Source: Collimonas sp. PA-H2
Lineage (GTDB): Bacteria > Pseudomonadota > Gammaproteobacteria > Burkholderiales > Burkholderiaceae_D
Direction: 5' to 3'
Assembly: GCF_002564105.1 (NCBI RefSeq)
Contig: NZ_PDBX01000001.1
Coordinates: 3,782,001 to 3,846,000 of the forward strand
DNA: 64,000 nucleotides
Below the pieces are notes generated by a model. That model made no database searches. It had not been told where the DNA came from and saw nothing but the letters and a program-made list of their open reading frames with translations. The position numbers were made by a program, and so were the translations under genes. Shown piece by piece: positions 1-64,000 of the stretch. Every line of letters begins with the position of its first letter. Position 1 is the first letter of the stretch.

Positions 1-30
1 ATCAAATAAATCGAGAGTCATGCTGTTTTT

Positions 31-771
31 TCATTGAGCGTCGTGAAAAATCACGCCTAAGGTGTGCCGTGTCCCGGAACGGATGCGGCTGACGCCATGC
101 CGTAAATTTACCCTATATGCGCCGCGCTGGCCTTGCAGCGGCCGGTTGTTGACCGCGAAAATCACCGCATCGCCCTGGCTGAGCGGCACGACTTCCGCGC
201 GCGATTGCATGCGCGGCCGCTGTTCGGTCATCACGAATTCGCCGCCGCTGAAATCCTGCCCTGGCTGTGACAGCAGGATCGCCGCCTGCAAGGGAAATAC
301 ATGTTCGCCATACAAATCCTGGTGCAAGCAGTTGTAGTCGCCCGCGCCATATTGCAGCATCAGCGGTGTCGGCCGCCGCTGGCCTGCGGCATGGCAGCGG
401 GCGATGAAATTGGCATGCTGCAAGGGGAAACGGACATCGATATTCATGGTGGCGTGCCAGCGGTTGGCAATCGCCACCAGCTGCGGATAAAGCATGCTGC
501 GCAGGTCGCCGACCAGGTCCGGCAGCGGATAGTCGAAATACTGATATTCGCCGCGGCCGAAGCCGTGGCGTTCCATCACGATACGGCTGCGAAACAGATC
601 CTTGCGGGCGTAAAGCGCAATCAGTGCCTGGCATTCCTCCGCTGTCAGCAGCTGCGTTAGCAGGGCGCTGCCGTAACTGTCCAGGTCGTGAGCAATGGCG
701 TTCCAGTCTGCGCCGCCGATCCGTTCTGCGATTGAGGCCTGGCTGCCAACCGCCGCGCGCAGTGTATTCAT
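31..771 (-). CDS. 2OG-Fe(II) oxygenase family protein
   Basis: The 246-residue protein has the layout of prolyl-4-hydroxylase-like iron/2-oxoglutarate dioxygenases. In the C-terminal half a LHQDLYGEH segment supplies the HxD iron ligands, and RHGVSRIRSGTRHTLGVIFHD supplies the distal His and the Arg expected to bind 2-oxoglutarate. There is no signal peptide, so it is probably cytoplasmic; the substrate cannot be read from the sequence. I chose the second of two adjacent ATG codons because a GGAGAA Shine-Dalgarno sequence abuts the first one and is 5 nt from the second. It is divergent from the MFS gene downstream. The fold call is firm, the specific function unknown. Confidence 0.8.
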   Translation of the reverse strand: MNTLRAAVGSQASIAERIGGADWNAIAHDLDSYGSALLTQLLTAEECQALIALYARKDLFRSRIVMERHGFGRGEYQYFDYPLPDLVGDLRSMLYPQLVAIANRWHATMNIDVRFPLQHANFIARCHAAGQRRPTPLMLQYGAGDYNCLHQDLYGEHVFPLQAAILLSQPGQDFSGGEFVMTEQRPRMQSRAEVVPLSQGDAVIFAVNNRPLQGQRGAYRVNLRHGVSRIRSGTRHTLGVIFHDAQ

Positions 772-1006
772 CATTTCTCCGTATCGGTTTGATTGCAGCC
801 AGTATAGCCAGACGGTCCGATACGCCGCACCCCGACTCTTGCGGTCAAATTCGGCGATGTAGCGGCTTCATGAAATTACTGCTCGATAAACATTAAATTC
901 TCTATATATTTGATTTGCAGTCAAGTATGAATTGTCGGCACAGTGGTTTTTCTTTGTCTTTGCAGCGCTCAAACTGCATGGCGTTAAATTACAACAGGAA
1001 ACCATC

Positions 1007-2212
1007 ATGCCACTTGCACTCTGGGCGCTCACACTCAGCGCTTTTGCCATAGGAACCACCGAATTCGTGATTGTCGGCCTGATTCCGACCATTGCCGCCA
1101 GCCTTGGCGTCTCGGTACCTTCCGCCGGCCTTCTCGTCAGCCTCTACGCGCTCGGCGTCGCGGTCGGCGCGCCGGTGCTCACCGCGCTGACCGGCCGCGT
1201 GCCGCGCAAGCATTTGCTGCTGGGCTTGATGGCGCTGTTCACCATCGGCAACCTGGTGGCGTGGATGGCGCCGGGTTATGAAGCCCTGATAGCGGCGCGC
1301 GTCCTAACCGGCCTGGCGCACGGCGTGTTCTTTTCCATCGGCTCGACCATCGCTACCAGCCTGGTGCCCAAGGAAAAGGCGGCTAGCGCGATCGCAATCA
1401 TGTTCACCGGCCTGACCGTGGCGCTGGTCACCGGCGTGCCGCTGGGGACCTGGATCGGCCAGACCTGGGGCTGGCAGTCGACTTTCCTGGCCGTGTCGCT
1501 GCTGGGTGTGATCGCCTTTGCCGGCAGCTGGATGCTGGTGCCGCATGATATTGCGGGCAGCAAGCCGGCCTCGCTGCGGACCCAGGCCGCCGTGCTGAAG
1601 AAACCGCGCCTGCTGTTGGTGTATGCGATCACGGCGCTGGGTTATGGCGGCTCCTTCATCGCCTTTACCTATCTGGCGCCGATTTTGCAGGAGATATCAG
1701 GGTTTTCAGCTTCGACCGTCAGCCTGGTGATGCTGGTATACGGCGTTTCGGTAGCCTTCGGCAATATCTGGGGCGGCAAACTGGCCGACAGGAAGGGGCC
1801 GGTTCGCGCCTTGCAGCTCGTCTTTGCCATGCTGGCGGTGGTCTTGTTTGTCCTGACTTTCACGGCATCGAATCCATGGCTGGCAGTGCTGACGGTGCTG
1901 GCATGGGGTGCATTCGCCTTCGGCAATGTGCCGGGCTTGCAGGTGTATGTCGTGCAACAAGCTGAACGGCATGCGCCGCGCGCTGTGGATGTTGCGTCCG
2001 GCCTGAACATCGCGGCATTCAATGTCGGCATCGCGCTGGGGGCCTGGGGCGGCGGCCTGATCGTCAGCCATCTTGGCCTGATGGCGACGCCTTGGATCGG
2101 CGCTATCGTGGTGCTGGGCGCGCTGGGACTGACTTCGCTGGCGGGGCGGCTGGACCGGCGTGACGGGATTGCGCCTATCGTTGGGTCGGGGCGTGCGGTT
2201 GCCATGCATTGA
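1007..2212 (+). CDS. MFS transporter, DHA1 drug/sugar efflux type
   Basis: About 401 residues with twelve hydrophobic segments. The N-terminus reads LSAFAIGTTEFVIVGLIPTIA, the signature opening of the AraJ/YdhP-type DHA1 exporters, followed by a loop 2-3 motif (TGRVPRKHLL) and the antiporter motif C region around ALVTGVPLGTWIG. It should export a small organic compound or drug across the inner membrane by proton antiport; the substrate is unknown. The open frame extends upstream, but the ATG preceded by ACAGGAAA at good spacing is the better start. No obvious partner gene is adjacent. Confidence 0.85.
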   Translation: MPLALWALTLSAFAIGTTEFVIVGLIPTIAASLGVSVPSAGLLVSLYALGVAVGAPVLTALTGRVPRKHLLLGLMALFTIGNLVAWMAPGYEALIAARVLTGLAHGVFFSIGSTIATSLVPKEKAASAIAIMFTGLTVALVTGVPLGTWIGQTWGWQSTFLAVSLLGVIAFAGSWMLVPHDIAGSKPASLRTQAAVLKKPRLLLVYAITALGYGGSFIAFTYLAPILQEISGFSASTVSLVMLVYGVSVAFGNIWGGKLADRKGPVRALQLVFAMLAVVLFVLTFTASNPWLAVLTVLAWGAFAFGNVPGLQVYVVQQAERHAPRAVDVASGLNIAAFNVGIALGAWGGGLIVSHLGLMATPWIGAIVVLGALGLTSLAGRLDRRDGIAPIVGSGRAVAMH

Positions 2213-2408
2213 TGGGTAAGCCCTGTACTGCTGTGTGTGAAGATTGCCAAATTGCATTTTTCGGATGCTGACGTATATACCTCGTTGTCCGCTTAGCTAG
2301 ATTGGCGATGATTTTGGCTGGTCGCGGGCTGTGGTATTCCTGGCCTTGCCAAATTTCTAGAATTACTGCACTATTAGTCTTGATTTTAATAATCCTTTAC
2401 TGAAAACC

Positions 2409-2489
2409 ATGTCTTTCGCACGCGCTTATTTCTTTTTTTACTTTAGCTATTCCAGCCCCACGGCGGTGAAAAGCGGTAAGCGTTCGTAA
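2409..2489 (+). CDS. Phe/Tyr-rich leader peptide of a DAHP synthase attenuator
   Basis: This 26-codon open frame encodes a peptide whose residues 7-14 read YFFFYFSY: seven of eight consecutive codons are Phe or Tyr, plus Phe3. It ends 24 nt before a GC-rich hairpin with a T-run that sits just in front of the DAHP synthase gene. This is the arrangement of pheL-type attenuators, where ribosome stalling at Phe or Tyr codons controls transcription of aromatic amino acid genes. The Shine-Dalgarno sequence is weak, so translation is inferred from codon content and position rather than from a strong initiation site. Confidence 0.8.
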   Translation: MSFARAYFFFYFSYSSPTAVKSGKRS

Positions 2490-2541
2490 GTAAAGAGCAA
2501 ACCGAAATTTCTAAAAAACCGCCAGCGATGGCGGTTTTTTT
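2462..2541 (+). promoter_or_regulatory. Transcription attenuator: terminator and antiterminator before the DAHP synthase gene
   Basis: The terminator is AACCGCC (2517-2523) pairing with GGCGGTT (2530-2536) followed by a T-run to 2541. A competing antiterminator can form because GGCGGT at 2462-2467, and also GCGGT at 2473-2477, are complementary to the left arm of the terminator. CGCTTA at 2423-2428 inside the leader codons can pair with TAAGCG at 2477-2482, which would serve as the pause or protector stem. The set matches a classic three-state attenuator responding to charged tRNA-Phe or tRNA-Tyr. Energies were not computed. Confidence 0.75.
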
Positions 2542-2574
2542 ATACCCAGTCACTTTTTGAGCCAGGAGAAAAAC

Positions 2575-3642
2575 ATGCTACGCACCGACGATCTGCGCAT
2601 ACGGGAAATGAAAGAATTAGTTCCGCCATCACATTTGATCCGCGAATTCGGCTGCTCCGAGAAAGTGGCGGAAACTGCCGCCAATTCCCGGATTGCCTTG
2701 CATCGCATCTTGCACGGCCAGGATGACCGCCTGATGGTGGTGATCGGGCCTTGCTCGATCCACGATACCAAAGCGGCAATGGAATACGCCGGCCGCCTGA
2801 TCGGCGAGCGCGAGCGCTTCAAGGGCGAGTTGGAAATCGTCATGCGCGTGTACTTCGAAAAGCCGCGCACCACGGTCGGCTGGAAGGGGCTGATCAACGA
2901 TCCTTACATGGACAACAGCTTCCGCATCAACGACGGCTTGCGCATGGCGCGCGAACTGCTGCTGAACATCAATGAGCTGGGCCTGCCGGCCGGCACCGAA
3001 TTCCTCGATGTGATCAGCCCGCAATACATCGCCGACCTGATCAGCTGGGGTGCGATCGGCGCCCGCACCACCGAATCGCAGGTGCATCGCGAACTGGCGT
3101 CCGGCTTGTCATGCCCGGTCGGTTTCAAGAATGGCACCGACGGCAACATCAAGATCGCGGTGGACGCCATCAAGGCGGCTTCGCAGCCGCATCATTTCCT
3201 GTCGGTGACCAAGGGCGGCCACTCGGCCATCGTGTCGACCAACGGTAATGAAGACTGCCATATCATCCTGCGCGGCGGCAAGGCGCCCAACTACGACGCC
3301 GCCAGCGTCGATGCGGCTTGCAAGGATATCGCCGGCAGCGGCCTGGCGTCGCGCCTGATGATCGACGCTTCGCATGCAAACAGTTCGAAGAAGCCGGAAA
3401 ACCAGATCCCGGTGTGCGCCGATATCGGCCGTCAGATTGCCGCTGGCGATGGCCGCATTGTTGGCGTCATGGTGGAGTCACACCTGATAGCGGGCCGCCA
3501 GGACCTGGTGCCGGGCAAGGAACTGGTGTACGGCCAGTCGGTGACTGACGGTTGCATCAACTGGGAAGAAAGCGTCGCGGTGCTGGAAGACCTGGCGGCG
3601 TCAGTTCGGCAGCGGCGCTTGCTGAACGCCAGCCCGGCCTGA
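2575..3642 (+). CDS. aroG: 3-deoxy-7-phosphoheptulonate (DAHP) synthase, type I (AroG/AroF class)
   Basis: It catalyses condensation of phosphoenolpyruvate with erythrose 4-phosphate, the first step of the shikimate pathway, in the cytoplasm. The 355-residue length fits the E. coli AroF/G/H class. Visible signatures include GPCSIHD at about residues 58-64, VYFEKPRTTVGWKGLINDP near 92-110, KNGTDG in the middle and DASHANS in the C-terminal third. The start is the ATG five nt after AGGAGA; a TTG further upstream is less likely. Expression is probably governed by the Phe/Tyr attenuator directly upstream, which suggests a Phe- or Tyr-feedback isozyme, but the allosteric type cannot be settled by eye. 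Confidence 0.95.
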   Translation: MLRTDDLRIREMKELVPPSHLIREFGCSEKVAETAANSRIALHRILHGQDDRLMVVIGPCSIHDTKAAMEYAGRLIGERERFKGELEIVMRVYFEKPRTTVGWKGLINDPYMDNSFRINDGLRMARELLLNINELGLPAGTEFLDVISPQYIADLISWGAIGARTTESQVHRELASGLSCPVGFKNGTDGNIKIAVDAIKAASQPHHFLSVTKGGHSAIVSTNGNEDCHIILRGGKAPNYDAASVDAACKDIAGSGLASRLMIDASHANSSKKPENQIPVCADIGRQIAAGDGRIVGVMVESHLIAGRQDLVPGKELVYGQSVTDGCINWEESVAVLEDLAASVRQRRLLNASPA

Positions 3643-3701
3643 ACAGATAAATAGAGGGGGAAGGTCGGGTCAGGCTGCGCCAGCCCGATCTGACTGCGGT
3701 A

Positions 3702-4343
3702 TCAGAAGCGCTTGGTCAGCACCATCATCTCGCCTTCGCGCCGCATCTCGGTGCGGTTCAGGAAAGACATGCCGAGCAGGGCGAACGGCAGGCCGTTCTC
3801 CTGCACCAGGGCATCGACCTGGTTCATTTCGATATCGCCGATCTTGACCGTATTCAGCTTGACCATGTACGCCGGCGCTGCGCCGTTGGCGGTATTGACC
3901 ATGATCATGCGGCCCTTTTTGTAATCCACGCCCATCCTTGCCGCGTCCGATGCCGGCAGGGCAATCATGGTGGCGCCGGTGTCGACCAGCATGGTCATCA
4001 TGGCGCCGTTGATCTGGGCGTCGGCAACGAAATGGCCTTGCGGATTGACCTTCAGGGTCACGCTGGAAGACGCGCCCGGTGCGCTGCGGCTGACGTATTC
4101 GCCGATGCCGATCACCTGCCGTTTGCCCTTGACCTCCAGCGTTGCGGTGTTGCCGTTGGCTTCCACCAGCTTGACGTCGTCGGCGACCTTGCTGCCGACC
4201 GAATAAGTTTTTGGCGAAGAGCCGTCGATCACCAGCACGGCTTTTCCCGGAAACAGGCCGACTACGCCGATATCGGAAGCTGATACAGAATTGGAAATGG
4301 AAGCTGATAGCAACAGGCTGGTGATCAAAACGAACGGGCGCAT
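3702..4343 (-). CDS. Retropepsin-like aspartic protease, TIGR02281-type, exported
   Basis: The 213-residue protein begins with a hydrophobic signal peptide (MRPFVLITSLLLSASISNSVSA). The C-terminal domain carries MLVDTGATMIALP, the DTGA active-site motif of clan AA single-domain aspartic proteases, and ends with the typical GLPFALLGMSFL segment holding the second hydrophobic-hydrophobic-Gly element. Such proteins act as homodimers in the periplasm or at the membrane; natural substrates are largely unknown. It is convergent with the DAHP synthase gene and independent of the flanking yajQ gene. Confidence 0.85.
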   Translation of the reverse strand: MRPFVLITSLLLSASISNSVSASDIGVVGLFPGKAVLVIDGSSPKTYSVGSKVADDVKLVEANGNTATLEVKGKRQVIGIGEYVSRSAPGASSSVTLKVNPQGHFVADAQINGAMMTMLVDTGATMIALPASDAARMGVDYKKGRMIMVNTANGAAPAYMVKLNTVKIGDIEMNQVDALVQENGLPFALLGMSFLNRTEMRREGEMMVLTKRF

Positions 4344-4457
4344 GGAAGTCCGGCTTTCCTGACAAGGGTTGAGGTAGCGCCGTAGTGCCGTTCAAACATG
4401 TTGAACGGCTGGCAACAGCAAGTGATGGTAACCCTGTCTGTTGCCAAATGCCACTAT

Positions 4458-4943
4458 TTAGTCACGGAAATTATTGAATTCCAGCGGCAGATCCGCTACT
4501 TCCTTGCGCAGCATCGCCATCGCCGCCTGCAGGTCGTCGCGCTTGGCGCCGGTGATGCGCACGGCGTCGCCCTGGATGCTGGCCTGGACCTTCATCTTGC
4601 TGTCCTTGACGATGCGCACGATCTTCTTGGCGGCTTCCGATTCGATGCCGTTCTTGATCTTGATCACTTGCTTGACCTTGTCGCCGCCGATCTTCTCGAT
4701 CTTGCCGATATCCAGGAAGCGGGTGTCGACATTGCGCTTGACCAGTTTTGCGGTCAGCACGTCGCGCACCTGGCTGAGCTGGAATTCCGAATCGGCGTAA
4801 GCGGTCAGGTCGCGCTCTTTCAGCTCGATGCGGGCGTCGCTGCCCTTGAAGTCGAAGCGGGTCGAGATCTCCTTGTTGGCTTGATCGTTGGCATTTTTTA
4901 CTTCGACCAGATTGGCTTCCGATACGGTATCGAATGATGGCAT
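4458..4943 (-). CDS. yajQ: YajQ family nucleotide (cyclic di-GMP) binding protein
   Basis: The 161-residue sequence opens with [20 protein letters not shown] and has [36 protein letters not shown] and a C-terminal [10 protein letters not shown], the hallmark blocks of the YajQ family. YajQ is a cytoplasmic protein with two ferredoxin-like domains; family members in Xanthomonas bind cyclic di-GMP and work with transcription factors. Length is that of the family. No operon partner: the neighbours are separated by more than 100 nt on each side. Confidence 0.95.
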
Positions 4944-5124
4944 GGTGTTATTCCTTCAGTATGTTCAATAAAACTGGCCGGCTCTAGGCTCTATTGTGCG
5001 CGGCCATCAGGCTATGCGCATTCTATCGGACAAAAAACCCGTAGTGTGGCCTGTCTGGCCATTTTCTTGCAGCGCCAGCCTCTCCAGAGGGCGGTTACCT
5101 GCCGTGGCGTGCTCCGCTTGCGTT

Positions 5125-5130
5125 TATAAT
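5125..5130 (+). promoter_or_regulatory. Perfect -10 box directly upstream of murB
   Basis: A consensus TATAAT lies only 9 nt before the proposed murB ATG at 5140. If used, transcription would begin at or within a few bases of the start codon, giving a leaderless or nearly leaderless mRNA. No good -35 hexamer is seen at 16-18 nt, so the call is tentative. Confidence 0.35.
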
Positions 5131-5139
5131 CCCGGTGCT

Positions 5140-6171
5140 ATGACTATCTCCATGCTTCCGCTCCAGTCCGACTTCTCACTACGCCAGCATAATACTTTCG
5201 GTATTGATGCCAAGGCGCAGGCCTATTTGCCGGTGACTTCCGTAGAAACCTTGCATGCGCTCAGGTCGGATGCCGCTGCGTCCGCTTTGCCGCGCCTGGT
5301 GCTGGGCGGCGGCAGCAACCTGGTGCTGACGCAGGACTTTCCCGGGCTGGTGCTGCACATGTGCAGCCGCGGCCGGGATATCGTAGGGGAGGATGACGAT
5401 GCCGTGTATGTACGCGCCGCGGCCGGCGAAAACTGGCATGCGCTGGTGCTATGGACGCTGGAGCAGGGCCTGGGGGGGCTGGAGAACTTGTCCCTGATTC
5501 CCGGCAGCGTCGGCGCAGCGCCCATCCAGAACATCGGCGCCTACGGCGTCGAACTGCAGGACCGCTTCCATAGCCTGACGGCCATCGACGTCGACAGCGG
5601 CGAGATCCTGACGCTGGACCGCAAGGCCTGCGCCTTTGCCTATCGCGACAGCGTTTTCAAGCAGCGCCTGCGCGACCGCGCGATAGTGCTGGACGTGACG
5701 CTGGCCTTGCCCAAGCGCTGGCAGCCGGACCTGCGCTATGCCGACGTGGCGCAGGAGCTGGATGCGCGCAAATTATCGCAGCCCACTGCGCGCGACGTCA
5801 GCGACGCCGTGATCGCGATCCGTACCCGTAAATTGCCGGATCCGACCCTGGTCGGCAATGCTGGCAGCTTCTTCAAGAATCCGATAGTGTCGGAACGGCA
5901 ACGCAATGCGCTGCTGGAGCGGCATCCGCAACTGGTGAATTATGTGCAGCCGGATGGTGCTTATAAACTGGCTGCGGGTTGGCTGATCGACCAGTGCGGC
6001 TGGAAAGGGAAGAGCCTGGGAGCCGCCGGCGTCTATGAAAAGCAAGCGCTGGTGCTGGTCAACCGCGGTGGCGCCACCGGCCAGGATGTGGTGCGCCTGG
6101 CGCAGGCGGTGCAGGCCGATGTGCTGGCCAGGTTTGGCGTGGCGCTGGAGCCCGAGCCGATTTTCATCTAG
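5140..6171 (+). CDS. murB: UDP-N-acetylenolpyruvoylglucosamine reductase
   Basis: FAD-dependent cytoplasmic enzyme that reduces enolpyruvyl-UDP-GlcNAc to UDP-MurNAc for peptidoglycan. The 343-residue form matches type I MurB of E. coli. Visible signatures are the FAD-binding LVLGGGSNLVL near residue 60, LSLIPGSVGAAPIQNIGAYG in the middle, and GNAGSFFKNP, which contains the catalytic Ser. The open frame extends 144 nt further upstream, but the N-terminus MTISMLPLQSDFSLRQHNTFG aligns with the family start. No Shine-Dalgarno sequence precedes this ATG, and a TATAAT box lies immediately upstream, so the true start could also be the Met four codons later. Confidence 0.95.
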   Translation: MTISMLPLQSDFSLRQHNTFGIDAKAQAYLPVTSVETLHALRSDAAASALPRLVLGGGSNLVLTQDFPGLVLHMCSRGRDIVGEDDDAVYVRAAAGENWHALVLWTLEQGLGGLENLSLIPGSVGAAPIQNIGAYGVELQDRFHSLTAIDVDSGEILTLDRKACAFAYRDSVFKQRLRDRAIVLDVTLALPKRWQPDLRYADVAQELDARKLSQPTARDVSDAVIAIRTRKLPDPTLVGNAGSFFKNPIVSERQRNALLERHPQLVNYVQPDGAYKLAAGWLIDQCGWKGKSLGAAGVYEKQALVLVNRGGATGQDVVRLAQAVQADVLARFGVALEPEPIFI

Positions 6172-6250
6172 GGGCCGTTGCATATCGGCGACAGGTTGAT
6201 TACAGTCTTTTGCCGGCGCGTTTTGTCACTATCAAGTCACAATGCGCGAT

Positions 6251-6337
6251 TATGCTTCCACCTGTCTCATATCCAACACTCCCTAAAGTAATGGATTTTT
6301 AAGCCCGTCATGCATCGCATCGCGGGCTCTTTTTTTA
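6251..6337 (+). ncRNA. Small-RNA-like gene A (paralogue of the one at 43.4 kb)
   Basis: Located between convergent murB and ppnP. A -10-like TATGCT (6251-6256) is followed after three bases by ACCTGTCTC, a TCCAAC-ACTCCCTAAAGT-AATGGAT hairpin and an intrinsic terminator (AGCCCG 6302-6307 with CGGGCT 6323-6328 and a T-run). The same order, spacing and primary sequence recur at 43396-43475, with compensating changes in the hairpin stem. The transcript would start near 6258-6260. It could alternatively be a decorated 3' end of murB; the repeated -10-like box and conserved 5' end favour an independent RNA. Confidence 0.6.
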
Positions 6338-6347
6338 GCCGCGGTGT

Positions 6348-6662
6348 TTAGCCGTAGTGGCAAACGTAGTTGAGCGTTTCCACGGTTTCGATATCGAAGC
6401 TGGAATTGGCTGCGATTTCAAAGCGGTCGCCGCTGCTGTAGCTGGTCCACCGCTGCTGGCCTTGCAAACGCACCTTGCAGACGCCGCTGGTGACCTCCAT
6501 TACTTCGGCAACGCCGGTGCTGAAGGTCAGCGACGAGGGCAGGATGACGCCCAATGTTTTCTTGCTGCCGTTGGCGAAGATCACGGTATGGGAAACGCAT
6601 TTGCCGTCGAAATAGACATTGCCTTGCTTTACAACGGATACGTGGTCGAATTGTGTGCTCAT
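6348..6662 (-). CDS. ppnP: Pyrimidine/purine nucleoside phosphorylase PpnP (YaiE/DUF1255)
   Basis: A single cupin-like domain of 104 residues starting MSTQFDHVSVVKQGNVYFDGKCVSHTV and ending in ETLNYVCHYG, matching the PpnP family, which phosphorolyses several nucleosides to base and ribose 1-phosphate. The GSKKTLGVILP and SGVCKVRLQGQQRW blocks are characteristic. The start has an AAGGAA Shine-Dalgarno; an upstream in-frame Met lies inside the argG terminator and is rejected. It follows argG on the same strand but beyond that terminator, so it is probably transcribed separately. Confidence 0.92.
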   Translation of the reverse strand: MSTQFDHVSVVKQGNVYFDGKCVSHTVIFANGSKKTLGVILPSSLTFSTGVAEVMEVTSGVCKVRLQGQQRWTSYSSGDRFEIAANSSFDIETVETLNYVCHYG

Positions 6663-6685
6663 GATGATTCCTTGCAGGATTTTTG

Positions 6686-6715
6686 ACAAAAAAGAACCGG
6701 CGTGAAGCCGGTTCT
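6686..6715 (-). terminator. Intrinsic terminator of the argF-argG operon
   Basis: AGAACCGGC and GCCGGTTCT form a perfect 9-bp stem with a 5-nt loop, followed on the minus strand by a run of T. It lies just after the argG stop codon. Confidence 0.85.
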
Positions 6716-6748
6716 GCATGCGTTAAGGTTGTTGCCGCCGGCTTGCGC

Positions 6749-8504
<1,756 letters not shown>

Positions 8505-8507
8505 GGT

Positions 8508-9425
8508 TTACTCCGCAACCTTGCCCAGCACCAGGTATTCGAGCAGCGCCTTTTGCACATGCAGGCGGTTCTCGGCTTCGTCCCAGACTACCGATTGCGG
8601 GCCGTCGATCACTTCGGCGGAGACTTCCTCGCCGCGATGCGCCGGCAGGCAGTGCATGAAGAGAGCGTCCGGATTGGCGCGCTGCATCTTGGGCTGGTCG
8701 ACGATCCAGCCGTCGAAGGCTTTCAGGCGCGCCGTGTTTTCATCCTCGTAACCCATGCTGGTCCAGACATCGGTGGTGACCAGGTCGACGCCCTCGCAGG
8801 CATCGGACGGATTGGCAAAGAAGGTGTAGCGCTGGTTGTCGGCGGCCACCTGGCTCGGGTCGATGTCGTAGCCCTTGGGGGTCGAGACATTGACGTGGAA
8901 ACCGAACACTTGTGCTGCCTGCAGCCAGGAATACAGCATGTTGTTGGCATCGCCGATCCACGCGACTTTCTTGCCGGCGATGGAACCGCGGTGCTCGATG
9001 TAGGTGAACACATCTGCCAATACCTGGCAGGGATGCTGCTCATTGGTCAGGCCGTTGATTACAGGCACCCGCGAGTGCGAAGCGAAGCGTTCGATGATGT
9101 CCTGGCCGAAGGTGCGGATCATGATGACGTCGCACATGCGCGACATGACCTGTGCGGCATCTTCCACCGGCTCGCCGCGTCCCAGCTGGCTGTCGCGCGT
9201 GTTGAGATAGATGGCGGCGCCGCCCAGCTGATGCATGCCGGCCTCGAACGAGAGGCGGGTGCGGGTCGAGTTTTTCTCGAACACCATCACCAGCGTGCGG
9301 TCGAGCAGCGTGTAGTGCGGTTCGTAATTCTTGAATTTGCGTTTGATGAGACGGCTACGCTCAATCACGTACTCGTATTCGTCCAGCGAAAAATCAGAAA
9401 ACTGCAGATAGTGTTTGATTGCCAT
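8508..9425 (-). CDS. argF: Ornithine carbamoyltransferase
   Basis: Transfers the carbamoyl group of carbamoyl phosphate to ornithine, giving citrulline. The 305-residue sequence has STRTR (53-57) for carbamoyl phosphate, HPCQ (about 131), and HCLPAHRGEE near 270 that binds ornithine and contains the active-site Cys. It is the first gene of the argF-VOC-argG operon. There is no clear Shine-Dalgarno sequence: a 7-bp GC hairpin followed by TTTTCATTT ends at the start codon, suggesting the 5' leader may be regulated. Confidence 0.97.
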   Translation of the reverse strand: MAIKHYLQFSDFSLDEYEYVIERSRLIKRKFKNYEPHYTLLDRTLVMVFEKNSTRTRLSFEAGMHQLGGAAIYLNTRDSQLGRGEPVEDAAQVMSRMCDVIMIRTFGQDIIERFASHSRVPVINGLTNEQHPCQVLADVFTYIEHRGSIAGKKVAWIGDANNMLYSWLQAAQVFGFHVNVSTPKGYDIDPSQVAADNQRYTFFANPSDACEGVDLVTTDVWTSMGYEDENTARLKAFDGWIVDQPKMQRANPDALFMHCLPAHRGEEVSAEVIDGPQSVVWDEAENRLHVQKALLEYLVLGKVAE

Positions 9426-9434
9426 AAATGAAAA

Positions 9435-9461
9435 CGGCGGCCGCTGTGGCGACTGCCGCCG
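9435..9461 (-). promoter_or_regulatory. Hairpin in the argF 5' leader
   Basis: On the minus strand CGGCGGC and GCCGCCG pair around a 13-nt loop, directly followed by TTTTCATTT and the argF ATG. It looks like a terminator with a short T-run, or a structure masking initiation. A second possible stem (GCGGGGC/GCCCGC) lies further upstream in the same leader at about 9518-9544. Confidence 0.45.
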
Positions 9462-9575
9462 AAAGTTGGAATTCCATTTTTAAATCAACCGCTGGTTTTG
9501 CAGGCCGCCGAAGAAGTTGTGCGCGGGCTTGTATGAAGGCCCCGCGATTGGCTTAGAAATGAAATAAGTGCTTCA

Positions 9576-9581
9576 ATTATA
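9576..9581 (-). promoter_or_regulatory. Candidate -10 box for the argF operon
   Basis: A consensus TATAAT on the minus strand lies about 150 nt upstream of argF. A TTGACG lies 24 nt before it, which is too far for a standard promoter, so the -35 is unclear. Confidence 0.35.
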
Positions 9582-9680
9582 AGGGATTTCAATAGAAAAG
9601 ATACCCGTCAAAAGATTGCTTATCTGGCATTAATAAGATGGCACGGCATTTCCTGGCGGCGGCCACGCCGCCACACGCGC

Positions 9681-10646
9681 TTAATACAGTTTCTGCGACG
9701 ATTCGTGCAGCAACTGTACGTAAAGCTGGTGCCGCATGGGCGCAATCTTGTTTTCCTTGACCGCTTCCAGCACCGCGCAGCTCGGCTCGATCAAGTGATG
9801 GCAGTTGTAGAACTTGCATTTCCCCAGGTAGGGCGTGAACTCGACGAAGGCGCGTTCCAGCATGCCTTCGCTCAGCTGGTACAGGCCGAATTCCTGGAAT
9901 CCCGGTGAATCGATGATGTTGGCCGGCTTGCCGTCCAGGCCAGTGTCATCGGCATCCATCTCATACAAACGGGTGAAGGTAGTGGTGTGCTTGCCGGTAT
10001 CCAGGGCGGCGGAAATCTCGCGCACGGCGATGTCGGCATCCGGCACGATCAGGTTGATCAGCGACGATTTGCCCATGCCGGACTGGCCGATCAGGATGGT
10101 CGACTGGCCTTTCAGCAAAGGCCACAGAGTGGCGCAGGTTTCCTCAGGAAAAGCGCGCGCCGACACTTCATGCACCGGGTAGCCGAGGCTGGCATACATC
10201 TGCAGCCGTTGCCGGGTCTTGTCTAGCGCCTCGACGATATCGGTCTTGTTGAGCACGATATGGGCCTTGACGCCGGCCGCCTCCGCCGCCACCAGCGCAC
10301 GCGAAATCAAGTCGTCGGCAAAGCCCGGTTCGGTCGCCACCACGATGAACAGCTGCGTGACGTTGGCCGCCAGCAGCTTGGATTTGTACTGGTCGGAGCG
10401 GTACAGCAGGCTGTTGCGCTCGTCGATAGCTTCGATCACGCCCTGGTTGGGCGAGGTGGTCTTCAGCTGGACGCGGTCGCCGACCGCCACATCGCTTTTC
10501 TTGCCGCGGGTGACGCATTGCAACTTCAGCGACTGGCCGCCGATCCTGGCTTGCACCAGGTAATGGCGGCCGTGGGCGGCGATCACCAGGCCGCTGCCGG
10601 CCTGGTTGCTGTGCTGTTTTGCGTGTTGCTGGGCGTGATCAACCAT
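9681..10646 (-). CDS. rsgA: Ribosome small subunit-dependent GTPase A
   Basis: RsgA (YjeQ) is a GTPase that assists late 30S ribosome maturation. The 321-residue protein has an N-terminal OB fold and a circularly permuted G domain in which NKTD (G4) precedes GQSGMGKSS (G1, about residue 190) and DSPG (G3). The C-terminal zinc knuckle reads [14 protein letters not shown]. Its start overlaps the stop of the upstream M48 peptidase gene by 8 nt, so the two are translationally coupled. Confidence 0.96.
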
Positions 10647-11910
10647 GTGCAGCCAGCAGTCGGTTGATGCGTATCGCCGCCGGCGGATGCGAGTCGTAAA
10701 ACGCTGAATGCAATGGATCAGGCGTTAGTGTCGCGGCATTGTCTTCGTATAGCTTGACCAATGCAGAGACCAGATCCTTGGCGTCGGTGTGCCGGACAGC
10801 AAAGGCGTCGGCTTCGAATTCGTGTTTACGCGAGCTGATAGACAATAGTGGCGACAGCAAGAAGGTGAAGATGGGCAATACCAGCATGAACAAGATCAGC
10901 GCCATCGCGTCGTTGTTGCTAAGGTCTGTGAGCAACAAGGGATTGACCCCCAGGCCGGTGAAAAACCAGAGTTGCTGCTTCAGGTAGCCGAGCAAAGCGA
11001 GGAAGGGCAGTGAGATGACAAACATCATGCCAATCATTTTGGCAATGTGCTTGAGTTTGAAGTGACCTAGTTCGTGTGCAAGCACCGCCTCGATTTCATG
11101 CGGAGCCAGGCGTGCGAGCAAAGTGTCGAAAAAAACGATCCGTTTGCTTGCTCCGAAACCTGAGAAATAGGCATTGCCATGGGCGCTGCGCTTGGAGCCA
11201 TCCATTACGAACAGTCCTTTGGATGCAAACCCGACTCGCTTCAACAATCCTTCGATGCGCTCGCGCAGGCTGTCGTCTGTCAGTGGTGTGAATTTGTTGA
11301 AAATCGGCGCAATAACAGTTGGCGAAATGACCAGTATGAATAACTGAAAACTGCTAACGACCAACCAGGCATAAAACCACCAAAGGTCGCCCGATTTTGC
11401 CATCAACTGCAGTATCACCCATACCAGCGGCAGGCCAATCACCGCGCCAAGTCCGGTATTTTTCAGCATATCGGTGATAAACAGGCGGATCGTCATTTTG
11501 TTGAAGCCGAAACGTGCTTCCAGTACAAACTGCTTGTAATAATCAAGAGGGAGATCAATCAGGCCGGATACGGCAGTGAACGCCACCAGCAAGCCCATTT
11601 GATAGAGCATGCCCGGTCCTGCTGCATTAAAAATAATGTTGGAAAGCAATTGCAGGCCTCCCAGCAGAGTGAAGCCGATCAGTACCGCAGCATTGATTAG
11701 CATGGATAGCATGCCGAATTTGGTTCGGGCAACCGTATAGTCGGCAGCTCGCTGATGTGCTGCCAGAGGGATTCTTTCGGCGAACTCGGCAGGAACTGAA
11801 TTGCGGTGCGCCAGCACATGGCGAATCTGGCGCGAGCCCAGCCAGAAGCGCACGATTAAGGTGATTGCCAGGAAAACCACAAACAAAACTGAAAATGCAA
11901 ATGAAGACAT
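10639..11910 (-). CDS. M48 family membrane metallopeptidase (Ste24/CAAX-like)
   Basis: About 423 residues with an N-terminal multi-pass membrane region (residues 1-200) and a zinc protease motif [13 protein letters not shown] (HExxH), followed by EFEADAFAV holding the third zinc ligand Glu. This matches bacterial Ste24-like proteases of the inner membrane, thought to act in protein quality control. The start at [10 protein letters not shown] is chosen because TAGGGA precedes it; an upstream in-frame ATG lies in a palindromic repeat. It is coupled to rsgA by an 8-nt overlap. Confidence 0.93.
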
Positions 11911-11942
11911 GTAGTCCCTATGTGAGAAAATACCGTGCAATG

Positions 11943-12061
11943 GGCGCCTCTGATAACCTACTGCGCGGCCCAATCTCTGGTCTGCGATGCTCGCTGTACT
12001 GAAGTACAGCTGCGCTTCTCGACCAGACCTTGGCCCGCTCGCTACGGTTCTCAGAGGCGCC
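11943..12061. repeat. 119-bp long imperfect palindromic element
   Basis: The ends are an exact 11-bp inverted repeat (GGCGCCTCTGA / TCAGAGGCGCC). The two arms of nearly 59 nt match each other with few mismatches down to a central CTGTACT-GA-AGTACAG. It occupies most of the space between the divergent M48 peptidase and orn genes and lies 33 bp from the peptidase start. It has no coding capacity and resembles a REPIN or MITE-like element. Confidence 0.75.
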
Positions 12062-12119
12062 TTACGGTCAGTTTCAATTGAAATGCCGCAAAACTGCTTA
12101 AATAACTAAGAGAACAATT

Positions 12120-12725
12120 ATGTCACAAGCCGCCGATATCTCAGCTACCACAGCTGCTACACCTGCTCCCGCTGTACCGCTGCGGCCGAACGAATTCAAT
12201 CTGATCTGGGTCGACATGGAAATGACCGGGCTTAACCCGGACAGCGACCGCATCATTGAAGTCGCGGTGGTGGTGACTGACCCGCAGTTGAACATCCTGG
12301 CGGAAGGTCCGGTATTTGCGATCCATCAGGCCGACGAGATCATGGATGGCATGGATGCCTGGAACAAGGGCACGCACGGCCGTTCCGGCCTGATCGAGCG
12401 CGTCAAGACTTCGACCGTGACGGAAAGCGACGCCGAACTGGCCCTGATCGAGTTTCTGAAGAAATACGTGCCGAACGGCAAGTCACCGATGTGCGGCAAC
12501 ACGATTTGCCAGGACCGCCGCTTCATGGCGCGCGGCATGCCGAAGCTGGAAGCGTTTTTCCACTATCGCAACCTGGACGTGTCGACCTTGAAAGAACTGT
12601 GCCGCCGCTGGAAGCCGGAGCTGGCAAGCGGCTTCAAGAAGCATCAGAAGCATACCGCGCTGGCCGATATCCTAGAATCGATTGAAGAGCTGCGCTACTA
12701 CCGCGAGCATTTCATCAAGGAATAA
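12120..12725 (+). CDS. orn: Oligoribonuclease
   Basis: 3'-5' exoribonuclease that degrades 2-5 nt RNAs and linear di-nucleotides such as pGpG. DEDDh-fold residues are visible: [11 protein letters not shown] (Asp32, Glu34), and a C-terminal [11 protein letters not shown] with the catalytic His and Asp. At 201 residues it is about 20 longer than E. coli Orn, the excess being an Ala/Thr/Pro-rich N-terminal extension. The start has a modest AAGAGAAC Shine-Dalgarno. It is monocistronic and convergent with the SEC-C gene. Confidence 0.96.
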
Positions 12726-12760
12726 AAAAACAGGCCGGGTTGCGCTGTACGCACCCGGCC
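12724..12760 (-). terminator. Intrinsic terminator of the SEC-C/YecA gene
   Basis: On the minus strand GGCCGGGT and ACCCGGCC form an 8-bp stem, followed by seven T. The T-run overlaps the orn stop region, so it may also end orn transcripts less efficiently. Confidence 0.75.
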
Positions 12761-12786
12761 GGCGATTGCGGCAAGCGCGTCAGCGC

Positions 12787-13497
12787 TTAATCTTCAGTCT
12801 TGTTGTCAGTAGCGTTCAATCCGCAGCACTTCTTGAATTTCTTGCCGCTGCCGCAGCTGCAATCGTCATTGCGGCCGACTTTGGGTGCTTCGCGCTGGAT
12901 GGTCTTGACCGCGGATTTGCGGTGCGGCAGCCAGTAGCGGTAGATTTCCGGAATCGCCGCTTCCACTTCCACCGCCAGCTTGTGGCGTTGCACCGGGTCC
13001 TCGCGCAGCGCCATTTCCTCTTCTTCCAGCTCTTCCGCTCCCAGAAGGTAGATAGGCCGCACCACCGTCGCCAGGTTGGAATGCCAGATCGGCTCCCAAG
13101 CCTTGGCGCGCAGGTTGATGCCTTCCCAGAAGCCCCAGGTCCAGGCTTCGCCGTCGAGCAGGGCCTTGCCTTCGTGTTCCTGTTCGCAAAACAGCGGTTC
13201 GTATTCTTTCGGCGCCACTTCCAGCGTGACCGCGATTTCATTCATGTAGCGCGCGATCAGGCCGACGATCTTTTCGTATTCCTTGTCAGACTTGAATTTC
13301 GGCGCATCTTTCAGCGACGGCCCCCACACATGCGGCAGCCATTCGCCCAGCAGCACCTGTTCCGGCCCGATCACCAGCGCCGTCAGATAGCCGTGCAGGG
13401 TATCCATGGTCATGCTGTCTTCAGCACAGCGATCGGACAACAGGAAATCGTCCAGTTCGTCAAATTCTTTGTCTGAGAGGGGTTCGTCGAGGTTCAT
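12787..13497 (-). CDS. UPF0149/YecA family protein with SEC-C zinc motif
   Basis: The 236-residue protein has an N-terminal YecA/YgfB domain ([13 protein letters not shown]...[17 protein letters not shown]) and a C-terminal SEC-C motif ([20 protein letters not shown]) that binds zinc, like the tail of SecA. Proteins of this kind bind ribosomes or nascent chains in some bacteria, but the exact role is unsettled. An acidic Glu run (EELEEEE) lies at about residue 155. It is transcribed alone and ends at a strong hairpin. Confidence 0.9.
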
Positions 13498-13640
13498 GGT
13501 GATGGCCGCTTAAATATACGATGGAAATGAGGATACGGATTTTACGATTGAAATGGTCGCGCGCTGCAAAATATTCAAGCTGCTTGTCTGCCAACAATCA
13601 TTTATCCTGTGATAAGTCTATCCAGATCAGGTCATCTTAT

Positions 13641-14174
13641 ATGAAAATCAGAGCATTAACCCCGGCAGACCTCGCATCCTACCGCCAGCTGAGGCTGGAA
13701 TCCATCCTGGATTCGCCGTCTTCATTCGTGCCCACGCATGAGGAAGAAAGCGCGCTGCCGGAGGAACAGATGGCGGCGCGTTTGAAAGCGAGCCCTTTCC
13801 AGGTGACTTATGGTGCATTTCAAGGCGAGGTCCTGGTCGGCACCGTCGGCATGGTGCGCGATTCCCGCTCCAAGATTTATCACCGCGCCACCATCGTCGG
13901 CGTCTATGTCACTCCAAATGCGCGTGCCACCGGTGCGGTGCAAGCCATGTTCGAGGCGGTCATCGCCCATGCAAGGAAGATCCCGGAGCTGGTCCAGCTG
14001 GACTTGAAAGTCAACACCGTCAATCCCCGCGCCAGGGCGGTATACGCCAAACTGGGATTTTCCTCCTGCGGCATCGACTACCGCGCCCTGTGCATAGATG
14101 GCCAGTTTCATGACGAAGAGCGCATGGCCCTGTATCTCGATGCCGCCGGAACTATTGTTCGTAGACCCGCATGA
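13641..14174 (+). CDS. GNAT family N-acetyltransferase
   Basis: The 177-residue protein starts MKIRALTPADLASYRQLRLESI and has the acetyl-CoA site IVGVYVTPNARATGAVQAMFEAVIAHA followed by LDLKVNTVNPRARAVYAKLGF, the standard GNAT motifs A and B. The usual Q/RxxGxG/A pyrophosphate loop is here NARATGA, slightly degenerate. The start is the internal ATG matching the family N-terminus, not the longer frame. Its 3' end overlaps the convergent ligase gene by 23 nt. Substrate unknown. Confidence 0.88.
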   Translation: MKIRALTPADLASYRQLRLESILDSPSSFVPTHEEESALPEEQMAARLKASPFQVTYGAFQGEVLVGTVGMVRDSRSKIYHRATIVGVYVTPNARATGAVQAMFEAVIAHARKIPELVQLDLKVNTVNPRARAVYAKLGFSSCGIDYRALCIDGQFHDEERMALYLDAAGTIVRRPA

Positions 14175-15033
14175 AGCTGGCGAACCGCGGTATGCCGCTG
14201 CCGTTCAAGCCGCGGAAGCGGTAAGTCACGACGCAGCCCAAGGCCGGCGGCTGGCGCCGCTGGGCGTCGCTGAAGCCGCTGCCCAGCTTGAAGCGAAGGC
14301 CGTCCGGCGTTTCCACCCATAGCGCTCCCAGCATGCCCTGGTATTTTCCTTTGCCGGGCAGATGGCCGATGACTTTGGCTTCGGCATCTTCGTGGGTTTT
14401 GACTTTCAGCAGGTCGTCGCTGCGTTGCGCGCGGTAAAGCGATGCGCCCCGGTGCAGCATCAAGCCTTCGCCGCCTTGCCTGACGGTCTGTTGCAGCAAA
14501 CCTTGCAAGGCCGCGTGGTCGGCCAGCTTGATCTGTTCCACCAGCTGTACCCAAGGCACCGCAAGTCTGGCGAGCGTGCTTTGCAACGCCGGCAGGCGCT
14601 GGTCGAAGGTGCCGGGATAGGCGGGCAGGTCGAACACCATGAAGCGCATGCGGCGCCAGGCTGCATCGTCCGGCGCCTCGCGCCGCGCGGTCGAAACCGC
14701 ATGGTTGAACTGGCCGCGGCCAGCCCATAGTTCGCCGTCCAGCGCCACCTTGGGCCAGCCGGCGGTGAACCAGTGCGGGGCGTTTATGCGCTGGCCGCCG
14801 CGTGTCAGCAATTGCTCGCCATCCCAGTAGCCGCGTACGCCGTCCAGTTTCTCGCTGACCCAGTAATCGGCCAGCGCGATGCCGGGATGGTAGACATTTG
14901 CCAGCATCAACGGCGGTGCCGGCGTGGTGGACTGGGCAGCGGCGGGCAGCCAAAGAGATAAGCCGAGCAACAGGGCGCTCAGCAGGCTGGCAATGCGTGG
15001 TCGGCGTGGTCGGACAGATAATGGCGTGGGCAT
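14152..15033 (-). CDS. Periplasmic ATP-dependent DNA ligase (Lig E type)
   Basis: A 293-residue minimal ligase with an N-terminal signal sequence (hydrophobic residues 14-33 ending AAAQS), which places it in the periplasm. The nucleotidyltransferase motif I is EKLDGVRGYW with Lys63 as the probable AMP-accepting residue; motif IV is GGEGLMLH and motif V LLKVKTHED, followed by a short OB domain. Lig E enzymes seal nicks with ATP and are thought to repair incoming DNA during natural competence. No competence gene is adjacent. It overlaps the convergent GNAT gene. Confidence 0.92.
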   Translation of the reverse strand: MPTPLSVRPRRPRIASLLSALLLGLSLWLPAAAQSTTPAPPLMLANVYHPGIALADYWVSEKLDGVRGYWDGEQLLTRGGQRINAPHWFTAGWPKVALDGELWAGRGQFNHAVSTARREAPDDAAWRRMRFMVFDLPAYPGTFDQRLPALQSTLARLAVPWVQLVEQIKLADHAALQGLLQQTVRQGGEGLMLHRGASLYRAQRSDDLLKVKTHEDAEAKVIGHLPGKGKYQGMLGALWVETPDGLRFKLGSGFSDAQRRQPPALGCVVTYRFRGLNGSGIPRFASFMRVYEQ

Positions 15034-15135
15034 GGTGCTTGGCTGTCAGGCATGAAAGCCTTATCGTAAAACGATGCTCCCCATCGCTGCTGCCGAAATT
15101 GACTTAAAAAGCGGCTTAAAAAAGCGGTTTGATAT

Positions 15136-15522
15136 TTAGCTTATGCATGTGAAATTCAGTTCAACCCCGTTGCCGGCCGGATCGCGCAGGAAGATCTGTT
15201 TTTGCTGCAAGGACGGGACAAACGCCACTTGATAAGGCAGCTGGCGCGCCAGCAAAAGCGCTTCCATTCCCTCAGGATCGACGCAGCTGAAGGCGACGTG
15301 ATCGAAGCTGGTGGCGATACCGGTATGCCTGACATCGCCGGTCCGCGCTTCGCTCAGATGCAGCACGGCTTGCCCGCCAGCATATAGCCAGTAACCGAAA
15401 CTGTCGAAAGCGGGCCGCTCGCCGGCTTCCAGGCCGATCACTTCGCAATAAAATTCCTTCAACTGCAGCAATAGTGCTCGCGGCGCGCGCAGGTTGTAAT
15501 GATTGAGGGCGATGGCTGGCAT
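15136..15522 (-). CDS. VOC family protein
   Basis: A 128-residue glyoxalase-fold protein starting MPAIALNHYNLRAP, with FYCEVIGLEAGERP, TSFDHVAFSCVD and a C-terminal FLRDPAGNGVELNF. Metal-ligand-type residues are His8, the His of DHVAF and the Glu of GVELNF. The chosen Met matches the family start; a longer frame begins 60 nt upstream. It stands alone. Substrate unknown. Confidence 0.85.
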   Translation of the reverse strand: MPAIALNHYNLRAPRALLLQLKEFYCEVIGLEAGERPAFDSFGYWLYAGGQAVLHLSEARTGDVRHTGIATSFDHVAFSCVDPEGMEALLLARQLPYQVAFVPSLQQKQIFLRDPAGNGVELNFTCIS

Positions 15523-15751
15523 AAATGGCTCGTGGCGTGACGGCTGCGGGACTATGAGTGTAATCGATGCGCGTCGATACAATGAGTGGTTGCTGGCGTC
15601 TATGTCACGCTAGCCACTGTGTTGCTGGGGCGTGGTACGATTTTCCAATTCCAGGTTCGACATGAAACTGGCAAATCCGCGGCGCCGTCAGGATGCTGCT
15701 CGCGGTAACGGTACAATCCCAATCCCACTTGCTCTAGGTATCGGCGCTCCC

Positions 15752-16162
15752 ATGCTTGCCATCAAACCCTATCTGCGCGCGTTGACAATCAACCCGACAA
15801 GAGAAATCGATTTTGATGCCTATCCGTTCAGCGTTCCGGCAGTCCGTGAGCTGGAACAGATCGCATTTCATCCGGATGTAACTTTTCTGGTCGGGGTAAA
15901 CGGTGCCGGCAAATCGACCTTGCTGGAAGCAATGGCGATCGCCTGGGGATTCAACGCGGAAGGAGGCAATCAAAACAATGGTTTTTCGACGGTGAACGCA
16001 CATTCTGATCTGCATACCTATTTGCGCACCGTTAAAAGCTACAAACGTCCCAAGGCAGGTTATTTCTTGCGAGCGGAAAGTTTTTTTAATGTCGCCACCA
16101 ATATCGAAAAACTAGATGCCGCATCCGGCCTCGGTAATTTGATTGGTCCTAGGGCCTGTTAA
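15752..16162 (+). pseudogene. 5' half of a disrupted AAA-type ATPase (COG3910-like)
   Basis: The open frame starts MLAIKPYLRALTINPTREIDFDAYPF and has a Walker A motif GVNGAGKSTLLEA near residue 50. The native coding sequence stops at 16149; the next bases are the TA target and the palindromic element, whose first codons add Arg-Ala-Cys and a stop. Joined to the 3' half after removing the insert, one TA being kept, it gives a 251-codon frame with no shift, encoding GPSYGDRLLHQQSHGEAF across the join, a typical block of this ATPase family. The function of the intact protein is not established. Confidence 0.88.
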
Positions 16163-16310
16163 CATTTAATTTGGGAATGCGAACGCGCGGCAGGCGTTGC
16201 GTGCCTAGGCGCGGCGACGCGACGTAGCGGTGCTACGGCAAGAAGCCACGCGCCTTGCCAGCACACTTTTTGGCTTGAACGCATCTCCCGAATTAATTGT
16301 TAACAGGCCC
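16152..16310 (-). repeat. Left flanking palindromic element, short (159-bp) form
   Basis: Bounded by TA on both sides. Its reverse complement is identical to the right-hand copy except that 103 bp corresponding to 18770-18872 are absent; the junction falls between two GGCTT direct repeats, so it looks like a deletion derivative. No coding capacity. Confidence 0.9.
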
Positions 16311-16619
16311 TAGTGCAAGGATCAAGTTCCTATGAAACTTCGGCGGCTGTCGTGCAGGTTGATTTATTCAATGTATTTTCCAGTTGTCCACTCTCACTGT
16401 TGACAGGTTGAGATGCATGTCCAATGCATGCTACCCTCGCTCACCGTCGACGATTTCAACGCAGTCACTTGAGACTTCAACGGTATCCGCAGATCGATAA
16501 CGGCTCTGGAAACACTGGTCGCCGCTCTGCGGTTTTGTTGTTTCAGCTGCACATCAATTTTTGGTCTTTTTGGCGCACCCTCGTTGCTATTCCCACTCAC
16601 AACTGAAAAAGGAATTCAC

Positions 16620-17069
16620 ATGACCAGCCCACTTACACTGATGATGCCCGTCATCCCGGGAACCAGCCTGGTGACGATTGCCGCCGCCCTGGAAGGCAAT
16701 AGTAAAAAAATCGACGCTGCCCTCAACGGCATCGGTACCGTCCACTTTGCCCGCTTTCTGCTGCTGGATCGCTCTCAAGCCAATCTGCAGCCCACCAGTG
16801 CGCCCTCCAACTCCTTGCTGATCGGCGTCGTCACCGAGTACGACGGCAATTTCAATGCCTATATCAGCGATTTCGTCGCCCAACTGGGTCCCGTGTTCGA
16901 TCAACTGCTGTCATTTGTCGTCGGCGGCGCCGCGCTGATCCCGGTCGCCAATAATGTCGCCGCATTCCAGGCTTTCATTACCGTCAACGATGCTTCGCAA
17001 CACGCGCCAAATGTCTCGCTGTATTCCGCTTATCCGCAAACCGTGCAACAGATCCTCGCCGCCTTCTGA
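16620..17069 (+). CDS. Small protein of unknown function paired with the DyP peroxidase
   Basis: 149 residues with AAGGAA seven nt before the ATG. It contains VHFARFLLLD and LLIGVVTEYDGNFNAYISDFVAQLGPVFDQLL, a pattern like ferredoxin-fold proteins sometimes found next to or fused to DyP-type peroxidases, and ends SLYSAYPQTVQQILAAF. No signal peptide is convincing. It lies 99 nt upstream of the DyP gene inside the composite element, which suggests a joint function such as an accessory subunit. I do not recognise an established family name. Confidence 0.75.
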   Translation: MTSPLTLMMPVIPGTSLVTIAAALEGNSKKIDAALNGIGTVHFARFLLLDRSQANLQPTSAPSNSLLIGVVTEYDGNFNAYISDFVAQLGPVFDQLLSFVVGGAALIPVANNVAAFQAFITVNDASQHAPNVSLYSAYPQTVQQILAAF

Positions 17070-17168
17070 TTTTTGCCATTTCCATACTGCTCGCATGAGA
17101 GATGAGATCCGGCCTGGCGGCCGTTCTCATGCGTCACCCAACCTGACTTCAACGCCGGGAGCGATAGC

Positions 17169-18593
17169 ATGGCCGATCCTGTAATCGATTACGACGACGT
17201 ACAAGGCACCATCCTGCGCGGCTATCGCGTCGATCTGGCGCGCCATTTCATCCTGTCCATCACGAATCCGCAGGCCGCAGGGAAATTGATAGGCGCGCTG
17301 GTGGACGGCAGCGGCGGCCTGCCAAAAATAACCACGGCCAGACACATCCAGCCCAAGCCGCCGTGCTTTCTCAACATCAGCTTCACCTGCCCAGGTCTAG
17401 CCAAACTCGGCCTCAACGCCGAGCAACTCGCCACATTTGATGGGTCCTTCCAGCTTGGTGCGACCAGTTCGGTCAGCGCACAGGCAGTCGGCGACGTCGG
17501 CCCCAGTGCGCCGCAAAATTGGATAAGCGGATTGCAGGACGGCGCCAAGGTGCACATACTGTTGAGCTTGTGGGTGACGGAATCCGCGTCGGTATTGGAA
17601 TCGGTATCAGCCAAGTTGCGCGCCACATTTAAAGGCTGCATGGCTGAGCTGTACGCGCAGGATGCGCAGGCCCTACCAGACAACAAAGTCCATTTCGGCT
17701 ATCGCGACAGCATTGCCCAGCCGACCGTGATTGGCGCCCCGACGACCAAGCGCGAGGCGCCAGACGATCAGCCGGCGGTCAAGACCGGAGAATTTCTGCT
17801 TGGCTACCAGAACGAACTCGGAGGCGTCTACAAGGTATCGCCGCCCGAGTTGTCAATCAACAGCAGCTATGCGGCGTTTCGCATCCTGGAGCAGGACGTC
17901 GCCGGGTTCGATGTCATGCTCGCCGAGCATGCCGAGGAAACCGGACTTGACACGGAAATGCTGGCTGCCAAAATATGCGGGCGCTGGCGCAACGGCAACC
18001 CTCTGGAGCTGACGCCAGACGCGCCGGGCGAACTCCTGCCGCCATCGAAATTGAACAATTTCAACTACGTCACCGGTGTAGCACCGAGCGATGACACCCT
18101 GGGCCTGATTTGCCCGATAGGTTCGCATATCCGCCGCAACAACCCGCGTAACGGCGCAGTGAACGGAACCGACAGCACCCACCATCGGATTGTACGGCGC
18201 GCCATGCCCTACGGGCCGTCTTACGATCCACTGCAACCCGTCGACGCGCAGCGCGGCCTGACCGGCTACTTTATCAACGCCAGCATCCACAACCAGTTCG
18301 AATTTCTCACCAGCGAATGGAATCTGACACACCTGTTCGTGAAAGCGGCCACCGGGCCGGGCGGCTCAAATGACGGCAACGCGGTCAATAACATCAGCGG
18401 CGAGGACGTGTTCCTGGGCGTAAATGATCCGGCGAACAGTTCGTTCACCCTGGCCGAGGTAGGCCCGCGCGGTTCCAACAACAAGTTGATGAAAGACTTT
18501 CCCCGCACGATTACCACGCGCGGCGGCGTCTACTGCTTCTTCCCCAGCATCACCGGCCTGCGTTATTTGGCGCAGTTGCCTTCCACAAGGTAG
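17169..18593 (+). CDS. DyP-type peroxidase
   Basis: A heme peroxidase of 474 residues, the size of the larger DyP classes. The distal GxxDG motif appears as GYRDSIAQP near residue 178: the catalytic Asp is kept but the last Gly is Ser. The region IGSHIRRNNPRN near residue 319 holds the proximal heme His and is followed by HRIVRRAMPYGP. The C-terminal GGVYCFFPSITGLRYLA fits the family. There is no Tat or Sec signal, so it is cytoplasmic or packaged by a partner. It is the main cargo of the composite insert. Confidence 0.92.
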   Translation: MADPVIDYDDVQGTILRGYRVDLARHFILSITNPQAAGKLIGALVDGSGGLPKITTARHIQPKPPCFLNISFTCPGLAKLGLNAEQLATFDGSFQLGATSSVSAQAVGDVGPSAPQNWISGLQDGAKVHILLSLWVTESASVLESVSAKLRATFKGCMAELYAQDAQALPDNKVHFGYRDSIAQPTVIGAPTTKREAPDDQPAVKTGEFLLGYQNELGGVYKVSPPELSINSSYAAFRILEQDVAGFDVMLAEHAEETGLDTEMLAAKICGRWRNGNPLELTPDAPGELLPPSKLNNFNYVTGVAPSDDTLGLICPIGSHIRRNNPRNGAVNGTDSTHHRIVRRAMPYGPSYDPLQPVDAQRGLTGYFINASIHNQFEFLTSEWNLTHLFVKAATGPGGSNDGNAVNNISGEDVFLGVNDPANSSFTLAEVGPRGSNNKLMKDFPRTITTRGGVYCFFPSITGLRYLAQLPSTR

Positions 18594-18701
18594 GCATGTG
18601 GGCGATGGTTTGTGTTTTCTGCCAACAAAGGCGTCGATAAGGGGAGAGATGTAAATAGATAATAAAAGACGGTATAAAACAAAAAAACCGCATCAGCACT
18701 A

Positions 18702-18963
18702 GGGCCTGTTAACAATTAATTCGGGAGATGCGTTCAAGCCAAAAAGTGTGCTGGCAAGGCGCGTGGCTTGCTGGGACTGAAGCCCCAGCAAGCCATGCAA
18801 CGCGGCCAGCGCACTTTTTGGCTTGAACCCTCCGGGAACGGCTGCAGGCATCGCATGCCGTTGTTGCGGCTTCTTGCCGTAGCACCGCTACGTCGCGTCG
18901 CCGCGCCTAGGCACGCAACGCCTGCCGCGCGTTCGCATTCCCAAATTAAATGTTAACAGGCCC
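18702..18963 (+). repeat. Right flanking palindromic element, long (262-bp) form
   Basis: Bounded by TA on both sides. Within it 18732-18828 forms a near-perfect long hairpin: a 17-nt arm at 18732-18748 is exactly complementary to 18812-18828, GCTGGC pairs with GCCAGC, and the arm at 18764-18775 pairs with 18784-18795. It is inverted relative to the left copy and identical to it apart from the 103 bp the left copy lacks. Confidence 0.9.
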
Positions 18964-19321
18964 TAGTTACGGCGACAGATTATTACATCAGCAATCGCAC
19001 GGTGAGGCCTTCCTGGCGCTGCTGCAAAACAAATTCAAAGCAGACGGCTGTTACATGCTGGATGAACCAGAGGCGGCGTTATCGCCGAACCGGCAACTGG
19101 CTGCGCTGGCCATGATTCACCGTTTGGTGCAGCGCAATTGCCAATTTGTGATCGCCACCCATTCGCCGATTTTGCTGGCATATCCGCGTGCCAGAATTTA
19201 TCTTTTGAGTAATAGCGGATTAACGGAAACCTGTTATGAAGACACCGAGCAGTACACAACAACCCGCGATTTCCTGAATAATCCTGCAGGCGGGATGGCG
19301 CGGCTCTTTGCCGAGCAATAG
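18964..19321 (+). pseudogene. 3' half of the disrupted AAA-type ATPase
   Basis: Encodes SYGDRLLHQQSHGEAFLALL, then a Walker B motif CYMLDEPEAALSP with a D-loop-like tail, and FVIATHSPILLAYP containing the switch His. The frame is in register with the 5' half once the insert and one TA are removed. It has no native start; an ATG inside the end of the repeat could open the frame but would give a protein without Walker A, so it is not expected to be an active ATPase. Confidence 0.88.
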
Positions 19322-19479
19322 CCGCCGCTCGCTGCTGGATTCGTGATGGATTCATGCATCTGACAAGTAAAGGCATGAGATTGTTGTTTTTGAAACTAGT
19401 CATAGAGCTTTAGCCGGTATCTATAGCTTTACTGCCTAATCGCTTCGGGAAGTAAGCCGGCGGCGCTTACAATGGCTGG

Positions 19480-20472
19480 ATGAATATTTCACCACCCGCA
19501 TCATTCACTACCCTTACCCCCGACACCGTGCTGGACGCGCTCGACAGCATCGGCCTGCATGGCGATGGTCGCCTGCTGGCTCTCAATAGCTATGAAAACC
19601 GCGTGTACCAGATTGGCATGGAAGAGGGGCCGCCGCTAGTGGCCAAGTTCTACCGCCCGCACCGCTGGAGCGATGCCGCCATCCTGGAAGAACATGGTTT
19701 CGTGCAGGAACTGGTAGAGCGCGAAATCCCGGTGGTTGCGGCCTGGGCCGGTGCTGACGGCAGCACCTTGCATCAATTCGACGGTTTCCGCTTCGCGGTA
19801 TTTCCGCGCCATGGCGGCCGCGCGCCGGAACTGGAGGACGACGCCACGCTGGAATGGCTGGGCCGTTTCATGGGGCGCATCCATGCCGTCGGAGGCTTAC
19901 GTAACTACCAGCATCGGCCGTCCCTGGATATCGCCAGCTTCGGCGAAGAACCGAGTGCCTTCCTGCTGGCCAACAACTTTGTTCCGGCGGATTTGCTGGA
20001 GGCCTATCGCAGCACCGTGACTCAGGCGCTGGAGGGTGTGCGGCGTTGTTTCGAGCGCGCCGGCACGGTCGGCTCGCTGCGCCTGCATGGCGATTGCCAT
20101 GGCAGCAATGTGCTGTGGACCGATGCCGGACCGCACTTCGTCGATTTTGACGACAGCCGCATGGGGCCGGCAGTACAGGACCTGTGGATGTTGCTGTCCG
20201 GCGAGCGCAGGGATATGGTGCGGCAGATGGGTTCCTTGCTGGCCGGGTATGAGGATTTTTGCGATTTCGATACTCGTGAGCTGTATCTGATCGAGGCATT
20301 GCGCACCTTGCGCCTGATCCACTACGCGGCTTGGATTGCCCGGCGCTGGGACGACCCGGCCTTCGCCGTGGCCTTCCCATGGTTCAATACCCAGCGCTAC
20401 TGGCAGGATAGGGTGCTGGAACTGCGCGAACAGATCGCGCTGATGGACGAACCACCGTTGTGGCAAAACTGA
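19480..20472 (+). CDS. srkA: Stress-response Ser/Thr protein kinase, SrkA/YihE (RdoA) family
   Basis: The 330-residue aminoglycoside-phosphotransferase-like kinase has NSYENRVYQIG and LVAKFYRPHRW at the ATP site, the catalytic loop LRLHGDCHGSNVLW, and the metal-binding HFVDFDDSRMGP. SrkA counteracts MazF-linked and Cpx-linked death pathways in E. coli. Length matches the family. It starts about 150 nt after the disrupted ATPase gene and is convergent with the SMR transporter gene. Confidence 0.93.
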   Translation: MNISPPASFTTLTPDTVLDALDSIGLHGDGRLLALNSYENRVYQIGMEEGPPLVAKFYRPHRWSDAAILEEHGFVQELVEREIPVVAAWAGADGSTLHQFDGFRFAVFPRHGGRAPELEDDATLEWLGRFMGRIHAVGGLRNYQHRPSLDIASFGEEPSAFLLANNFVPADLLEAYRSTVTQALEGVRRCFERAGTVGSLRLHGDCHGSNVLWTDAGPHFVDFDDSRMGPAVQDLWMLLSGERRDMVRQMGSLLAGYEDFCDFDTRELYLIEALRTLRLIHYAAWIARRWDDPAFAVAFPWFNTQRYWQDRVLELREQIALMDEPPLWQN

Positions 20473-20490
20473 AGCCGGCTTGGCTGGCGC

Positions 20491-20820
20491 CTAGTGCGCC
20501 ACGGTCTTGGAGAACACGTTCAGCACCAGCACGCCGGAGACGATCAGGCCGATGCCGACCAAAGCCGCGGCATCCAGGCTCTGCTTCAGGAACAGCCAGC
20601 CGACCAGCGCGATCAGCGCAATGCCGATGCCTGACCACATCGCATACACGATGGCCACCGGCAGGGTGCGCAAGGTCAGCGACAGGAAATAGAAGGCGGT
20701 CAGGTAGCCGGCCACCACCACCACCGACGGCACTAGCCTAGTGAATTCGGCGCTGGCCTTGAGGGCGCTGGTGGCAATCACTTCGGCGACGATGGCGATC
20801 AATAGATAGACCCAATGCAT
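20491..20820 (-). CDS. Small multidrug resistance (SMR) efflux protein, EmrE/QacE-like
   Basis: 109 residues, four membrane helices. HWVYLLIAIVAEVIATSALKAS contains the conserved Glu14-type carboxylate in helix 1, and MWSGIGIALIALVGW the helix 3 signature seen in EmrE-type rather than SugE-type members. It would work as an antiparallel dimer exchanging protons for cationic compounds. AGGAGA precedes the start. The long open frame running upstream is not part of the gene. Confidence 0.9.
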   Translation of the reverse strand: MHWVYLLIAIVAEVIATSALKASAEFTRLVPSVVVVAGYLTAFYFLSLTLRTLPVAIVYAMWSGIGIALIALVGWLFLKQSLDAAALVGIGLIVSGVLVLNVFSKTVAH

Positions 20821-20885
20821 GACTTCTCCTGGCTGATAGAACGTAGATAAAAACGCGTAGATAAAAACGTGGAAAGAACGAAACT

Positions 20886-21782
20886 CTAATCGATAGCGGC
20901 AAACAGCTCTGTAACGAAATCGACAAATACGCGTACCTTGGCCGACAACTGGTGGCTCTGGTGATACACCACCGACACCGGCGGCCCCGGCGTGGCCCAG
21001 TCCGCCAGCACCGGCGCCAGCAGGCCTGCGCGGATCTGCGGGTTGAGGGAGAGCGTCAGCAGCTGGACGATGCCGGCGCCGCTGGCGGCTGCATGTATCA
21101 GGGTTTCTGCGTGATTGATGGCGATATTGCCGGGCGGCGCCCAGCTGAACTCTTGCTTGCCCTTGCTGAAGATCCATGGCACGTTCTGACCGCTGTTGGG
21201 ATGGATGAAAGCCAGGCAACGGAAGTTGCTTAGTTCCTGCGGCGTGCGCGGAGTTCCGTGCTGCGCCAGAAATTCGGGCGCGGCGCAGCAAAGGTTGCGG
21301 GTCTGGTAGATGCGGCGCGCCACCATGCTCGAATCCTTCAGCTCGCCGATGCGGATCCAGACATCGCCGCGGCCCTCCACCATGTCGACCATGCGGTCGC
21401 CGACATTCAGGCGGATCGACAAGTCGGGATACAGCGCGCTGAAGCGCGTCAGCGCCGGCGCCAGGTAGATGCGGGCGATCACGGTCGGCACGTCGACCCG
21501 CAATATTCCCTGCGGCGTCACACGCCGCCCCTGCAGCCCGTCTTCCAGTTCGCTCATGTCGCCGAGCAGGCGCTGGGCCCGCTGGTAACAGCTGTGGCCA
21601 TCGTCGGTCAGGGAAATTTTGCGAGTGGTGCGGTTCAGCAGGCGCACGCCGAAATGCCGCTCCAGGGCGGCGATATGGTTGGTGATGGTGGCGTTCGACA
21701 TCTCCAGCTGCTCAGCCGCGCGGCTGAAGCTGTTCAGTTCCACCACCTGGCAAAATACCCGTAACGATTCCAGCCTGTCCAT
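20886..21782 (-). CDS. LysR-type transcriptional regulator
   Basis: The 298-residue protein has the N-terminal winged helix (MDRLESLRVFCQVVELNSFSRAAEQLEMSNATITNHIAALERHFGVRLLNRTTRK) and a periplasmic-binding-like effector domain. It is divergent from the MFS-hmgA-fahA operon with 145 bp between the starts, the classic arrangement for a LysR regulator of the neighbouring operon. It resembles the single-domain-regulator CrgA group. Effector unknown; an aromatic compound is plausible by context. Confidence 0.9.
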   Translation of the reverse strand: MDRLESLRVFCQVVELNSFSRAAEQLEMSNATITNHIAALERHFGVRLLNRTTRKISLTDDGHSCYQRAQRLLGDMSELEDGLQGRRVTPQGILRVDVPTVIARIYLAPALTRFSALYPDLSIRLNVGDRMVDMVEGRGDVWIRIGELKDSSMVARRIYQTRNLCCAAPEFLAQHGTPRTPQELSNFRCLAFIHPNSGQNVPWIFSKGKQEFSWAPPGNIAINHAETLIHAAASGAGIVQLLTLSLNPQIRAGLLAPVLADWATPGPPVSVVYHQSHQLSAKVRVFVDFVTELFAAID

Positions 21783-21816
21783 GATGGCGATTTTATATTA
21801 TTTAAGTTATTTAAAA

Positions 21817-21832
21817 AATGATTTTAATCATT
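21817..21832. promoter_or_regulatory. Candidate LysR operator
   Basis: AATGATT-TT-AATCATT is a 7-2-7 inverted repeat lying between the divergent LysR and MFS genes, close to the LysR start. Its size and AT-rich character suit a LysR binding site; binding is inferred. Confidence 0.45.
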
Positions 21833-21927
21833 GCCTATTTTTCTGATTATTAAAAAGAATGATAATGGCAAAAAACAGATCGTATGGTAGGTATTGATAC
21901 GGCGCCAACCTCTTCCCGGAGACACGC

Positions 21928-23292
21928 ATGGCCATTGCGACGCATAGCTCTAATAGCAGCCCGATCGACATTCCCGCCCTGATCGACCGTAGCCGCATCG
22001 GCCGCTTCCAGATCGTCATGCTGACCCTGTGCGCCATCTGCCTGATTATCGACGGTTTCGACGTCCAGGCCATGGGCTATGTGGCGCCCGCCATCATCCA
22101 GCAATGGGGCATAGACAAGGCCAACCTCGGTCCGGTGTTCGGCGCCGGCCTGTTCGGCATGTTGCTCGGCTCGCTCATTTTCAGCATCCTGGCCGACCGC
22201 ATCGGCCGCCGTCCGGTGCTGATCGCTGCCACTCTGTTCTTTGCCGCCTGCATGCTGCTGACGCCGCTGGCCGCTACGGTCGAACAACTGATTATGTTGC
22301 GTTTCATCACCGGCCTAGGACTGGGCGCCATCATGCCCAACGCCATGGCGCTGGCCGGCGAATACAGCCCGCTGCGCAAGCGCGTGACCCTGATGATGCT
22401 GGTGTCCTGCGGTTTTACGCTGGGGGCGGTGTTGGGCGGTCTGCTGTCGGCGGCGTTGATTCCGCGCTTCGGCTGGCAGTCGGTATTCCATGTCGGCGGT
22501 GTGGTGCCGCTAGTGATCGGCGTGCTGATGATCTTCTTGCTGCCGGAGTCGATGCAGTTCCTGGTATTGCGCGACAAGCGTCTGGATCAGGTCGGCAAGT
22601 GGTTGCGCCGCATCGATCCTGCTGTCGCGGTTGACCGGGACACGCGTTACGTGGTCAACGAAAAAGCGGGCAAGGGCGCGCCGGTGATGCAGCTGTTCCA
22701 GCAGGGCAGGGCCAAGGTTACGATCCTGCTGTGGATCATCAATTTCATGAATCTGGTGAACCTGTATTTCCTTTCCAACTGGTTGCCGACCATTGCCAAG
22801 GATGCCGGCCTGTCGACCGCCACCGCGGTCATGGCCGGCACCACCTTGCAGATCGGCGGCACGCTGGGAACCTTGATCATGGGCCAGCTGATCGACCGCT
22901 CCAGCTTCCGCCGCGTGCTGATTCCGGTATTCCTGATCGCCGGCATGGCGGTGGCCCTGATCGGCCGGCCGGAAGTATCGCTGCTGTTCCTGTTTGCCAG
23001 CATCTTCGTCGCCGGCTTCTGCATCGTCGGCGGCCAGCCGGCGGTGAATGCGCTGGCGGGAACTTACTACCCGACCACCTTGCGTTCCACCGGCATTGGC
23101 TGGAGCCTGGGCGTCGGCCGCATCGGTTCTATCGTCGGGCCGGTGCTGGGCGGCGAGCTGATCCGCCTGAACTGGCCGAACAGCAGCATCTTCCTGCTGC
23201 TGGCCGTACCGGCGCTGGTATCGGCGGTGATGCTGATGTTGATGCAGGAAACCTCGAATCGTAACAAGGCGCAGGCTGTGATTGCGCATTAA
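21928..23292 (+). CDS. MFS transporter, aromatic acid:H+ symporter (AAHS) type
   Basis: 454 residues and twelve membrane segments. The signature [23 protein letters not shown], with the acidic residue of helix 1, is that of PcaK/BenK/MhpT-type importers, and [13 protein letters not shown] is the loop 2-3 motif. It should import an aromatic acid, possibly homogentisate, 4-hydroxyphenylacetate or a related compound, given that hmgA and fahA follow. It is divergent from a LysR regulator and is probably the first gene of the operon. Confidence 0.88.
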
Positions 23293-23317
23293 GATCAGAC
23301 CATCAAGGATAAAATCC

Positions 23318-24628
23318 ATGGAAAACACAAACGCACTTCGTTATCAGTCGGGATTTTGCAATGACTTCACCAGCGAAGCCTTGCCCGGCGCTTTGCCGGT
23401 AGGGCAAAACTCGCCGCAGAAAGCGCCTTACGGTCTGTATGCGGAGCAGTTGTCCGGCACTGCATTCACCGCGCCGCGCGCGCACAACCGGCGCTCGTGG
23501 CTGTACCGTATCCGGCCGGGCGCGATGCATCACGCCTTTGAAAAGCTGCAGCAATCGCTGCTGGCCAGCGGTCCCTTTACTCAGGTCGACACGCCGCCCA
23601 ATCAGCTGCGCTGGAATCCGCTGCCGCCGCCTGCCGCCGATCAGCCCACCGATTTTATCGATGGCATGATCACCTTTGCCGGCAATGGCGACGCTGCAGC
23701 ACAGGCCGGGATCGCCATCCATCTGTACGTGGCGAACCGCTCCATGCACGAGCGCTTTTTCTATAATGCCGACGGCGAATTGCTGATCGTACCGCAGCAG
23801 GGACGTTTGCTGGCCAGGACGGAAATGGGTGTGCTGGAAGTCAAGCCCGGTGAAATCGTCGTCATCCCGCGCGGCGTGCGTTTCCGCATCGAGCTGCCGG
23901 ACGGCGCGGCGTGCGGCTATGTCTGCGAAAACTATGGCGCTGCCTTCCAGCTGCCGGAACTGGGACCGATCGGCTCCAACGGCCTGGCCAATGCGCGCGA
24001 CTTCCAGGCGCCGGTGGCGGCCTATGAAGAACGCGAGGGCGAGTTCCAGCTGCTGGCCAAATTTGGCGGCAAGCTGTGGGCGGCACGCATCGATCATTCG
24101 CCGCTGGATGTGGTGGCATGGCACGGCAACTACACACCGTACAAATACGACCTGAGCTTGTTCAACACTATCAATACGGTCAGCTACGATCATCCCGATC
24201 CATCGATCTTCACCGTGCTGACCTCGCCTTCGGATACGCATGGCACCGCGAACGTCGATTTCGTGATTTTCCCGCCGCGCTGGATGGTAGCCGAACATAC
24301 CTTCCGGCCGCCATGGTTCCACCGCAACGTCATGAGCGAATACATGGGCCTGATCCATGGCGCCTACGACGCCAAGGCCGACGGCTTTACACCGGGCGGC
24401 GGCAGCCTGCACAATTGCATGAGCGGCCACGGTCCGGACGCCGCCACTTTCGAGAAGGCGTCTAGCGCCGAATTGGCGCCGCACCGTATCGACAATACAA
24501 TGGCCTTCATGTTTGAAAGCCGCTACCTGATTCATCCGACGCCCTATGCGCTGGCGACGCCGCTGCTGCAGAAAGACTACCTGCAATGCTGGCACGGTCT
24601 GAAAAAGAACTTCAACGGTCAACCCTAA
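23318..24628 (+). CDS. hmgA: Homogentisate 1,2-dioxygenase
   Basis: Non-heme iron enzyme that opens the ring of homogentisate to maleylacetoacetate in tyrosine and phenylalanine breakdown. 436 residues. The N-terminal [19 protein letters not shown] is diagnostic; iron ligands lie in [15 protein letters not shown] (His, Glu) with a further His in the following [15 protein letters not shown] region. AAGGA precedes the chosen ATG. It lies 25 nt after the transporter and 13 nt before fahA, so the three form an operon. Confidence 0.97.
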
Positions 24629-24641
24629 GAGAAAAGACATC

Positions 24642-25910
24642 ATGCAAGCCAACGATCCGACACTGAAATCCTTCATCCCGACTCCGCCGGAGTCGCATTT
24701 TCCCATCCAGAATCTGCCTTTCGGCGTGTTCAGCAATGCCGCCGATCCGGCGCCGCGCGTCGGCGTCGCCATCGGCGATCAGGTGCTGGACCTAGCTGCT
24801 TTGGCTGACTCCGGCCTGCTGACGCTGAGCCCTGCAGTGTTCCGTCAGCCGACCCTGAATGCTTTCATCGCGCTGGGCCGCCAGACCTGGCGTAGCACCC
24901 GCGCCAGCGTCAGCGAGCTGCTGCGTCATGACAACCTCCAGCTGCGCGATAACCAGGCCTTGCGCGACAAGGTGTTCGTCTCGCAGGATCAGGCAACGAT
25001 GCATCTGCCGCTGGAGATCCCGGGCTATACCGATTTCTATTCATCGAAAGAACATGCGACCAATGTCGGCTCGATGTTCCGCGACCCGGCCAACGCGCTG
25101 CTGCCGAACTGGCTGCATATCCCGATCGGCTACAACGGCCGCGCCAGCTCGGTGGTGGTCAGCGGCACCCCGCTGCAGCGCCCGATGGGTCAGCTGAAAC
25201 TGCCGGACGCCGACGCGCCGGTATTTGGGGCCTGCCGCAAACTGGATTTCGAACTGGAGACCGGCTTCATCATCGGCCAGCCGAATGCCCTGGGCGAGCC
25301 GATCGATATCGCCAATGCCGAGCAGCATATCTTCGGCATGGTGCTGCTGAACGACTGGAGCGCGCGCGATCTGCAACAATGGGAATACGTGCCGCTGGGC
25401 CCGTTCAACAGCAAGTCCTTCGCCACCTCGATCTCGCCGTGGGTGGTCACGATGGAAGCGCTGGAACCGTTCCGCGTCGACAGTCCGGCGCAGCAGCCGC
25501 AACCGCTGCCCTACCTGCGGCAAAACGGCAAGAACGGCTATGACATCACGCTGGAAGTAGCGCTGCAGCCGGGCGCAGCCGCCCAGCCGCAGACCATCTG
25601 CCGCACCAATTTCAAGGCCATGTACTGGACCATGGTGCAGCAGCTGGCGCATCACACTGTCTCCGGCTGCAACACCCGCATCGGCGATCTGATGGGCTCA
25701 GGCACCATCAGCGGCAGCACGCCGGAAGCCTACGGCAGCTTGCTCGAGCTGACCTGGAACGGCAAGAATCCGCTCAGCCTGGCGGACGGCAGCCAGCGCA
25801 GCTTTATCCAGGATGGCGACGAAGTGGCGATGACCGGCTGGTGCCAGGGCGACGGCTATCGCGTCGGGTTTGGCGTGGTCAGCGGCAAGATATTGGCGGC
25901 GCGTGGTTGA
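24642..25910 (+). CDS. fahA: Fumarylacetoacetase
   Basis: Hydrolyses fumarylacetoacetate to fumarate and acetoacetate, the last step of homogentisate degradation. The 422-residue sequence has LPFGVFSNAADPAPRVGVAIGDQVLDL at the N-terminus, YTDFYSSKEHATNVG with the catalytic Asp and His, and a metal site including ELETGFIIG and LNDWSARDLQQWEYVPLGPFNSKSF. No maleylacetoacetate isomerase lies in the window, so the isomerisation enzyme must be elsewhere or be bypassed. Confidence 0.97.
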   Translation: MQANDPTLKSFIPTPPESHFPIQNLPFGVFSNAADPAPRVGVAIGDQVLDLAALADSGLLTLSPAVFRQPTLNAFIALGRQTWRSTRASVSELLRHDNLQLRDNQALRDKVFVSQDQATMHLPLEIPGYTDFYSSKEHATNVGSMFRDPANALLPNWLHIPIGYNGRASSVVVSGTPLQRPMGQLKLPDADAPVFGACRKLDFELETGFIIGQPNALGEPIDIANAEQHIFGMVLLNDWSARDLQQWEYVPLGPFNSKSFATSISPWVVTMEALEPFRVDSPAQQPQPLPYLRQNGKNGYDITLEVALQPGAAAQPQTICRTNFKAMYWTMVQQLAHHTVSGCNTRIGDLMGSGTISGSTPEAYGSLLELTWNGKNPLSLADGSQRSFIQDGDEVAMTGWCQGDGYRVGFGVVSGKILAARG

Positions 25911-25926
25911 TATAATTAAAATGGTA

Positions 25927-25959
25927 GGCAATGACTAATTCGCAAGATTGCTCATTGCC
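25927..25959 (+). terminator. Hairpin after fahA
   Basis: GGCAATGA and TCATTGCC form an 8-bp stem with a 17-nt loop, 16 nt after the fahA stop. No strong T-run follows, so it may be a processing or weak terminator structure. Confidence 0.4.
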
Positions 25960-26006
25960 ATCAATTAAAGCGAGCCAGGGGCAGGTTTGAATTTTTTTTG
26001 TCAGGC

Positions 26007-26465
26007 TCATTTTTCCTTGAAATACATTAAAGCATCGACGAATTTTTCAGCTTTATTTTGTGTGTCGACGAGGGATTTGTTTAGGATGCTACCGGCCTGA
26101 TTCCGAGTCAGCACTACCCAGCGATTACGTTGTGAGTACAGCGTTACACTCTCGATTGAATTGAAATAGATGCGCGTTTGCTGAGCTTTCGATGAAGTCA
26201 CTGAGCTTCCCACAGAGATTGCGCCATTTCCCAGAGAAGTAGCACTGGCGAAGCCTTTACTTGTTGAAATGACCCCGTTGCCATATCCAACGTATTCCTC
26301 GGTAAAGAAAACTTGCTCAGGTCTATTTTTTGACGGTTGCTCCATGAGGACTTGCTCGATCACAGATCGTGCTTGCTCCGGATTGATTGCTGTTGGTCGA
26401 TACCCAACGATATTTGATGCGCATCCGGTGAGCAGCAGGAACACAGCGACAACGACGATTTTCAT
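26007..26465 (-). CDS. Small lipoprotein of unknown function
   Basis: The 152-residue protein begins MKIVVVAVFLLLTGCASN, a lipoprotein signal with LTGC as lipobox. The mature part has a Gly/Ser-rich middle (GFASATSLGNGAISVGSSV) and an IESVTLYSQRNRWVVLTRN segment that looks like a small beta-rich domain. Base composition is lower in GC than most neighbours. I do not recognise the family. Confidence 0.75.
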   Translation of the reverse strand: MKIVVVAVFLLLTGCASNIVGYRPTAINPEQARSVIEQVLMEQPSKNRPEQVFFTEEYVGYGNGVISTSKGFASATSLGNGAISVGSSVTSSKAQQTRIYFNSIESVTLYSQRNRWVVLTRNQAGSILNKSLVDTQNKAEKFVDALMYFKEK

Positions 26466-26652
26466 TTTTTATCCCATAAATAGTGAGCTGCTAATTTTGC
26501 CATGGGCGGATAAATTCACCATTATTAAACTGTTTGTAGTTAGCTATTTTTTAGTCATAGTAAGGTGTCCCACTCTGGCGGCCCCAAGGGAATATTTTCA
26601 ACGCGTTTGCGGATTCTGCTTGGCGAATATTATCGTTTCATCGATTCTTACT

Positions 26653-27036
26653 TTACCTAGCCATCGCTTTCAGCGCAGCCTGAGCCAGGAAGCCGGAGCG
26701 CGTCAATTGATGCGCTTTGGCGAAGGCATCAATCTCGCGCAGCAAATTTTCCGGTAACGAAATGTTGAGCCGCACAGGCTTGGTGTTGATTTTGGAACGG
26801 TCAATATTGACCAGCATCCAGTAGCCATCGGCATAGCCTGCCGCGTCTTTCCATTGCTCGATGGAGGTCGCTTCAGGAATATGCGCTTCGCCTTCGTACA
26901 TGGTCTCTGCTGCTTCCTGGGCTTTTGCCGGCAGGTCGTTCAAATCGTCCGCAGCAGTAAACACGCCGGGAAGATCCGGAAAGCTGGCGCCGTAAGCGCT
27001 ATTTTTATCCTTCCATACATACAGCGGATATAACAT
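26653..27036 (-). CDS. hicB: HicB family antitoxin
   Basis: The protein of about 127 residues has an N-terminal partial RNase H-like fold (MLYPLYVWKDKNSAYGASFPDLPGVFTAADDL) and a C-terminal ribbon-helix-helix or HicB-type DNA-binding segment (VRLNISLPENLLREIDAFAKAHQLTRSGFL). It neutralises HicA. AGGAGG lies four nt before the chosen ATG; an earlier ATG overlaps the hicA stop by 4 nt and is also possible. It forms a toxin-antitoxin operon with hicA. Confidence 0.92.
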   Translation of the reverse strand: MLYPLYVWKDKNSAYGASFPDLPGVFTAADDLNDLPAKAQEAAETMYEGEAHIPEATSIEQWKDAAGYADGYWMLVNIDRSKINTKPVRLNISLPENLLREIDAFAKAHQLTRSGFLAQAALKAMAR

Positions 27037-27044
27037 TTTCCTCC

Positions 27045-27230
27045 TCATTTCAATCCGGCCTGTTTCAAGACGCTCTCGGCCGTGCCAAACGGCAGATCCT
27101 TCTTCTTCGGATGTGGAACAACCACAGATTTTCCGCTGACGGGGTGGCGGTATTTATGATGGCTGCCGCGAGTCGAGACGTGCCGCCATCCGGTTGCCTT
27201 CAGTTGCTTGATAAGGTCTGAGCTGTTCAT
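27045..27230 (-). CDS. hicA: HicA family mRNA interferase toxin
   Basis: A 61-residue double-stranded RNA-binding-like domain: MNSSDLIKQLKATGWRHVSTRGSHHKYRHP...VVVPHPKKKDLPFGTAESVLKQAGLK. The catalytic His is within GSHHKYRHP. HicA cleaves mRNA when the antitoxin is lost. It is upstream of hicB, the usual order. An inverted repeat upstream is a likely autoregulatory operator. Confidence 0.93.
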   Translation of the reverse strand: MNSSDLIKQLKATGWRHVSTRGSHHKYRHPVSGKSVVVPHPKKKDLPFGTAESVLKQAGLK

Positions 27231-27246
27231 CTTTATTCTACACAAG

Positions 27247-27277
27247 AATACACAAAAATAAACATTGATTGTGTATT
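27247..27277 (-). promoter_or_regulatory. Candidate HicAB operator
   Basis: AATACACAA and TTGTGTATT are exact 9-bp inverted repeats separated by 13 nt, ending 17 nt before the hicA start. HicB antitoxins repress their own operon through such palindromes. Confidence 0.55.
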
Positions 27278-27281
27278 TTTG

Positions 27282-27309
27282 CTTGTCGCTTGTCGCTTGT
27301 CGCTTGTTG
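27282..27309. repeat. Tandem heptamer repeat upstream of hicA
   Basis: Three exact copies of CTTGTCG followed by CTTGTTG. It lies directly upstream of the proposed hicAB operator. Too short and regular to be a CRISPR; a slippage-prone promoter element is possible. Confidence 0.7.
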
Positions 27310-27463
27310 TTTGGAGATTGGTAATGAGACGCGTCCGGAGGTCTTCGGCGATCAATTGTGAAGAAGAGCAAGTCGCTGCAGTAGTGGCAAAAATCTCAAA
27401 AAATGCGTGGGTTACAGGTCGTGCCATCTATTCACGATGACTTGGGCCGCAAATAACGGGCGC

Positions 27464-27486
27464 AAAAAAAGCCGCGAATGCGGCTT
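27464..27486 (-). terminator. Intrinsic terminator of the NUP gene
   Basis: AAGCCGC-GAAT-GCGGCTT with a run of T on the minus strand. A second hairpin (GGTCACG/CGTGACC, 27516-27537) lies between it and the gene. The remaining bases from 27310 to 27463 hold nothing I can identify. Confidence 0.8.
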
Positions 27487-27556
27487 AGAGCGAAGCAAGC
27501 GCTGCTTCACAAACAGGTCACGCAGTCAAACGTGACCTTATCCTTGTGTCAACGAA

Positions 27557-28621
27557 TCATCGACGCGGCACGCCGTCACGCCATTCGCCCCAATGGGTCA
27601 CGATATCCTGCACCAGCGGATTCCCCGCCCGGTACAGATTCTCGGTCGCCGGTACGAAGCCGCCCTGGTCGGCATAGTTGAGCAGGTTGTCGGCGCTGGT
27701 TTGTCCTTGATACGGACGGTCAAAATCCGATCCGGTGCGCAATGCAGCCACCCGGCTCAAGTCGACCCGTTTGATGCTGGATGCGCGTTTCAAGGCTTCG
27801 AAAGTGGCATTGTCTTCCTGCGCCGTCATGCAGTACACGCCCTTGTTGTCGGTCAGGATCTTGGTCCACTGTCTTGCGCGTTCGCCCAGCAGCGTGCCTG
27901 ACCACCAGGTATTGCCGGAGGCGATATCGCACTGGACCACGGCCGGCGGCTGGTTGGCCGGCGCATAGCTGAACTTGGAGCGCGCTACCTGCGCCTGCGG
28001 GCTGTCCGCCAGCACCACATTGCGCGACAAGGCGAAGGCGGCGTCGGCCAGTTTCGGATTCAGCTGGAAGACTTCGTTTCGGTAGTCGAGCGGCGGCTTG
28101 TCGCTCGGGCTCTTGGTGTTGATGCCGAGATAGCCGGTATTCCAGCCGGCTGGAATTTCGCGCGCATCGAGTTCCCACTGGATGCCGAAGTCGACCAGAT
28201 ACTTGGCCCAGGCGGCCGAGCCGACAGTGGCGCGCCCAGGATCGACGCCGGCAATCCCGGAGATCAGGAAATAGGTATGGCGCAGGTCGAAGCGCGAAGA
28301 GAAGGTCAGGGCCATGATCGAGGCCGAAGCATTGGCGTAGCCCATGCCGGTGGTGACCACGCAGACGTCTTGCCGGTTGCAATGCACATCCGGATAGTCG
28401 GGCGACAGGCCAGGCACGGAGACGGTTTTCCAGGGACCGATGCGATCCAGCCAGGCCTGGCCTTCGGGGCCGAACATGGTGATGATCATGACCTTGACCG
28501 GACGGTTCTGGGCATTCGATTCGGCGAGTCCATCGTTACCCCGGTCCTGCGCCAGCGACGGCACGGAGGAGCAGGCAGCAAGCGACAGGAAAGCTGCGGA
28601 AATAAGCGAGCGAGTCATCAT
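27557..28621 (-). CDS. Purine nucleoside permease (NUP) family lipoprotein
   Basis: 354 residues, beginning with a signal and lipobox-like SLAAC at about residues 13-17. The mature part has VKVMIITMFGPEGQAWLDRIG, VCVVTTGMGYANASASIMAL and SGIAGVDPGRATVGSAAWAKYLVDFGIQWELDAREIP, the signature blocks of PF06516 (NUP), related in fold to nucleoside phosphorylases. Despite the name it has no multi-pass membrane region, so it is more likely a periplasmic nucleoside-binding or hydrolysing lipoprotein. It stands alone. Confidence 0.88.
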   Translation of the reverse strand: MMTRSLISAAFLSLAACSSVPSLAQDRGNDGLAESNAQNRPVKVMIITMFGPEGQAWLDRIGPWKTVSVPGLSPDYPDVHCNRQDVCVVTTGMGYANASASIMALTFSSRFDLRHTYFLISGIAGVDPGRATVGSAAWAKYLVDFGIQWELDAREIPAGWNTGYLGINTKSPSDKPPLDYRNEVFQLNPKLADAAFALSRNVVLADSPQAQVARSKFSYAPANQPPAVVQCDIASGNTWWSGTLLGERARQWTKILTDNKGVYCMTAQEDNATFEALKRASSIKRVDLSRVAALRTGSDFDRPYQGQTSADNLLNYADQGGFVPATENLYRAGNPLVQDIVTHWGEWRDGVPRR

Positions 28622-28714
28622 GGGTTTTCCTTATGGCAAATAGAAGCCGTAGTCTACCCGTGAAAGCCGATTTGTGTTGTCGCAGTGCAATATAAAGACC
28701 TGTCTGGCAGGCGT

Positions 28715-28736
28715 AAAAAAGCCGCCCGCAGGCGGC
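28715..28736 (-). terminator. Intrinsic terminator of lpxO
   Basis: GCCGCC-CGCA-GGCGGC stem followed by six T on the minus strand, 27 nt after the lpxO stop. Confidence 0.85.
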
Positions 28737-28762
28737 TTGCCGAAACGCGTTTTACGCGGCGA

Positions 28763-29665
28763 TCAGAGGTAGACGATGGCCAGCGCGACGCCGACGATCA
28801 AACCGAACTTGATGCACATGTACAGCGGCTTGCTGAATTTTTTCAGGCGGCGCCGGTATTGGCCGGCGGCCCAGACGAAGCGGAACAGCTTGTTGATGCC
28901 GCCGGTCTCGTCGCCGGTTTCGTTAGGCGAAGCCGCGGCGCTCATCATGTGGCGGCCGAGCCAGCGGTTGATGGCTTGCGCCCAGCGATAGCGCATCGGC
29001 CGTTCGATGTCGCAAAAGATGATGATGCGGTTGCTGTCGCAGCCGTTCTGCGCCCAGTGGATATAGGTTTCGTCGAACACCACGCCCTGGCCGTCGCGCC
29101 AGCTGTAGCGCTGCTGGTTGACTTCAATGAAGCAGCGGTCGTCGTTCGGCGTCACCAGGCCCAGGTGATAGCGCAGCGAACCGGCGAACGGATCGCGGTG
29201 CGGATTCAGGGTGCCGCCCGGCGCCAGCTCGGCAAACATGGCTGCCTTGACGCTCGGCGTGCGGCGCAGCAGCTCCACGGTCTTCGGACAGAATTGTTCG
29301 GCCGACGGATGGCTGGCGTCATACCATTTCAGGTAGAAGCGCTTCCAGCCGGCCTTGAAGAAGGAGTTGAAGCCGGCGTCGTCATTCTTTTCCGCCGCGC
29401 GGATTTTTTCCAGGCCGATCAGTCCCTGCGCTTCATCGCGGATGGTTTCCCAGTTGTCTTCCAGGATCTTGAGGTCGGCGAAAGTGCTGGTCGGCAGATA
29501 AGGCGTGTTGGTCGGCACCTTCGAGAACATGTACATGAAGATGTTGAGCGGGGCCATGATCGAGGAATGGTCGAATATCTGCCGAAAGAAGGGCAGGCGG
29601 GCCTTGCCGCGGAAGTGCACGTACAACACCGATAAAATAAAAATACTGACTACTGCCCATTTCAT
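28763..29665 (-). CDS. lpxO: Aspartyl/asparaginyl beta-hydroxylase-type lipid A hydroxylase (LpxO-like)
   Basis: 300 residues with a membrane helix at the N-terminus (2-17) and another at the C-terminus. The iron and 2-oxoglutarate site is visible as NPHRDPFAGSLRYHLGL (His156, Asp158) and FDETYIHWAQN (His203). LpxO 2-hydroxylates the secondary acyl chain of lipid A at the inner membrane. The substrate is inferred from overall similarity to LpxO; other peptide beta-hydroxylases share the fold. Confidence 0.88.
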   Translation of the reverse strand: MKWAVVSIFILSVLYVHFRGKARLPFFRQIFDHSSIMAPLNIFMYMFSKVPTNTPYLPTSTFADLKILEDNWETIRDEAQGLIGLEKIRAAEKNDDAGFNSFFKAGWKRFYLKWYDASHPSAEQFCPKTVELLRRTPSVKAAMFAELAPGGTLNPHRDPFAGSLRYHLGLVTPNDDRCFIEVNQQRYSWRDGQGVVFDETYIHWAQNGCDSNRIIIFCDIERPMRYRWAQAINRWLGRHMMSAAASPNETGDETGGINKLFRFVWAAGQYRRRLKKFSKPLYMCIKFGLIVGVALAIVYL

Positions 29666-29788
29666 GAAAATGTGCTCCGTTGCAAATAAGCCGCCATTTT
29701 ATCTCTTTTGCGCCTGTTATCTGTTTTCCAAACTGTTTGTTCCCCTGATCTATTGCAAAGGAGAACATTTAAGGCTGCGGCGGCGTGA

Positions 29789-29818
29789 TTGCCGCCGCCA
29801 ATGTTTCAATGATAAAAT
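29789..29818 (+). promoter_or_regulatory. Candidate promoter for the yybP-ykoY riboswitch transcript
   Basis: TTGCCG and TAAAAT are 18 nt apart and place transcription start near 29825, just before the conserved 5' part of the riboswitch. A GC-rich hairpin overlaps the -35 side. Confidence 0.4.
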
Positions 29819-29825
29819 TGCGGCT

Positions 29826-29975
29826 CCTTAGGGGAGTAGCCGCCTTCGAATCTTTTGAAGAGCGCATGTCAACATACTTGGCGCTGTATCCAATTTACGC
29901 CATGGCATGCGCGACCGCACGGTTTGGCAAGACCTATGGTGCATTTCCTTTACCCGGCCGGGCGAAGGTGTTGCG
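29826..29975 (+). promoter_or_regulatory. yybP-ykoY family (manganese-sensing) riboswitch
   Basis: The sequence has the family's conserved parts in order: AGGGGAGTAGC, TCAACATACTTGGCG, GGCAAGACC and CCGGGCGAAGGTG. yybP-ykoY RNAs bind Mn2+ and turn on exporters. The downstream gene is a calcium/sodium-antiporter-like membrane protein 150 nt away, so the RNA implies manganese export or homeostasis. The expression platform (about 29976-30129) was not resolved by eye. Confidence 0.85.
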
Positions 29976-30129
29976 CCATTCGTCAGTGCCCGGCCCTCAG
30001 GATGTCCCCCATGCTTAATTACCGCCAATGGCAGCGCCGGCGCGCTGCTGCAGCCAGCTTATCCAAGCAGCCCTTCTTTCCATCTGCCTCATTTTCTTTA
30101 TCGTTGGTATGGCCTTCAGAGGTGTGCGC

Positions 30130-31134
30130 ATGATGCTTGCGATCGCCTTGTTGCTGGGCTCAGCTGTTGTCATCTATTTGTCGTGCGAGTATTTCGTCAA
30201 CAGCATCGAATGGGTCGGCCGCCGGCTCGGCATCGCCCAGAGCGCGGTAGGCACGGTGCTGGCGGCGTTTGGCACGGCGCTTCCGGAAAGCGTCGTGACC
30301 TTTGTCGCCGTGGTGTTCGGGCGCGATGCGGCGCACCGTGAAATCGGCGTCGGCGCCGCCCTCGGCGGGCCGCTGGTGCTGGCCACCATCGCCTACGCGG
30401 TGGTGGGCCTGATGTTCATCCTGAACCGTAAAAAGCTCGGCAATATCCTGCTGTCGGCCAGCGCCGCCGCGCGCCTGCGCCGCGATCAAGCCTGGTTCAT
30501 CGGGATTTTCGTGGTCAAGGTCGGCCTCGGGCTGGTGGCGTTTGCCATCAAACCCTGGCTGGGCGCGGCTTTCCTGCTGGCTTACGGCGTGTATATCTGG
30601 GGCGAAATGCGCAAGGAAGAAGACGCCGACGCCGAGATCCACGAGCTGGAACCGCTCAAGTTCCGTCCCCACGATCCGCAACCGCTGCTGGGCTGGGCGC
30701 TGCTGCAGACGCTGGTGGCGCTGGTGGTGATTTTCCTGAGCTCGCAGCTGTTCGTGCATCAACTAGGTGAAATTTCGCCCTGGCTGGGGATCTCGCCGCA
30801 ATTGACTGCATTGCTGCTGAGTCCGATCGCCACCGAGCTGCCGGAAATCCTGAATGCGGTGATCTGGGTCCGGCAGGGCAAGCAGACGCTGGCGCTAAGC
30901 AATATCAGCGGCGCGATGATGATCCAGGCCACCATTCCGACCGCGCTGGTGCTGATTTTTACGCCGTGGATGCTGAGCCCCGCATTGATCTGGGCTGCGG
31001 CGGTGACCATGATCTCGATGTTTGGCCTGTATGCGCTGCTGCGCAAGGGCATGCTGAGCGGCGGCATCCTGGCGCTGTTCGGTTTGCTGTATGTGGTATT
31101 TGCCGCCGGCCTGGGATGGATAGGCGTGCATTGA
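30130..31134 (+). CDS. CaCA family sodium/calcium exchanger-like protein under a manganese riboswitch
   Basis: About 334 residues and ten hydrophobic segments. Two alpha-repeats are visible: VLAAFGTALPESVVTF in the first half and LLLSPIATELPEILNAV in the second, the acidic cation-coordinating motifs of YrbG/CaCA antiporters. A hydrophilic Glu/Asp-rich loop (KEEDADAEIHELE) separates the halves. The start is the ATG after AGAGG; upstream in-frame codons fall in the riboswitch leader. The riboswitch context suggests Mn2+ (or Ca2+) efflux rather than uptake. Confidence 0.85.
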   Translation: MMLAIALLLGSAVVIYLSCEYFVNSIEWVGRRLGIAQSAVGTVLAAFGTALPESVVTFVAVVFGRDAAHREIGVGAALGGPLVLATIAYAVVGLMFILNRKKLGNILLSASAAARLRRDQAWFIGIFVVKVGLGLVAFAIKPWLGAAFLLAYGVYIWGEMRKEEDADAEIHELEPLKFRPHDPQPLLGWALLQTLVALVVIFLSSQLFVHQLGEISPWLGISPQLTALLLSPIATELPEILNAVIWVRQGKQTLALSNISGAMMIQATIPTALVLIFTPWMLSPALIWAAAVTMISMFGLYALLRKGMLSGGILALFGLLYVVFAAGLGWIGVH

Positions 31135-31153
31135 TCAAGCCGATTGAGTGCAG

Positions 31154-31477
31154 TCAGGCGCGCGCGCCTAAGGCGATCACCGCCGCGCCTGACAGCGCCA
31201 GTCCCGCTCCCAGCAGATCGGTCCAGCGCGGCGCAATGCCGTCAACGCTCCAGAGCCAGAAAATCGCAGTGGCGACATACACCGCGCCATAAGCGGCATA
31301 TACGCGGCCGCTGGCGGCCGGATGCAAGGTCAGCAGCCAGACGAAGGCCAGCAGGCTGATGGTTGCCGGCAGCAGCAGCCAGGCGGAAGCCTTACCGTTC
31401 AGCCACAGCATCGGCAGGTAGCAGCCCAGCAATTCGGCGACGGCGGTCAGCAGGAAAAGGGCAAAGGTTTTTGTCAT
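31154..31477 (-). CDS. ynfA: YnfA/UPF0060 family inner membrane protein
   Basis: 107 residues and four membrane helices, with [46 protein letters not shown] and [19 protein letters not shown], the diagnostic blocks of the family. YnfA members have been linked to SMR-type efflux, though the role is modestly supported. It ends 20 nt from the convergent antiporter gene and is divergent from sugE. Confidence 0.93.
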
Positions 31478-31537
31478 GGCGGAACTGGCGAGGTCAGGGT
31501 GAAAAATGCTGCGCATGCGGCCATGGCAGAAAAAAAA

Positions 31538-31543
31538 TATAAT
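31538..31543 (+). promoter_or_regulatory. -10 box for the guanidine riboswitch/sugE transcript
   Basis: Consensus TATAAT about 25 nt before the first riboswitch hairpin. The -35 region is not clear. Confidence 0.45.
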
Positions 31544-31567
31544 GGATGGCGTTGTCGCATTCCATTC

Positions 31568-31622
31568 CGGCGCCAGGACGACCTGGCGCTGCCGCACATT
31601 GTATTTCAACCGGGGACGACCC
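31568..31622 (+). promoter_or_regulatory. Guanidine-II (mini-ykkC) riboswitch
   Basis: Two hairpins with ACGA tetraloops: GCGCCAGG-ACGA-CCTGGCGC and GGGG-ACGA-CCCC. Paired hairpins with ACGR loops just before a Shine-Dalgarno sequence define mini-ykkC RNAs. The sugE Shine-Dalgarno (GGAGGT, 31633-31638) follows within 12 nt, consistent with translational control by guanidinium. Confidence 0.92.
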
Positions 31623-31641
31623 CATCTTTTATGGAGGTCGC

Positions 31642-31962
31642 ATGGCCTGGATCATTCTCTTACTTGCCGGCATAGCGGAAGTCATCTGGGCTGTCGGCCT
31701 GAAATATTCCGAAGGTTTTACGCGAACCTGGCCGTCCATCATCACTTGCGCCGGCATGGCCGTCAGCATCTGGCTGCTGGCGATCGCCATGCGCACTTTG
31801 CCGCTTGGCACAGCCTATGCGGTTTGGACCGGGATCGGCGCGGTGGGATCCTTCATTGCCGGCATCGTGCTGCTGGGCGAGGCGGCCAGCCTGGCGCGCA
31901 TCGCCAGCGTCAGCCTGATCGTGCTGGGGCTGATCGGCCTGAAGCTATCGACGGCAAGCTGA
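31642..31962 (+). CDS. sugE: SugE/Gdx guanidinium exporter (SMR family)
   Basis: 106 residues and four helices: [30 protein letters not shown] with the helix 1 Glu and the Gdx-type WAVGLKYS, and [17 protein letters not shown]. This pattern separates Gdx from EmrE-type pumps. The mini-ykkC RNA upstream strongly supports guanidinium export. GGAGGT lies four nt before the chosen start; the open frame upstream covers the riboswitch and is not coding. Confidence 0.95.
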
Positions 31963-31972
31963 GTTAAGCGGA

Positions 31973-32293
31973 CTAGGCCGAGGCGTTGACCTTGGTTGCC
32001 GCAGTGGCTGCAGCTGTTTCTAATCCGGCGTGGGTTTTCAAGGTCTGGTAGCGCAGGCAGGTTACGCGCAGGAATGACGCGAAGTTGCTGGCTTCGCCCA
32101 GATGGGTGGTGACTTCATCGTGCAGTTTGGCGATCAGCTGGTTGGTGGTCAGGTCGTTGTCCGCCGCCAGTTCCGCCAGCGTTTGCCAGAACAGGTTTTC
32201 CAGCTTGATGGTAGTGATGACGCCCATGATGCGCACCGAGCGGGCGCGCGATTCATACAATATGGGATCGGCCTGGGCATAAATCTGACACAT
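31973..32293 (-). CDS. Ribbon-helix-helix domain protein
   Basis: 106 residues. TTIKLENLFWQTLAELAADNDLTTNQLIAKLHDEV looks like a ribbon-helix-helix region (beta strand plus two helices), and SNFASFLRVTCLRYQTL follows. Such proteins are often short DNA-binding regulators. The start chosen (MCQIYAQADP) is the usual family N-terminus; a longer frame exists. It is downstream of the DJ-1-like gene on the same strand by 71 nt and may be co-transcribed. Target unknown. Confidence 0.78.
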   Translation of the reverse strand: MCQIYAQADPILYESRARSVRIMGVITTIKLENLFWQTLAELAADNDLTTNQLIAKLHDEVTTHLGEASNFASFLRVTCLRYQTLKTHAGLETAAATAATKVNASA

Positions 32294-32364
32294 CGGACGC
32301 CTCGTTTCTGGTTGTTGCCAATAGCTGGGAAAGTGCAGCCGGCGTGCCGGCCGCACAGCGCCTA

Positions 32365-32946
32365 TCATAACTCGATGCGAGTCCCCAATGCGGTCAGGAA
32401 CAGGGCCAGCCAGGCCGGATGGGCCGGCCATGCCGGTGCGGTCACCAGATTGCCGTCGCGGTGCGCTGCGGTGATGTCGATTTCCGCGTACTTGCCGCCG
32501 GCCAGTTTGACTTCCGGCGCGCAGGCAGGATAAGCCGAGCAGGTTTTCCCTTTCAGCACGCCGGCCGCCGCCAGCAGCTGCGGGCCATGGCAGACCGCGG
32601 CGATCGGCTTGTCGGCGGCATGGAACTGCTGGACGATTTCGATCACGCGCGGATTCAGGCGCAGGTATTCCGGGGCGCGGCCGCCGGGGATCAGCAAGGC
32701 ATCGTAGCGGCTGACGTCGACATCGCTGAACGCCGCATTCAAGGTGAAGTTGTGGCCCGGCTTTTCGCTATAGGTCTGGTCGCCTTCAAAGTCATGGATG
32801 GCGGTGCGAATCTGGGCGCCGGCGGCTTTGTCCGGACACACCACGTCGACCTGGTGGCCGACCATCTGCAGAGCCTGGAACGGGACCATCAATTCATAGT
32901 CTTCAACGTAGTCGCCAGCCAGGATCAGGATTTTCTTTGCGCTCAT
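32365..32946 (-). CDS. DJ-1/PfpI family protein
   Basis: 193 residues of the class I glutamine-amidotransferase-like fold: [23 protein letters not shown] with the nucleophile-elbow Glu, [15 protein letters not shown], and [13 protein letters not shown] with the reactive Cys and neighbouring His. Relatives act as deglycases, proteases or chaperones; which applies is unknown. A perfect 9-2-9 palindrome lies about 67 nt upstream. Confidence 0.9.
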
Positions 32947-33012
32947 GGTGGATCTCTCAGTGGGGTTGGTGGGGCAGGGAAGGTCGAGTATGGGACCGTG
33001 AAATCTTGTGCA

Positions 33013-33032
33013 GGTAATAACGGGTTATTACC
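33013..33032. promoter_or_regulatory. Perfect palindromic operator candidate between the DJ-1-like gene and folE
   Basis: GGTAATAACGGGTTATTACC is an exact 9-bp inverted repeat around GG. It lies between two divergent genes, 67 bp from the DJ-1-like start and about 190 bp from folE. No adjacent regulator gene is obvious. The rest of the 272-bp gap shows nothing else. Confidence 0.5.
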
Positions 33033-33218
33033 GCTCCATGTTTCGATGCTGCATTGCGCAAACCGCAGCTTTGACGAATCCAATGCAGTAATGCGATAGC
33101 TGAATTACACTGTCGGCATTAGCCGCAGCGTGATTGCCGAGGTCAACAGACCCTGGATTCAGCATATGTGCGCGGCTGCACAGCGGCAAGTAAAATTCTT
33201 TTTAGAAAAGGTAATCAG

Positions 33219-33845
33219 ATGGCCTCAAAAGATTCATTGCCGGCGACGGCGGCTAGCACCTTGTCGGAACGTCCAAGCCGGGCTGAGGCGGAGTCGGCGA
33301 TCCGCACCCTGCTGCGCTGGGCTGGCGACGATCCTGACCGCGAAGGCTTGCTGGATACGCCGGCGCGCGTGGCGCGCGCCTATGAAGAATTCTTTGCTGG
33401 CTACAGCAAGGATCCGGTCGAGATTCTGTCGACCACGTTTTCCGAAGTGGAGGGCTACGACGAGATGGTGGTGCTGACCAACATCCGTTTTGAAAGCCAT
33501 TGCGAGCACCACATGGCGCCCATCATCGGCAAGGCGCACGTGGCCTATTTGCCGGACCGGCGCGTGGTGGGGATCTCGAAACTGGCGCGCCTGGTGGATA
33601 TTTATGCCAAGCGCTTGCAGATCCAGGAAAAAATGACAGTGCAGATCGCCGATACCCTGCAGCAGGTCTTGCTGCCGAAGGGCGTGGCGGTAGTGATCGA
33701 GGCATCGCACGGCTGCATGACCACGCGCGGCATCCACAAGCCGGGCACCAGCCTGGTGACCAGCCGCATGCTGGGTGCGTTCCGCGACGATCCTTCGACG
33801 CGGCGCGAGTTCATGAGCATCATCAGCCAGAAGCGCAACGAGTAA
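33219..33845 (+). CDS. folE: GTP cyclohydrolase I
   Basis: Converts GTP to dihydroneopterin triphosphate, the first step of folate/pterin synthesis. 208 residues. Zinc ligands are Cys95 and His98 in [11 protein letters not shown] and Cys169 in [30 protein letters not shown] is the family core. The start at [10 protein letters not shown] follows AAAAGG at suitable spacing. It is monocistronic and convergent with an exporter, separated by a strong palindrome. Confidence 0.97.
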
Positions 33846-33887
33846 ACCTGCTGCCATTGTCGGCTGCCGGCGCCGTCTGGCGTCGGT

Positions 33888-33911
33888 GCAGGGAGCGCAT
33901 GCGCTCCCTGC
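33888..33911. terminator. Bidirectional hairpin between folE and the MdfA-like gene
   Basis: A 24-bp perfect palindrome (12-bp arm GCAGGGAGCGCA and its complement), positioned between two convergent stop codons. No long T-run on either side. Confidence 0.6.
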
Positions 33912-33929
33912 ATTCCTCCTCAAATCCCC

Positions 33930-35174
33930 TCAAATCAATGGTCCCGCTTCTTTCTCTTCATGGCCGGTCAGCCGCGCCTGCATGGCGCGCGCCACCACGC
34001 TGCGCGACAAATACCAGTACAGCGCAATGACAGCGGTCGAGAACAGCGCAAAGCCCATCATTCCCGCGTACAGGTAAAACACCTTGTACAGTTCGATGCC
34101 GACGCCGTACAGGGTCATGTTGATCATGCCCATGGTGGCGGCCACGGTGGCTTTAGAGACCGGGCTTTCAGTCAGGGTGAAGCGGATCATCACCGCCGCC
34201 GACAAGCCTTCGCCGAAAGCGATCACGCTGATCGCCGCCACCAGGAAGTAGGGCGTATCGAGGAAGGCGGCGCCGAACAGCATGATCAGAATGCCGAGCG
34301 CGATCGGATACAGCGCGATCTTGATCGAGCTGCCCAGGCGCCAGCGGTCAACCTGGCGCGCCAGCACCAGGTTGCCGGCGATCAGGCAGGCGAACACCGG
34401 AATCTGCCAGTAGCCGTATTCGATCACGCTCAGATGGCCGTCGGCCACCAGGATTTCCGGCGACATGGCGATCCAGCCGATCAGCGGAATCGCCAGCAAG
34501 GGCATGCACATCGCCGCCTTGACGAAGTGCAGGTTGCCGACCACTGCACGGTAGTCATGCCAGATCTGCGTCAGCGGCAGTTTTTCCTTGCGCGGCTTGA
34601 CGGTTTCAGGCATGTGCCGCGCCAGGCCGATCAAGGCTATGGTGGCGATCGCGGCGATGAACACGAACACCATGCGCCACGGCAGCACTTCAATCATGAA
34701 GGCGCCGGCGACCGGGCCGATCAGCGGCGCAATCAGCGCCACATTGGCCATCAGCGCGGTGACCCGGATCGCCGCCTTTTCTTCGAAGGCTTCCTGCACC
34801 ACGGCATAGCCGACCGAAGAAATGAAGCACAAGCCCATGCCTTGCAGCACGCGCAAGGCGATGAAGCTTTCGATACTGCGTGAGAACAGCGTCGCCAGGC
34901 AGGCGATGATGAAAAACAGGGTGCCGCCCAACATCACCGGACGGCGGCCGATGCGGTCCGAGAGCGGTCCGAACAGCCATTGGAAGATCGCGCCGCCGAC
35001 CAGGAAGGCGGTCATGGCAGACGCCATCCAGGCCGCGCTGGCGCCGAATTCGCGGGTCACTGTCAGCATGCCCGGCTGGATCATGTCGTTGGCGATGTAT
35101 ACCGAAAACTCGAACAGGACCAGGGCCAGCGGAAACATCAGGGTGCTGCGGGTAAGCGTGGAAATTTTTTGCAT
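33930..35174 (-). CDS. MFS multidrug exporter, MdfA-like
   Basis: 414 residues, twelve helices. The N-terminus FPLALVLFEFSVYIANDMIQPGML matches MdfA, including the acidic residue in helix 1 that is critical there, and [17 protein letters not shown] is the loop 2-3 motif. It should export cationic or neutral drugs by proton antiport. Divergent from the nearby LysR gene only in a loose sense: both are on the minus strand, so the LysR is not an obvious regulator. Confidence 0.87.
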   Translation of the reverse strand: MQKISTLTRSTLMFPLALVLFEFSVYIANDMIQPGMLTVTREFGASAAWMASAMTAFLVGGAIFQWLFGPLSDRIGRRPVMLGGTLFFIIACLATLFSRSIESFIALRVLQGMGLCFISSVGYAVVQEAFEEKAAIRVTALMANVALIAPLIGPVAGAFMIEVLPWRMVFVFIAAIATIALIGLARHMPETVKPRKEKLPLTQIWHDYRAVVGNLHFVKAAMCMPLLAIPLIGWIAMSPEILVADGHLSVIEYGYWQIPVFACLIAGNLVLARQVDRWRLGSSIKIALYPIALGILIMLFGAAFLDTPYFLVAAISVIAFGEGLSAAVMIRFTLTESPVSKATVAATMGMINMTLYGVGIELYKVFYLYAGMMGFALFSTAVIALYWYLSRSVVARAMQARLTGHEEKEAGPLI

Positions 35175-35350
35175 TGTTTGATTCGCTTGGTAAAGACGGG
35201 GTGAAGCTGTAAAGCCAGAGATCGGGCATCGCGCCGGGCTGGCCGGTTTGCGATTAGGTACAGGGTGCTGACCGAGCTATTGCGGCAAAGCCGCACATGG
35301 CGTCAACGGGTGAAGTTGTCTGGCGAAATCGCCTGAAGAAATTAGTTAAT

Positions 35351-36259
35351 TCAATTGACCGGCGCTTCCCAGCCGGAGTCTGCGCTGAATTCCTCGACCA
35401 GGAAATCGAGCATGGCGCGCAGGATGGCAGGCATTTGACGGCGCGAAGCATAGACGCCGTAAATACTCAATTCGCGCGGGCGATATTCGCCGAGCAGCGC
35501 CCGTAGTCTACCATCATGCAGCAATCCTGAGGCGGCGTGCAGCGGCTGCAAGGCAATCCCGGCTCCACACACCGCCGCTTCCAGCAGCACCGACGATTCG
35601 TTGGCGCTCATGTTGCCGCCTACCGGCACTGCGACCGGCGCGCCATCCTTCTCGAATTCCCACAGGCTTTTACCGAAATAGGAATAGGTCAGGCAGTTGT
35701 GCAAGGCCAGGTCTTCCACGGTTTTCGGCGTGCCGTGCTGCTCCAGATACGACGGCGCCGCCACCACTACCGAATGGCAAACCGCCAGCTTGCGTGCAAT
35801 CAGGTTGGGATCGAGCGCATTGGTGATGCGGATCGCCAGGTCGACCCGTTCTTCGATCAGGTTGACGGTACGGTCCACCATCAGCATGTCGATCGCGGTG
35901 CCGGGATAACGCTTGAGGAAGCGGGTCAGCAGCGGCACCAGATAGGTTTGCCCCATCGACATGCTGAAGGTCAGGCGCAGCGTTCCGCGCGGCGTGTTTT
36001 CGGGCGCTGCCGCCGAGGACTGGATGTCGCCGGCCATGTCCAGCATTTGCCGGCAACGCGGCAAGGTGTCGCTGCCGGCCGAGGTCAGGCTGAGCTTGCG
36101 GGTAGTCCGGTGCAGCAGGCGCGCACCCACCCATTCCTCCAGTTCGGCCAGGTAGCGGGAGACCATGGCGCGCGACATGTCCAGCTTGTCGGCGGCGGCG
36201 GTCAGGCTGCCTTGGTCGGCAACCTCGACAAAGACTTGCATCGCGATCAGTCTGTCCAT
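35351..36259 (-). CDS. LysR-type regulator divergent from the MBL-DsbA pair
   Basis: 302 residues, with N-terminal MDRLIAMQVFVEVADQGSLTAAADKLDMSRAMVSRYLAELEEWVGARLLHRTTRKLSLT. Divergent from the MBL/DsbA genes with 125 bp between starts. An imperfect inverted repeat (GATTAATTTG / CAAACTAATC, 36278-36311) in that gap is a candidate binding site. Confidence 0.9.
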   Translation of the reverse strand: MDRLIAMQVFVEVADQGSLTAAADKLDMSRAMVSRYLAELEEWVGARLLHRTTRKLSLTSAGSDTLPRCRQMLDMAGDIQSSAAAPENTPRGTLRLTFSMSMGQTYLVPLLTRFLKRYPGTAIDMLMVDRTVNLIEERVDLAIRITNALDPNLIARKLAVCHSVVVAAPSYLEQHGTPKTVEDLALHNCLTYSYFGKSLWEFEKDGAPVAVPVGGNMSANESSVLLEAAVCGAGIALQPLHAASGLLHDGRLRALLGEYRPRELSIYGVYASRRQMPAILRAMLDFLVEEFSADSGWEAPVN

Positions 36260-36277
36260 GGCTATTCCTGTCTATAT

Positions 36278-36311
36278 GATTAATTTGATCGATTCATGCA
36301 ACAAACTAATC
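36278..36311. promoter_or_regulatory. Candidate operator for the LysR/MBL divergent region
   Basis: GATTAATTTG and CAAACTAATC form a 10-bp inverted repeat with one mismatch, 14 nt apart. Location and size suit a LysR site. Confidence 0.4.
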
Positions 36312-36384
36312 GTCATTATGGGGTTTTTTGCATCGTTTTTGGCAACTATGATGATGGTTCTTTCACCTCATTCTGGAGATATCG

Positions 36385-37278
36385 ATGTTCAAACGCACAG
36401 TATTCCGCTCGCTGCTGGCAGCTAGCGCCGGCCTGATGATCGCCGCTTCCGCCGCTGCTGCTACGTCTGCACCGCAGCCGCTCAAGCTGGAAGTCTATAA
36501 TCCGGGCGCCAATGGCATTTTCCCAGTGTCATCCGAGCTGATTACCGGCAACACCGACGCCATCGTCATCGATGCCCAGTTCGACCGCGCCAGCGCCGAG
36601 CAACTGCTAAAAAAAGTGCAGGACAGCGGTAAGAAGCTGACCACCATCTACATCAGCCACGGCGATCCTGATTACTACTTCGGCTTGGAAGTACTGAAAG
36701 CCGCTTATCCGGAGGCCAAGATCGTGGCGCCGGCGCCGGTAGTCGCCCATATCAAGGCCACCATGGAAGGCAAGCTGGCGTTCTGGGGCCCGAAGTTGGG
36801 CGCCAACGCACCTAAGCAGCTGATCGTGCCGGAAGCGCTGGAAGGCAACACGCTGACCCTGGAAGGCCGCAAGCTGGAAGTCATCGGTCTCGACGGCGCC
36901 AGCCCGGACCGCAGCTTCGTCTGGATTCCATCGCTGAAAGCCGTGGTGGGCGGCGTGCTGGTGGTCGGCAATGAACATGTGTGGACGGCTGACACCCAGA
37001 CCCTGGCCTCGCGCCAGCAATGGATCAAGATGCTCGACAAGATCAGTGCCCTGCATCCGAAAGTCGTGGTGCCAGGCCATTTCAGCGCCGGTGCGCCGCA
37101 AAACATCGAATCGGTGCGCTTCACCAAGGATTACCTGAAAACCTATGAGGCCGAAACCGTCAAGGCCAAGGATTCTGCCGCCCTGATCGAAGCGATGAAG
37201 AAGCATTATCCGAACCTGGACGGCGTCTCTTCCCTGGAACTGGGCGCCAAGGTCAGCAAAGGTGAAATGAAATGGTAG
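36385..37278 (+). CDS. Exported MBL-fold metallohydrolase
   Basis: 297 residues with a clear signal peptide (about 1-26, ending SAAAATSA). The metal motif reads YISHGDPDYYFGLEVL, in which the usual HxHxDH is changed to SHGDPDY: the second His is replaced by Asp. A downstream VVPGHFSAG supplies another His. Such variants occur in some glyoxalase-II-like or quorum-type MBL proteins; activity is uncertain. GGAG precedes the ATG. The next gene overlaps by 7 nt. Confidence 0.85.
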   Translation: MFKRTVFRSLLAASAGLMIAASAAAATSAPQPLKLEVYNPGANGIFPVSSELITGNTDAIVIDAQFDRASAEQLLKKVQDSGKKLTTIYISHGDPDYYFGLEVLKAAYPEAKIVAPAPVVAHIKATMEGKLAFWGPKLGANAPKQLIVPEALEGNTLTLEGRKLEVIGLDGASPDRSFVWIPSLKAVVGGVLVVGNEHVWTADTQTLASRQQWIKMLDKISALHPKVVVPGHFSAGAPQNIESVRFTKDYLKTYEAETVKAKDSAALIEAMKKHYPNLDGVSSLELGAKVSKGEMKW

Positions 37279-37988
37279 AGCGCGATCATTGCAGCGACGG
37301 CAGCTGCGAACTTCCCGACGCCGCAGCCAATGCCGAAGCAGCAGCGCCGGCAGCCGCCAGCAGCACGGTGCTGCACTATATCTACGATCCGCTGTGCGGC
37401 TGGTGCTACGGCGCCGCCCCCTTGCTGACGGCGGCCCGTGAGATCGACGGCCTCTCCATCGTGCTGCACGGCGGCGGCATGATGACCGGCAGTAATCGCC
37501 GGCAGATCAGCACGCAGCTGCGCAACTACGTGATGCAGCACGATCACCGGATCGCGGCGATGAGCGGCCAGCCGTTTGGCGACGACTACTTCAATGGCCT
37601 GCTGCTGGACACCACGGCGATACTGGACTCGGAACCGCCGATCAGCGCGGTGCTGGCTGCTGAAGCCGGCAGCGGCCGCGGGCTGGACATGCTGGCGCGG
37701 ATCCAGACTGCGCACTATGTGCAAGGCTTGCGGGTGGCCGATGCGGCGGTGCTGCGCAGGCTGGCGCTGGAGCTCGGTCTTGATGCGGCGCAGTTTGACA
37801 GCGCATTTGCGACCCAGCAAGGCGCGGCCACGCAGGCGCATATCGCTGCCAGCCGGGCGCTGCTGAACAAGGTTGGCGGCCAGGGCTTTCCTACTTTCGC
37901 CCTGCAGCGCGGAGAGAAACTGCAAACGCTGGATGCCGGACGCTTCCTGGGTCAGGCGGAAGCCTGGAAAGCGGCTTTGCAGGGGTGA
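37272..37988 (+). CDS. DsbA family protein with CGWC active site
   Basis: 238 residues. IYDPLCGWCYGAAPLLTAA carries the CxxC redox motif and GGQGFPTFAL the cis-Pro segment of thioredoxin folds. It resembles the predicted disulfide isomerases of COG3531 and the FrnE-like group. There is no signal peptide; the N-terminus has an extra Cys pair (DHCSDGSCELP). It overlaps the MBL gene, so both are translated from one mRNA. Confidence 0.85.
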   Translation: MVERDHCSDGSCELPDAAANAEAAAPAAASSTVLHYIYDPLCGWCYGAAPLLTAAREIDGLSIVLHGGGMMTGSNRRQISTQLRNYVMQHDHRIAAMSGQPFGDDYFNGLLLDTTAILDSEPPISAVLAAEAGSGRGLDMLARIQTAHYVQGLRVADAAVLRRLALELGLDAAQFDSAFATQQGAATQAHIAASRALLNKVGGQGFPTFALQRGEKLQTLDAGRFLGQAEAWKAALQG

Positions 37989-38074
37989 TGCAGGTCATCC
38001 AGCGTCTGACGCTTTTCGACAAAAAGTCTGCCGCGAGGCAGTAATGCTGTTCAGTTAGGGCAGAACGACATGGC

Positions 38075-38186
38075 GTAGGGTGGGCACTCCGTGCCCACGC
38101 AGTATCATGGATATTCGTGTCCCTGACATTCGTGCCCCGGCTCCGCGCCCCGGTCCGTCCGCGTGGGCACGGAGTGCCCACCCTAC
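38075..38186. repeat. Palindromic repeat with GTAGGGTGGGCACTCC ends, copy 1 (112 bp)
   Basis: Two exact 26-bp inverted arms (38075-38100 and 38161-38186), each starting or ending GTAGGGTGGGCACTCC and its complement, around a variable GC-rich middle. A second copy lies at 47581-47678. Each arm is itself palindromic (GGGCAC-TCC-GTGCCC). No coding capacity. Confidence 0.85.
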
Positions 38187-38202
38187 GAGTTCCGCAAATA
38201 AA

Positions 38203-38254
38203 AATGCCGTTCAGTCTTAACTGAACGGCATTAGCCGCGAGGCAGGCTTTTTTT
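38203..38254 (+). terminator. Hairpins and T-run after the MBL-DsbA pair
   Basis: AATGCCGTTCAGT-CTTA-ACTGAACGGCATT is a 13-bp perfect stem, immediately followed by AGCCGCGAGGCAGGCT and seven T. A diverged inverted copy of the same sequence lies at 38021-38056, so the repeat at 38075-38186 sits inside an older inverted-repeat structure. From 38255 to 38577 the DNA is AT-rich and I see no gene in it, only the likely upstream region of the autotransporter. Confidence 0.65.
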
Positions 38255-38577
38255 CGTCCCGATCTGTCGTCTCAATGCCGAAAAAGGCTTTACGTCAAAA
38301 TGTTTTCAGTTTGATATTTAGTTATTAATTTGTGGTCATTTATTGGTAACTACTTGCTATTTTTCAGTAAAGATGACGATCTTGCATGCTGTGATTTCAC
38401 AACAATTCACAAGAACTGCTCATTTTTTTAGCATTTAATGACAGCTTTGTATTGTATCGATTCTTGCGCGACGGTATCTTTGCAAGCAAATTTTCACCAC
38501 GTAATTTGGCGTAAAGCACTGGGAGGACAATTGTTTTCAGACTGTGTTTGCCGCAAGTTATTCAATCGAGTAGGCCC

Positions 38578-41394
38578 ATGAATCGCAAACACATCAGTCG
38601 TTTTCCTTTGTCAGTAGTTTCCATCGCCGTCATGAGCACGCTTGCAGCCTGCGGCGGCGGAGGCGGCGGCTCCAGCAGTCCCGATGGCGCCCAGCAGCCG
38701 GTCTCCACCAATCCGGCGCCAACCACAGCGGCGCCGGCAGCGGCAGCGCCAATCCTCAGTACCAGCGATCCGAGCAATGCCAATGCGGCCCATGCGCGCG
38801 GCCTCACCGGCGCCGGCGTGACGGTGGCGGTAGTCGATACCGATTTCAATGTCTCCGATCCGGAGTTTGCCGGACACCTGGTCAAGACCGTGTATGCCAG
38901 CGGCGGCGCCGGCAATCCGCACGGCAGCGAAGTGGCGGAAGCCCTGGGCGGCAGCAGCTACGGCGTGGCGCCGTCGGTGAGCATGCTGGGGGCCACGGTC
39001 GGCACCGGCGGCGACAACGTTTCTTTTAACACCCCGGTGTACCAGGATTTGTTCAACAAGGGCGCGCGCATCTTCAACCAGTCGAACGCATTCGGCTCGA
39101 TCGCCACGCCGGCCGGCAATGGCCCCACCTTCTACAACATTTATCAGCCTTTCGTCAGCCAAGGCAGCCTGTTTATCTGGGCCGCCGGCAATGACGGCAG
39201 CGCCCATCCCAGCCTGACAGCCGGTTTGCCTGCCCTCTATCCGGACCTGCAAAAGGGCTGGCTGGCCGTGGTAGCGGTGAACGCCGCCGGCGGCGCGCAA
39301 GGCTACAGCAGCAGCGATACCACGCCGGGCGTGCTTTCCAGCTATTCCAACCGCTGCGGCGAAGCCGCCAACTGGTGCCTGGCGGCGCCCGGCGATTTCA
39401 TTTCGGCGACGGCCAACGGCCGCGTCTACGGCACCTCGTTTGCGACGCCTGCGGTCACTGGCGCCGCGGCCCTGGTGCAGCAAGCCTTCCCCTGGATGAG
39501 TGCCGACCAGATCCGCCAGACCATCCTGTCGACCGCCACCAGCATGGGCGATACCGCCACCTACGGCTGGGGTTTGCTGAATGCCAGCAAAGCCGCCAGC
39601 GGGCCGGCCTTGTTCGATACCCGGCTGACGCTGGGCGGCAATTTCATCGCTAAATTTGATGCTGTCAGCTCGACCTTCGGCAACGACATCGGCGGCAATG
39701 CCGGCTTGCTCAAGGATGGCAGCGGCACGCTGACCCTGGCCGGCAATAACACTTACAGCGGCGCCACCGAAGTACTCAAGGGCACGCTCAATCTCACCGG
39801 CGCGGTGGCTACTGCGGTGACGATTGACAGCACAGGCGTCCTCTCCGGCGCCGGCGGCAAGGTCGGCGGCAGCGTGTTCAACTACGGCCGCCTCAGCAAT
39901 ACCGGCAGCGGCATGACCATCAACGGCAATTACACGGCCAGCGCCAGCGCTGTGTTGGCCAATCAGTTTAATTCGACCTTGACGGTAGGCGGCAGCGCGG
40001 CGCTCGGCAATTCGCACCTGGTCGCCACCACGCCGGCCGGCAGCAGCGATCCGTCCGGCTACGTGGCGCAGCAGGTCGGCGTCAAAGGCAAGGTGCTGAC
40101 GGCCGCCAGCGGCGTTAGCGGCCAGTTCCAGGACGTCTCGTTCGAGCACGACGGCACGGCATTCAATCCGGGCACTTTCCTGAGCGCGACGCTGGGCTAT
40201 ACGGCTAACGAGGTGGATCTCACCATCGCCCGCAACAGTGTGCAGGCGGTTGCGGCGCAAGCGTTTGCCGCCGATCCTACCCGCAACAACAGCGCCGCCA
40301 ACGTCGAGCAAGGGCTGAAAGCGGCCGACGCCATGGTCGCCAGCGGCAACACCGGCGGCAGCAATGCGGCCTTCCTGAGCAGCGCCGCGGCAATCCAGCG
40401 CACGGCGGATATTGCCGCAGCGGGCCAGGTGCTGGACAGTTTGTCCGGACAGATCTACGCCTCGTCGCAAGCGCTGACTTTCCAGCAGTCGCAAGCCATC
40501 AACCGCGATTTGTCGAATCGCCTTGCGCTGCTGGGCAGCCCGATTTCACAGGACGCCAAGGCAGGTTTGTGGGCCAGCGTGATCGGCGCCACCGGCAAGC
40601 TCGGCCAGTCGGGCTATTCCTCGGCCGACACCTCGACCTGGGGCGGCCAGTTCGGCTTCGATACCCATTTGAATGACAAGGCGATCGTCGGCGCCGCGCT
40701 GTCCTACTCGGAAAGCAAGGCCAGCTTCGATCGCTTCGGCGGCGCCTCCAACAGCCAGGACGCCAGCCTGTCCCTTTACGGCCGTTATGCGCTCAGCAAG
40801 GACGGCGTGTATGTCTCCGGCCGCGCCGGCGTCGCCAGCATCAGCAGCAAGATCAACCGCACGGCGATACTCGGCAGCGAAGTCGACAGCCTGTCCGCCA
40901 AGCATAACGACAGCATGATTTCGGCCTATGCCGAAACCGGCTACGTACGCCAGCTGTCGCCGACCTCGACGCTGACGCCTTTTGCCGGCATCAGCTATGA
41001 CCGTCTCAAGCGCGGCGGCTTCAGCGAAAGCGGCAGCGCGTTCGGCCTGACCGCCGGCAGCAGCACTTATCAGCAGACTGCAAGCGTATTGGGTTTGCGC
41101 GGCGACACCAAGCTGGACTGGTTTGCCGGCAGCAGCAATCTGCAAGCCTATGGCGCCTGGCAGCACGGCTTCAACGGCGGCAAGCTGGATTTCAACGCGG
41201 CCTTCGTGGGCGCGCCGACAGCAGGCTTTAACGTGCAGGGCATCGGCCTGCCGCGTAACAGCGGCTGGGCCGGCATCGGCATCACCACCGCGGTCAGCCG
41301 CAAGTGGAGCTGGTACGGCAATTACGATGCGCAGTTCGGCAAGGGCGGCGTGGTCAACAATGTGTTCTCGGTTGGCGCCCGCATGTCTTTCTGA
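38578..41394 (+). CDS. Subtilisin-like (S8) autotransporter lipoprotein
   Basis: 938 residues. A lipobox (TLAACGGGG, Cys25) followed by a Gly/Ser/Pro linker precedes a peptidase S8 domain with Asp87 (VVDTDFN), His115 (NPHGSEVAE), oxyanion Asn205 (AAGND) and Ser287 (GTSFATP). Then comes an autotransporter-associated strand repeat (LLKDGSGTLTLAGNNTYSGATEVLKG) and a C-terminal beta-barrel of about 270 residues ending in SVGARMSF. This is the NalP/AspA plan: a serine protease displayed or released at the cell surface. Start chosen at the Met before the signal; a TTG ten codons earlier is possible. Confidence 0.92.
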   Translation: MNRKHISRFPLSVVSIAVMSTLAACGGGGGGSSSPDGAQQPVSTNPAPTTAAPAAAAPILSTSDPSNANAAHARGLTGAGVTVAVVDTDFNVSDPEFAGHLVKTVYASGGAGNPHGSEVAEALGGSSYGVAPSVSMLGATVGTGGDNVSFNTPVYQDLFNKGARIFNQSNAFGSIATPAGNGPTFYNIYQPFVSQGSLFIWAAGNDGSAHPSLTAGLPALYPDLQKGWLAVVAVNAAGGAQGYSSSDTTPGVLSSYSNRCGEAANWCLAAPGDFISATANGRVYGTSFATPAVTGAAALVQQAFPWMSADQIRQTILSTATSMGDTATYGWGLLNASKAASGPALFDTRLTLGGNFIAKFDAVSSTFGNDIGGNAGLLKDGSGTLTLAGNNTYSGATEVLKGTLNLTGAVATAVTIDSTGVLSGAGGKVGGSVFNYGRLSNTGSGMTINGNYTASASAVLANQFNSTLTVGGSAALGNSHLVATTPAGSSDPSGYVAQQVGVKGKVLTAASGVSGQFQDVSFEHDGTAFNPGTFLSATLGYTANEVDLTIARNSVQAVAAQAFAADPTRNNSAANVEQGLKAADAMVASGNTGGSNAAFLSSAAAIQRTADIAAAGQVLDSLSGQIYASSQALTFQQSQAINRDLSNRLALLGSPISQDAKAGLWASVIGATGKLGQSGYSSADTSTWGGQFGFDTHLNDKAIVGAALSYSESKASFDRFGGASNSQDASLSLYGRYALSKDGVYVSGRAGVASISSKINRTAILGSEVDSLSAKHNDSMISAYAETGYVRQLSPTSTLTPFAGISYDRLKRGGFSESGSAFGLTAGSSTYQQTASVLGLRGDTKLDWFAGSSNLQAYGAWQHGFNGGKLDFNAAFVGAPTAGFNVQGIGLPRNSGWAGIGITTAVSRKWSWYGNYDAQFGKGGVVNNVFSVGARMSF

Positions 41395-41445
41395 TGATGG
41401 CAGAACCAATCTCGCCTTGATCTCGGCGCAACGGGACAATAAAAA

Positions 41446-41484
41446 ACGGCCGGTATTACTCGCGAGAGCTATACCGGCCGTTTT
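41446..41484. terminator. Bidirectional terminator between the autotransporter and dehydrogenase genes
   Basis: ACGGCCGGTAT and ATACCGGCCGT form an 11-bp stem with a 14-nt loop, with four T after it on the plus strand and six T on the minus strand. Confidence 0.85.
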
Positions 41485-41558
41485 ACCAACTACTCTTTGT
41501 TCGTGTGTTTCCGATCAGCGTATGTAACCTGCTTATGTAATCCGCTTATGTAATCCGC

Positions 41559-42719
41559 TTATGCAACCGCTTTCAATTTGTTGAAATCGGTATTGCTGGC
41601 CGGTGCAAAGCCGCCGTGGGCAGGCGCGTGGCTGGCGTAGAACTGTCCAAAGCGGTTGCCCAGGAAGTCGGACAAAGTCGCTTGTTCCTGGCGCACGAAG
41701 CCGCTTTGCGGCAACACGCCGGTCACCACCAGGTCGACCATCGCGCAAATGCCTGCCGCGGTAGTCAGCTGGATCGCCGACAGCAGCTGGCCGTTGACGT
41801 GCTGGCTGTAGATCTTCTTGGCATAGGTTTCTTGCTCAAGACGGCCGTCGCGCATGCCGCTGACGCTGACGAAAGTCAGCACCACGTCTTGCTTGGTGAT
41901 CGGGATCGAGGTTTCCAGTACTTCTTTCAGGATCGGACGGCGTTCCAGCTTGCCCAACTGCAGATCGCGCACCAGGATCTTGATGATGTCGCGATGGCCA
42001 GGGTAGCGCACGGTCTTGTAATCCAGGTTCTGGATCCGGCCTTGCCAGCTTTCGCACAGGGTGCCGAGGCCGCCCGAGGTATTGAAAGCTTCGTAGTCGA
42101 TGCCGTCCAGCGAGAAATGCTCCAGCTCTTCCAGCGGCGAAGTTTCGCGCAGGGTGCCGTCGACAATCGCTTCGCAAGGATTGCAGTACTCGTTGATCAG
42201 GCCGTCGGTGCTCCAGGTCAGATTGTATTTGAGCGCGTTGCTCGGGAAGGTCGGCAGCGCGCCCACGCGCATCTTGACGTCGTGCAAGGTTTCAAAACGG
42301 TTGGCGACATCGTTGGCGACGATCGAAATGAAGCCGGGCGCCAGGCCGCATTGCGGCACGAAGGCGGTGGTCGAATCCTGGGCGATCGATTTGACGAAAC
42401 GAGTGCTCTCGACATCTTCGGTCAGGTCGAAGTAGTGCGAGTGGGCGGCTTTGGCCGCTGCCGCGATGACCGGGGTCAGGAAGTAAGGGCAGGCCGACAG
42501 GGTGACGTCATGGCCGCTGATCAGCTTGGTCACGGTAGGGGCGTGCGAGATATCCGCCAGGATCGTTGTGACGTTAGGAAAACCCGCCTGTTTCACGTAC
42601 TCCAGGCGTTGCGGATCGCGGTCGGCCACGGTCAGGATATAGTCGCCTGTGTGCGACAACAGGTTGAGGATAGCGTCGCCGATCTTGCCGGCGCCTAATA
42701 GGATCAGTTTGGTAGTCAT
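41559..42719 (-). CDS. Saccharopine dehydrogenase-like NADP-binding protein
   Basis: 386 residues with a Rossmann N-terminus (KLILLGAGKIGDAILNLLSHTGDYILTVADRDP) and the central FVPQCGLAPGFISIVANDV of the saccharopine dehydrogenase or L-lysine dehydrogenase group. It probably oxidises or reduces an amino acid derived from lysine, as its divergent Lrp-type regulator suggests. The start is the ATG; a GTG four codons upstream also exists. Confidence 0.85.
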   Translation of the reverse strand: MTTKLILLGAGKIGDAILNLLSHTGDYILTVADRDPQRLEYVKQAGFPNVTTILADISHAPTVTKLISGHDVTLSACPYFLTPVIAAAAKAAHSHYFDLTEDVESTRFVKSIAQDSTTAFVPQCGLAPGFISIVANDVANRFETLHDVKMRVGALPTFPSNALKYNLTWSTDGLINEYCNPCEAIVDGTLRETSPLEELEHFSLDGIDYEAFNTSGGLGTLCESWQGRIQNLDYKTVRYPGHRDIIKILVRDLQLGKLERRPILKEVLETSIPITKQDVVLTFVSVSGMRDGRLEQETYAKKIYSQHVNGQLLSAIQLTTAAGICAMVDLVVTGVLPQSGFVRQEQATLSDFLGNRFGQFYASHAPAHGGFAPASNTDFNKLKAVA

Positions 42720-42818
42720 GTCGTCGCTCACTCTTGGTTATGTAGTTATGGTCAATGCTGCTGTTCTGCTGACACCATTCTAAATTCAAGCAAAGTCAGA
42801 TAATAGAGTGTAAATAGT

Positions 42819-42851
42819 CGTCAAAATGTATAATAACGATACAATTTGACG
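42819..42851. promoter_or_regulatory. Candidate Lrp/AsnC operator
   Basis: CGTCAAAATGTAT and ATACAATTTGACG are inverted repeats with 12 of 13 positions matching, 7 nt apart, ending 23 nt before the Lrp gene start in the gap shared with the dehydrogenase gene. Confidence 0.55.
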
Positions 42852-42874
42852 AACATTGAAGATGGATTGTCGCG

Positions 42875-43321
42875 ATGAGAGAGAAACTCGACGAAGTCGA
42901 CCACAAAATCCTGGCCTTGCTGATGGATGACGCCCGGCTTTCCATGGCCACCGTCGCCAAGCGCGTCGGCATCGCCCGGACTACGGCGATAGCGCGCCTG
43001 GCGGCGATGGAAAAGAAGGGCGTGATCGCCGGTTACGGCGTGCGCCTGGACCTGGAGCTGTACCAGCCGGCAGTGCGCGCCTATGTCGGCATTTCGATCG
43101 ATTCCCGCAACGCACCACTTTTAGTGCAGCAGTTGCAAAAAATGTCACAGGTAGAGACGCTCTGCGCGGTGAGCGGCGTGATCGATTACATGCTGACCTT
43201 GCGCTGTCAGTCGACTGACGAACTGGACCGCCTGCTGGACCAGATCGGCGCCATGGAAGGCGTGCGGCATACTTCGACCTCCATCATCCTGAGCAAGCGG
43301 ATCGATCGCGGCCCGATTTGA
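42875..43321 (+). CDS. Lrp/AsnC family transcriptional regulator
   Basis: 148 residues: an N-terminal HTH (LDEVDHKILALLMDDARLSMATVAKRVGIARTTAIARLAAMEKKGVIAGYGVRLD) and a RAM/ferredoxin-fold sensor domain ending ISKRIDRGPI-like. Such regulators sense amino acids. It is divergent from the saccharopine dehydrogenase-like gene, which is its likely target. Confidence 0.92.
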   Translation: MREKLDEVDHKILALLMDDARLSMATVAKRVGIARTTAIARLAAMEKKGVIAGYGVRLDLELYQPAVRAYVGISIDSRNAPLLVQQLQKMSQVETLCAVSGVIDYMLTLRCQSTDELDRLLDQIGAMEGVRHTSTSIILSKRIDRGPI

Positions 43322-43372
43322 GCCGCCCGAGAGATATGTGATTTATCTATAACTGTTATACAAATAATAAAG

Positions 43373-43401
43373 CAGACATCGATGCTGCACTGCCATATAG
43401 T
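43373..43401 (+). promoter_or_regulatory. Candidate promoter for small-RNA-like gene B
   Basis: CAGACA (four of six bases matching TTGACA) and TATAGT are 17 nt apart, placing transcription start at about 43404. Confidence 0.45.
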
Positions 43402-43475
43402 TACACCTGTCTCCTCCAACACCTCCTAAGGTTTGGATTCAACCCGCTACCGCAAGGTCAGGCGGGTTTTTTTTT
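43396..43475 (+). ncRNA. Small-RNA-like gene B (paralogue of the one at 6.26 kb)
   Basis: TATAGT is followed after three bases by ACCTGTCTCC, then a hairpin TCCAAC-ACCT-CCTA-AGGT-TTGGA, and an intrinsic terminator (AACCCGC / GCGGGTT with nine T). The terminator lies in the gap between the convergent Lrp and NmrA-like genes. The hairpin loop region reads CACCTCCTAAGG, close to the anti-Shine-Dalgarno end of 16S rRNA. It matches gene A at 6251-6337 in order, spacing and most bases. Confidence 0.65.
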
Positions 43476-43497
43476 GCCCTGGCAGATAACGCGCTTG

Positions 43498-44358
43498 TTA
43501 CACGGCCGGTGCCGCCAGTAAATTCTTCAACACGGTGGCCAGCGCCACCTTGCCTTTGCGCGGCGGTCCGGCAAATTCGATCCAGCCCTGGTTAAAGCCG
43601 TCCAGCATCTGCATGCGCGGCTCAGGATCGGCCGGGCTCTGGGCGCTGAAAATCTCGCGCCAGGTCGCGCGCGGCACGGCTTCCATGCGTACCGGCTGCG
43701 CCAGCAGCTCGGCAAAGGTGGCGGCGATCTGGTTCGGCGTTACCCGTTCCGGCCCTTCCAGCTCAACGATGCGCTGGCCTTGCCATTGTTCCAGCAGCAA
43801 TTCAGCCGCCACCCTGCCCACATCGGCGGTGGCGATCATCGGCACTGGTTTGTCGAGCGGCTGCAGGAAGCTTGGAATCACGCCGCTGTTGCGTGCCGGC
43901 GCCACATCCCATAAGGCGTTTTCCATGAACCAGGCCGGCCGCAGGAAGGTCAGCGGCAGATCCAGTCTGCCCAGTTCGGTTTCCATGATCTGCAGCTGGG
44001 TCAGCAGATTGGTTTGTGTCGCCTGCGCGCCGATCGTCGACAGGCACACCACTTTGGCCGACCTGGCCGCGGCCAGCGCCTGGTACAGCGCTGCCACTAT
44101 GCGCCGTACCTCGGGAAAGCCGGGCGACGGTGCAAAGTTAGACGGCAACAGGATGAATACGCCGTCGACGCCGCTGAACGCGGCTTGCAGCGCCGCCGCA
44201 TCGTTCATCTCGGCCAGCGCCGTTTCGCAACCCTGTTTTGCCCAGACTTCGCCCTTGGCGGCGTCGCGCACCACGGCGCGTACGGCATGTCCCTCTGCCA
44301 GTAAGGTGCGAGCCACTGCACCGCCGACCTGACCGCTGATACCTGTGATTGCATACAT
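43498..44358 (-). CDS. NmrA-like NAD(P)-binding reductase/epimerase
   Basis: 286 residues with a Rossmann start MYAITGISGQVGGAVARTLLAEGHAVRAVVRD and no obvious catalytic Tyr-X3-Lys pair in the usual place, as in NmrA/HSCARG atypical SDRs or quinone-oxidoreductase-like QorB. AGGAGA lies upstream of the ATG. It is divergent from a LysR regulator, which probably controls it; redox sensing or quinone reduction is a guess. Confidence 0.85.
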   Translation of the reverse strand: MYAITGISGQVGGAVARTLLAEGHAVRAVVRDAAKGEVWAKQGCETALAEMNDAAALQAAFSGVDGVFILLPSNFAPSPGFPEVRRIVAALYQALAAARSAKVVCLSTIGAQATQTNLLTQLQIMETELGRLDLPLTFLRPAWFMENALWDVAPARNSGVIPSFLQPLDKPVPMIATADVGRVAAELLLEQWQGQRIVELEGPERVTPNQIAATFAELLAQPVRMEAVPRATWREIFSAQSPADPEPRMQMLDGFNQGWIEFAGPPRKGKVALATVLKNLLAAPAV

Positions 44359-44469
44359 TTCATTTCTCCTGTTGAAGACGACTGTTGTCGCATTGGCGAG
44401 AATTATGCAGCGCCGGGTTTGATTCTCCGATAGCATGAGTGTCATTGATTAAATGACTAGAAATCACTA

Positions 44470-45378
44470 ATGAGTTTCGACGGACGCCTGGTCGGCGGCA
44501 TGGCGGTGTTGTCGGCAGTGGTAGACGGCGGCAGCTTTGTGCAAGCCGCCGAAAGCCTGGACATGACGCCTTCCGGCGTCAGCCGCGCTATTGCCCGGCT
44601 GGAAAAGCGGCTGGGCATCCGTCTGTTCGACCGTACTACGCGCTCGGTCACGCTGACCGATGAAGGACGGCGCCTGTATCAAGAGATCGCGCCCTTGCTG
44701 GCCAGCCTGGAGCAGGCTGCCGATGGCGCCGCCGGCAGTGCCAGGGCAGTGCGCGGACGCTTGCGGGTAAATATCGATCCGTATTTTTCCCGCCTGATTC
44801 TCGGCCCGGCGCTGGACCAGTTCATGAGCAGCTACCCCGAATTGCAACTGGACCTGTTCACCAGTAACCAGCTGGGCGATCTGGTGGCTGACGGCGTCGA
44901 CCTGGCCTTGCGTTTCGGCCATCCGGCCTCGTCCTCGCTGGTCGCCAGGAAACTGCTGGAAACCCGTGTCGTGACGGTTGCGGCGCCGGCCTACCTGCAG
45001 CGGCACGGACGGCCGCAGACGCCGGCCGAACTGGACAGCGGCCAGCACGCCCGCATCGAATTCCGCGATCCCGAAACGGGCCGGCCGTTTGCCTGGGAAT
45101 TCCATCGTGGCGCCGAACGCATCACACTCGCCAGCAAAGGCCGGCTCACCGTCAACGACGCCGGTACCCTGTATAGCGTGTGCGAGGCCGGGCATGCGAT
45201 CGCCCAGGTGTTTGAACTCGGGGTTGAACGCGTCTTGCAGGAGGGCCGGCTGGTCGAGCTGTTCCCAGACTGGCGCGACGAACTGTTCCCGCTGTATGCC
45301 TTGTATCCCTCGCGCCATCTGCCGCCTGCCAAGGTAAGCGCCTTCCTGGAGTTTGTGAGCGCCTTGTGCCGCTCTTGA
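44470..45378 (+). CDS. LysR-type regulator divergent from the NmrA-like gene
   Basis: 302 residues; the N-terminal part reads MAVLSAVVDGGSFVQAAESLDMTPSGVSRAIARLEKRLGIRLFDRTTRSVTLT. It resembles the CrgA/YafC group. The start codons of the two divergent genes are 111 bp apart. Effector unknown. Confidence 0.9.
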   Translation: MSFDGRLVGGMAVLSAVVDGGSFVQAAESLDMTPSGVSRAIARLEKRLGIRLFDRTTRSVTLTDEGRRLYQEIAPLLASLEQAADGAAGSARAVRGRLRVNIDPYFSRLILGPALDQFMSSYPELQLDLFTSNQLGDLVADGVDLALRFGHPASSSLVARKLLETRVVTVAAPAYLQRHGRPQTPAELDSGQHARIEFRDPETGRPFAWEFHRGAERITLASKGRLTVNDAGTLYSVCEAGHAIAQVFELGVERVLQEGRLVELFPDWRDELFPLYALYPSRHLPPAKVSAFLEFVSALCRS

Positions 45379-45513
45379 GCGGCTAGGGGCGACAGTTGCC
45401 AGACATGCAGCAGAGAATCGCGGGCGCCACGCCAATAATGGCTGCCGCCGTGCTGTATGGCGCTTGTGCTGGGTTATCATGCGTTGTCTTCGTCAACTAT
45501 CAATTACTCCGCC

Positions 45514-46569
45514 ATGAACACTCTTTCTTCTCCGTCACCCGCAAGAGGCCTGTCGTTCTGGTGGAAGCCCGCCTTGTTCGTACTGGTAGCCGTGATCGGC
45601 CTGTACTACGTCAAGTGGTCGCCTTACTACCTGAAATCTTTCATCGCCGCCGACAAGCACAGCATCGGCGCCTCGATCCTCAACGACAGCCCGGGCGAAC
45701 CGGTCAGCGCAGCCTTGAGCTACGCCAAGGTGTATTTCCTGGCGATCTGGAAAGCCGCGGTGCTGGGTGTGATCCTGGGCTCCCTGCTGCAAGTGCTGAT
45801 TCCGCGCGACTGGCTGCTGCGCATGTTCGGCGGCAGCAGTTTCAGCTCCGCCTTGCGCGGTGGCCTGTTCGCCTTGCCGGGCATGATGTGCACCTGCTGC
45901 GCCGCTCCGGTAGTAGCAGGCATGCGCCGCCAGCAGGTTTCGGTGGGCGCGGCGCTGGCCTTCTGGATCGCCAATCCGGTATTGAATCCGGCGACGCTGG
46001 TATTCATGGGTTTCGTGCTGGGCTGGGGCTTCGTCGCCTTGCGCCTGGTGGCAGGCATCGCACTGGTGCTGGGCGTCGCAATGATCGCCCAGCGCATTTC
46101 GCGGCCGGAGCAAATGCCTGAGGCAACCCTGGCAGCGGTGGCTGAAGCCAGCGCTCCTGACCAGAAAGATTTCATGACGCGCTGGGCGCGCAGTCTGTGG
46201 CAGCTGTTCTGGAGCACCATCCCGGTGTACGTGCTGGCAGTACTGGTGCTGGGCGCGGCGCGGGTCTGGCTGTTCCCGCACGTCGACGGCGCCATGGGCA
46301 ACGGCTTGCTGTGGCTGCTGCCGATGGCGATTGTCGGCATGCTGTTCATGATCCCGACCGCCGCCGAGATTCCTATCGTGCAGACCATGCTGTCGCTCGG
46401 CATGGGCATGGCGCCCGCGGTGGCGCTCTTGATGACGCTGCCGAGCGTCAGCCTGCCTTCGCTGCTGATGCTGCGCAAGGATTTTGACGGCAAGGTGCTG
46501 GTGGTGGTGGGCTTGCTGACGGTGCTGGTGGGTGTGGTCAGTGGGTTGGTGGGTGCGTCGCTGCTTTAA
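45514..46569 (+). CDS. DUF318/ArsP-like permease
   Basis: 351 residues with about eight to nine membrane helices. GMMCTCCAAPVVAGMRRQQVSVGAALAFWIANPVLNPATL is the cysteine motif and Asn-Pro signature of PF03773 permeases, which include ArsP exporters of organoarsenicals and other transition-metal-linked permeases. The chosen Met follows a short open frame that overlaps noncoding DNA. No arsenic regulator is adjacent, so the substrate is uncertain. Confidence 0.87.
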   Translation: MNTLSSPSPARGLSFWWKPALFVLVAVIGLYYVKWSPYYLKSFIAADKHSIGASILNDSPGEPVSAALSYAKVYFLAIWKAAVLGVILGSLLQVLIPRDWLLRMFGGSSFSSALRGGLFALPGMMCTCCAAPVVAGMRRQQVSVGAALAFWIANPVLNPATLVFMGFVLGWGFVALRLVAGIALVLGVAMIAQRISRPEQMPEATLAAVAEASAPDQKDFMTRWARSLWQLFWSTIPVYVLAVLVLGAARVWLFPHVDGAMGNGLLWLLPMAIVGMLFMIPTAAEIPIVQTMLSLGMGMAPAVALLMTLPSVSLPSLLMLRKDFDGKVLVVVGLLTVLVGVVSGLVGASLL

Positions 46570-46665
46570 TCCGCCGTATTCATTTATCTTCGGCGCCAGG
46601 CTCGATCGTCAGGATGATTTAGCGTTGGCAGATCCCGATAATCCTGGCGCACTGGGATTTTCGTC

Positions 46666-47451
46666 ATGTCGGGGAGTAGCGTGTTGAAGCAAGAAGGCGT
46701 TGATGAACTTGGCTATATCCTGACTGTGGGTCATCAGCCGATACAGCCAGCGTTCCAGGTTCTGGTCGCGGATGTGTTGTCAGCACTGAGCTCGCAATTC
46801 GAGAATTTGATCCATAGCATCTATCTGTACGGCAGCGTTGCCCGTGGCGATGCAGCCGTGAGCCGTTCCGATCTTGATCTGACGTTGGTATTGCTTCGAG
46901 CAGCAGCGCCAGATGAAAGCAAGCAGCTGGAATCGATCCGCAGCGCGCTGCAGGCGGCACATCCCGAGGTCGTCAAAATCGATTTCGATATCGGAATCCT
47001 GGCGGACGTCACCGCTGCTGACAGCGTGAACAGCTGGGGCTTCTGGCTCAAGCATCATTGCCGCTGCCTTTGGGGTAATGACCTGGCGACCGGGTTCGAT
47101 CCGTTCAAGCCGTCGAAGGCAATCGCATTGGCTGTCAATCGTGATTTGCATGATGCCATGGATAGCTACGCCAAGCGAATCGAGACGGCTTCCAATCGCA
47201 CAGAGATTCAGCTCCTGAAAAGAGCGGCAGCGCGAAAGCTGATTCGGGCTACTAATATTTTGCGATCGGACGACGATCTATCTTGGCCCCAAAGCCTGGA
47301 CAATTATGCAGACTCGTTTCTGAGACTGTATCCGGCTATGGCAGATTCTATAAATTATTTTCTGTCCGCAGCGAGCGGTGCGCATGACATTTCGGACGAT
47401 TTCGTCATGCGCTTGCGCTCGTTTACGAATTGGCTGCGAATGCAGCATTGA
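46666..47451 (+). CDS. Nucleotidyltransferase domain protein
   Basis: 261 residues. LYGSVARGDAAVSRSDLDLTLVL has the GSxxRGD...SDxDL signature of the Pol-beta nucleotidyltransferase fold, followed by KIDFDIGILADV supplying a further Asp. The C-terminal half is helical, rich in charged residues, resembling the substrate-binding part of aminoglycoside nucleotidyltransferases or MNT-like antitoxins. No clear partner (HEPN) gene is adjacent. Function unassigned. Confidence 0.82.
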   Translation: MSGSSVLKQEGVDELGYILTVGHQPIQPAFQVLVADVLSALSSQFENLIHSIYLYGSVARGDAAVSRSDLDLTLVLLRAAAPDESKQLESIRSALQAAHPEVVKIDFDIGILADVTAADSVNSWGFWLKHHCRCLWGNDLATGFDPFKPSKAIALAVNRDLHDAMDSYAKRIETASNRTEIQLLKRAAARKLIRATNILRSDDDLSWPQSLDNYADSFLRLYPAMADSINYFLSAASGAHDISDDFVMRLRSFTNWLRMQH

Positions 47452-47580
47452 CGCAGGTCGCCTGGAATCGGTTGAGTTCATAAAGGCTGCTATCCGATTG
47501 CGGTTGTGTAAAGATGGAAGATTTTTTATTATTGAGAATTTCATAAAACAGGACAAGCCATCATCCTGAGAATCGATGTT

Positions 47581-47678
47581 GTAGGGTGGGCACTCCGTGC
47601 CCACGCGGTGCCGTGGGCATTCATGTTCCGAGCTTCGCGCCCCGTCGCGTCCGCGTGGGCACGGAGTGCCCACCCTAC
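47581..47678. repeat. Palindromic repeat with GTAGGGTGGGCACTCC ends, copy 2 (98 bp)
   Basis: The same 26-bp inverted arms as the copy at 38.1 kb (47581-47606 and 47653-47678), exact in this copy too, with a shorter related middle. The remaining bases on either side of it, between the nucleotidyltransferase and the next gene, show nothing else. Confidence 0.88.
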
Positions 47679-47728
47679 GGGAGATTTGTCGTCATTTAAG
47701 AAAGTATCAATAGATACGAATAAACACC

Positions 47729-48073
47729 ATGTCAGACCGACCCGAACTTCTCGATTACCTAGTTTTTTTTGAATCTGAACCAGAGATTCTCTATCCGGGA
47801 ACGGGATGGTATTGCGGTTCGAAATTCGTATCGAACCGTGGTGACGATCATATCGTCGCCGTCGTTGCGCCCGATGAGGGAGAATTTGCGTTCCAGTGGT
47901 GGCAGAATGATCTTCTTCGTGCAGATTTTAATATAGCCAAGGTGATTGAATGGAATCTGGAATGCAGCTCCAAAAGAGAAATTTTATTTCTCAAATTTGG
48001 GCAAGATGGCAACGGATTTTTCTCATTGCAATTAAAACCTACCATTAGTGTTTCATGGATTTCTCCATGGTGA
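47729..48073 (+). CDS. Small protein of unknown function, possibly immunity-like
   Basis: 114 residues, soluble, acidic, aromatic-rich: TGWYCGSKFVSNRGDDHIVAVVAPDEGEFAFQWWQNDLL and ILFLKFGQDGNGFFSLQLKP. No signal or membrane segment. AT-richer than the surrounding genome. The size, acidity and position beside another small acidic gene recall orphan immunity proteins, but no toxin is present. I do not recognise the family. Confidence 0.65.
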   Translation: MSDRPELLDYLVFFESEPEILYPGTGWYCGSKFVSNRGDDHIVAVVAPDEGEFAFQWWQNDLLRADFNIAKVIEWNLECSSKREILFLKFGQDGNGFFSLQLKPTISVSWISPW

Positions 48074-48131
48074 TAGGCTCAAAAATCGCAGATGTACTCT
48101 ATGTAGAACTAGATTCCTGAAGCTGGTAGCG

Positions 48132-48497
48132 ATGGAGTGGAAACCTATATCGCAAGGCCAATTGCGGGAAAAATTGAATGAAGCCCGCACCAGAATGTGC
48201 CCGTCTCAAGAACATCTGTGGAACGCCATCAAAATAATTCCCGAGAAATGGTCGCAGCATCCATATGGCGATGTTGGAGGCGGTTTTTGGGCAGTGGCAG
48301 TATTTGGTGAATTTGTGGTTTGGTATAACGATATTGAAGATGGATTCAATCGTTCACTCTACAAGACGCATGGCGTCATTGAAGATTACAGATGCAATCA
48401 AGATGAACTGGAACGGATCGTCCAGCAGATATTAAGCATGATCGAGAACGGTTACGATCAGGGGTCTTATATAGGTCCACCTACGGCTATGGGATGA
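48132..48497 (+). CDS. Small protein of unknown function, possibly immunity-like
   Basis: 121 residues, soluble. GGGFWAVAVFGEFVVWYNDIEDGFNRSLYKTHGVIEDYRCNQDELERIVQQIL is a compact alpha/beta pattern recurrent in hypothetical proteins of proteobacteria. The start is the ATG encoding MEWKP rather than an earlier one within the spacer. It lies 58 nt after the previous small gene and 7 nt before the next, so these may be one transcript. Function unknown. Confidence 0.65.
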   Translation: MEWKPISQGQLREKLNEARTRMCPSQEHLWNAIKIIPEKWSQHPYGDVGGGFWAVAVFGEFVVWYNDIEDGFNRSLYKTHGVIEDYRCNQDELERIVQQILSMIENGYDQGSYIGPPTAMG

Positions 48498-48504
48498 TTT
48501 TTTC

Positions 48505-49116
48505 ATGCAGAAAATGACTGATAGAAAACACGCTTTTCTTCTTACACTGCTATTCGGAGTATTCGCTGCTGCTCAGGCTGCATCCCTGCCAAAAAACATA
48601 GCCGGACAAATCCCCGCTGGCTACGCCGTGCTTTCCTTCAAGAGCGGAGAGCTGAACGACGACAAGCTGGAAGACTTCCTGGTCGCCATACACAAGACCG
48701 ACGAAAAGACTATCGCCGATAAGACCGGCAAAGCGCCGCGCCGTCCGCTCTTGTTGTTTGTCCAGAATACCGACGGCACATACACTTTAGCCAGGCGCAA
48801 CGACCACGTCATTTTTGCCATCGATGAAGGCGGCCAGTGCGATCCGTTTGAAGACGGCGAGGAGGGGCTGGCGATCAAGAATCATTACTTCACTATACAA
48901 AACAGCGTCGCCTGCGGCGCCCATTGGACCGATTACATTACTTTCCGCTACGAGCCAAAAATGCAGGACTGGATTTTCCACAAGCGCGTCAGCGAAAGCT
49001 GGGTCATGAACAACAGCAACGATCCGAATGCTGACGCATTGATTCTGGGAAACCGGCGGCTTGAAAGCGGTAAGGGAAAGCTGCCCGTGCCGTTTGAAAA
49101 ATACAGCGCCGATTAA
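48505..49116 (+). CDS. Secreted protein of unknown function
   Basis: 203 residues with a signal peptide (HAFLLTLLFGVFAAAQAA, cleavage after AQA near residue 26). The mature part contains SGELNDDKLEDFLVAIHKTDE and a conserved-looking IKNHYFTIQNSVACGAHWTDYITFRYEP block. It looks periplasmic. It follows the two small genes. Family not recognised. Confidence 0.72.
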   Translation: MQKMTDRKHAFLLTLLFGVFAAAQAASLPKNIAGQIPAGYAVLSFKSGELNDDKLEDFLVAIHKTDEKTIADKTGKAPRRPLLLFVQNTDGTYTLARRNDHVIFAIDEGGQCDPFEDGEEGLAIKNHYFTIQNSVACGAHWTDYITFRYEPKMQDWIFHKRVSESWVMNNSNDPNADALILGNRRLESGKGKLPVPFEKYSAD

Positions 49117-49133
49117 AGCGCCGGCATAGCGTC

Positions 49134-50414
49134 TCAAGCTGCCTGGCAAACCATCGTCGCTTGAACTGGCTTTGGAAAGAACGGCAGAGCAATCATAGCC
49201 AGCACGCTGCCCAGCAGCCACACGCCCGACCAGCTGGCTAGCGCCAGGATGTGGGGAAGCGCCAGCGGCGTCAGGAAGCACATCACGAACACGCTGGTGT
49301 TCGCCATGCCGAGTGCGGTGCCTGCATTGCGGGCGCCGGCGATGGTCGCCAGTTCGGTATAAGCCACGCCGTGCCAGGCCGATACGCTGACGCCGGTAAT
49401 CACCAGCATCACGAGCAGCAGCGTCCCCGTCAACGGTGTAACTGCGGGCAGCTGGCCGGCAAACGTCACCAGCGCGGCAAGTGCTGCAAAGGCGACCGCA
49501 ACCGAGATGGTGCAGAAGCGCAGGTACTCGCGGCGATTGCGGTTGCGGTCGGTCCAGCGGCCGCTCCAGACCCGCATGATCATGGCGCCGCCTTGCAATG
49601 CAGCCATGGCGGCAGTGATGGCAGCGATGCCGGCGTGGCCGAAATCGTGCAGGAATACCGTGCCGAAGGACAGTATCGCAAACTGCGGTGCGCACAGGAT
49701 GCCGATGGCGACGACGATGCTCCACAGCTGGCGGTCCTTTAGCGGCGCCGGTCCGGCGACCGCTGCTTTGGCAGCCTGGCCTGATGCTTTGTCTGCCGGC
49801 GCGGCGGCAGGTTCGTGCAGCCACAGCCAAGTGAAGAACAGGGTGACGAGGCAGAACAGGGCGAGTACGCCGTACACGGCGGCAAAGCCGAGATGGGCCG
49901 CCAGCACCGGCAGGATCAGGGCGCCGGCGGCGCCGCCCAGCGGTACCGCGGTCTGCCGAATGCTCATGGCCATGCCGCGTTCGCTTTCACCGAACCAGGT
50001 CATCACGGCGCGGCCGCTGGAGCCGTTGACGCTGCCACCCAGCAGGCCAACCAGCAACAGCCCGCCGGCCAGCAATGGCAGGGCCGGTATGTGCCCGGCG
50101 ACAGGCGCAACGAACAAGGCCATCAGCGCCAGCGCCGCGGCGGTAGCGGCGAGGCCGGTCAGCAGCACCGGGCGATCGCCCCAGCGGTCGGTCAGCAGAC
50201 CCCAGGGCAATTCGCTGATAGCAATGCCCAGGCCCATCAGGCCTAGTACGAGGCCCAACTCTGAATTGCTTAAATGATAACTTGAGCGAATCAGCACTGC
50301 GGTAATCGGAATACCGCTGAAAGCGGCTGAGAAACTGGCGTTGGCCGCTACGCCGACGCCCAGCACTTTCCAGCGATGGCGGCGGTCATTGGTGAAATCT
50401 GCAGAGTGGGACAT
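49134..50414 (-). CDS. MFS transporter
   Basis: 426 residues, twelve helices. ELGLVLGLMGLGIAISELPWGLLTDRWGDRPVLLTGL is the loop 2-3 region and GSVNGSSGRAVMTWFGESERGMAMSIRQTAVPLGGAAG resembles the oxalate/nitrate or cyanate-type permeases of the OFA/NNP neighbourhood, but the substrate is unknown. AGGAGA precedes the ATG. Divergent LysR gene upstream with a 9-bp palindrome in the gap, so probably regulated by it. Confidence 0.85.
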   Translation of the reverse strand: MSHSADFTNDRRHRWKVLGVGVAANASFSAAFSGIPITAVLIRSSYHLSNSELGLVLGLMGLGIAISELPWGLLTDRWGDRPVLLTGLAATAAALALMALFVAPVAGHIPALPLLAGGLLLVGLLGGSVNGSSGRAVMTWFGESERGMAMSIRQTAVPLGGAAGALILPVLAAHLGFAAVYGVLALFCLVTLFFTWLWLHEPAAAPADKASGQAAKAAVAGPAPLKDRQLWSIVVAIGILCAPQFAILSFGTVFLHDFGHAGIAAITAAMAALQGGAMIMRVWSGRWTDRNRNRREYLRFCTISVAVAFAALAALVTFAGQLPAVTPLTGTLLLVMLVITGVSVSAWHGVAYTELATIAGARNAGTALGMANTSVFVMCFLTPLALPHILALASWSGVWLLGSVLAMIALPFFPKPVQATMVCQAA

Positions 50415-50494
50415 CGAAATTCTCCTGTGATATATGGGCTGGCAAGAATCAAGGGCGGGTAGAAAGAAACGCACTTGTTTTAACTGCTTGCAGC

Positions 50495-50517
50495 AAGTAT
50501 CGCTTTGCGCGATACTT
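50495..50517. promoter_or_regulatory. Candidate LysR operator
   Basis: AAGTATCGC and GCGATACTT are exact 9-bp inverted repeats 5 nt apart in the 155-bp gap between the divergent MFS and LysR genes. Confidence 0.55.
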
Positions 50518-50569
50518 TTGAATATCAGATAGTTTTGAATCGATTGTTTTGAAAAACAGGACGATTAAT

Positions 50570-51496
50570 ATGCGACAAATCAGCTTTGACCTCGATGTGC
50601 TGCGCACCTTCACCACCGGCATCGACCTCGGCAGTTTCGCCAAGGCGGCCGATCGGCTGGGGCGTTCCACCTCGGCGGTGAGCGCCCAGCTGAAAAAACT
50701 GGAAGAGCAAGCCGGCGCGCCGATTTTCCGCAAGGCCGGGCGCGGCCTGGCGCTGACCGAGGCCGGCCAGACCTTGCTCGGCTATGCGCGGCGCTTGCTG
50801 GAACTGAATGACGAAACCGCCAGCGCGGTGCGCGGGGTCGAGCTGGAAGGCGAGGTCAGGCTGGGCTTGCAGGAAGACTTCGGCGAGGCGCTGTTGTCGT
50901 CGGTGCTGGGGCGCTTCATGCGCGCTCATCCCAAGGTCAGGATCGAGGTCTGCGTCGCCCGCAGCAGCGACTTGCGCGAGCGCGTGACAATGGGCCGTAT
51001 CGATCTCGCCTTGCTATGGGAGAGCGCCGCGCCGGCTTTGAATGGCGAGCGGGTCGCCGATCTGCCTTTGTGCTGGATCGGTCCGGCGCACCCCAGCGCC
51101 AGCTGGAACCTGCCGGCCGAGGAACAGGAGCTGGCCGCCGCGGCCGGCGCGCCGGTTTCACTGGTGCTGCTGGATGCCCCTTGCCTGCTGCGCGACCTGG
51201 CCTCGAATGCGCTCGATGCCGCCGGAATCAGCTGGCGCCACGCCTTCACCAGCGCCAGCCTGTCGGCCCTGTGGGCGGCTTCGGCGGCCGGGCTAGGCCT
51301 TACCGTGCGGACGCCGATCGGCATGCCGGCCAGCCTGCGCATCCTCGATCCACAGGAGGCCGGCCTGCCGCGCTTGCCGTCGATAGGTTTGTCGCTCTAT
51401 CGCGCGCAGACAATCGCCGGGCCGGCGGTGAACCGCCTGGAGGAATTGCTGCTGCAGGCGGTGCAGGAAGCGGTCAAGCGGGTCGCCGCGGCGTAG
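50570..51496 (+). CDS. LysR-type regulator divergent from the MFS gene
   Basis: 308 residues; HTH in LDVLRTFTTGIDLGSFAKAADRLGRSTSAVSAQLKKLEEQAGAPIFRKAGRGLALTEAG. The last 23 nt overlap the convergent acetyltransferase gene. Likely regulates the divergent MFS gene. Confidence 0.9.
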   Translation: MRQISFDLDVLRTFTTGIDLGSFAKAADRLGRSTSAVSAQLKKLEEQAGAPIFRKAGRGLALTEAGQTLLGYARRLLELNDETASAVRGVELEGEVRLGLQEDFGEALLSSVLGRFMRAHPKVRIEVCVARSSDLRERVTMGRIDLALLWESAAPALNGERVADLPLCWIGPAHPSASWNLPAEEQELAAAAGAPVSLVLLDAPCLLRDLASNALDAAGISWRHAFTSASLSALWAASAAGLGLTVRTPIGMPASLRILDPQEAGLPRLPSIGLSLYRAQTIAGPAVNRLEELLLQAVQEAVKRVAAA

Positions 51497-52025
51497 TGCT
51501 GTTCACTGGCGGCGCCGGCGCAAACCAGGCCATCATCAGGTCGGTCAGATAGCTGCCGTCCGCCAGCTTGATGCGTTTTTCAAAACGGCCTTCGAGCACG
51601 AAGCCGAATTTTTCATACAGGCGCCGCGCCGCCGTGTTTTGTTCGCGCACCCGCAGTTCGATTCTTTCTATGTGCGGCCGCTGTTGCGCCCATTGCAGCA
51701 ACGCTTGCATCAGTGCGCTGCCGACTCCCTGCCCATCCGAACCGCTATGCACCACCATGCTGCCAAGCGTGAAGACATGCGCCAGCGATACGCGCGGCGC
51801 CACCGGTTCGAGCACGGCATGACCGACTATCACGCCGTCTTTTTCCGCCACCAGATAGCAGCCGACAGCAGCCAATGCGCGGATTTTCTCGGCATAGACG
51901 CTTGCTTTCAATTCATCCGGGTGCGAAACCAGCCGGCCCGGTGTCTCGGCAATCCGCCGCTCTGCGGCGCATAGAATGGCGGCGTCGGTTTCATGCGCTG
52001 GGCGGATATGGTATTTCCTGTGCAT
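51474..52025 (-). CDS. GNAT family N-acetyltransferase
   Basis: 183 residues: YHIRPAHETDAAILCAAERRIAETPG at the N-terminus, then LGSMVVHSGSDGQGVGSALMQALLQWA, the acetyl-CoA loop QGVGSA, and IERIELRVREQNTAARRLYEKFGFVLEGR. This resembles phosphinothricin- or peptide-type acetyltransferases. Overlaps the LysR gene by 23 nt at the 3' end. Substrate unknown. Confidence 0.88.
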   Translation of the reverse strand: MHRKYHIRPAHETDAAILCAAERRIAETPGRLVSHPDELKASVYAEKIRALAAVGCYLVAEKDGVIVGHAVLEPVAPRVSLAHVFTLGSMVVHSGSDGQGVGSALMQALLQWAQQRPHIERIELRVREQNTAARRLYEKFGFVLEGRFEKRIKLADGSYLTDLMMAWFAPAPPVNSTTPRRPA

Positions 52026-52048
52026 GTGCCTTACTTTCCACTGTGCGT

Positions 52049-52768
52049 CTATCTAGCGGTGGCGGCAGCCGCCAGCATACGTTCATCGATATCGAGCTGT
52101 GCCTTCAAGCCGGCCCATCCCTTCGGCGTGACCTGGATCGCGCGCGATGATTTTGTCCGCCGCAGCCAGCCGGCGTCACACAAGGCGCTCATCAGCTGCA
52201 CTCCCAGCGGCCCGGCCAGATGATGGCTGCGTTCGGTCCAGTCCAGGCATTGCCGCGCAAGGCCGTTGCGGGTCGGCTTGAGTGCGTCGATATCAACCCC
52301 GATCACGGTAAACCAGGCATGGCCGGCGGCCGACAGCTCGAACTGTTTGTCCGCGCTTGCTGCGATAAAGCGGCGCTGCTGCAAGGCCTGCGTCACGGCC
52401 ACGCCCAGCTGTCCCGCCAGGTGGTCGTAGCAGCAGCGGGCGAAGCGCAGATCGCGTGCGGCCCGATTCAAGGGTTTGCGCCTGACGGCGTCGACGGAAC
52501 TGATGGCGGCAAGATGTTCAAGTGCAGCAGCCACATGCGGATCGCTCAGGCGATAGTAGCGATGGCGGCCTTGCTGCTCGCAGCTGAGCAAGCCGCCATA
52601 CAGCAGCTTGGCCAGGTGGGCGCTGGCGGTTTGCGCGGTCACGCCGGCGGCATGCGCCAGCTCGCCGGCCGGCAGTGCGCTGCCGTCGAACAAGGCCATC
52701 AGCATGGCGGCGCGCGCCGGCTCGGCAATCAGGAAAGCGACGGACGAAATATTCGGTTGTGGTGACAC
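52049..52768 (-). CDS. ArsR-family helix-turn-helix regulator
   Basis: About 239 residues, with a winged HTH in SVAFLIAEPARAAMLMALFDGSALPAGELAHAAGVTAQTASAHLAKLLYGGLLSCEQQGRHRYYRLSD and a C-terminal domain. GTG is the likely start with GGAGG at seven nt; a TTG 30 nt upstream is less likely. Longer than a basic ArsR, it belongs to the class with an extra domain of unknown function. Neighbour AraC-GyrI gene lies upstream on the same strand. Confidence 0.83.
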   Translation of the reverse strand: MSPQPNISSVAFLIAEPARAAMLMALFDGSALPAGELAHAAGVTAQTASAHLAKLLYGGLLSCEQQGRHRYYRLSDPHVAAALEHLAAISSVDAVRRKPLNRAARDLRFARCCYDHLAGQLGVAVTQALQQRRFIAASADKQFELSAAGHAWFTVIGVDIDALKPTRNGLARQCLDWTERSHHLAGPLGVQLMSALCDAGWLRRTKSSRAIQVTPKGWAGLKAQLDIDERMLAAAATAR

Positions 52769-52886
52769 GGGCGGACCTCCTGCACAGGCTTGCAGCAATT
52801 ACGAATTGCCTGGATAGCAGTATAGGCCCGAAAGCCGGCCACATGTTTCGTCGTGCGACGAAACGTGCGGCCGGTCCAGCGCTGGT

Positions 52887-53855
52887 TCAGAGCGACACCA
52901 CGGGAATGCAGATATCGCATTCGAAGGTGCAGGTTGCCGCGTCGTAAGCGGCGTCTGTCGGGTAGTACTCGAAGCAGGGGCGGGCATCGAGCTGCATGCC
53001 GCTGGCTGGCAGCCAGTCGCGCAACAGGCCGGTCCAGCTGTCACCGATATCGCGGCCGGTGCCGCGGTAGCGCGTCATGGCATAGCTGCCGCCGGGGATG
53101 ACGGTGGTGAAGCAGGGGCCGCTGGCGACAAAACCGGCTGGCACTTCGACACAGGCATCGTAGCGGCATTTGTCGGCGCTGGTGATGCCGGGATCATCGT
53201 GGCTGATGCCGTAACGCGGCTTACCGAACAGGTTGTTGGTTGCCATCCAGGGGCTGACTACCTTGTCCCAGAATTCCGAGATCGGCTGGCCGTAGGGGCC
53301 GATGTAGCGCAGGTAGGCGATCTTGACTTCGGGTCGTTGAATCACTTGGACTTTCATGGGAATCTCCATAACGGGTTGTCGGGAGTTCTCATGATCGGCC
53401 ATGTCATCGTCGTTTTCCTGATCCTGCTTGCGATGCAGCTGACCAGGATTGCTTTTCTGCGCCTCGTCCTGCCTGCGTATCGCCTCAAGCTGGCTTGCCC
53501 AGCGGCCGGCCTGCCCCTGGCGCCACTCGGTGGCGGTGCAGCCGAAGCGGCCCTTGAATGCGCGCGCAAACGCTTCCGCCGAACCGAAGCCCACCGACAA
53601 GGCAATATCCAGCACAGGTACTCCCGGCTGGGCGATCAGCCGCAATGCGGCTACTTCAAGCCGGCGCCGGCGCAGGTAGTCGCCGAAGGTCTCGCCCATC
53701 CAGGCGGCGAACAGGCGGTGGAAATGAAATGCAGAGAAGTGTGCAACTTCGGCCAGCATGCTCAGTTCCAGGACCTGGTCCAGGTGCTGGTCGATATGCT
53801 CCTGCACCTTGTGCATGCGCCTTGCATAAATGGCCTGGTTTTCTTGCGAGCCCAT
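52887..53855 (-). CDS. AraC family regulator with GyrI-like (effector-binding) domain
   Basis: 322 residues. The N-terminal AraC HTH (VLELSMLAEVAHFSAFHFHRLFAAWMGETFGDYLRRRRLEVAALRLI...DIALSVGFGSAEAFARAFKGRFG) is joined by a charged linker to a GyrI-like domain starting VKVQVIQRPEVKIAYLRYIGPYGQPI. Proteins of this kind sense small hydrophobic compounds, as in Rob. It lies 19 nt upstream of no obvious partner; the LysE gene is next on the same strand. Confidence 0.88.
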   Translation of the reverse strand: MGSQENQAIYARRMHKVQEHIDQHLDQVLELSMLAEVAHFSAFHFHRLFAAWMGETFGDYLRRRRLEVAALRLIAQPGVPVLDIALSVGFGSAEAFARAFKGRFGCTATEWRQGQAGRWASQLEAIRRQDEAQKSNPGQLHRKQDQENDDDMADHENSRQPVMEIPMKVQVIQRPEVKIAYLRYIGPYGQPISEFWDKVVSPWMATNNLFGKPRYGISHDDPGITSADKCRYDACVEVPAGFVASGPCFTTVIPGGSYAMTRYRGTGRDIGDSWTGLLRDWLPASGMQLDARPCFEYYPTDAAYDAATCTFECDICIPVVSL

Positions 53856-53874
53856 GGTCTGTGCCGCCTGTCTG

Positions 53875-54483
53875 TCAGCGTGTCGCCAGCATGATGCCGA
53901 CGCCGACCATCATGCCGCCCGAGGCGCGGTCGAGGTTGGCCTTGGCGCGCGGCGAGCGGAACATCTTGCGCGCCAGCTCGCCCAGCCAGCCATAAGCCAG
54001 CACGATCACCAGCATCACGCTGACGATGATGGCGCACAGGATCAGGTAGCTGGACCAGGTGATGCCGGCGACATTGATCACGCCCGGCAGCAGCGCCATG
54101 TAAAAAGCGATCGCCAGCGGATTGGTGATGGTCATCGCCAGTCCGAGTCCGATCTCGATGCCGGCGCTTGCTGTGGGCGCATCTGCGGCGGCTGCCAATG
54201 CTTTGCCGGCTTTGCGCCATTTTTTGATACCCAGCCATACCAGATAAGCTGCGCCCGCATATTTCAAGGTGACGAATGCCGGTCCGAGAACTGCGAGCAG
54301 GGCGCTCAGGCCGATCAGCGCCGCGCTCAGCATGATCAGCTTGCCGGCAATGATTCCGCTCGCCAGCGGCAAGCTGCTGCGCAAGCCGCCGCCAATGGAG
54401 CGCGACAGCAGGGCCGCGATTTCAGGCCCGGGCAGTGCTGCCGAGGCGGCAAAGGCGAACAGGAAAATCAGGTACTGGGTCAT
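53875..54483 (-). CDS. LysE family transporter
   Basis: 202 residues and six hydrophobic helices. FAFAASAALPGPEIAALLSRSIGGGLRSSLPLASGI has the conserved PGP and Gly-rich opening of LysE/RhtB-type exporters, which remove amino acids such as lysine or homoserine lactones from the cytoplasm. The start with the ATG after GAGGAT at good spacing is chosen. It lies 41 nt from the TetR stop and 19 nt from the AraC gene on the same strand, so an operon is possible. Confidence 0.87.
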   Translation of the reverse strand: MTQYLIFLFAFAASAALPGPEIAALLSRSIGGGLRSSLPLASGIIAGKLIMLSAALIGLSALLAVLGPAFVTLKYAGAAYLVWLGIKKWRKAGKALAAAADAPTASAGIEIGLGLAMTITNPLAIAFYMALLPGVINVAGITWSSYLILCAIIVSVMLVIVLAYGWLGELARKMFRSPRAKANLDRASGGMMVGVGIMLATR

Positions 54484-54523
54484 GTGCATATCCTCGATAC
54501 GGCTGTAGTAAAAACAGGGTGCT

Positions 54524-55123
54524 TCACAAGGTTTTTTTGGTAAATGCAGTGGTGCAAAGCTCGGTAAAAATAGACTGCATTTCCGAGGGCGTCTGCTGCA
54601 TGCCATTCTCGCTCCACCATGCCAATACAGTGAACAAGGACGCTGAAATGAAGCGTCCGTGCAGGCTGACCGGCAATTCCTCGCGGGCGTCGAGGATGGC
54701 GCTCAGCCTTCGCTCCAGTATTTCTTGCGCCATGCGCGATACCGCCGGGCCGCCTGCGCCGTTCATCAGTGCTGAGTACATTTGCGGCGCCTCGCGCAGA
54801 TGAGCGAACAGCCCGGTTGCATCCAGTAGCCCCGGCAGCTCCGTCGATAGCAAGATGTGGCGCTCCAGAACGCCTTCCAGCTGGCTACGGAGCAGTTCGT
54901 CCTTGCTGTCGAAATGGGCGTAAAACGTGCCTCTGCCGACGGCTGCCTTTTTTGCAATATCGCTGACGCGGATAGCGTCGTACGAACGCCGCAGCAAGAG
55001 CGTGGTCAGGGCGGCATTGATATCGTGGCGGCTGCGGCGCGAACGCAGATCCACGTGTTCCTGAACAGAAGCAGATTTTTGTTCGATATCAGACATAAAT
55101 TTAGACTTGTCCATTGAAGTCAC
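54524..55123 (-). CDS. TetR family transcriptional regulator
   Basis: 199 residues. The HTH is in NAALTTLLLRRSYDAIRVSDIAKKAAVGRGTFYAHFDSKDELL. The C-terminal half is a helical ligand domain. Divergent from a small membrane protein with 82 bp between starts; the adjacent LysE gene on the same strand is another possible target. Confidence 0.88.
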   Translation of the reverse strand: MTSMDKSKFMSDIEQKSASVQEHVDLRSRRSRHDINAALTTLLLRRSYDAIRVSDIAKKAAVGRGTFYAHFDSKDELLRSQLEGVLERHILLSTELPGLLDATGLFAHLREAPQMYSALMNGAGGPAVSRMAQEILERRLSAILDAREELPVSLHGRFISASLFTVLAWWSENGMQQTPSEMQSIFTELCTTAFTKKTL

Positions 55124-55205
55124 GCGGCTTTGACGAAATACTCGTGGCTCCTATGTTATCGCAAAGCAACCCCATCCTCCCTTTTGTTCAACTGGAAAGG
55201 TAAAT

Positions 55206-55859
55206 ATGACGAATCAACGAATTCATTCGGCAGCCCTGATTATCGGCATGCTGGCTGGCCTCCTTACCATGGCGATTCACCCGACCAGCTTGGATTTGCA
55301 TGCTTCGGCAGAATCCATCACGCATGTCAATCACATCAATACCGTGACGCATATACTCGGCCTGGCAAGCATTCCGGTCACTTTGCTGGGAGCTTTTGGA
55401 ATATCCAGTCGCATTGGCTGGAACCACATCAGTGGACTAAGCGCGTTCATTGTCTATTGTTTTGCGTCGATAGCCGTCATGCTGGCGGCGGTGGCTGACG
55501 GCCTGATCGCTTCCAGCCTGGCTCAGGAAGCGATCAACGTCGACGACAGCAAGCGGCAATTGCTGATGATGGCGCTGCATTACAATTTTCAGCTGAACCA
55601 GGCGCTGGCGAAAGTGTATGTCGCCGGCTCATCATGTGCATTTATCCTGTGGTCGATAGCGCTGACACGTTTAGGAAAAAATACAAGAGTCCTCGGCATC
55701 GTCGGCGGCGTTGTCGGACTGTGCGGGCTGATTGTTGTGCTGGGCGGGCACATCCAGATGAATGCACATGGATTCGGCCTGGTTGTCCTGGTACAAGCAA
55801 TCTGGATTGTGCTGGTCGCCGTCTGGCTATTTAGGGAAACTCCGCTTGAGGCGAGGTAA
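55206..55859 (+). CDS. Membrane protein of unknown function
   Basis: 217 residues with six hydrophobic segments (for example SAALIIGMLAGLLTMAIHP, LSAFIVYCFASIAVMLAAVADGLI, VLGIVGGVVGLCGLIVVLGGHI). No recognisable transporter motif. A TetR gene is divergent upstream. The 3' end overlaps the convergent MFS gene by 33 nt. Family not recognised. Confidence 0.75.
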   Translation: MTNQRIHSAALIIGMLAGLLTMAIHPTSLDLHASAESITHVNHINTVTHILGLASIPVTLLGAFGISSRIGWNHISGLSAFIVYCFASIAVMLAAVADGLIASSLAQEAINVDDSKRQLLMMALHYNFQLNQALAKVYVAGSSCAFILWSIALTRLGKNTRVLGIVGGVVGLCGLIVVLGGHIQMNAHGFGLVVLVQAIWIVLVAVWLFRETPLEAR

Positions 55860-57104
55860 AGTCACTCCCCAAAACAGCAGCGCCAGCAGGCTGACGATCG
55901 CCCCGAGCAGGCACACGCCGCTCCAGCCCGCGGCGGCATACATGCTGGTAGACAGGATTGCGCCGGCGCCGCTGCCGACAGTGTAAAACAGCATGTAGCA
56001 GGCTACCAGACGGCTATGCGCCGCCGGCTGGGTCTGGAAAATCATGCTTTGATTGACGACATGGATTGCCTGCCCGCCCATGTCCAGCAGCACAATGCCC
56101 AGCGTCAGCGCCCACAGGCTGTGGGGCATGAGCGCGAGCGCTAGCCAGGATGCCAGCAGCAATAGCAAGGCCACGCCGGTGGTGCGCTGGCCGTGGCCGC
56201 GATCGGCCCAGCGGCCGGCGCGTGTTGTGGCAAGCGCGCCGAGCACGCCGACCAGGCCGAAGGCGCCGATCGCGGCGTGCGAGAAAGAGTAGGGCGGGGC
56301 GCTCAAGGGCAGCACCAGCGCGGTCCAGAAGATGCTGAAGGCGGCAAACATCAGCATCGCCAGCAAGCCGCGGATCTGCAGCACCCGTTCCGTTGCCAGC
56401 ATGATAAACATCGAGCTTATCAATCTGAAATAAGAGAGACGCTCCGCCGCCGCCTGTGCCGGCAGTACGCGCCACAACACCAGCAGCATCAGCAATGCCG
56501 TCGCCGCCGACACAAAGTAGACCGCGCGCCAGCCGGACAGATCGGCTACCAAGCCGGCCACGCTACGCGCCAGCAGCAATCCAATCACCACACCGCCTTG
56601 TGCTGCGCCCACCACGCGGCCGCGTTGCGCCGGCGCCGCCGCGCTGGCGGCATAGGCGATCAAGCCTTGCGTCATGGCGGTGCCGAGCAGGCCCGTACCC
56701 AGCATGCCTGCCAGCAGCGCGACCGGGGAGGAAGCCAGGCCGACAGCGGCCAAGGTCGCGCATAGAAGGCATAGCTGCACGATGATCAGGCGGCGCCGGT
56801 TCACCAGGTCGCCCAGCGGAACCACCAGCAGTAATGCCAGCGCGCAGCCGACCTGGGTGACGGTGACGACTATGCCGATGCTAGCCTGGCTGAAGCCGAA
56901 GTCCAGCGCCAGGGCGTCGAGCAGAGGCTGGGCGTAGTAGACGTTTGCCACGCTGAGGGCGCAGGCAACTGCAAACAGCAGCACCAGTCCGCCGCTCAGC
57001 GTGGGTGAGGGAAGCGGCATCGGATGGAAGGCGGCGCTTTCCGTCATGCTCAATTCCAGGCCGCCGTACTGGCTGGAGGGGAGCGCTTGTTTGTGGTTCG
57101 GCAT
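55827..57104 (-). CDS. MFS transporter, DHA1-like
   Basis: 425 residues, twelve helices: LLFAVACALSVANVYYAQPLLDALA, the loop VVPLGDLVNRRRLI and motif C region LLGTAMTQGLIAYAASAAAPAQRGRVVGAAQGGVVIGLLLARSVAG. The VNVYYxQPLLD opening is typical of the YgaY/arabinose-efflux-like group. Divergent from a HxlR regulator; a perfect palindrome lies between them. Probable drug or metabolite efflux under HxlR control. Confidence 0.87.
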   Translation of the reverse strand: MPNHKQALPSSQYGGLELSMTESAAFHPMPLPSPTLSGGLVLLFAVACALSVANVYYAQPLLDALALDFGFSQASIGIVVTVTQVGCALALLLVVPLGDLVNRRRLIIVQLCLLCATLAAVGLASSPVALLAGMLGTGLLGTAMTQGLIAYAASAAAPAQRGRVVGAAQGGVVIGLLLARSVAGLVADLSGWRAVYFVSAATALLMLLVLWRVLPAQAAAERLSYFRLISSMFIMLATERVLQIRGLLAMLMFAAFSIFWTALVLPLSAPPYSFSHAAIGAFGLVGVLGALATTRAGRWADRGHGQRTTGVALLLLLASWLALALMPHSLWALTLGIVLLDMGGQAIHVVNQSMIFQTQPAAHSRLVACYMLFYTVGSGAGAILSTSMYAAAGWSGVCLLGAIVSLLALLFWGVTLPRLKRSFPK

Positions 57105-57124
57105 GGTAAGTCCTTGTTTGAAAC

Positions 57125-57143
57125 TGGTTTTAAATTAAAACCA
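57125..57143. promoter_or_regulatory. Candidate HxlR operator
   Basis: TGGTTTTAAATTAAAACCA is an 8-3-8 perfect inverted repeat in the gap between the divergent MFS and HxlR genes; a half-site CTGGTTTTAAAATG follows closer to the HxlR gene (57160-57173). Confidence 0.6.
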
Positions 57144-57211
57144 TTGAAGTTTATGTTTTCTGGTTTTAAAATGCAACTAGTGAGGACGCAAAAATATTCC
57201 TGAGGACACGC

Positions 57212-57673
57212 ATGGCCAAGAGAAAGAGTTTGAAAGGCGACAGCTGCCCGGTAGCCAGGTCGCTGGACGTGGTGGGCGACCGCTGGTCGCTATTGATCAT
57301 CCGCGATGCCTTCGACGGCATGCGCCGTTTCGGCGAATTCCAGAAAAGCCTGGGCGTAGCCCGCAATATCCTGGCCGACCGCCTGCAGACGCTGGTAGCC
57401 GAGGGCATCCTGGAAGCAGGGCCGGCCGCGGACGGCAGCGCATATCAGGAGTACCTGCTCACTACCAAAGGCGAGGGGCTGTTCATGGTGGTGGTGGGTT
57501 TGCGCCAGTGGGGCGAAAAACATCTGTTCGGCAAAGGCGAAGCGCACTCCCGGATGATAGAGAGCGCCAGCGGCAAGCCGCTCCAGAAATTGGAATTGCG
57601 CTCACGCGACGGCCATCTGCTGGGGCCATCGGATACGCTGGTGCGCAAGGTCGGCAGCGAAGCAGGCGGCTGA
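57212..57673 (+). CDS. HxlR family transcriptional regulator
   Basis: 153 residues: SCPVARSLDVVGDRWSLLIIRDAFDGMRRFGEFQKSLGVARNILADRLQTLVAEGIL contains the conserved N-terminal Cys and winged HTH of HxlR regulators, which sense redox or aldehydes. Divergent from the MFS gene by 107 bp with a palindrome between. A Cys-based sensor is inferred from the family, not shown. Confidence 0.92.
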   Translation: MAKRKSLKGDSCPVARSLDVVGDRWSLLIIRDAFDGMRRFGEFQKSLGVARNILADRLQTLVAEGILEAGPAADGSAYQEYLLTTKGEGLFMVVVGLRQWGEKHLFGKGEAHSRMIESASGKPLQKLELRSRDGHLLGPSDTLVRKVGSEAGG

Positions 57674-57688
57674 GCGCTTGTCCGTGTC

Positions 57689-58315
57689 TCAGGCGCGCGG
57701 CAGATGCCAGCCGCGCGATACCGCCACCATGCGCAGCGTAAAGCAAGCCACGCCGCCAACGAACGCGGCAGCACCGGGCGACAGGCCGAGGCGGCGTGCG
57801 GCCAGCACCACGAACGCGCCAAAGAAGGCTGCGGTGGCGTAGATGTCCACCTGCAGCACCGCCGGCACGCGCGACAGCAGGATATCTCGCAGCACGCCGC
57901 CGCCGACCGCGGTGACGGTTCCCATCAGCATGGCGATGAACGGCCGGATGCCGAACAGGATGGCTTTCTCGACGCCGGCCACGGCGAACAGGGCCAGGCC
58001 GGCGGCATCCAGCACCAGCATCCATTCCGGTGGAAATGCCTGTACCGTCGAATGAAAGACAAAGGTAAAGAAGCCGGCCAGGAAAGTCAGCACCGGATAA
58101 CGCCAGTCGCGGATCGCATTCGGCGGCGTGGCCCCTATCAGCAGATCGCGGATAACGCCGCCACCCAAGGCGGCGACGAACGAGATCACCATCACGCCCA
58201 GCAGGTCGAGGCCGCCGCGCATCGCGCTCAATGCGCCTTCGATGGCAAACACCAGGGTGCCGATCAGATCGGCAGCCACAACAATGGTTTCCGCCTTGAG
58301 CTTGATTTTGTACAT
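57689..58315 (-). CDS. Trimeric intracellular cation channel (TRIC) family protein
   Basis: 208 residues with about seven hydrophobic segments: ADLIGTLVFAIEGALSAMRGGLDLLGVMVISFVAALGGGVIRDLLIGATPPNAIRDWRYP and a similar second half starting LVLDAAGLALFAVAGVEKAILFGIRPFIAMLMGTVTAVGGGVLRDILL. The internal duplication with GGGVxRDxLL is typical of UPF0126/YicG-TRIC proteins. It is convergent with the HxlR gene. Confidence 0.93.
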   Translation of the reverse strand: MYKIKLKAETIVVAADLIGTLVFAIEGALSAMRGGLDLLGVMVISFVAALGGGVIRDLLIGATPPNAIRDWRYPVLTFLAGFFTFVFHSTVQAFPPEWMLVLDAAGLALFAVAGVEKAILFGIRPFIAMLMGTVTAVGGGVLRDILLSRVPAVLQVDIYATAAFFGAFVVLAARRLGLSPGAAAFVGGVACFTLRMVAVSRGWHLPRA

Positions 58316-58472
58316 GGAACTGTTCCCTTCGTTAATGCTGGCACGCTATAACGAAAAAATCGGCGCGTCAATTACTCCATGTGCGTAACGTGCGTAAACG
58401 GGAACGAGGTGCAAACCGCGCCTTGCAGCGCTGCTTGCACCCCGTTCATGGTCTCGGCGAGAGACCGGCGGC

Positions 58473-60191
58473 CTAGTTCTGCAGGCCGCGCGGAATCGCG
58501 CTCAACAACTGGCGCGTGTAGGCATGCGTCGGGTTGTGATAGAGCTCGTCCGAGTTGGCCAACTCCACTACTTTACCCTGATGCATCACCATTACCTGGT
58601 CGGCCAGGTATTTGACTACCGACAGATCATGCGAGATGAAGATGTAGCTCATGCCGAACTCTTCCTGCAAGTCTTGCAGCAGGTTCAGCACCTGCGCCTG
58701 CACCGAGACGTCCAGCGCCGACACCGATTCGTCGCACACCAGGATTTCCGGACGCAGGGTCAGGCAGCGCGCAATTGCGATACGCTGCCGCTGGCCGCCC
58801 GAGAATTCGTGCGGATAGCGGTGGTAGGCCTGCTGCGGCAAACCGACCTTTTGCAGCAGCTGCATCGCCATTTCGGTGCGCTCGTTGTCATCGCTGCCGA
58901 TCTGGTGGATGCGCATCGGCTCCAGCAGGATCTGGCCGATGGTGAAACGCGGATTGAGCGAGGCGTAGGGGTTCTGGAAGATGATCTGGATGCGGCGCTT
59001 GTAGGCCATGAAATCCTTGTTGGACATGCCGATGATGTCCTTGCCTTCGAACAGCGCCTGGCCGGACGTCGCCTGGTGCAAGCGCATCAGGGTCAGGCCG
59101 ACCGTGGTCTTGCCGGAACCGGATTCGCCCACCACGCCGAGGGTCTTGCCGCGCGCCAGCTTGAAGGAGACATCTTGCACCGCCTTGAATTCCTTGCGGC
59201 CGAACAGGCCTTCGCGGAAATAGAAGCTCTTGCCCAGGTTGCGCACGTCCAGCAAGGTATCTTCCTGGCCGCTGCAGCCGCGCGTGCGTTCGCGCAGATC
59301 GAGGTCGGCGCCATTGTGGCCGTTCATGTAGTCGCTGATCACCGGCAAGCGCCATGGACGGGTGTCGAGCGAAGGGCGACACATCAGCAAAGCCTTGGTG
59401 TAGGGATCCTGCGGCGCTTCGAAGATTTGCCGCACATCGCCTTTTTCCCGCACTTCGCCATGCCGCATGACGATCACTTCGTCCGCGATTTCACCGACCA
59501 GCGCCAGGTCATGGGTGATGAACAGCACCGACATCTTGTGGCGCTTGCGCAGCGCTTCGATGAGGTCGATGATCTGTTTCTGGATGGTGACGTCCAGCGC
59601 GGTGGTTGGTTCATCGGCAATCAGCAGCTTCGGTTCGCAGGCAATCGCCATGGCGATCATCACGCGCTGCTGCTGGCCGCCCGACATCTGGCTCGGATAG
59701 GCGTCGATCTTGGTGGCCGGCGAGGGAATCCCGACTTCTTCCAGCAGGGCGATGGCGCGGGCTCGTGCCTGCTTGGCGTTCATGCCCATATGCAGCTGCA
59801 GCACTTCGCCGATCTGGAAGCCGACCGTGAAGACCGGATTGAGCGAGGTCATCGGCTCCTGGAAAATCATCGAGATTTCCTTGCCGCACATGTCGCGCCG
59901 CTCATCCGGCGACATCGCCAGCAGGTTGCGGCCTTCGAACTCGATCACGCTGGTAGGAGCGATGCTGGAGTTATCCTTCGGCAGCAGACCCATCACGGCC
60001 AGCGAACTGACCGATTTGCCGCTGCCCGATTCACCGACCAGGGCCACGGTGGTGTTGTGCGGAATGTCGAAGGAGACGCCCTTGACGGTTTCCACCATGG
60101 TCTTCTTGTCGCTGCGGAAACTCACGCGGAGGTCGCGCACGCGCAGAAGTGGATGCGCGCTGTCTTGCTTGTTGTGGTTACTGGAATCCAT
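58473..60191 (-). CDS. Dual-ATPase peptide ABC transporter ATP-binding protein
   Basis: 572 residues, two fused ABC ATPase domains as in E. coli YejF. Domain one has Walker A GESGSGKSVSSL, signature SGGQQQRVMIAMA and Walker B LLIADEPTTALD; domain two has GESGSGKTTVGL, SGGQRQRIAIAR and ILVCDESVSALD. YPHEFSGGQRQR and the C-terminal tail are Opp-type. Last gene of a minus-strand operon of two permeases and an M3 peptidase; powers import of oligopeptides. Confidence 0.95.
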   Translation of the reverse strand: MDSSNHNKQDSAHPLLRVRDLRVSFRSDKKTMVETVKGVSFDIPHNTTVALVGESGSGKSVSSLAVMGLLPKDNSSIAPTSVIEFEGRNLLAMSPDERRDMCGKEISMIFQEPMTSLNPVFTVGFQIGEVLQLHMGMNAKQARARAIALLEEVGIPSPATKIDAYPSQMSGGQQQRVMIAMAIACEPKLLIADEPTTALDVTIQKQIIDLIEALRKRHKMSVLFITHDLALVGEIADEVIVMRHGEVREKGDVRQIFEAPQDPYTKALLMCRPSLDTRPWRLPVISDYMNGHNGADLDLRERTRGCSGQEDTLLDVRNLGKSFYFREGLFGRKEFKAVQDVSFKLARGKTLGVVGESGSGKTTVGLTLMRLHQATSGQALFEGKDIIGMSNKDFMAYKRRIQIIFQNPYASLNPRFTIGQILLEPMRIHQIGSDDNERTEMAMQLLQKVGLPQQAYHRYPHEFSGGQRQRIAIARCLTLRPEILVCDESVSALDVSVQAQVLNLLQDLQEEFGMSYIFISHDLSVVKYLADQVMVMHQGKVVELANSDELYHNPTHAYTRQLLSAIPRGLQN

Positions 60192-60199
60192 GATGTCTC

Positions 60200-61378
60200 C
60201 TATTTCAGCTTCGGATCGAGGGCGTCGCGCAGCGCATCGGTGAACAGCGAGAACGCCGTCACCAGGATCGCCATGGCGATACTCGCAGCCGCCAGCTGCC
60301 ACCACTTACCCAGAATTAATTCGTTTTGCGCTTCGTTCAGCATGCTGCCCCAGGAGACGACGCCGACCGGCACGCCGAAACCGAGGAAGCTCAAGATCAC
60401 TTCCGATTTGATGAAGCCGACTACCGAGATCGACAGCTGCACCAGCGAGACGTGGCTGACGTTAGGGAAGATATGGCCGAACATCTTGCTCCAGTGGCTG
60501 GCGCCGATGGCGTCCGCCGCCATCACGTATTCGCGCGACTTGTGCTTCATGTATTCGGCTCGGATCAGGCGGTAGGTGCCGGTCCAGCCGGTCAGGCCGA
60601 GAATCAACACGATCGCCGTCACGCCCTTTTGCTGCAGCACCGCGGCCACTGCCAGGATCAGCAGCAGGTAGGGGATGGAAGTGAAGATGCTGTAGAACCA
60701 GTTGAAAGCATCGTCGATCCAGCCGCCGAAGTAGCCGGAGACGGCGCCGAAAATGGTGCCGAGTGCGACCGCCAGCAAGGCCGAGACCAGGCCGACGATG
60801 ATCGAGGTTTCCGCGCCCTTGATGGTTTTCTTGATGATGTCGTGACCCCACTTGTCGGCGCCGAACGGCAGCGTCTGCTTGCGGATCAGGGTGGCGCTGC
60901 TGCCTTTCTTGGCCAGCTCAGCGCGGATTTCAGCCATTTCAGCAGCGAGCGGGTCGGCGATGCCGTAGTCGTTGGCGATCACCGGCGGCGGTGCTGCCGC
61001 CGTGCCGCTCTTGCGCAGATCGCGCAAGATGTCGCGCAGCGGATCGACCGGGTTTTCCGGCGGCGGCGCTTCCACCACCGCATCGTTGTCGGCAAAGCCG
61101 CGTTCGGCGTCGCTTTGCGCACCGAGGAAAGTCGGCGGCGCGTAGTTGACGCCGATTTCTTTCGACCAGTCGCTGGCGATCAGGCCGCTGGCAGACAGCG
61201 CCAGCATGGCCAGGTAAAGGCCGACCACGGCCATCGCCGCCATCGCCACGTGGTCGGCGCGCAGGCGGCGCCAGGCCAGGGCCCACAGGCCTGGGGAATG
61301 AGTCTGGGGAACAGCATTGAGAGCTACTGTGCTTGCCGGCGCCGCTTGGGTAGGGGCCGAATGTATACTTTGAGTCAT
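60200..61378 (-). CDS. Peptide ABC transporter permease, OppC-like
   Basis: 392 residues: an N-terminal helix, a long periplasmic insertion rich in Ala/Pro and acidic residues (about 80-170), then five helices with the EAA loop EYVMAADAIGASHWSKMFGHIFPN. The insertion makes it larger than classic OppC and resembles YejE-like permeases. Eight nt separate it from the ATPase gene and eight from the next permease gene, so they are co-translated. Confidence 0.93.
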   Translation of the reverse strand: MTQSIHSAPTQAAPASTVALNAVPQTHSPGLWALAWRRLRADHVAMAAMAVVGLYLAMLALSASGLIASDWSKEIGVNYAPPTFLGAQSDAERGFADNDAVVEAPPPENPVDPLRDILRDLRKSGTAAAPPPVIANDYGIADPLAAEMAEIRAELAKKGSSATLIRKQTLPFGADKWGHDIIKKTIKGAETSIIVGLVSALLAVALGTIFGAVSGYFGGWIDDAFNWFYSIFTSIPYLLLILAVAAVLQQKGVTAIVLILGLTGWTGTYRLIRAEYMKHKSREYVMAADAIGASHWSKMFGHIFPNVSHVSLVQLSISVVGFIKSEVILSFLGFGVPVGVVSWGSMLNEAQNELILGKWWQLAAASIAMAILVTAFSLFTDALRDALDPKLK

Positions 61379-61386
61379 GGCGGCTC

Positions 61387-62325
61387 CTACTTCAGTTGAA
61401 CGCGTGGGTCGACGGCTTGGTACAGCAAGTCAGTCAACAGGTTGAATATCATGGTGGCGGCGGCGACATAGATCGTGATCGCCTTGATCACCGGGAAATC
61501 GCTGCGTTCAACCGCCAGTATCACTTCGCGGCCGATGCCTGGAATCGAGAAGAAGCGCTCGATCAGGAAGGCGCCGATCAGCAGGGCCGGCAGGTTCGAC
61601 ATGACGTTGGTGATGATCGGGATCGCGGCGTTGCGCAATACGTGCACCCACAGGATGCGGCGTTCCTTGACGCCCTTGGCGCGCGCGGTGCGGACGTAGT
61701 CCTGGTTGACTTCGTCAAGCACGAAAGTACGGTACAGGCGCAGGCTAGGGGCGATACTCACCGCCAGCATGATCAGGATTGGCAGGGCCGAGTAGTGGAA
61801 CAGGTTTTCCCAGAAGCTGTTGCCCCAGCCTTGCACCGGGAACATGCCGAGCTTGTAGGCGAACCAGTACTGGAACAGAATGATGTAGACAAGAATACTG
61901 ATCGACATGCCGACGGTGCAAGCCACCATCACCATGCGGTCGGTCTTGGAGCCGCGCACGAAGGCCACGGCCAGCGCCAGCGCCACGGCGATCAGGGTTT
62001 CCAGGATGGTCAGCGGGATCAGCACGGTCATGGACGGGCCGAGGCGGGTCAGGATCACGTTGGCGACAGATTCACCGGTGCTCCAGCTGGTGCCGAAGTT
62101 GAAGGTGACGATCTGCTTGATGAAGATCCACAGCTGGATGTAGTAAGGCTGGTCGATGCCGAGCTGGGTGCGGATGTTGGCGATCTGTTGCGGGTTCGAC
62201 ATTTTCCCTGCCAGGATGTAGGCCGGGTCGCCCCCGACCCAGTTGAACAGGAAAAATACCAGTACGATAACGCCGAGCATGGTCGGCAGCATTTGCCAGA
62301 GTCGGCGCAGGATATAAGCGGTCAT
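61387..62325 (-). CDS. Peptide ABC transporter permease, OppB-like
   Basis: 312 residues and six helices. TAYILRRLWQMLPTMLGVIVLVFFLFNWVGGDPA at the N-terminus and the EAA loop DYVRTARAKGVKERRILWVHVLRNAAIPI are standard OppB/DppB features. It pairs with the OppC-like permease. The M3 peptidase gene starts upstream with only 19 nt between them. Confidence 0.95.
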   Translation of the reverse strand: MTAYILRRLWQMLPTMLGVIVLVFFLFNWVGGDPAYILAGKMSNPQQIANIRTQLGIDQPYYIQLWIFIKQIVTFNFGTSWSTGESVANVILTRLGPSMTVLIPLTILETLIAVALALAVAFVRGSKTDRMVMVACTVGMSISILVYIILFQYWFAYKLGMFPVQGWGNSFWENLFHYSALPILIMLAVSIAPSLRLYRTFVLDEVNQDYVRTARAKGVKERRILWVHVLRNAAIPIITNVMSNLPALLIGAFLIERFFSIPGIGREVILAVERSDFPVIKAITIYVAAATMIFNLLTDLLYQAVDPRVQLK

Positions 62326-62344
62326 GATGGTTCCTTAGTCTGGC

Positions 62345-64000
62345 TTAATGCAGGCGCTGGCCTGAAATTTCGTCAAAGAATGCCTTGCTGTTCGGCTCGC
62401 GGCCGAGGAAGCTGCTGACCATCTCGCCGGCCGGCTTTTCAGCGCCGCGCGCGAGGATGTCGTTACGATACAGATGGCCGACTTCCGGATTCATCAGCTT
62501 GCCGTTGTAGCGCGACAGCATGTCCAGCGCCAGCACTTCCGACCACATGTAGCCATAGTAACCGGCTGCGTAGCCGCCCATCAGGTGGCCGAACTGGCCA
62601 GGGAATTCGGTGCCGGGGACATAGCCCAGCGGCGTCGCGCCTTCCATCTGCTGCCAGACTGCCAGCGGCTGTTCTTTGTCCGCCTTGTTGTTGTGGACGC
62701 TCATGTCGTAGCTCGCGTACAGCAGCTGGCGCGCATAGCGTATGCCGCGGCCGTAGTTGTGGGCAGCGGTCAGGCGTGCCAGCAGGGCGTCGTCGATGGT
62801 CGGGCAGGCGGTCTTGCAGAAACCGGCCAGCAGGGTCAGCGATTCTTTGCGGCGGGCCCACTCTTCATACATCTGCGAAGGCGCTTCGACGAAGTCGAGT
62901 TCGACGTTGGTGCCGGCTTGCGCCACGTATTTGGTGTGCGACAGCACGCCGTGCAGGACGTGGCCGAATTCGTGCACCAGGGTTTCCAGTTCGTCGCTGT
63001 TCAAGCCGTTGCGGTCGAGGTTGGTGACCAGGGTCGAGACCGGGGTGCGATGGGCCAGCGTGCTGACGCCGCGCGTGCCCCAGGCGGCGGCATGGCCGTA
63101 CTTGCCTTCGCGCGGATAGAGGTCGAGATAGATGCCGGCGATACGTTCTTTGCTCTTGCCGTCGATGACGTCGTAGTACTGGACTTCAGGGTCCCACACC
63201 GGTACTTGCACGCGTTTGAATTCGACGCCGTACAAGGCGCCGGAGACATGCAGGATCCAAGGCACTGCTGCTTCGCTAGGGAAGTACTTGCGCAGGGCTT
63301 CCTGGTCGACGTTGTAGCGCGCCTGCTTGATCTTCTGCTGCCAGTAATCCGCATCCCAGCGTTCCAGTTTGGTGTCGGCCAGCGGTGTCTTCAGGGTTTC
63401 CGATTTGAACACGCGCAGTTCTTCGATTTCCTTGAGTTCCAGCTGGGTGACCGCGGTCTGTACTTCACTCAGGAATTTTTCCACGGTTTGCGGATTCTTG
63501 ACCATGCGGCGGCGCGTTACCAGATCAGCATAGCTTGGCAGGTCGAACAGGCCGGCCATTTCATGGCGCAGGTCCATGGCCTGTTTCAGGATCTCCAGGT
63601 TCTTCGGCGTGCCGTGGTTGGCGAAGGCAATCTGGTAGCGGCGGCGCGCATCGCTGTTATCCGCCGATTCCATGAACGGCTTGTAATCCGGGTATTCGAA
63701 GCCGAGCAGGTAGTTGCCTTTGTCGTCGCGCTTGGCGCGCGCCAGGTAAGCGGCAGGCATGCCTTGTAGTTCGGCCGGAGTGAAAGTCAGTTTCTGGTTG
63801 TTGTCGCGGATATTGCGCGCGAATTCCTGGCTCAGCTCGCCCAGCTTGTCGAGGATTTCCTTCATGCGGGCGCGCTTTTCAGGCGGCAGGGAAACGCCGG
63901 TGTCGTCGAAGCTGTACAGGATGTCCTGGCGCAGTTTCTGTTCGACAGGGTCGGTCGGCTGGATCGCCTTGAAGCGGGCGTACAGCTTCTCGCTTTGCAG
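62345..64000 (-). CDS. M3 family oligopeptidase, truncated by the window edge
   Basis: The 3' part, more than 550 residues, is in the window; the open frame continues through base 64000 without a start, so the N-terminus lies outside. TLVHEFGHVLHGVLSHTKYVAQAGTNVELDFVEAPSQMYEEW has the HEFGH zinc motif and downstream Glu ligand of thimet-like peptidases (Dcp or OpdA type). It would degrade imported peptides in the cytoplasm. It heads the operon of peptide permeases and ATPase. Confidence 0.95.
   Translation of the reverse strand: MQSEKLYARFKAIQPTDPVEQKLRQDILYSFDDTGVSLPPEKRARMKEILDKLGELSQEFARNIRDNNQKLTFTPAELQGMPAAYLARAKRDDKGNYLLGFEYPDYKPFMESADNSDARRRYQIAFANHGTPKNLEILKQAMDLRHEMAGLFDLPSYADLVTRRRMVKNPQTVEKFLSEVQTAVTQLELKEIEELRVFKSETLKTPLADTKLERWDADYWQQKIKQARYNVDQEALRKYFPSEAAVPWILHVSGALYGVEFKRVQVPVWDPEVQYYDVIDGKSKERIAGIYLDLYPREGKYGHAAAWGTRGVSTLAHRTPVSTLVTNLDRNGLNSDELETLVHEFGHVLHGVLSHTKYVAQAGTNVELDFVEAPSQMYEEWARRKESLTLLAGFCKTACPTIDDALLARLTAAHNYGRGIRYARQLLYASYDMSVHNNKADKEQPLAVWQQMEGATPLGYVPGTEFPGQFGHLMGGYAAGYYGYMWSEVLALDMLSRYNGKLMNPEVGHLYRNDILARGAEKPAGEMVSSFLGREPNSKAFFDEISGQRLH

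Follow-up and report, generated by a model that had tools for sequence, protein, structure and literature searches.

In Collimonas sp. PA-H2 an AAA-type ATPase gene is interrupted by a 2,812-bp block, counted without TA, at positions 16152-18963 of the window (the whole 64,000-nucleotide stretch of DNA analysed here), with a TA on each side. We read this block, with a probability of roughly 85%, as a transposase-free composite transposon in which paired palindromic TA-targeting MITEs moved a peroxidase operon as a unit. Seen directly are the precise insertion at one CTAG, an uninserted allele, the unit at another, unrelated site where TA again stands on either side, and a cargo that is much more similar between species than a core gene is. 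The insert of this length, described beforehand with inverted repeats of about 95 bp and TA on both sides, is confirmed, the repeats being 99 nt long.

The 5' part of the ATPase gene (15662..16149, + strand) was recognised from the ORF list, Pfam AAA_23 and the intact orthologue of G008, a close Collimonas relative. It starts with ATG at 15662, the frame being open also from GTG at 15632, enters the insert and reaches a stop at 16162. The 3' part (18966..19321, + strand) was placed by the ORF list, Pfam and the same orthologue. The preliminary description stated that the host frame closes when the insert and one TA are removed. This proved correct both in the ORF list, where the 5' ORF ends ...GNLIGP and the 3' part begins SYGDRLL..., and in the intact G008 protein of 291 aa, which reads GNLIGPSYGDRLL. 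The G008 gene is whole, with one CTAG at the insertion point and no insert, as the proposed comparison with a close relative was expected to show; it is the sole close orthologue found (93%). Five distant ATPase relatives of about 75% protein identity (L060, L061, L062, L064, L073) are unbroken at the equivalent residue. A sixth, L063, aligns as two pieces that overlap; the seventh, L074, has decayed and lies at a second locus of G000. Two observations had been named in advance as telling against an insertion, namely relatives with the same cargo in this place without the repeats, and an ATPase gene naturally containing the region. Neither was seen: the 14 other Collimonas genomes include no case of cargo at an ATPase match, and the G008 gene lacks the insert.

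Is the empty allele of G008 the original state, or was the unit lost from the ATPase gene there by precise excision? G008 does have the cargo elsewhere, and the ATPase-flanking block is 97-99.8% identical to its empty allele (values for 400-base bins), which suggests recombination between species in this region and a recently exchanged block that G008 and G000 may have in common. However, DDE elements seldom excise precisely with one TA removed, and the five distant relatives are uninterrupted too, close orthologues numbering one. On this limited comparison we consider secondary loss very unlikely and retain insertion into an intact gene.

The insert is bordered by two MITE-like elements, delimited by repeat comparison. 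The left one (16152..16310, + strand) is 159 bp long and has a 103-bp internal deletion, while the right one (18702..18963, - strand) is full length at 262 bp and inverted with respect to the left; apart from the 103 internal bases the two are identical. The outer inverted repeats (16149-16247 and 18868-18966, 99 nt) are 100% complementary, as is a second inverted pair (16243-16316 and 18696-18769, 74 nt). The target duplications at 16150..16151 and 18964..18965 are the TA of the target CTAG, single in the empty site of G008. The inner junctions also carry TA, on the left at 16311..16312, where G008 has the same inner junction, and on the right at 18700..18701 (no strand applies to these four sites). 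The block therefore has two MITE copies at its borders and an outer target duplication, as a MITE-bounded composite does, and holds no transposase gene, the flanking elements being without a long ORF and the cargo consisting of a hypothetical protein and a DyP peroxidase. Chance is excluded as the source of this arrangement because the empty site exists and C. humicola shows the same arrangement elsewhere.

Both outer ends of the unit are of one type, end 1, and come from different element copies. This bears on homologous recombination, by which an incoming MITE-operon-MITE fragment would have entered a solo MITE already within the ATPase gene. MITE copies are scattered through the genome, and the nearly identical ATPase block suggests recombination between species at this very place. 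But with a solo MITE the two flanks should carry different ends, 1 and 2, whereas here end 1 stands on both over 99 bp, and G008 shows a bare CTAG instead of a solo MITE. We regard such recombination as quite improbable and transposition of the whole unit as the better account.

The cargo segment (16313..18699, + strand) was delimited by similarity to G007, G008, G003 and G012, with 16317-18695 (2,379 bp) as the query. Its first gene (16620..17069, + strand), known from the ORF list and homologues, codes for a conserved hypothetical protein of 149 aa with no Pfam or NCBIfam match. It has 449 homologues, 120 of them listed, and lies directly upstream of the DyP gene in all five distinct loci. 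The second gene (17169..18593, + strand) encodes a DyP-type peroxidase of 474 aa, assigned by Pfam DyP_N (above cut-off), NCBIfam Dyp_perox_fam (TIGR01413, below cut-off) and solved DyP structures.

The same cargo occurs in other Collimonas genomes with an identity of 98% in G007 and G008, 84% in G003 and 71% in G012. In C. humicola (L048) a 98% identical 2,379-bp cargo lies between the same inverted element pair at an unrelated site with unrelated flanks and TA on both sides. The right element is whole and the left one decayed, its inner end being lost; no empty allele was found for this insertion site. The unit therefore exists at a second site, its left element without the inner end, and the search for element copies in related genomes, proposed in the preliminary description, gave the predicted result. 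Together with the empty site, this second placement with the same ends upholds its idea that two palindromic non-autonomous elements moved the genes as a unit. In G008 the cargo occupies a third site, where only inner element tips of 13 and 8 nt are present at the same junctions and no outer element ends are left; this is what one would see if a composite had lost its ends. Among the matches listed, a search by eye for pairs less than 20 kb apart showed, besides the unit in G000 and G007, two wider pairs in G014 with spacings of about 15 and 18 kb (L178, L179), which were scanned for ends. The unit is the one short composite noted there, and its cargo the one documented. Draft assemblies break at repeats, which limits the view of element pairs.

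An ordinary chromosomal operon could also have received a MITE insertion on each side independently, without ever moving with them. In G003 and G012 the operon does stand without adjacent MITEs. Against this, the empty allele lacks the operon, and unrelated sites show the MITE-operon junctions again: G008 has both in the form of tips, and C. humicola has a whole right one and a decayed left one. Independent insertions are hardly credible here, and joint movement is preferred.

How different is the history of the cargo from that of its neighbourhood? The neighbouring core gene srkA is 89% identical in G007 and 91% in G008, versus 98% for the cargo; the G003 cargo copy (84%) has diverged as much as its srkA (85%). 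In the DyP gene 19 (G007) and 14 (G008) synonymous changes were counted in 474 codons, and in srkA 81 and 77 in 330 codons (loci L220, L221 and L223; L222 and L224 were left out). Measured against this one core gene, the peroxidase gene has diverged six to eight times less at synonymous sites, and therefore the cargo crossed species. Nonsynonymous changes are not low in DyP, at 11 and 16 versus 33 and 12 in srkA (G007 and G008, respectively).

Matches to the palindromic element were found in 14 of 15 Collimonas genomes (among the matches listed) and in 13 of the 44 genera of the host's family, three of these 13 being partial only. No element match was found in plasmids. The 61 distinct full-length Collimonas copies measure 234-297 bp including flanking CTAG bases, and the element falls within the MITE range of 50-500 bp, with many dispersed copies and no transposase gene. 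Its ends, about 27 bp long and beginning GGGCCTGTT, match within copies as terminal inverted repeats. Of the 61 copies, 41 have TA at each of their extrapolated ends, 36 in YTAR context, and the other 20 lack it at one or both. Terminal inverted repeats and target duplication are thus both present, an empty site having been seen for the composite only. The two arms of a copy vary jointly: among the 61 copies, both members have changed in 43 of 100 pairs. A 12-nt end tract has 39 different sequences in 62 copies and is identical at both ends of the copy in 47 of them, while GGGCCTGT, the short tip sequence, and a more internal block are nearly fixed. Because the arms change together, identity of the two copies, from which a recent event had been proposed, is weak proof on its own; recency is better served by the intact flanking frame and the nearly identical empty allele. 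In Rfam just two microRNA families matched, with scores well under the gathering thresholds, and we attribute these to chance in a long hairpin. The whole unit matched no phage, and plasmids only over about 60 bp (83%) in six Sulfitobacter plasmids; five of these six matches fall under genes annotated as cytochrome P450.

The element copies predicted by the preliminary description were thus found, but in the genomes and families searched no transposase with matching ends was. Besides the unit itself, G000 has no end pairs at transposon-length spacing with up to 3 mismatches in 16. An exact 16-mer end search in 15 genomes gave no element with matching ends, nor did exact 12-mer end pairs occur at transposon-length spacing in five genomes. 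The transposase families covered were IS5_3 and DDE_3 in six genomes, standing for the IS5/IS427 and IS630/Tc1 enzyme types that the preliminary description considered fitting for TA targets. IS5_3-profile matches occurred in all six genomes, none above cut-off, and no matching tip pair surrounded the IS5_3-like genes at 30 loci scanned from the 61 rows of matches. A DDE_3 gene was present in none of the six; G008, outside these six, has one DDE_3 ORF with no element-like ends nearby. Unpaired end-pattern sites at first resembled IS ends, and those read were solo tips, small palindromes or partial copies. Several such sites in G010 lie at contig ends, being assembly breaks at repeats. It is conceivable, although rather unlikely, that this family is mobilised through its folded hairpin and not a fixed end sequence, by an enzyme not yet recognised, and that paired copies serve as transposase-free carriers in several genera of one family of bacteria.

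The course of events was probably as follows. Two copies of the palindromic TA-targeting MITE would have come to flank the operon of the 149-aa and DyP genes in some Collimonas, the donor probably being an operon between two separate MITE insertions. A DDE transposase, presumably acting in trans, would then have used both outer ends, each of them end 1, as the ends of one 2.8-kb unit. Its insertion at CTAG in the ATPase gene would have duplicated TA and broken the gene. The route of the DNA between species we can only infer.

A gene-less mobile element pair thus appears to carry an ordinary metabolic operon on the chromosomes of environmental bacteria, with cargo common to several species, in a setting outside the plasmids and drug resistance where such carriers are usually reported. 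The complete unit, the unit with an inner end decayed and the cargo that keeps only element tips, one in each of three species, seem to represent stages of a single history. The element family, whose arms change together over dozens of copies, is naturally suited to testing how the arms of inverted repeats stay matched.

The Correia/NEMIS and ERIC elements are likewise palindromic and inserted at TA, and the Collimonas element resembles them in this description; to our knowledge they are not known as paired gene carriers. We call the element family undescribed only because of literature searches to which subscription papers and ISfinder were outside scope: none naming Janthinobacterium together with MITEs was found, papers naming Collimonas and 'mite' look unrelated by their listing, and no paper on palindromic TA-target MITEs was found that names Collimonas in its title or the start of its abstract.

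The earlier statement that no named element has this combination was overstated, since MITE-bounded carriers are a named kind (PMC13367494, PMC10969869). TIME-COMPs are composites bounded by the Tn3-derived MITEs IMU, IS101, MITESen1 and TIME244 (PMC13367494). Like them, the Collimonas unit has two non-autonomous MITEs around passenger genes, outer target duplications and a transposase in trans, the latter presumed here (PMC13367494). TIME-COMPs, however, are Tn3-derived, with 5-6 bp duplications and mostly on plasmids (PMC13367494), whereas the Collimonas unit duplicates TA, lies on the chromosome and has a peroxidase operon as cargo. It is not a TIME-COMP proper, given its TA duplication; its ends begin GGGCCTGTT. 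MITE-flanked class 1 integrons of Acinetobacter similarly have identical MITEs bordering a gene block in several species (PMC10969869), but the cargo is an integron and the MITE presumably another one. The ISApl1-mcr-1 composite Tn6330 is comparable in that its cargo is left with remnants once flanking elements are lost, apparently the situation in G008; its flanking elements encode a transposase (PMC5821093), and those of Collimonas do not. MITEAba12 and other IS-derived MITEs are also short and transposase-free, with terminal inverted repeats, target duplications and many copies. MITEAba12 has ends common to a resident IS and 9-bp duplications (PMC6382973), while for the Collimonas element no such partner was found in the genomes and families searched. 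MITE-bounded composites are therefore a known kind, here with a TA target, a chromosomal location and a metabolic cargo; the element family and the peroxidase cargo are new to this carrier type.

The block inside the ATPase gene of Collimonas sp. PA-H2, at 16152-18963 of the window, had been described accurately from the sequence alone as regards its repeats, its TA pairs and its size. The window itself belongs to the larger contig of this genome (C1, 3782001-3846000). The block measures 2,812 bp between the TA pairs, and its two arm pairs, of 99 nt and 74 nt, are both 100% identical. The left MITE-like element (16152-16310) is the right one (18702-18963) minus 103 internal bases. In the profile search the two ATPase halves hit AAA-type ATPase profiles, the first half in their N-terminal part and the second in their C-terminal part.

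Do two elements and the operon between them form a single unit? Just inside the repeat, the sequence distinguishes one end of the element from the other (GGGA-GTGCGA versus GGGA-GATGCG in most copies; GGGAATGCGA in the window), and the block has end 1 on both of its outer sides, contributed by two different element copies. One could suppose instead that an incoming MITE-operon-MITE fragment recombined into a solo MITE already present within the ATPase gene. However, two end-1 flanks are more than one MITE can provide; therefore either the outer ends of the two copies are the ends of the unit, or such recombination required an additional conversion step.

The empty site is found in another Collimonas genome, G008, where the ATPase gene is intact. 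The alignment spans the joined flanks with a single CTAG at the insertion point, and the 291-aa protein is continuous across GNLIGPSYGD. Among the 15 Collimonas genomes, only G008 has a close orthologue of this ATPase besides PA-H2 itself; in the rest the search gave relatives at 74-78% DNA identity, or short matches only. The equivalent residue is uninterrupted in five more distant relatives, while one further relative aligns as two overlapping pieces, and a second ATPase-related locus in PA-H2 is decayed. The ATPase gene of G008 also carries five more CAATCC units, giving IPIPIP..., than the two in-frame units of the window (15714-15725).

Identity between PA-H2 and G008, taken in 400-base bins, is 97-99.8% in a stretch of about 1.6 kb on the two sides of the site (window ~15.1-16.15 and 18.97-19.5 kb); the bins farther out give 82-96%, with most at 91-94%, and the ATPase allele common to both is therefore young. 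This block (window ~15100-16149 and 18966-19500) is likely the result of a recent exchange between species that involved the ATPase region. The insertion in PA-H2 would then be younger than the shared allele, unless G008 has lost it.

The cargo is present in five of the 15 genomes, PA-H2 counted, with identities to it of 98% in the genome taken as C. humicola RLT1W51, 98% in G008, 84% in G003 and 71% in G012. In C. humicola it is bounded by the same two elements, inverted to each other, with AAAAC-TA-GGGCC as the left border and GGCTC-TA-GATAAG as the right one; comparison of the flanks with the window locus revealed nothing in common. Here the unit (7355-10525 of locus L048) has on one side a gene whose product carries TPR and transcription-regulator domains and on the other, about 0.55 kb away, a phage integrase, with terminase and portal genes farther on, and the phage is a possible vehicle. 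In PA-H2 the left element has retained its two ends but not its middle, whereas that of C. humicola keeps positions 1 to ~145 and passes directly into the cargo; the simplest source of both forms is a unit in which the two copies were full-length. The outer arms of the C. humicola unit show 8 mismatches in 99 positions (0 of 99 in the window). Between the two genomes the right elements share 95% identity and the cargo 98%; the cargo thus changes more slowly than the elements.

G008 holds the cargo at a third site, different from those of the window and of C. humicola. Its left end is CTAGGGCCTGTTA and its right end CTAGGGCC, the points at which, in the window, the inner element ends start, with unrelated sequence beyond. 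We read this as a composite stripped of its flanking elements, whose arrival as a unit is putative, the outer ends being gone; a similar loss of flanking elements is reported for ISApl1-mcr-1 (PMC5821093). ORFs with ADP-ribosyltransferase-like and C58 peptidase-like domains (12422-14851 of this locus, L095) adjoin the G008 cargo. An IS630-type DDE_3 ORF (2333-3109) lies about 6 kb from it, with no element-like ends nearby. At the operons of G003 and G012 no ends of the element type were found.

Compared with PA-H2, the DyP gene has 19 (C. humicola) and 14 (G008) synonymous changes in 474 codons, against 81 and 77 in the 330 codons of the neighbouring gene at 19480-20472, which we take to be srkA from its sequence type (DNA identity 89% and 91%). 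Nonsynonymous changes number 11 and 16 in DyP and 33 and 12 in srkA; the DyP counts are not low beside srkA, and the shortage is thus confined to silent changes. These figures argue for movement of the cargo between Collimonas species, as judged by a small yardstick of one core gene, with which the wider surroundings agree for G008. The whole unit gave no long match in plasmid and phage collections.

In a sequence search, the cargo peroxidase hit DyP enzymes of known structure. The 149-aa protein has 449 homologues (E <= 0.001), and among the 120 best those described bear only hypothetical or uncharacterised names. Its gene lies directly upstream of DyP in all five distinct loci compared, from Collimonas to an acidimicrobial MAG (L049 and L057, at the same place, counted once); the pair is thus conserved, and the unit contains the whole of it.

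Matches to the element occur in 14 of 15 Collimonas genomes and, across the family as a whole, in 47 of 195 genomes and 13 of 44 genera (E <= 1e-8). Ten of the 13 genera have near full-length matches, most of ~268-272 bp, and three partial ones only (list read by eye). Of 70 loci taken, 62 full-length copies were kept and 8 partial ones left out; one duplicate leaves 61 distinct copies, some others of which look orthologous between genomes. TA stands at both extrapolated ends in 41 of the 61, and a YTAR target in 36. Solo tips (L171, L173, L174 and L175, for example) read YTA-GGGCCTGTTAACA and then continue into unrelated sequence; L176 is a tip-to-tip palindrome; these are probably deletion scars.

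The right copy of the window folds with z = -17.6, and no Rfam family scored above its gathering score. In the consensus fold of an end stem and two arms, 98.9% of cells are paired over the 61 aligned copies. Both-side changes affect 43 of 100 pairs, versus a mean of 16.1 in shuffles (0 of 500 reach 43) and 8-14 in slid controls, over which the fold is favoured, being derived from the same alignment. A 12-nt tract of the ends occurs in 39 versions, and 47 of the 62 copies carry one and the same version at their two ends; shuffling 2,000 times gave on average 3.2 such matches and at most 9. Double changes are of the transversion type in 118 of 296 cases. Of 201 G-U cells, 162 fall in five pairs (29-274, 50-143, 53-140, 80-84, 102-129), which leaves few G-U intermediates at the other pairs. 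Since the copies are related, none of these counts represents independent events. Such a pattern would suit arm-to-arm copying in DNA, termed template switching (PMC8794818, PMC8604942), more than slow selection on RNA, though these data do not separate the alternatives.

The unit would be moved by a DDE transposase acting in trans, as the TA duplication and established MITE biology suggest. No autonomous partner or cognate transposase was found in the transposase families and genomes covered. The IS5_3 profile has 20 matches in PA-H2; here and in other Collimonas, many separate ORFs of ~140-190 codons (for example contig C1 of PA-H2, 4599493-4599777) match only its N-terminal part. The preliminary description went too far in knowing of no named element of this combination, because composites bounded by MITEs are an established kind (PMC13367494, PMC10969869). 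New features here, on the basis of literature searches, appear to be the family to which the element belongs, TA as the target of a MITE-bounded composite, the location on a chromosome and the metabolic nature of the cargo.
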